From the IMG/VR virus record IMGVR_UViG_3300010153_001881, positions 1 to 20,303 of that record: a stretch of DNA of 20,303 nucleotides; one strand, 5' to 3'. The notes beneath the pieces were generated by a model. That model was given only the letters and a program-made list of their open reading frames with translations. It ran no database searches and was not told the DNA's origin. The stretch comes from a virus. Shown one piece after another: positions 1 through 20,303 of the stretch (position 1 is the first letter of the stretch; every line of letters starts with the position of its first letter). Both the position numbers and the translations under genes were made by a program.

Positions 1-1
1 A

Positions 2-526
2 GATGAAGAAAAATATAAAGAGTTCCTAGATGGCTTAGAAGAAAAAAACTTATTAGTATGTGACCATATAGAGGGCGAATCTACAATATCTATTGGAAGT
101 ATACAAGCATTGATTCGTAAACATAATCCTGATTTCGTAGTAGTAGATGGTATCTACTTAGTATCAAGTGGGGATGGCAGAAAAGCAATGTGGGAACAAA
201 ACCACAGTTTGTTTTATGGTATGAAGAATATCTGCCTAGCCACTAATAAACCAATATTTGTCTCAACACAGGCTACTAGAGAGGCGGCTGATATTTTCAC
301 GCCACCTAGAGTCGACCAAGTAGCCTTTGGAGATGCTCTTATCAGAGCTTCTGACGTTGCAATTGCAATGGCAAAAGTTGAAGAGTCAGAGGACCAACGA
401 GTGGTACAATATCAAAAGTACCGAGACGGTATTCTGCCTTCTGATACATCCTTTCTTAGATGGGATGTTGATAAGGGGCATATAGAAGAAATAAACGAGT
501 TTCTAACGGAGGACACAGAGTTTTGA
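2..526 (+). CDS. Replicative DNA helicase, DnaB/gp41-type (C-terminal part; 5' end outside window)
   Basis: The frame is open from base 2 with no start in the window, so only the last 174 residues are seen; the TTG at 110 is internal. The piece matches the C-terminal half of the RecA-fold motor of hexameric replicative helicases: a Walker B strand (DFVVVDGIYL), the sensor strand with a polar end (KPIFVSTQATRE), the conserved acidic/aliphatic segment FGDALIRASDVAIAM, and near the C-terminus QKYRDG, where DnaB-type enzymes carry the K-x-R-x-G arginine-finger strand. In the family it unwinds the fork ahead of the polymerase and works with the primase, here encoded just downstream as a separate protein. 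It ends in a TTGA overlap with the next gene, suggesting translational coupling. The Walker A part lies upstream and cannot be checked. Confidence 0.85.
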   Translation, partial: DEEKYKEFLDGLEEKNLLVCDHIEGESTISIGSIQALIRKHNPDFVVVDGIYLVSSGDGRKAMWEQNHSLFYGMKNICLATNKPIFVSTQATREAADIFTPPRVDQVAFGDALIRASDVAIAMAKVEESEDQRVVQYQKYRDGILPSDTSFLRWDVDKGHIEEINEFLTEDTEF

Positions 527-708
527 TTAAAATACTTATCAAGTACTGGAGTCTTTTTAATAAGTACAAGGATGTTTTGCCAGAGGTTATTCAGCTTGTG
601 GATACTGCTGTAAAAGCTGTTGAAGATAAGAAAATAACTAAAGCAGAGCAAAGTGCTTTGATGAAAGAATACTGGACAGTAATTAACAAAATAAAAGAAA
701 ACTCATAA
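523..708 (+). CDS. Hypothetical small helical protein (61 aa)
   Basis: I do not recognise this protein. It starts at a TTG that overlaps the helicase stop codon (TTGA), with a good GGAGG ribosome-binding site at about 508-512, so the start is credible although the codon is rare. The sequence is short, charged and predicted helical: a hydrophobic-aromatic N-terminus (MIKILIKYWSLFNKY), then an amphipathic stretch with DKKITKAEQSALMKEYW, an EF-hand-like or capping spacing seen in many small phage proteins without a defined role. There is no clear transmembrane segment. Its position between helicase and primase suggests an accessory replication protein, but that is inference from neighbours only. 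Confidence 0.65.
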   Translation: MIKILIKYWSLFNKYKDVLPEVIQLVDTAVKAVEDKKITKAEQSALMKEYWTVINKIKENS

Positions 709-712
709 TCAT

Positions 713-1585
713 ATGATTGATTGGGCTGAAGCATTACAAAAAGTTGGAATAGATGTACCACTGGGGACTGATGAGTTCTCTGTGGTTTGTCCTTTTCATG
801 ACGATAATGTAGCTTCATGTGCGATTAATATTGATAAGGGAGTTTGGATTTGTTTTGCAGGTTGTGGACAAGGTTCTTTAAAAACTTTTATATATAAACA
901 TTTAGGGGGTAATGACATACAATTAACAGACGTTTTGACACCAAAACCAAGTTATGATGTGAATCTCTTTGATGATGTAGTTATAGATAAGAGTGATGAA
1001 AACATTGATGATATTTTTATCCCAAACTTTATTGAACACAAATATCCAGAATGGATTTATGATAGAGGGTTTAATACCCAAATATTAAAATTTTGGGGTT
1101 GTGGCACTAATGAATGGGGTGACCTAATCATACCAATACACAGTATGCAAGATAAATTAATTGGGTGGGTGGCTCGTAGACAAAAAGCAATACCTAAGTA
1201 TATGTATTCCTATAAGTTTCAGAAATCAAAAGTATTATTTGGTGCAAACAAACTAAGTGCTCTAAAAGAACACTATGTATGTGTTACCGAAGGTGCTCTT
1301 GATACTATGTGGTTATGGCAGCACAATATACCTAGCGTAGCTATTCTAGGAGCCACAATGTCTAAAGAACAATGCAATCTTCTTAGGTCTTTTAAAGTAG
1401 AAGAAATTGTGTTATGCTTTGACAATGATGTCGCAGGGCAACGAGCTGTTGAAAAAGCAACGACTATGCTTTCAGGCAGTGTGCTGACATCATCAATATC
1501 GTTGCCACAAGAGTACAAAGATGTACAAGAAATAACAAACCAAGCATTACTCAAAGAAGTAATAGCTAATAGAAGCTTTTTTTAA
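713..1585 (+). CDS. DNA primase, CHC2 zinc finger plus Toprim domain
   Basis: This 290-aa protein would make the RNA primers for lagging-strand synthesis. The N-terminus has a zinc-binding module of CHC2 type: C26-P-F-H29, then W45-I-C47 and G50-C51-G. The spacing of the second pair is CxxxC rather than DnaG's CxxC. The C-terminal half has a Toprim core: E193 in VTEGALD, and D237-x-D239 in LCFDNDVAG, the metal-binding Glu and Asp-x-Asp of primases and topoisomerases. At 290 residues it is much shorter than DnaG and has no helicase domain, in line with the separate helicase upstream. The ATG at 713 follows the preceding stop by four bases and lacks a strong Shine-Dalgarno, so coupled translation is likely. 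Confidence in the primase call is high; the catalytic activity is inferred. Confidence 0.88.
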   Translation: MIDWAEALQKVGIDVPLGTDEFSVVCPFHDDNVASCAINIDKGVWICFAGCGQGSLKTFIYKHLGGNDIQLTDVLTPKPSYDVNLFDDVVIDKSDENIDDIFIPNFIEHKYPEWIYDRGFNTQILKFWGCGTNEWGDLIIPIHSMQDKLIGWVARRQKAIPKYMYSYKFQKSKVLFGANKLSALKEHYVCVTEGALDTMWLWQHNIPSVAILGATMSKEQCNLLRSFKVEEIVLCFDNDVAGQRAVEKATTMLSGSVLTSSISLPQEYKDVQEITNQALLKEVIANRSFF

Positions 1586-1604
1586 AAGGCTCAAGGAGGA
1601 AAAT

Positions 1605-2309
1605 ATGGGTGGAATATCCATGATTTCACAGAGACGGAAGCAAATAAATACTCCTGCCTCTGTTACAAACAATAACCAATCAGAGTTATGGTTCAAAGAT
1701 GGCGACCAAGCTTTGATTAAATCAGTAGCAACAGGACACCCTGATGATACTGCGATGACATACATCAGAGTTTTCCAATACAGAGATGGAAACACTTTTA
1801 AGACTGTTCTTGAATCCATTTTTGATGGAGAGAAAGACGAGTACACAACTCCCGAAGGATTATCAATTGATGGTATTCCAGAAGGTGTATCACCAAAACA
1901 TCAATTTGCCTTTTGGGCATACGTTGATGAAGTATTCCATGCTGAAAAGCGAGTGGAATCTTGGGAAGTGGTAGCAGGTAAAAGTGGAAAAGAGATGTAC
2001 AAAGAAGTTGTAAACGACTTCAAAGTAATCAAATTAGGTTTTGGACGAGGGGACATTGTTTTCGGACAATTAGAAGAAATCTATGAAGATGAAGGTAGCT
2101 TAGACAAGTCACCTATCCGAATAAAAAGGATGGGAGCTGGTCTAGACACAAACTACCACATTACATCTTTAGCAAGGGAATTAGAGATACCTGCCGAAAA
2201 AAAGGCAGAGATTGCTAACCTACCTTCTATAAACCAATACTGTATTGACACTTGGGGTGTAAAGGCAGGAACTCAAGCAGAACAATCTGCTGACGATTTG
2301 TTTTCGTAG
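1605..2309 (+). CDS. Probable single-stranded DNA-binding protein
   Basis: No catalytic motif is visible in these 234 residues. Three things point to a phage ssDNA-binding protein: its place between primase and DNA polymerase; a beta-rich middle with many aromatics (FWAYVDEVFHAEKR, IKLGFGRGDIVFGQL), as in OB-fold proteins; and an acidic C-terminal tail ending ADDLFS, like the DDxxF tails with which bacterial and T7-type SSBs recruit partner proteins. The N-terminus is polar and probably flexible. The ATG at 1605 has an excellent AGGAGG site eight bases upstream; a second in-frame ATG at 1620 is less favoured. The strong Shine-Dalgarno fits a protein needed in quantity. Sequence similarity to any named SSB is not something I can confirm by eye. 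Confidence 0.6.
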   Translation: MGGISMISQRRKQINTPASVTNNNQSELWFKDGDQALIKSVATGHPDDTAMTYIRVFQYRDGNTFKTVLESIFDGEKDEYTTPEGLSIDGIPEGVSPKHQFAFWAYVDEVFHAEKRVESWEVVAGKSGKEMYKEVVNDFKVIKLGFGRGDIVFGQLEEIYEDEGSLDKSPIRIKRMGAGLDTNYHITSLARELEIPAEKKAEIANLPSINQYCIDTWGVKAGTQAEQSADDLFS

Positions 2310-2318
2310 AAAGTTCCA

Positions 2319-4394
2319 ATGATTGTACAACCCGATGATTTCGATAATGTTCTAGATAGACTTTGGGACCACTCAACATTTTTTGTGGACGTGGAGACTA
2401 ATGGACTAGATGGTCACGGGTACAATCAACTCTGTGGAATCGGAATCGGATTAGACGATTCAGAAGATACATTTTATTTTCCATATCGGCATATGCCATT
2501 TGGATTAGTTAATTTATCTGATGAACAAATACAAAAATTGATAACTATGCTCAACTCAGTTGGGTCTATTTTGATAGCGTATAATGCTAAATTCGATATC
2601 CGATTCTTACAGAAAGAAGGTTTAAATATTAATGGAAAATCAATCTTTGACGTGTTGCCTATGGTACGACTTATAGAACACAGTAATGTTAATATGCTCT
2701 CTCTAACTGAAACTATTAAAAGACGATATGGAATAGAGCATGCACAATACGATATAGATACCAAAAAAGCATTACGCCAAGGGGGATGGACAAAAGATTT
2801 TAGTAAAGCTCCCATTGATATACTAGGTCCTTACTGCGAAAAAGATGTGTTCTATACTAGGAAAATATATTTTGAGTGTCTTCAACAATTAGAAAAAACT
2901 AAGCAATTAGATATATGGACACTACAAGTAAGACTTACCCGTGTCTTATTTGACATGGAAAATAAGGGTGTAAAGGTTGATACGAACTATGTCAAGAAAG
3001 CTACACAACTTATAGCAAGTAGAAAACAAGAGATAGAACAGAAGATAAAAGATATTACTACAGGTGTATTTGATGATGAATATAATATTGCAAGTACACA
3101 ACAGATGGGGCCTGTATTTCAAAGTTTAAATATTTCATCTCCTGAAAAAACTGCTAAAGGAAATGATTCTTGGAATGAAGCAGCCCTAGCTCAAATAAAT
3201 CATCCTATTGCAGGACTAGTTAGACAATGGAGAACACTAGAAAAACTTAGGTCTACATATTTAGAACCTTTTGAGAATGAAGATGGCTTAGATTTGCATA
3301 CAGATTTTTGTAATTGGGGAACAGTAACAGGGCGTTTATCTAGTAGAAACCCTAATTTACAAAATGTACCTAGAAATCATTTCAAAGTAACTGATACTGA
3401 TTTATCTGATGAAGACCTAGCTACTGTAAAGAATAGAGTTGATGCAGTTATAGCAACTAAGGGTGGGAAAAGTGTAGAGTTGAGCAATGATGTAATAAAA
3501 ACATGGGCATTTATTGGCGATGAGTCATTTGATGAAACTGATGATAGTCAAATCTCACTACGTAGATTAATTGTACCTAGAGATAATACCCATCTAGTAA
3601 GTTTTGATTACTCACAAATGGAAGTTAGAGTCTTTTTAAGTTACATTGCTATGCATAATGAAGCAGTTAAAAAGATGTTACAGCAAAGTGATGTTGATTT
3701 TCATGGAGAAGCTGCAAAACTTGCATTTAAAATTGATGAAAATCATAAAGATTATAAATATTATAGACAAACTGCCAAGGCAATTACTTTTGGAACCATA
3801 TATGGAATTGGTAATGCCAAACTTGCTACTCAATTGAATGTATCACCTACGGAAGCTGGGGAGTATAAGAAAAGATACTTTGAAGGAATTACAGGTTCTA
3901 GGGAATTTTTTGATAACGTAGTTAAAAAAGTAGAATCACAAGGTTGGGTAAAGAATAGATATGGTAGAGTTTATAGAATTGATAAGAACTTTGGATATAA
4001 AGGTGTTAATTATTTAGTACAGGGTACAAGTGCAGACATTATGAGTGAACGTATGATAGAAATACACAAATATTTAGATGATAAGAAAAGTAATTTATTA
4101 TTACAGGTACATGATGAAATTATCTGTGAGGTACATGAAGATGAAGTACAAGAAGTATTACCTAAGATTAAAGAGCTATTAAAGATTAATAGTTTGGGTA
4201 TACCACTAGATGTAGATATGGAAGTATGCTCCCCTTCTTGGGCAACTAAAGTAGATGCAAGTAGTTTAATAACAACAAAACAAGAATCTGTAGAAGAGGC
4301 TTTAGCTTCAGCAGAGATTAATCTTCTTCATAATAGAATAAAACCTATAACAGAAGAAAAAGATTTAGAAGATAAGGGTTGGGTAGAATGGTAA
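2319..4394 (+). CDS. DNA polymerase, family A (Pol I type, 3'-5' exonuclease plus polymerase)
   Basis: This 691-aa replicative polymerase has a proofreading exonuclease with D24-x-E26 (VDVETNG), the ExoII segment YNAKFDIRFL and an ExoIII-like YCEKDVFYTR. The polymerase domain shows motif A SFDYSQMEVR with D430, motif B R483-QTAK487-AITF491-GTIY495-G, and motif C QVHDEI with D599. There is no 5'-3' exonuclease domain, as in phage replicases. The residue equivalent to E. coli Phe762 is Phe (F491), not the Tyr or Leu common in viral polymerases. Between the LQNVPR element (ending R352) and SLRR before motif A lie about 60 extra residues (353-412), where E. coli Pol I has roughly ten. Residues 640-691, after the conserved core, form a charged tail. 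The coding end overlaps the next gene. Confidence 0.95.
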   Translation: MIVQPDDFDNVLDRLWDHSTFFVDVETNGLDGHGYNQLCGIGIGLDDSEDTFYFPYRHMPFGLVNLSDEQIQKLITMLNSVGSILIAYNAKFDIRFLQKEGLNINGKSIFDVLPMVRLIEHSNVNMLSLTETIKRRYGIEHAQYDIDTKKALRQGGWTKDFSKAPIDILGPYCEKDVFYTRKIYFECLQQLEKTKQLDIWTLQVRLTRVLFDMENKGVKVDTNYVKKATQLIASRKQEIEQKIKDITTGVFDDEYNIASTQQMGPVFQSLNISSPEKTAKGNDSWNEAALAQINHPIAGLVRQWRTLEKLRSTYLEPFENEDGLDLHTDFCNWGTVTGRLSSRNPNLQNVPRNHFKVTDTDLSDEDLATVKNRVDAVIATKGGKSVELSNDVIKTWAFIGDESFDETDDSQISLRRLIVPRDNTHLVSFDYSQMEVRVFLSYIAMHNEAVKKMLQQSDVDFHGEAAKLAFKIDENHKDYKYYRQTAKAITFGTIYGIGNAKLATQLNVSPTEAGEYKKRYFEGITGSREFFDNVVKKVESQGWVKNRYGRVYRIDKNFGYKGVNYLVQGTSADIMSERMIEIHKYLDDKKSNLLLQVHDEIICEVHEDEVQEVLPKIKELLKINSLGIPLDVDMEVCSPSWATKVDASSLITTKQESVEEALASAEINLLHNRIKPITEEKDLEDKGWVEW

Positions 4395-4885
4395 CATTAA
4401 ATCACAGCTGGAAGGACCAGAAAAAGCTAGGGGAACGTGGCGTATTACATATAATAGAATGGTTGTATACTTTAAATAGTACAACAGGTGTTTGGGATGT
4501 ACAGGATGATAGGAAATATCAGATTAAAGATATAGATTTGCTTTGGACAATAGAACCAAATGATGAAGAAAAAACTGTTGAAGTCAAAACAGACACATAT
4601 AGAACAGGTAACTTCTTTTTTGAGACTGTTAGTAATGTATCAAAGAATACACTTGGTTGTTTTTTAAAAACTGAGGCTGACTTTATATTTTATTATTTTA
4701 TTGAGATGGGACAATTGTTCGTATTAAACACAGGGGCAATTCAAAAATGGTTTCTAGAAAATAAAGACAGGTATAATGAAAAGATATTAGGTACAGATAA
4801 TTTATATCAATCTAAGGGATATGCTATCCCCATAAAAGATGTACCAAAAGAATGTATTAGATACCATGTAGGAGATTACACATGA
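4388..4885 (+). CDS. PD-(D/E)XK family endonuclease
   Basis: This 165-aa protein carries a restriction-endonuclease-like core: a helix with an acidic residue (KLGERGVLHIIEWL), then D50 (KDIDLLW), and E65-V-K67 (KTVEVKTDTY), giving D-x14-E-x-K, the metal-binding signature of PD-(D/E)XK nucleases. Next come a serine/asparagine segment and an aromatic strand (ADFIFYYFIEMG). I chose ATG 4388, which overlaps the polymerase stop; an upstream in-frame TTG at 4379 would add three residues. Position behind the polymerase suggests a role in replication, junction cleavage or host DNA breakdown, but the substrate cannot be read from the sequence. It ends with an ATGA overlap into the next gene. Confidence 0.7.
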   Translation: MVTLNHSWKDQKKLGERGVLHIIEWLYTLNSTTGVWDVQDDRKYQIKDIDLLWTIEPNDEEKTVEVKTDTYRTGNFFFETVSNVSKNTLGCFLKTEADFIFYYFIEMGQLFVLNTGAIQKWFLENKDRYNEKILGTDNLYQSKGYAIPIKDVPKECIRYHVGDYT

Positions 4886-5160
4886 AACAAAAACCTAAAG
4901 AATATAGCTTTAGAGAAGCATACAATAGGAAAAGGGAAACCCCCAATGCTATAGACCCTGTTCATTATCATTTAGACATAGAACCTTTTGATTACATTCA
5001 TGATAATGATATGGGATTCGCAGAAGGAAATGTGGTAAAATATATAAGTAGGTGGAGATATAAAGAAAACGGTTTACAGGATTTATACAAAGCAAAAAAG
5101 TATATTGAAATGTTAATAGAGAAAGAAGAAAAGGAAGAGGAAGAACGTGGCAAGACGTAA
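4882..5160 (+). CDS. DUF3310 family protein
   Basis: The 92-aa sequence matches the DUF3310 pattern seen in many phages: DPVHYHLDIEPFDYIHD near residue 25, then FAEGNVVKYISRWRYKENGLQDLYKAKKYIEMLI, the counterpart of the family's GN-hKYhhRhxxKxGhxDLxKAxxYh motif. The family occurs alone and also inside phage nucleotide-kinase proteins related to T7 gp1.7, so a link to nucleotide metabolism is plausible, though its biochemical role here is unknown. The C-terminus is a Lys/Glu-rich helix (EKEEKEEEERGKT) that overlaps the next small gene by 14 bases. The ATG at 4882 overlaps the previous stop (ATGA) and has GGAG about eight bases upstream. Confidence 0.8.
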   Translation: MKQKPKEYSFREAYNRKRETPNAIDPVHYHLDIEPFDYIHDNDMGFAEGNVVKYISRWRYKENGLQDLYKAKKYIEMLIEKEEKEEEERGKT

Positions 5161-5302
5161 TTGGACAACCTGTCCTTCATGTTTACGAAAATTAAATAAG
5201 AAAAAATTTGAAGGGCAAAGAACAAAAGTATGTTACCCATGTCATTTAAAAGAATTAAAAGATAAGCGAAAAGGAGTCACTCGTGGCAAAAATAGGCGTT
5301 AA
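5147..5302 (+). CDS. Small zinc-ribbon protein (51 aa)
   Basis: This short gene starts at a GTG inside the end of the DUF3310 gene, preceded by a purine-rich GGAAGAGG site, and ends 20 bases inside the next gene. The product begins MARRNWTTCPSC, then has a basic stretch and a second pair VCYPC, giving C-x2-C-x16-C-x2-C, a treble-clef or zinc-ribbon arrangement. The rest is very basic (KDKRKGVTRGKNRR). It fills what would otherwise be a 120-base gap in a tightly packed region, and the next gene shows the same GTGGCAA start. Basic zinc ribbons of this size usually bind nucleic acid or a polymerase; the actual role is unknown. Confidence 0.7.
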   Translation: MARRNWTTCPSCLRKLNKKKFEGQRTKVCYPCHLKELKDKRKGVTRGKNRR

Positions 5303-5519
5303 GATAGGTTTTACTTTTAGAGTAGGAGCCTTAGATACAAATCAATATGGTCGAATGGATATGGAAGTACATGATATAGATACTGAACTTTCTATTGATG
5401 ACCAATTAAAAGATGCAGGTCTTGCAATAGATAAAGTTTATAAAACATTACTTACTAAAGTAGATTCTGAAATTGAGGACATCATGTCCGAATCAAAGGA
5501 AGCCCCAAACAATGGATGA
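5283..5519 (+). CDS. Hypothetical protein (78 aa)
   Basis: I do not recognise a named family. The start is a GTG with AAGGAG about seven bases upstream. The N-terminal half looks like two or three beta strands (AKIGVKIGFTFRVGAL, YGRMDMEVHDIDTEL) and the C-terminal half like one amphipathic helix (SIDDQLKDAGLAIDKVYKTLLTKV) ending in an acidic, flexible tail. A strand-plus-helix layout like this recurs in small unassigned phage proteins encoded near recombinase genes. It overlaps both neighbours slightly, so it is probably part of the same translated run as the MazG-like and RecA-like genes. No function can be inferred. Confidence 0.7.
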   Translation: MAKIGVKIGFTFRVGALDTNQYGRMDMEVHDIDTELSIDDQLKDAGLAIDKVYKTLLTKVDSEIEDIMSESKEAPNNG

Positions 5520-5829
5520 TGATAAAAAATGGCGTGGACAAAACGCGGCTGAAATAGTTACACAAGATTTTTTACAAGAACTAGATAGAGCAAATGTACT
5601 CGAAGATGTATTGTTTGAAAGACTCAGACAAGATGAGTTGTGGGGAGACCAATCAGGACACGCTAATGAAAGATGGTTGGTTATATTAATAGAAGAAGTA
5701 GGTGAAGTTGCAAGAGCAATGTACGATGATGATGAGGGACACACATACGAAGAAATAATACAATGTGCGGCAGTTTGTATGGCTTGGGCAGAAGCAATGC
5801 AGAAAAGGAAAAATAATGGAAAGCAATAG
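5512..5829 (+). CDS. MazG-like nucleotide pyrophosphohydrolase family protein
   Basis: This 105-aa protein fits the all-alpha NTP pyrophosphatase (MazG-like) group common in phages: FERLRQDELWGDQSGH, then WLVILIEEVGEVARAM, which carries the E-E-x-x-E metal-binding triad (E61, E62, E65), and a second helix TYEEIIQCAAVCMAWAEAM with acidic residues at 80-81. Family members hydrolyse NTPs or dNTPs to monophosphates. In phages they are proposed to clean the nucleotide pool or to lower alarmone levels; the substrate here is unknown. I chose ATG 5512, with AAGGA 11 bases upstream, rather than the in-frame TTG at 5473, because the latter overlaps the previous gene heavily and adds no conserved sequence. 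The end overlaps the recombinase start. Confidence 0.78.
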   Translation: MDDDKKWRGQNAAEIVTQDFLQELDRANVLEDVLFERLRQDELWGDQSGHANERWLVILIEEVGEVARAMYDDDEGHTYEEIIQCAAVCMAWAEAMQKRKNNGKQ

Positions 5830-6763
5830 AAAAAAAGTTATTGACCAATTATTAGGCAATAAAAAATTAAACATCGTCAAAGGTAATGATGAAAGTTTTG
5901 AATACAATAGAATAGAGTTTGGTATTCCTAACTTAGATAAGTTAACAGGTGGGGGTATACCAAAGAAAAGAATGACTTTAATCTATGGTCCCACTAACGT
6001 TGGTAAGTCTTACCTTGCATCACAGATATGTGCTAACGTACAACGTGAAGGTGGTTTAGCTGCTTGGGTAGATACAGAACTATCTTGGGATGCTAATTGG
6101 ATGAGTAAGTGTGGTTTAGATGTCGGTGAAATGTTATTGTCTCAACCCGAAAGTGGTGAACAAGCATTTGAAACTATCGTAGAAATGATGAACGCAGGCG
6201 TTGATGTTATAGTACTTGATAGTATCGCAGGGTTAGTGCCTGCACAAAACCTTGATGAAGATTTTAGTTTTAATCCTATGGCGTGGCAGGCAAGATTTGT
6301 TAATTCATCTTTACCTAAAGTAATGAACTCCTTAAGACAAGGTAGTGCTTTTATTGCTATTAATCAAGTTAGGTCAAGTATCGGTCCTGTGGCATTAGCA
6401 AATATGCCTGGAGGTCTTGCTCAAGGATTCTTTTCACACTTTTTATTAGAAGTAAAAAGAAGTGGTTGGTTGAACTCTCCCGAAGATAAGACTCAAAAAG
6501 TTGGCTTCGATATGGAAGTTAGACTTAGGAAAACTAAAGTTGGTGGAAGTAATTGGTCTTCTGCAATCGTTCCATTCAGAGTTGATGGTGGTATAGATAT
6601 AATAGAAAGTTATATGCGTGATGGTATTACACAAGGAGTGATTACAAAAGCAGGTACTTGGTATACCTTTGGCGAAGATAAAGCTCAAGGAATGAATGGT
6701 TTGAAAGAACTAATAGTAGCAAAACCTGAATTATTAAAGAAATTGAAAAATGACGTTACCTAG
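5816..6763 (+). CDS. RecA/UvsX-like recombinase
   Basis: The 315-aa product has the RecA ATPase layout. FGIPNLDKLTGGGIPKKRM leads into Walker A GPTNVGKS (58-65); a Walker B strand VIVLDS ends at D135; and SAFIAINQVRSSIG is the strand leading to the L2 loop. RecA-type enzymes form filaments on ssDNA and perform strand exchange. In phages they support recombination-dependent replication and repair. The length matches the RecA core without the long C-terminal domain of bacterial RecA, closer to UvsX-like or archaeal forms. The ATG at 5816 follows an AAAAGG site and overlaps the MazG-like gene by 14 bases. Downstream nucleases and a possible UvsY-like gene support a recombination role. Confidence 0.88.
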   Translation: MESNRKKVIDQLLGNKKLNIVKGNDESFEYNRIEFGIPNLDKLTGGGIPKKRMTLIYGPTNVGKSYLASQICANVQREGGLAAWVDTELSWDANWMSKCGLDVGEMLLSQPESGEQAFETIVEMMNAGVDVIVLDSIAGLVPAQNLDEDFSFNPMAWQARFVNSSLPKVMNSLRQGSAFIAINQVRSSIGPVALANMPGGLAQGFFSHFLLEVKRSGWLNSPEDKTQKVGFDMEVRLRKTKVGGSNWSSAIVPFRVDGGIDIIESYMRDGITQGVITKAGTWYTFGEDKAQGMNGLKELIVAKPELLKKLKNDVT

Positions 6764-7067
6764 AGATTATACTGAACAAGAAAAAATAGTTCAGAAGTGT
6801 CTAGATGAAACAGGTTTAAGATACGACAATCAAGTAGAGTTTGATAAGTATACTGTAGATTTCTATATTGATGAATTAAAAATGGTTGTTGAGGCTGATG
6901 GGGTATACGGACACTTACAAAAACGTGACAGACTACGAGACGAAAAGCTATATAGCTTGGGTATAGAACATGTAGTCCACATAAAATCTAAGACTCACAA
7001 AGGAGTGTATAACGAAATATGGCAGGCATTAGACAAATTGGAGCAATTGGAAAAAGACGAGGCGTAG
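6750..7067 (+). CDS. DUF559/Vsr-type endonuclease
   Basis: This is a compact 105-aa nuclease-like protein. The order YTVDFYI (D37), MVVEADG (E48-x-D50), then GHLQKRDRLRDEKLYSLGIEHVVHI matches the DUF559 / very-short-patch-repair fold: an Asp on the first strand, E-x-D on the second, and a helix with conserved R-D-x-x-x-x-x-L followed by a final strand. Such proteins cleave DNA, in Vsr near mismatches; DUF559 members are often found beside methylases or recombination genes. Here it overlaps the recombinase end by 14 bases and the next nuclease start by 49. Substrate and specificity are unknown. Confidence 0.72.
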   Translation: MTLPRDYTEQEKIVQKCLDETGLRYDNQVEFDKYTVDFYIDELKMVVEADGVYGHLQKRDRLRDEKLYSLGIEHVVHIKSKTHKGVYNEIWQALDKLEQLEKDEA

Positions 7068-7702
7068 CTCGAAAAAAACATCGTCAAGATAAATGGTTAA
7101 TTAACCAAATGGATGCCATGCTTTCATCTAAAAAACGAAATGGTATGAAGGGTAAGTTTCATGCATCTGTTATTGGAAACCCTTGTGATAGATATTTATA
7201 TTTAGCTTATAATGGATTACTTCCTGAGCTGCCCTTAAGTGCTAGAGTTCAAAGAATATTCGATAATGGTAATTATTTAGAATACAGAATGGGAAAATAT
7301 TTTGAACGACTAGGTATTTTAATAAAAAAAGAATTACCTTGTAGATTAGAAAACCCTGTTATATCAGGTAGAATTGATTTCATCTTAAGACACCCAAAAC
7401 TCAATACTGTGTTGTTAGAATTAAAATCTATAAAAGGTTCTTTGTTTGATGAGTTAGATGGTCCTCAAGAAACACACGCAACTCAAGCACAGGTTTATCT
7501 ACATTTAAATAACTTAGGAATAGATACAGGTTATGTATTGTATGAAAACAAAGATAATCAAGAGTTAAAATGTTTTAAGGTTGAGAAGGATGATGAAAAG
7601 CTCAATTCGATTTTAGAGAGGTGTTATGCTATAATGAGTCTTACTAGTGCTCCCACAGAATGTGGTGGGGAGTTCTATTGTGATTGTAGGAAGGTAAGAT
7701 GA
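7019..7702 (+). CDS. Cas4/RecB-like PD-(D/E)XK exonuclease, probable Fe-S protein
   Basis: This 227-aa protein has the RecB-family nuclease core: GRID120, then LLE134-L-K136 (D-x13-E-x-K), and the Q-x3-Y motif QAQVYLHL that helps hold DNA. One cysteine lies ahead of the core (C56 in GNPCDRYLY) and three at the very C-terminus (C215, C221, C223). This one-plus-three layout is how Cas4 and AddB-type nucleases hold a 4Fe-4S cluster. There are no Cas neighbours or CRISPR repeats, so this is a phage recombination nuclease of Cas4-like fold, likely producing or trimming ends for the RecA-like protein. The ATG at 7019 has AGGAG 13 bases upstream but overlaps the previous gene by 49 bases. The next in-frame ATG is at 7109, so a shorter form starting there is possible. 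Confidence 0.78.
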   Translation: MAGIRQIGAIGKRRGVARKKHRQDKWLINQMDAMLSSKKRNGMKGKFHASVIGNPCDRYLYLAYNGLLPELPLSARVQRIFDNGNYLEYRMGKYFERLGILIKKELPCRLENPVISGRIDFILRHPKLNTVLLELKSIKGSLFDELDGPQETHATQAQVYLHLNNLGIDTGYVLYENKDNQELKCFKVEKDDEKLNSILERCYAIMSLTSAPTECGGEFYCDCRKVR

Positions 7703-8418
7703 CATTTAAATATATGACAGTAACAGGAGCAGATGATGACACTAATATCCGTGGGATGATTGAGTTATCAAAAGAGTATAATTTTTTAGAATGGGGACTA
7801 TTGTTTCCATTATTAGGACATCCACGTTTTCCATCTCTTGAATGGTTTAAAAAGTTAAAAGAAGAAGTAAAACAAAAAGATGTAAAGCTAAATTTATCAG
7901 CCCATTTATGTTTTGATATGTTAGATAGTGCTCTCGCTAATAAATTAGCCGAAGACTATTTAAAAGGTTTTAACAGAGTACAACTTAATTTCCATGGGAT
8001 AGACCACTTCTGGCTAAAAGATGAGTTAGAGCCACTATTTAAATTTATAGAGACCAATGCTAACCGTAAAATTATTTTTCAATTTGATGGGGTGAATGAC
8101 AAATGGATTTTAGAATATCTGGACATCAACAAATATCCAAACATTCAGTATCTGTTTGACACCTCATCAGGTGCAGGCATTTTACCAAACACTTTTCCAA
8201 TGCCTTACTCAGGGGTAACCTGTGGCTTTGCAGGTGGCTTAGGTCCTGACAATCTTAAAGATGTTGTAACCACTTTTAAAGAAACACTTAACCCAACCAA
8301 ATCATTTTGGATTGACATGGAAACAAGAGTTAGAACAAAGGGTAAGTTTGATTTAAATAAAGTTGCACAATGTGCAGAGATAGTTGCAAAAACTGTATGG
8401 GGGAGACATCCAATATGA
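7699..8418 (+). CDS. TIM-barrel protein resembling phosphoribosylanthranilate isomerase (TrpF-like)
   Basis: The 239-aa sequence follows the TrpF-type beta/alpha barrel in its C-terminal half: the strand ending FDTSSGAG (153-160), GFAGGLGPDNL (176-186), and WIDMETRVRTKGKFD (204-218), corresponding to the LDxxGGTG, AGGLxPxN and GVDxxSGVExxPGxKD segments that bind substrate and phosphate. The catalytic Asp of TrpF aligns with D154. The catalytic Cys of the first strand (K-x-C-G in TrpF) appears replaced, since the local sequence is MTVTGADDD. Ordinary tryptophan-pathway isomerase activity is therefore doubtful. No other tryptophan gene is present. The neighbours are recombination genes, with ATGA overlaps at both ends, which argues for a role in that module or in nucleotide chemistry. 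Fold assignment is fairly confident; function is unknown. Confidence 0.65.
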   Translation: MTFKYMTVTGADDDTNIRGMIELSKEYNFLEWGLLFPLLGHPRFPSLEWFKKLKEEVKQKDVKLNLSAHLCFDMLDSALANKLAEDYLKGFNRVQLNFHGIDHFWLKDELEPLFKFIETNANRKIIFQFDGVNDKWILEYLDINKYPNIQYLFDTSSGAGILPNTFPMPYSGVTCGFAGGLGPDNLKDVVTTFKETLNPTKSFWIDMETRVRTKGKFDLNKVAQCAEIVAKTVWGRHPI

Positions 8419-8891
8419 CACAACAGAGCTGGTTAGAGGATGAACCAAAAAATCCAAAAATAGAAAAGAAACTAAATGTCCCTTCATTAAAATGGGATTT
8501 AGAAGAAAAACCACACTTAGAATTTGCTCATGCATGGCGACAAACTAATGAAGGTTTACAAGAATATTTAACCATGTATGGTAATTACAAGTCATATTTA
8601 GAATATGCTCTATCAGATGTGCAAGCTCAAGCAAAATTATTAGCAGACCAATTTGATGAAGCCATGTCAGTAACTATGTATAAATTTGTAAAGCAAAATA
8701 CTGATGCAAAACGAATGGTGAAAGAACAAGTCAAGGGTGCAGTCATAGATGGAAACCCAAGTCTTAAAGACCACGCACATAAACTAAGGGAAGCTCAAGC
8801 AGAGGTTCTAAGACTAGAAGGTTTATTAGCTTCTTACACAACAGCATTCAATACGATTAGCAGAATTATATCTTTGAGGATGACGAAATAA
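8415..8891 (+). CDS. Hypothetical helical protein, possibly a UvsY-like recombination mediator
   Basis: This is a 158-aa, mostly helical protein. After an acidic, proline-containing N-terminus comes a long run of amphipathic helices, ending in a segment (KLREAQAEVLRLEGLLASYTTAFNTISRIISLRM) whose layout resembles the C-terminal helices of T4 UvsY-like mediators, which load the UvsX recombinase onto SSB-coated DNA. Size and place, between a RecA-like gene and a RuvC-like gene, fit that idea, but the resemblance is of pattern only. I chose ATG 8415, which overlaps the previous stop (ATGA) and has GGGAG about ten bases upstream. The in-frame TTG at 8370 would add 15 residues read across the end of the TIM-barrel gene. 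The gene is real; the function is a guess. Confidence 0.6.
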   Translation: MTQQSWLEDEPKNPKIEKKLNVPSLKWDLEEKPHLEFAHAWRQTNEGLQEYLTMYGNYKSYLEYALSDVQAQAKLLADQFDEAMSVTMYKFVKQNTDAKRMVKEQVKGAVIDGNPSLKDHAHKLREAQAEVLRLEGLLASYTTAFNTISRIISLRMTK

Positions 8892-9337
8892 TGCTAATGG
8901 GGGTAGATTGTTCATCTAAAGGGGCTCACGCAGTAATTCTAGACAAAGATACTCAACTAGTTCATCAATTTAAAGTTCAAGAAAAAAATCCTGATTTTTC
9001 TGAAAGATTGACCCAAATTTTTGATAAATTTCAAATAGAAATAAGTAAAATAAATATAGGGGAAGCATCTGTTGAAAAGGCAATATACATCCAAAATGCA
9101 AAAGCAACAATTCAAATTGCTTCTGTGGTCACTGCAATTCAGTTAGCTTGCCACATACAGGGCATCCCTTGTGGGATAGTCGATAACAAGACTTGGAAAA
9201 AAGATATAATAGGTAATGGGAACTCCTCGAAGCAGGATATTATGCAATATGCTGTTACAAGATGGGGAGATATTTTTACCGAACAAGATTATGCAGATGC
9301 CGCATGTATTGCGTTATTTGCTGAAAAGGAGAGTTAA
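8891..9337 (+). CDS. RuvC-like Holliday junction resolvase
   Basis: This 148-aa protein has the RNase H-like fold of RuvC. It begins MGVDCSSKGAHAVIL with catalytic D6, continues to E62 in SVEKAIYIQNAKAT, and ends with D133 and D136 in EQDYADAACIALFA, matching the D...E...D/H-x-x-D set of the resolvase. The stretch IVDNKTWKKDIIGNGNSSKQDIMQYA corresponds to the RuvC segment before the last helix. It would resolve four-way junctions left by recombination and trim branched DNA before packaging, which suits its place just upstream of the terminase genes. The start overlaps the preceding stop by one base (TAATG). Confidence 0.82.
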   Translation: MLMGVDCSSKGAHAVILDKDTQLVHQFKVQEKNPDFSERLTQIFDKFQIEISKINIGEASVEKAIYIQNAKATIQIASVVTAIQLACHIQGIPCGIVDNKTWKKDIIGNGNSSKQDIMQYAVTRWGDIFTEQDYADAACIALFAEKES

Positions 9338-9341
9338 GACA

Positions 9342-9860
9342 ATGGCAGCACCTAGTAATTATAGAAAGGCTAATGATAAGCCGACATTTTACTATAACCA
9401 AAAGGCAAAACGAAAGGCTAGAGGAACTGAAGACAGTCTACCTAAAGAACCGGGTAAAAAGAAAAAAATGACTGTTGAAGAGTTTAAACAGAAATACGGT
9501 AAAGTCGTATGGTGCGATTTTTACAAATGTATTTATAACGAAACACCAAAAGGAGCTAGCAGGAAACTTGGTACAGTACTTGAAAATCCACACTATGAAC
9601 CACTAGGTCCTAAAGATGAGGGTTGGATTGGTATATGTGGAACAAGGAAACCTGAAATTGCAATTAGATTTAAAGAGGTAACTTCTCCGGGGGGTGTTAA
9701 ACAAAAAGTACCACAATGTTTTAATGGTACAAGTAATCAAACAGGAAGAGTAGATATGAGTAGATTCTTACAGGGTAACGGAACCCCACATGGTGGTAGC
9801 ATTGAATCCCAAAGTGCTGACCAAGGATTTACTAATGTAGCGTTTGATATAGGGAGATAA
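9342..9860 (+). CDS. Hypothetical protein (172 aa)
   Basis: I do not recognise a family. I chose ATG 9342, with AAAAGGAGAG about nine bases upstream; the open frame continues upstream to a TTG at 9216 but only through the resolvase gene. The N-terminal 45 residues are basic and probably disordered (KAKRKARGTE, GKKKKM). A compact middle has VVWCDFYKC (C-x4-C), an aromatic stretch, WIGICG and VPQCF: four cysteines that could hold a metal, though the spacing matches no motif I know. The C-terminus is Gly/Ser/Asn-rich. Placement between resolvase and small terminase suggests a DNA-binding protein at the switch from recombination to packaging; this is inference. Confidence 0.65.
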   Translation: MAAPSNYRKANDKPTFYYNQKAKRKARGTEDSLPKEPGKKKKMTVEEFKQKYGKVVWCDFYKCIYNETPKGASRKLGTVLENPHYEPLGPKDEGWIGICGTRKPEIAIRFKEVTSPGGVKQKVPQCFNGTSNQTGRVDMSRFLQGNGTPHGGSIESQSADQGFTNVAFDIGR

Positions 9861-9863
9861 AAT

Positions 9864-10373
9864 ATGCCTAAACAAATACCTAATGATGTTAAGAATCATG
9901 CTCGTGAATTATTTTTAGAAGGTAAATCTGGAAGAGAAATTTCTGAAAGATTATCTAAAGCTTATGATATGAAAATATCTACGCCTGCTGTCTATGAGTG
10001 GGCTAAAAGATTTAAGTGGAAGGACATGGTGGTGGAAGCAGAAACAAAAGCAAAAGAAGAGATAATAGAAAGCGAAGCTCAAAAGCTTCGGAGAATGCAA
10101 GTAGAACATCTAGATGACTATAACGTACTTCGTAGGAAGGCAGTCAAAGAACTAAAAGGTTTGGAATTTGTAAGAGCAGGTGAAGCAGCTAAGGCTCTCG
10201 AAACAGGTATCGAGGGAGAACGCAGAGTTATGCAGGGGATGATTAATTTATCTTTTGTACAAGAAGTTTTAAATATTTTAGTTGAAGAGATATCGGAACA
10301 AGAAACAATAAATAAGATAGCTCTTAGACTACAAACGTTAGTAAGTGATAGTACATCTAATGACAAGCAATAA
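9864..10373 (+). CDS. Terminase small subunit (HTH, TerS-like)
   Basis: This 169-aa protein has an N-terminal helix-turn-helix of the terminase small subunit type (GKSGREISERL, a variable turn, STPAVYEWAKRFKWK, residues ~18-53), then a long, charged coiled-coil or oligomerisation region and a hydrophobic C-terminal helix. TerS proteins form rings that recognise the packaging site and regulate the large subunit. The assignment rests on the HTH, the helical layout and its place directly before the large terminase, which it overlaps by 14 bases. ATG 9864 has GGGAG eight bases upstream. The packaging-site sequence itself cannot be identified. Confidence 0.75.
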   Translation: MPKQIPNDVKNHARELFLEGKSGREISERLSKAYDMKISTPAVYEWAKRFKWKDMVVEAETKAKEEIIESEAQKLRRMQVEHLDDYNVLRRKAVKELKGLEFVRAGEAAKALETGIEGERRVMQGMINLSFVQEVLNILVEEISEQETINKIALRLQTLVSDSTSNDKQ

Positions 10374-12009
10374 ATCAAATGAAATAACAACATATGGAGA
10401 TGCAATACAAAGACTTGCGTCTGGACTCATACAACAAAAGAAATATCATGTAGGTAGTTTTTATGAGTTTCTTAGAGACGTATGGTCACAAAGTTTTGAC
10501 AACCCTGAATATTTTGGAGCTTGGCATGTAGGAATACTTGCTGAAGATATCGAAGAATGTTTAGAAAAAGGTCTTAATTATGTAGCAGTATTACCACGTT
10601 TCCATTTTAAATCAACAATCATGGGCCATGCTTTTAGTGTGTGGAGACTTTTAAAAGCTCCTAGGGATTGTTCTGTTTTATATTTGTCATACAGTGATGG
10701 TATGGCTAGGTATCATTTATCAGAAATAAATAAAACTGTTTCAAGAAATCCTATTCTAACTGACATGATGGAAAATCGTTCTCCAAAGGCAGATTATTCA
10801 TTTAGATATTATATTAATAAAAGACCTATGGAAATTATGCATGGTGGATTATTCTCTTTCAAAAGAGGTATGCACGTTAATGGAGCATTGATTGCTGATG
10901 ACGTATTAAGAGACCCAGAAAATCCACTTAACACAAGTCAGATAACAAAAGTAGAAGACCACTTTATGACAGAAAGTATGTTCATTCCTCTAAAAGGTGT
11001 CCCTGTTGTTGTCTTGGGAACACCTATGATGCCTGGCGACCTGTTAACTAAACTACAGAAGGATGACCGATTTAAAGCAAGAGTATTACCAGCTTTAGAC
11101 CCAACACCTACAAGAAGAGTGTTGATGCCCGAACTGTATTCTGAGAAATGGTTATTACAACAACAAGAAGCTAGACCTAAATCGTTTGCTTCTGAGTTTT
11201 TACTACAACCACACTTTGCAACGGAAGCGTATTTTAATGAGGATGAAATATCTGAATGTGAGGATGAGACACTAAGAAATCATCCAGCGTCAAACATTTA
11301 TAAGAAACAAGAGGAAGAACAATTGTTTGCTGGATTTGACGTGGGTAAAAAAAGACACCCATCACATTTAGTTATTTTCAAAAGAGAAGGAAAGAGGCTA
11401 GTTCAAGTACACCAATCTTGGTTAGATGGTTGGAGTTATTCTGACCAGATAGAATATCTAAATGATATCGCTAAAAACTTTGACTTAGAGAAAGGTTATA
11501 TAGATAATACAAGAGGTGAACTTGAAGACAGAGGATTAGACCCTGTTTGGCACGCAATGCACTTTACATTAAAGAGTAAGCGAACCATGGCTCAAATCTT
11601 TGAAGAGTACGTGAGCAAGCACAATTTAAGCATTATCCAAGATTCAAGACAGAAGTCACAGATTGTTTCAGTCAGTAATGAATTGAAAGCACCTGAAACC
11701 CCTATGGGACACGGTGACGCTTTCTTTTCGATTGCAATGGCTCTCCAAGCAGCTTATGAAACAACTGTTTATAGATATGAATCTCTAGGTAGTGCCACAG
11801 AGTGGTTAAACGCAGTAGACCCTACAGATACAGAAGATGGGGTGGAAGAACTAAAGAAGAAGATTAGCTTAGATTTTACTCCCGTAAACAAGGAGGAAAC
11901 AAATAAGGAACAGGCTCCAAACCCAGATTGTTCGGAAGCTGTTTGTATGCCCAGTTTTTGGGTTCCAGAACGAAATTTATGCATATACTGTGGTCACAGA
12001 GGAAGGTAA
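10360..12009 (+). CDS. Terminase large subunit (ATPase-nuclease)
   Basis: The 549-aa packaging motor has both TerL domains. ATPase: a Walker A-like loop L-P-R-F-H-F-K-S-T (78-86, with Phe where the usual loop has Gly before Lys), a Walker B strand ALIADD (D180-D181) and a coupling segment VVVLGTPMMPGDLL. Nuclease, RNase H-like: D327 in FAGFDVGK, D382 in GYIDNT, and D453 in MGHGDAFFS, the three expected acidic sites. After the nuclease is a charged linker and a C-terminal C524-x4-C529-x11-C541-x2-C544 cluster that looks like a zinc knuckle, unusual for TerL. I prefer ATG 10360 over the in-frame GTG at 10345, though no strong Shine-Dalgarno precedes either. It translocates DNA into the procapsid with the portal encoded downstream. 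Confidence 0.92.
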   Translation: MTSNKSNEITTYGDAIQRLASGLIQQKKYHVGSFYEFLRDVWSQSFDNPEYFGAWHVGILAEDIEECLEKGLNYVAVLPRFHFKSTIMGHAFSVWRLLKAPRDCSVLYLSYSDGMARYHLSEINKTVSRNPILTDMMENRSPKADYSFRYYINKRPMEIMHGGLFSFKRGMHVNGALIADDVLRDPENPLNTSQITKVEDHFMTESMFIPLKGVPVVVLGTPMMPGDLLTKLQKDDRFKARVLPALDPTPTRRVLMPELYSEKWLLQQQEARPKSFASEFLLQPHFATEAYFNEDEISECEDETLRNHPASNIYKKQEEEQLFAGFDVGKKRHPSHLVIFKREGKRLVQVHQSWLDGWSYSDQIEYLNDIAKNFDLEKGYIDNTRGELEDRGLDPVWHAMHFTLKSKRTMAQIFEEYVSKHNLSIIQDSRQKSQIVSVSNELKAPETPMGHGDAFFSIAMALQAAYETTVYRYESLGSATEWLNAVDPTDTEDGVEELKKKISLDFTPVNKEETNKEQAPNPDCSEAVCMPSFWVPERNLCIYCGHRGR

Positions 12010-12014
12010 AAAAA

Positions 12015-13895
12015 ATGACAACATTAACCACGCAAGCAGAAACGGTTGCAAAAAGTAGATATTACTTAAAGAACAAAGACAATGAAACAATTGAAACAGC
12101 AGATGAGATGTTTGAACGAGTTGGAATTGCTATAGCAAAAATTGATACTCACTATGGACGAATGGATGCTGACGCATCTTTGACAGCTATAGATTTTATA
12201 TCAATGATGAAGGAGTTAAAATTTCTTCCTAATTCCCCAACATTAATGAATGCTGGTACTGAACAAGGAACTCTATCAGCTTGTTTCGTATTGCCTTTAG
12301 AAGACAGTATGGAAGGTATAATGAAAGCTGCCCATGATATTGCAATGGTACAGAAGTTTGGAGGAGGTACAGGATTCGCTCTTTCTAAATTACGACCAAG
12401 GGGGGACACAATAAAAACTACTCACGGAATCGCTTGTGGTCCAATTCAAGTATTACAAACATTATCTAGAGTATCTTCTATGATTACACAAGGTGGTAAA
12501 AGAGATGGAGCAAATATGGCAGTAATGTCTATATATCATCCTGACATTCTTGAGTTTATTGATTGTAAAAAAGTTGAAGGAGACATTCATAACTTTAATA
12601 TCTCTGTTGGAGTAGATTCCAATTTCATGAAAGCAGTAATGTCTAAGTCAGAATACAATTTAATCAATCCTCATAGTAATGAAGTTACAAACACATTAAA
12701 TGCGAGAGATGTATTCGATAAGATTATTTATGGTGCGTGGCGAAATGGTGAGCCCGGAATGATATTTCTAGACAACGCCAATCGAGATAACCATGTTAAA
12801 GAAGAATATGGTGAGATGATTGCAACCAATCCTTGTGGTGAACAACCTTTATTGGGAAATGAATCTTGTAATTTAGGTTCTATTAATTTGGCACAATTTT
12901 ATCATGAAGACTATAATGATGTTGATTGGACAGAATTAGAGAAGACTGTAAAAGTAGCAACCCATTTCTTAGATAATGTAATTGATGCAAATCAGTATGC
13001 TACTCCAGAAATTGAAAAAATGACTAGAGCTACTAGAAAAATAGGATTAGGCGTAATGGGTTTTGCCGATTTATTAATTCAGCTTCAAATTAAGTATAAT
13101 AGTATAGAGGGTAGAGAATTAGGAAAGAGTATCATGAGTTTTATTAGAACTGTTGCTGATACTCAATCTATTAAATTGGCTAAAGAACGAGGTACTTTTC
13201 CTGCGTGGGATAATAGTGACTATGATGAAGATGAGAAATATCGAAATGCTTGTCGTTTAACTGTTGCACCTACAGGAACTATATCTATGTTAGCAGATAC
13301 TTCTAGTGGTATTGAGCCAACCTTTGCTTTGGCATGGAAAAAGCAAAATATACTAGAAGGACAAACTCTCTACTATGTAAATAAATATTTCGAGAGAGAT
13401 GCAAAGAAGCATAATTTTTATTCAGAAGATTTGATGGAGCATCTATCTCAGGGAGGTTCTTTAGAATCAAGAGAAGATGTACCACCATGGGCTAAAGAGA
13501 TATATGTTACAGCTCCAGAGATTTCTGCTGAAGACCACGTTGGGATGCAAGCAGCTTTCCAAGAAGATTGTGACTCAGGTATCTCAAAAACAATTAATTT
13601 TCCTAATGAAGCGACCATCGCTGATGTTGAGTCGGCTTACCTATCTGCTTGGGGATTGGGTTGTAAGGGAATTACAGTATATAGGGCTGGCAGCAGGGAG
13701 AAAGAAGTTTTGGTTAGTGGGAATGAAGAAAAAGAAGAAATGAAAGACCAACTCCCATTACCTGTAGATGTCACTGAAAAAGGTGAAACAGGAATTGAAA
13801 CGGATAATGACTGTTGTAATAATCCACAGGTTGTAAATGAATCAGGTTGTAAGACTTGTAAGGCGTGTGGGTGGAGTATGTGTCATATTGCGTGA
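12015..13895 (+). CDS. nrdJ: Adenosylcobalamin-dependent (class II) ribonucleotide reductase
   Basis: This 626-aa enzyme reduces ribonucleotides to deoxyribonucleotides for phage DNA synthesis. It shows [10 protein letters not shown], the redox Cys C90 (LSACFVLPL), [16 protein letters not shown], the active-site N272-P-C274-G-E276 and the partner C285 in [11 protein letters not shown], then [14 protein letters not shown] and [19 protein letters not shown]. These are the motifs of class II reductases with fused cofactor use and no separate R2 subunit, so it should need B12 coenzyme. The C-terminus carries a Cys-rich tail (CC, then [12 protein letters not shown]), as in relatives where it passes electrons from thioredoxin. 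ATG 12015 follows GAGGAAGG. The gene sits between terminase and portal-region genes, not with the replication genes. Confidence 0.95.
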
Positions 13896-13901
13896 TATAA
13901 T
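13893..13901 (+). promoter_or_regulatory. Candidate extended -10 promoter element
   Basis: TGATATAAT spans the reductase stop codon and the short spacer after it: TG, one base, then a perfect TATAAT. It precedes an AAGGAG site and the next gene by about 30 bases. No convincing -35 hexamer lies 16-18 bases upstream, and AT-rich DNA gives such matches by chance, so this is only a candidate for separate transcription of the portal-region genes. Confidence 0.25.
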
Positions 13902-13929
13902 AAATATATGAAAAAATTAAGGAGAGTAA

Positions 13930-14367
13930 ATGAATAGTTTGCTTAGAGACAGAGAAGTTCAGTATATAGCATTAAGAGATGAAACAAGTAAGACGTGGCG
14001 TATTTTAGATACATGGCACGAAGGACTTAAGGATATCGACTTGGATGATGATATTCCAGACGATAATCCTGCTGTTTATGTCTTAACTGAAAGTGCTTTT
14101 ACAGCTTTAATAAAAGAAGCTGCGAGATTAGGTGTCTTAGAGAATGTTGACTTCGGTATGGATAGCTCATATGAATTAGCAGAAAAAGATGCTGAAATTG
14201 AGAAACTTAAGGCTGAAATTAGTAAAATAAGAGAAGAGACTACAAATACTAAGGTAGACCCTTACAAAGGAATGAGTGAGGCTACTATTATAAAGTTAAA
14301 AGCTATGGACTCTAATCTTAAGATTATATCCACAATAACAGACTTTGACGAATTAACGAAGGAATAA
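13930..14367 (+). CDS. Hypothetical protein with coiled coil (145 aa)
   Basis: I recognise no family. The ATG at 13930 has a strong AAGGAGAG site. The N-terminal ~80 residues look folded, with several strands (VQYIALRDE, TWRILDTW, AVYVLTESAF) and a helix (FTALIKEAARLGVL). After them is a short coiled coil of charged heptads (ELAEKDAEIEKLKAEISKIREE, residues ~83-104), and finally a conserved-looking helix pair. Position immediately before the portal, four bases away, suggests a head or packaging accessory protein. No transmembrane segment or catalytic motif is seen. Confidence 0.7.
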   Translation: MNSLLRDREVQYIALRDETSKTWRILDTWHEGLKDIDLDDDIPDDNPAVYVLTESAFTALIKEAARLGVLENVDFGMDSSYELAEKDAEIEKLKAEISKIREETTNTKVDPYKGMSEATIIKLKAMDSNLKIISTITDFDELTKE

Positions 14368-14370
14368 TAT

Positions 14371-16350
14371 ATGAAGCTCGGAGATTACTTACCCGAAGTT
14401 CCTAAGATTGCACAACAGATGAGTGATTTGAATAGTCAAATCAACATGTTGCAAATGATGCAGAAATCAGCAGGAGACACAGGTTCAGCACCTACTATGG
14501 GATTAGACCATGTAGTTAATACATGGGTTCGACATCAAATGGCGTATCGCCAACAGATGGTTCAAGATATCCAAACTATTGCATATTCAGTAGAAGAAAT
14601 TAGAGCCCCTTTAAACCATATTACGGGTGAAGTATTTAGGCGTGGTATTGAATGGCACGCAACTGTAGAAAATCCAGACCCTAAACAAAAAGAACGTTTA
14701 ATGAAGTTTATGACTGATGCAAACGTGTTTGACCAGAGTATGGAAGAACTACTAAGACAGTTTCACTTTGATTTAAACTCTATTGATGATGCATTCCTTT
14801 ACCTAGCTAAAGAATATAAAGATGTAGGTAATGGTGAAATTAAGTCTAAAGTAATCGAAATCAGACGATTGAACCCTGCATTAGTAGAATTTGACCTAGA
14901 TGCCGCAGGATTACCAAAGAATGCACATTGGATTTGTCCATTAGATAGAACTGATGTAGCTGAAGAACCTGGAAAATCTAAAGCAGGATATGAAAGAATC
15001 CCTGCTATGTATAAGTATTACCATAGAAATCAGCACATGTACTTGGCTGATAATGAAGTAATACACTTAACTAAGTATGCACCATCTGAAACTTATGGGT
15101 GGTCTCCAATACTTACTATATTTGAAAAGGCATTAACTCTAATTGGTATGGATAAGAATCTATACCGATACTTCTTTGAAAGAAAGATGCCTTCGTCTAT
15201 GCTTATGGTGACTACAGATGACCCTGAAAGCTTAAGACGTGAAAGAGACCATATAGCAGCTCAAACTAGAGTAGACCCTAACTATATACCTATGGTTGCT
15301 GTTTCAGCTAGAAACAACAGAGGTAGAGTAGATATGGTAAGACTATTCCACAGTTTACAAGAGATGGACTATCTACCTGTACGACAGGAGATTAGAGAAA
15401 GAGTTGCAGCTATGTGGGGTGTTTCTCCTGCGTGGCAGGGTGCACCTGATGCATTTGGTGGGTTATCACAACAGACTTCACAACTAACTGTAATGAGCAG
15501 AGTGGTGGAAGGTGACCAAAGATTATTCCATGAAAAGATATTCCCATTAATATTACAAGCTTTTGGTATTACAGATTGGACATTAAAGTTACCAAATCCT
15601 GAAGAAAAAGCTGAAAACACTAAGTTAGCTATGGCACAGCAAAGAATTTCTATTGCTACACAATATTTAAACATGGGCTTTGATGTTAAGTTGGCTGCTT
15701 CTGGAGACGTTGAAATGCTTGAGGCAGAGTTTCTAGTTGGTGGAGAAGCAGTTCCACAAGCACAAATGCAAGGTGAACAGCAAGCTATAGGAGTCCAACA
15801 GGCAGAAATGCAGTTACAACAAGCTATACAGCAACAGCAAATGCAAGAGCAACAGCAAGCTATGATGGGTGGTGGTGAACCCGAAGAAGGTGAAATGGCT
15901 CCTGAAGAAGGTGGTGAAGGTGGTGAAGAAGGTATAGAAAAATCAATTCCTGCATCTGAAAGAAAATTTAAAGGACGAATGGGTGGTATAACACCTGATA
16001 ATACTGATAAAGCAGGTGGAACTGATGAAGAAAGAGACCTAGACGAATGGGCAGAAGCTAGAACTAAAGCAGCTGAGGAACGAGATATGGGAATCAAAAA
16101 AGGTAATTCTTGGGTAGGAGACTTAATATCTAGAGGTTACACATCTCCTATAATTAAAGAAGTTAATCCTAATGGAACTCAAATGTGGTTTTCACAGGAC
16201 GGAATAGACTATGTAGCTAAACTAGATTCTTTAGGTATTACAGATGTTGATAAGGCTACCTTTAATGGACCAAAGGTTGAAGCAGAAGATAAGAAACAGA
16301 AGGTACAAGATACTACTATAATGAATGATGGGGATGATGAGGATGAATAA
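14371..16350 (+). CDS. Portal protein
   Basis: The 659-aa protein has features of phage portals: an N-terminal helical region, VEEIRAPLNHITGEVFRRGIEW, a mixed strand/helix body with IEVIRRLNP-type VIEIRRLNPALVEFDL, VIHLTKYAPSETYGWSPI, and the long helix followed by MWGVSPAWQGAPDAFGG, typical of the portal stem and wing. As a dodecamer it forms the DNA entry channel and docks terminase. Residues ~463-497 are Gln-rich and ~500-525 are Gly/Glu-rich, low-complexity blocks. After them is a further ~130-residue C-terminal extension ending in an acidic tail. It lies one gene after the reductase, with GAAGGA before the ATG at 14371. The extension is not part of a standard portal core. Confidence 0.8.
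   Translation: MKLGDYLPEVPKIAQQMSDLNSQINMLQMMQKSAGDTGSAPTMGLDHVVNTWVRHQMAYRQQMVQDIQTIAYSVEEIRAPLNHITGEVFRRGIEWHATVENPDPKQKERLMKFMTDANVFDQSMEELLRQFHFDLNSIDDAFLYLAKEYKDVGNGEIKSKVIEIRRLNPALVEFDLDAAGLPKNAHWICPLDRTDVAEEPGKSKAGYERIPAMYKYYHRNQHMYLADNEVIHLTKYAPSETYGWSPILTIFEKALTLIGMDKNLYRYFFERKMPSSMLMVTTDDPESLRRERDHIAAQTRVDPNYIPMVAVSARNNRGRVDMVRLFHSLQEMDYLPVRQEIRERVAAMWGVSPAWQGAPDAFGGLSQQTSQLTVMSRVVEGDQRLFHEKIFPLILQAFGITDWTLKLPNPEEKAENTKLAMAQQRISIATQYLNMGFDVKLAASGDVEMLEAEFLVGGEAVPQAQMQGEQQAIGVQQAEMQLQQAIQQQQMQEQQQAMMGGGEPEEGEMAPEEGGEGGEEGIEKSIPASERKFKGRMGGITPDNTDKAGGTDEERDLDEWAEARTKAAEERDMGIKKGNSWVGDLISRGYTSPIIKEVNPNGTQMWFSQDGIDYVAKLDSLGITDVDKATFNGPKVEAEDKKQKVQDTTIMNDGDDEDE
15757..15940 (+). repeat. 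Low-complexity Gln-rich then Gly/Glu-rich coding tract in the portal gene
   Basis: This stretch of the portal gene is made of short imperfect repeats. First come many CAA/CAG codons (portal residues ~463-497), then GGT/GAA-rich repeats encoding Gly-Glu blocks (residues ~500-525). Such tracts can change length by slippage and are expected to form a flexible linker between the portal core and its C-terminal extension. Confidence 0.8.
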
Positions 16351-16522
16351 TCTACAAAAACTTCTTTTGTTTATACAGAAAGACTTTGGTGGTGGTGCAG
16401 GAACAGTTGCAACTACTACTGATGCAGGTTCTCCAGGATATCACACCCCAACTTTTGGGGGAGGTTTCTCAGGACCAAAGAAAAAGAAAAAGGAAAACGC
16501 CGAATTTAAATTTACATATTAA
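16343..16522 (+). CDS. Small Gly-rich basic-ended protein (59 aa)
   Basis: This is a small protein of unknown function next to the portal. It has a short hydrophobic helix (NNLQKLLLFIQKDF), a Gly/Thr-rich middle (FGGGAGTVATTTDAGSPGYHTPTFGGG) and a basic KKKKKE stretch. Small proteins with this helix, then Gly-rich TDAG..TPTFGG segment, then Lys tail, appear familiar to me from uncultured marine phage genomes next to head genes, without a known role. The portal end supplies several in-frame ATGs (16325, 16328, 16334, 16337, 16343). I chose the last because a GATGAGG stretch precedes it and it barely overlaps the portal stop. A start at 16325 would add six Met/Gly/Arg residues. Confidence 0.65.
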   Translation: MNNLQKLLLFIQKDFGGGAGTVATTTDAGSPGYHTPTFGGGFSGPKKKKKENAEFKFTY

Positions 16523-16530
16523 GGATTAAC

Positions 16531-17967
16531 ATGGATAAACCTTTACGAAGACCTGATACAGCTTTTACTTCCCGAAACTATCGCAGTACTCAAAAACCAA
16601 AACGAAAAACCGTAGTAAGAGATGGGATTGATAAGTTAGAAAACTTCTTAGATGAATACAGTCCCCAAATGCAAAAGAGTTCTTCTGCTATCATTGCATT
16701 AATTAATAGTATACTAAAGAATGATGGCCCTCCTATGACTAGTACTGTAGGTGAGGGCGTTGGAAATAAAACACCTAGAGGCAGTCTTGGACCTAAAATA
16801 GTGGACTTCGATAAAGAAAAAGAAAAACATACTGAAAGAAAAGGTAATCCTGAAGATTATGTTCTAGAGGAACAGAATGACATAGAACGAAAAATACGAG
16901 GATACCGAAAAGATGAAAAAGACCCTGGGCCTGAAAACACTATGGATGCTGGAGCAATGGGTTCGGGAACTGTAGATGTTGCGAAACAGTTTACTGGTTG
17001 GGATTGGAAAGGGCAGCAAGGTGAATACAAACGTGGAGCTGAAAAAGATAAGATAGATGATAATCCTGAAATACAAAAAGATAATGTGGATAGATTAATA
17101 TCTGATTTGATGAAAGCAGAAGACGGTGATAAGTACAAAGAAGATGATGACTATGTAGAAACCCCAACTGACGAGGATAAAGAAATTTTAACAAGAGATA
17201 ATGATTCAACTAGGGGAACTTATACAGGTAATAATGCCGCATATAACTATACCCAAACATTAAACAAGGCAGAAACCATAAAAGACTTAAAGTGGACTGA
17301 TGATAATGAGTTATCCGAAAAGGCTAGGAAGAAGGCTGACAGAGAACTTGAACTATTTAACATGAGTCTAAACGATGTAGATGCAATAGAGTTACCAGGA
17401 TTTGAATCAAACGAAAGTAAGAAAGTAAAATCTGAACTTGAACAAGTTAAAACAGCTAATGATAACTTCCATGAAAATGAAAAAAAGAAAAAGTGGCATG
17501 ATAAAGCTATAGAAGTTCAAGATGATGAACTATTTGAATCGTTTATTGATTTAGCTAGAGTTTTAGATATGTATCAGAAATCAAAGGATAAACTGAATCT
17601 TAAGATGGAAAGCTTTAAAGCTCTTAGAAAAGAGACTGGAACTATAATATTACGTATGAAATTAAAGTATAACAGACCACGACCTGCAGCTTTGTTAGAC
17701 TACCATGGAGTAAAGATATCTCCAAAGGATTTGCCAATGGCAAGGACACCATCTTATCCATCGGGACATGCTTGTCAGGCTAAACTGATAGCTATGATAT
17801 TAAGTAAGAAGTATCCTCAATATGAGAAACGATTTATGAGTTTATCAAAAGAGATTGCTCAGAATAGAGTAATCGCAGGGGTACATTTTCCAAGTGATTC
17901 AAAGGCTGGTTGGTTCCTAGCTGATGAAATATATGATAAACTAAATATAGATAAATTAGATATTTGA
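16531..17967 (+). CDS. PAP2-family phosphatase domain fused to a long charged N-terminal region
   Basis: In this 478-aa protein, residues 1 to about 325 are highly charged and polar, rich in Asp, Lys, Glu, Asn and Gly, with no recognisable domain and probably disordered. Residues ~330-478 hold the three motifs of the type 2 phosphatidic acid phosphatase / vanadium haloperoxidase fold: K377-x6-R384-P385, P410-S411-G412-H413, and R446-x5-H452-x3-D456. The third motif begins Asn-Arg, not Ser-Arg. His413 and His452 would be the acid/base and nucleophile. No transmembrane helices are visible, so it is a soluble form, unlike the lipid phosphatases in membranes. Location among head genes suggests a virion-associated or assembly protein with an enzymatic domain. 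The ATG at 16531 has AAGGAT upstream. Confidence 0.8.
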   Translation: MDKPLRRPDTAFTSRNYRSTQKPKRKTVVRDGIDKLENFLDEYSPQMQKSSSAIIALINSILKNDGPPMTSTVGEGVGNKTPRGSLGPKIVDFDKEKEKHTERKGNPEDYVLEEQNDIERKIRGYRKDEKDPGPENTMDAGAMGSGTVDVAKQFTGWDWKGQQGEYKRGAEKDKIDDNPEIQKDNVDRLISDLMKAEDGDKYKEDDDYVETPTDEDKEILTRDNDSTRGTYTGNNAAYNYTQTLNKAETIKDLKWTDDNELSEKARKKADRELELFNMSLNDVDAIELPGFESNESKKVKSELEQVKTANDNFHENEKKKKWHDKAIEVQDDELFESFIDLARVLDMYQKSKDKLNLKMESFKALRKETGTIILRMKLKYNRPRPAALLDYHGVKISPKDLPMARTPSYPSGHACQAKLIAMILSKKYPQYEKRFMSLSKEIAQNRVIAGVHFPSDSKAGWFLADEIYDKLNIDKLDI

Positions 17968-18242
17968 TTAAATGTGATAAATGTCGTGGACTAATGCGAC
18001 TTAACGAAGATAAAGACTTACACTGTTTTACTTGTGGTAAGATAGTAGTATTAGAGATAAGGAGAGAGTATGACTCATATCCCAGAAGAGGCAAAAAACG
18101 GAATAATAAAGAGGAAGCTAGCAGGGTGGAGTTGGGCAGACATAGCAGTATGGGTGAAGGAGAATTACCACTTCGAGGCTCATCGAACAACTTTTCAAAA
18201 GTGGTACGACAGAGAGGTTTCACTAAGAGAAGGTCTCTCTGA
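17964..18242 (+). CDS. Zinc-ribbon protein, overlapping the next gene
   Basis: This frame begins at a TTG overlapping the previous stop (TTGA) and encodes MIKCDKCRGLMRL, then LHCFTCGKIVV, giving C-x2-C-x13-C-x2-C, a well-formed zinc ribbon in the first 30 residues. The frame then runs on as 57 basic residues through the start of the metallophosphoesterase gene in another frame, to a stop at 18242, an overlap of 173 bases. The first 106 bases would otherwise be a non-coding gap, and the ribbon is too regular to be chance. The tail may be real or the protein may be shorter in relatives. No clear Shine-Dalgarno precedes the TTG; coupling to the upstream gene is likely. Function unknown, possibly nucleic-acid binding. 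Confidence 0.55.
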   Translation: MIKCDKCRGLMRLNEDKDLHCFTCGKIVVLEIRREYDSYPRRGKKRNNKEEASRVELGRHSSMGEGELPLRGSSNNFSKVVRQRGFTKRRSL

Positions 18243-19413
18243 AGAAGAATCTAATGAGATGCCAACAGATTTTTCCCCTGACGCACACGCTAAACTCATA
18301 AAGAGGATTGAAAAATTTAAGGGCGAATCAAGATATTGGAAAAAAGTTGCCGAATCAGCTCTTAAACAAGAGGCAAAAAAAGAACTATTAGTAGATGCAG
18401 TAAAGAAATTCACTCCTTCTTATAAACAAATTGCAAAATACCAGCATCGAAAACCATCAGGTAAGATACGAGGGGCCAGTAAACAAACTGTTGTCGCACC
18501 ACTTACAGATACTCACGTTGGCGATAATGTAGAAGCAGACCAAATGGTAGGCTTAAATGCTTACAACATAGATATATTTAATAAAAGATTACATGGGTGG
18601 GCGAATCAACTTTTAAAATTAGTAGAACTTAGACGAAACTCTGTAGAAGTAGAGGAACTTGTCATTCCTATGTTAGGGGATATGATTAGTGGAGACATTC
18701 ATGATGAGTTAGCAAGAACTAATAATGACCATAATATGGGACAGATGATACGAGGAGCCAATCTAATTGCTCAAGCATTACTGTTTCTAGCTCCCCACTT
18801 TAAAAAAGTACGTGTACCTTGTGTAGTTGGTAATCATGGTCGTATGACTAGGAAACCCCCTATGAAGAATAAGTATATGGATTGGGATTATATGTTGTAC
18901 CAATGGGTTGCGACTTTCTGTAAAAAACAAAAGAACATAGAGTTCCATATTCCAAAATCATTTATGACTACAGTAAAAGTTCAAAATAGAAATATACTTT
19001 TATCACATGGAGATTTCATAAATGGTGCAGGAAGTGGTACTGCTATAAGTAAAGGTATAAATAATATGCGAAATGTCTTGCAGTTCAGAAAAGGTTTGCA
19101 AGAAGAAATAGGTAATTTACGAAATGAGTATGCAGCTTTACCAGATTATTTTGATTCGGTATTAATTGGACACTTCCATAGAATTGATGAAATAGATATT
19201 GGTACAGGTGCAATACATATATGTGGTTGTATGAAAGGTGGAGACGAATTTGCTATGCAACGAGTCCAAGCTATTAACAAACCAAGACAATTAGTACTAT
19301 ACTATCACCCAAAATATGGAGAGATAGGTAAAGATATTATTTATTTGAACAGATATGATGACACTTCTCAAGCATTTAATGATGTTTTAAGCGAAGTTTG
19401 GACCTCTAATTAG
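18070..19413 (+). CDS. HTH domain fused to a calcineurin-like metallophosphoesterase
   Basis: The 447-aa protein starts at ATG 18070 after a strong AAGGAGAGAG site. Residues ~8-50 form a helix-turn-helix (GWSWADIAVWVKENY, TTFQKWYDREV) resembling that of small terminases and other DNA-binding phage proteins. A helical linker follows. Residues ~140-400 have all the metallophosphoesterase motifs: D147-x-H149, G203-D204, G254-N255-H256, H313 in LSHGD, and G367-H368-F-H370. These enzymes use two metal ions to cut phosphomonoesters or phosphodiesters, and phage members include DNA nucleases of the Mre11/SbcD type. The HTH suggests a DNA-directed or DNA-tethered enzyme. It stands among virion genes, so it may act in packaging or be injected; neither is proven. 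Confidence 0.85.
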   Translation: MTHIPEEAKNGIIKRKLAGWSWADIAVWVKENYHFEAHRTTFQKWYDREVSLREGLSEEESNEMPTDFSPDAHAKLIKRIEKFKGESRYWKKVAESALKQEAKKELLVDAVKKFTPSYKQIAKYQHRKPSGKIRGASKQTVVAPLTDTHVGDNVEADQMVGLNAYNIDIFNKRLHGWANQLLKLVELRRNSVEVEELVIPMLGDMISGDIHDELARTNNDHNMGQMIRGANLIAQALLFLAPHFKKVRVPCVVGNHGRMTRKPPMKNKYMDWDYMLYQWVATFCKKQKNIEFHIPKSFMTTVKVQNRNILLSHGDFINGAGSGTAISKGINNMRNVLQFRKGLQEEIGNLRNEYAALPDYFDSVLIGHFHRIDEIDIGTGAIHICGCMKGGDEFAMQRVQAINKPRQLVLYYHPKYGEIGKDIIYLNRYDDTSQAFNDVLSEVWTSN

Positions 19414-19457
19414 TATAATAAGATAAGGCAATTAGTATTAGGGGGCTGATTGACGAT

Positions 19458-19544
19458 ATGTCTACTAACGTTTTAATCAAAATAAGTATGTTTGTAGCTG
19501 TGTGTCTATCCCTTTTGCTAACTATTGGCGAACTTTATAGCTAG
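19458..19544 (+). CDS. Putative single-pass membrane micropeptide (28 aa)
   Basis: This short frame encodes a polar MSTN start, one hydrophobic stretch (VLIKISMFVAVCLSLLLTI, residues ~5-23) and a polar end. It lies in the only noticeable gap of the region and its stop abuts the next Shine-Dalgarno. The purine site AGGGGG ends 12 bases before the ATG, longer than usual, so start efficiency is doubtful. Very small membrane peptides of this type act in phages as holins, lysis accessories or structural anchors. No specific role can be given. Confidence 0.4.
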   Translation: MSTNVLIKISMFVAVCLSLLLTIGELYS

Positions 19545-19557
19545 GGAGAAAACATTT

Positions 19558-20303
19558 ATGAGCATCATTAATGCACTGAAAAAAGTTGGAAATACTTTAT
19601 TGAGTCTGTTTACATTCTTCACCATTATTGGTGGAGCTTTTGGTCTTACCTTAACATTAGTTAATCCAGTTAACTTATGGTGGTCAATAGCACCGATAGA
19701 AACACCATTCGGAATAGTTACCTATTCTAGTGTCATGACATATTTAGAATATGTTCAAGCAAACTATTACTATGCACTTGGTATATCTGTAACCACACTT
19801 CTACTAGGACTAATTGTCCATATTAGAAGCTTTAAACAAATAAAAGATATAATAAAAGCAGCTCCAATGGCTATATTAAAATCGCCTCTTTATATATATA
19901 ACGATGTAAAGACTCTTAGAGATTGGGTATTTGAAAAGATTGAATACCTAAATGGTGAATCTGTTAAATGGAGACGATTCTTTGCAGTAATGAAATCACC
20001 GTATAGTATGCTTAGAGCTATGGGATTAAATCCTCAAATGGCTATTGGTTTATTAGTAGCTGGTGGTACTGCATCAACAGCAGTAGCAGTTAATGAATTA
20101 GTAATTGAAAGAAGCTTTGCTAATGGTTCTCCGGGAATATACGCTGCTCCATCAGAATTTCCTGATGAAACACTAGAAAAAGAAATGGCGTGGAGAAAAG
20201 ATAATCCACAAGACAATACATTAAGAATTGTACTTGGGACTACTCCAGTTGAAGAAATAAATATTTCTAATGTATCAATCGGTACTGCATACACAGGTTC
20301 GGC
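19558..20303 (+). CDS. Membrane-anchored protein, probably structural or morphogenesis (3' end outside window)
   Basis: The frame opens at ATG 19558, preceded by AGGGAG, and has no stop before the window ends, so 248 residues are visible. Hydrophobic segments occur at about residues 13-36 (LLSLFTFFTIIGGAFGLTLTLV) and 71-89 (YALGISVTTLLLGLIVHI), with a Gly/Ala-rich hydrophobic stretch at ~160-179 (QMAIGLLVAGGTASTAVAV). The two first segments look transmembrane. After residue 180 the sequence becomes polar and beta-like, with Gly, Thr and Asn (LGTTPVEEINISNVSIGTAYT), typical of virion proteins. A role in a virion or envelope-spanning structure is possible, but I recognise no family. It directly follows the 28-aa membrane peptide. 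Confidence 0.6.
   Translation, partial: MSIINALKKVGNTLLSLFTFFTIIGGAFGLTLTLVNPVNLWWSIAPIETPFGIVTYSSVMTYLEYVQANYYYALGISVTTLLLGLIVHIRSFKQIKDIIKAAPMAILKSPLYIYNDVKTLRDWVFEKIEYLNGESVKWRRFFAVMKSPYSMLRAMGLNPQMAIGLLVAGGTASTAVAVNELVIERSFANGSPGIYAAPSEFPDETLEKEMAWRKDNPQDNTLRIVLGTTPVEEINISNVSIGTAYTGS

Follow-up and report, generated by a model that had tools for sequence, protein, structure and literature searches.

The gene studied here raises the question of what a soluble phosphatase does when it is encoded in a phage head-gene cluster and carried on a long, charged arm, and whether such an enzyme is packaged in the virion. It lies in a 20.3 kb window (20,303 nucleotides, the whole stretch of DNA that was analysed) from an uncultured virus, which encodes on one strand a primase-like protein, a DNA polymerase I, RecA-like and RuvC-like proteins, a terminase, a ribonucleotide reductase and a portal protein. 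The features on which the analysis is based are the following:

10345..12009, plus strand: terminase large subunit (TerL; phrog_38, 8e-25)
14371..16350, plus strand: portal protein (phrog_18178, 2.4e-37)
16325..16522, plus strand: 65-aa ORF that overlaps the portal stop and contains GGGAGTVATTTDAGSPGYHTPTFGG (comparison with the arms of relatives)
16531..17967, plus strand: whole gene, arm plus PAP2 phosphatase, 478 aa (homologues L002, L044 and L006-L010)
16531..17373, plus strand: arm, approximately residues 1-281, charged, predicted to be disordered, with motifs common to arms that lack PAP2
17374..17964, plus strand: soluble PAP2 domain, residues 282-478, class A acid phosphatase-like (Pfam, AF2, structure and profile matches)
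18070..19413, plus strand: calcineurin-like phosphoesterase/exonuclease-like gene (phrog_284, 4.2e-47; synteny)
19525..20301, plus strand: membrane-anchored head-cluster protein, cut by the window end (syntenic in relatives)

The gene order TerS-like, TerL, portal, 65-aa ORF and the gene at 16531-17967 confirms the head-gene-cluster setting proposed in the preliminary description. In nearly all relatives the calcineurin-like gene comes after the arm gene, and in relative L009 the same block extends as far as a major capsid protein of the SU10 type (PF17236, 1.8e-9). The GGGAGTVATTTDAGSPGYHTPTFGG stretch of the 65-aa ORF likely represents a detached copy of the GTVFTSTNSGIFTPTYGG segment with which the arm begins in other members. 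We also observed that the acidic C-terminal tail of the portal (approximately 130 aa) contains the motif RKFKGRMGGITPDNTDKAGGTDEERD... (TPDNTDKAGGTDEERD), which appears again in the post-portal proteins of relatives (L045 and the 1105-aa proteins mentioned below) and may be a common signal for head interaction or cleavage. The head cluster of some relatives additionally includes a PnrA-like ABC-transporter substrate-binding protein with a lipoprotein-like signal (L034:16433-17575; PF02608, 8e-20).

The gene is an uninterrupted ORF, with a Shine-Dalgarno-like AAGGA upstream of its ATG. Assembly artefact was rejected as an origin of the fusion, which recurs in at least nine contigs from different samples, and decay of the PAP2 domain was likewise rejected, as both the arm and the domain are under purifying selection (pairwise dN/dS approximately 0.07-0.28) and every catalytic residue is kept. 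PADLOC gave no defence match for the protein. As described earlier, the N-terminus is long, charged and of low complexity (38% charged residues, classed as disordered by the Uversky criterion), but its border had been placed at about residue 325; in the AF2 model the folded domain begins at about residue 282, and since residues 282-375 are part of the same helical domain, the arm comprises about 280 residues.

Pfam PAP2 (PF01569) matched residues 376-464 with 46.7 bits against a cut-off of 27.2 (E 3.4e-12), and the motif residues K377-x6-R384-P385, P410-S-G-H413 and R446-x5-H452-x3-D456 were all present. No membrane helix was found, the 19-residue Kyte-Doolittle mean over the whole protein peaking at 0.58, so that Pfam score, motifs and hydropathy agree with the earlier claim of a soluble PAP2 domain that retains its catalytic motifs. 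We then scanned viral contigs with a pattern consisting of RPRP, 23 residues and YPSGH, which matched at least 120 contigs; among the matches listed, essentially all were soluble homologues. In 103 aligned viral homologues taken from the matches listed (22-58% identical), all motif residues were invariant, RPRP and YPSGH being imposed by the search pattern and K377, R446, H452 and D456 being free of it. The preliminary description had named lack of the His residues in homologues as grounds for abandoning its reading; H452 is invariant in the 103 sequences independently of the pattern, while H413 is imposed by it. We consider it very probable that the protein is an active soluble phosphatase.

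To collect relatives of the arm, a search with the portal was followed by a search with the arm, which resulted in 96 distinct arm-bearing contigs, the close relatives being metagenomic and mostly partial. The arm is conserved without PAP2, and at least 79 contigs have a relative of it behind the portal gene. Among the 79 arm contigs that contain a portal, the arm ORF touches or overlaps the portal stop in 51; it lies within 900 bp of the portal in 11 and further downstream, about one gene away, in 17. The motifs TAFTS, G-I-x-K/R-L-x-x-F-L-x-E-Y-S-P and DDNPEI are also present in arms that lack PAP2, and the family as a whole has in common the blocks FTS(T)...PTYG and GI-x-(K/R)L-x-x-FL...SP, plus further conserved blocks. 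The arm matched no Pfam or PHROGs family, the MuF domain included, though such searches may miss remote homology, and tblastn with the arm as query against 50,697 deposited phage records found nothing. In one clade, a 1105-aa protein is encoded between the portal and the arm gene (L034:11665-14979, with homologues in L022-L040); it combines a CCA tRNA nucleotidyltransferase (head, RNA-binding and HD regions), an integrase/topoisomerase IB-like region and the portal-tail-like motif.

What the arm carries differs among the 96 contigs. PAP2 was found in 9 contigs (and in 3 more that are cut), HNH together with PAP2 in 2 (L119 and L139), an HNH nuclease in 2, topoisomerase IB in 9 (PF01028, E down to 2.3e-14) and DUF6321 in 8, while a methyltransferase-like domain and an HExxH-motif protein were each found in 1 contig and are weak or motif-level domain calls. 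Most arms have no recognisable enzyme, and some stand alone. Because the same slot in related phages holds other enzymes, PAP2 is one interchangeable payload; from the sequences compared, it is the arm that stays constant and PAP2 that is swapped, a point absent from the preliminary description.

Exchange was also observed between close relatives. The synonymous distance between L010 and L009 was 0.04 for PAP2 vs 0.31 for the arm, between L010 and L007 it was 1.72 vs 0.35, and between L006 and L008 it was 0.54 vs 0.13, indicating that the arm and PAP2 recombine independently and have separate histories among close relatives. Three long contigs whose arm is without PAP2 encode PAP2 at a second locus, in a protein of 1032-1231 aa near structural-looking genes. 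Two other long arm-bearing contigs (G090 and G094) have no PAP2 anywhere, and an essential role of PAP2 is therefore unsupported.

More distant portal relatives have other genes in this position. In L259, whose portal is 49% identical to that of the window, a DUF192 plus ADP-ribosyltransferase protein (1.2e-15) and a NUDIX gene lie behind the portal. This contig (JACOXG010000010.1, 110 kb, from groundwater) was binned to a Candidatus Daviesbacteria MAG, and its portal suggests that a phage of this wide group exists in groundwater; the assignment would reflect a genuine host relationship or else a mistake in binning. Of the cultured portal relatives, the nearest are haloviruses such as HCTV-5, in which HNH, ADP-ribosyltransferase and Mu gpF-like genes follow the portal.

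Taken together, these results suggest an arm on which exchangeable enzymes are borne in the head for delivery to the host, and on balance we lean towards the protein of the window being a virion cargo protein that is head-targeted by its arm and delivered to the host. The preliminary description had proposed a virion- or procapsid-associated enzyme, which the context now favours (an arm family behind the portal, varied enzyme fusions, and ADP-ribosyltransferase or MuF-like genes in the slot); packaging itself, as well as injection, a cytoplasmic target and the substrate, we infer from this context. The alternative that survives best is head morphogenesis only, where the arm would be a scaffold-like or minor head protein and PAP2, never injected, would work at the assembly stage in the infected cell or the procapsid. 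This would fit an arm that adjoins the portal and is often alone, as well as the PAP2 fusion of L217, which lies between portal-position and capsid-position genes near TerL. However, it leaves unexplained both the interchangeable topoisomerase IB, HNH, methyltransferase-like and PAP2 domains on the same arm and the ADP-ribosyltransferases in the slot of distant relatives, and we regard it as unlikely.

PAP2 relatives of the window type are frequent in uncultured viral contigs, which the earlier reading had missed. Among the matches listed from the at least 120 pattern-found viral PAP2 loci, most are stand-alone genes; many are far from TerL or the portal where either could be located (placement of stand-alone genes used the T4 portal, PF07230, and TerL, phrog_2), and some are near replication genes. 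PAP2 can thus act outside the head, and since stand-alone genes are generally outside head clusters, we restrict the proposed carriage in the head to arm fusions and do not extend it to the whole PAP2 family. No PHROGs PAP2 family recognised any protein tested, and five tblastn queries, four viral PAP2 proteins and a longer PAP2 fusion, found no relatives in genuine cultured phages among the 50,697 deposited records. Phage-record matches were rejected as relatives, those with E < 1e-3 being bacterial-type sequences filed as phages and the rest being weak. Frequent in metagenomic viral contigs and absent from PHROGs and the cultured genomes searched, this family represents a class of viral phosphatases that is currently unannotated. 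BFVD contains two close unnamed viral models, A0A1B1IV46 and A0A516M0A2.

Several of these viral PAP2 domains belong to larger proteins. In an unrelated virus contig PAP2 and topoisomerase IB (PF01028, 3.8e-29) are part of one protein of at least 1353 aa (L173:2-4060, and also L231). In L217:4995-7307 (minus strand), the fusion between portal-position and capsid-position genes mentioned above, which lies near a phrog_2 terminase and directly upstream of the capsid-like gene, PAP2 is fused N-terminally to a protein of approximately 550 aa that gave no family match and is a possible protease or scaffold. T4-like marine phages encode proteins of approximately 990 aa (L230:2513-5470, minus strand; also L183, L190 and L244) that combine PAP2 with a nucleotidyltransferase and a cytidylyltransferase/NMNAT-like domain (phrog_3041, phrog_395), and in L250 PAP2 is joined to what by eye is an apparent HNH region. 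The fusions of L201, L203, L169, L207 and L250 begin with MKSF... or MKTF... (e.g. MKSFLQTIQEE, MKTFLQVIKEQ), peptides that may resemble the T4 capsid targeting sequence and that we treat as a lead.

The stand-alone genes, some of them near replication genes, bear on a second alternative, in which a late-expressed phosphatase serves nucleotide recycling or phosphate release in an ocean poor in phosphate and the fusion to the arm is accidental. Such a role is compatible with the known substrates of class A acid phosphatases, which include nucleotides and sugar phosphates. Against it, the arm-PAP2 fusion is stable in at least nine contigs of two clades, and HNH plus PAP2 is found separately on the arm. 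In addition, no signal peptide was found, the N-terminus of the charged arm being without a hydrophobic stretch, and an enzyme that has no export signal cannot scavenge extracellular phosphate. We consider a purely metabolic role quite improbable.

The fold of the domain was then compared with those of other phosphatases. Modelling of residues 282-478 by AF2 with the 103-homologue alignment gave a pLDDT of 95.7 and a pTM of 0.92, while the full-length model (7 sequences) had a pLDDT of 36 and was uninformative on the arm. The top structural match of the domain model was 7f17, a class A acid phosphatase of P. aeruginosa (Z 18.8, rmsd 2.5 over 179 residues), followed by PhoN (Z 17.5); the best membrane lipid phosphatases trailed (LpxE, Z 14.4; 5jki, Z 14.5), and haloperoxidases reached Z 11-14. 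In agreement with this, a profile search with the PAP2 domain gave 1.3e-27 for 7f17, 2e-18 for PhoN and 6e-9 for LpxE, and for haloperoxidases short matches alone, at approximately 1e-5. The match to the NCBIfam undecaprenyl-diphosphatase SepP was weak (28 bits against a cut-off of 250). The class A signature, G-S-Y-P-S-G-H-T, reads T-P-S-Y-P-S-G-H-A in the window protein, the flanking G and T being replaced. Since both sequence and structure matches put class A acid phosphatases first, the domain is predicted to be a class A-like soluble phosphomonoesterase by ancestry; we call it class A-like and not a member of the class because, unlike the secreted class A enzymes, it is without a signal peptide.

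The same comparisons do not favour the lipid or undecaprenyl-carrier substrate of the preliminary description. An enzyme that dephosphorylates lipid or undecaprenyl (pyro)phosphates in the envelope during entry would be in keeping with the PAP2 superfamily, which includes such enzymes, with the SepP match and with the finding of LpxE in the profile search; however, the nearest enzymes are the soluble class A ones, which outscore LpxE and 5jki, and the protein has neither signal peptide nor membrane helix, making this reading very unlikely. A vanadium haloperoxidase-like enzyme, with the same active-site architecture and a fold in common, is thinkable for a virus of marine origin, but haloperoxidases rank below the acid phosphatases in all comparisons and their large N-terminal half is missing here, so that we give it hardly any weight.

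Returning to carriage in the head, the arm of about 280 aa would bring the protein into or onto the procapsid, close to the portal, and the C-terminal PAP2 phosphomonoesterase would ride in the head and enter the host with the DNA. Soon after entry it would hydrolyse a soluble phosphate ester in the host cytoplasm, a nucleotide or similar molecule being the likeliest candidate. By analogy with PhoN and the E. blattae acid phosphatase, K377, R384, S411-G412 and R446 would hold the phosphate, while H452, oriented by D456, would attack and become transiently phosphorylated, with H413 as the general acid. The nucleotide substrate mentioned in the preliminary description is plausible: the payloads of the arm are mostly nucleic-acid or nucleotide enzymes and the nearest relatives of this PAP2 domain are soluble-ester enzymes, which makes a nucleotide-like substrate our best guess, and probably the right one as judged from company and ancestry. 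A further, tentative step, which we hold to be possible and rather doubtful, is that the arm would be a general cargo-loading module of many marine phages, with PAP2, HNH, topoisomerase IB and methyltransferase domains as exchangeable virion cargo, and that PAP2 would be injected as a new kind of counter-defence enzyme, breaking down nucleotide signals or disabling the host in some other way within the first minutes of infection.

Among known enzymes, the class A acid phosphatases (PhoN, PhoC, 7f17) have the same soluble all-helical PAP2 fold, the same catalytic residues and a similar domain size, but they are secreted, periplasmic proteins, whereas the window protein is fused to an arm, encoded in a phage head cluster and has no signal peptide. 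The membrane PAP2 lipid and undecaprenyl phosphatases have multiple transmembrane helices, unlike the window protein, which has none. Giant and eukaryotic virus PAP2 proteins in BFVD also belong to the viral PAP2 superfamily, yet their structural matches are weak (E > 0.02).

Among phage systems, the MuF (gpF/gp7) head proteins are portal-adjacent and fused to enzymatic effectors, and a gpF-like gene occupies the slot in HCTV-5, but no MuF domain was detected in the window protein with Pfam or PHROGs. The T4 capsid targeting sequence is a short N-terminal peptide, whereas the arm of the window protein has about 280 aa, and we know of no phosphatase among the T4 internal proteins. These internal proteins are diverse, packaged in the head and injected, with only the capsid targeting sequence in common (PMC3012670); T4 Alt is a head-located enzyme (PMC5512222), and the P1 Dar proteins are a precedent for head-carried cargo that is co-delivered with the DNA (PMC12810830). 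Polyvalent proteins are portal-linked and join, and exchange, enzyme domains of unlike kinds; their packaging and injection have been predicted (Iyer et al. 2017, PMC5512222). The gene studied here likewise belongs to the head cluster of a phage with portal and terminase; polyvalent proteins have two or more disparate enzyme domains, whereas the window protein has one, and L119 and L139 combine HNH with PAP2. Neither PAP2 nor a phosphatase appears in the main text of the polyvalent-protein paper (PMC5512222), and the main texts of jumbo-phage papers in the open-licence literature do not mention PAP2. The arrangement is thus not categorically new, being a known head-cargo strategy with a PAP2 payload. 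If this is true, a phosphatase joins the known head-carried phage enzymes, and the arm would be a natural modular tag for loading enzymes into the heads of uncultured marine phages.
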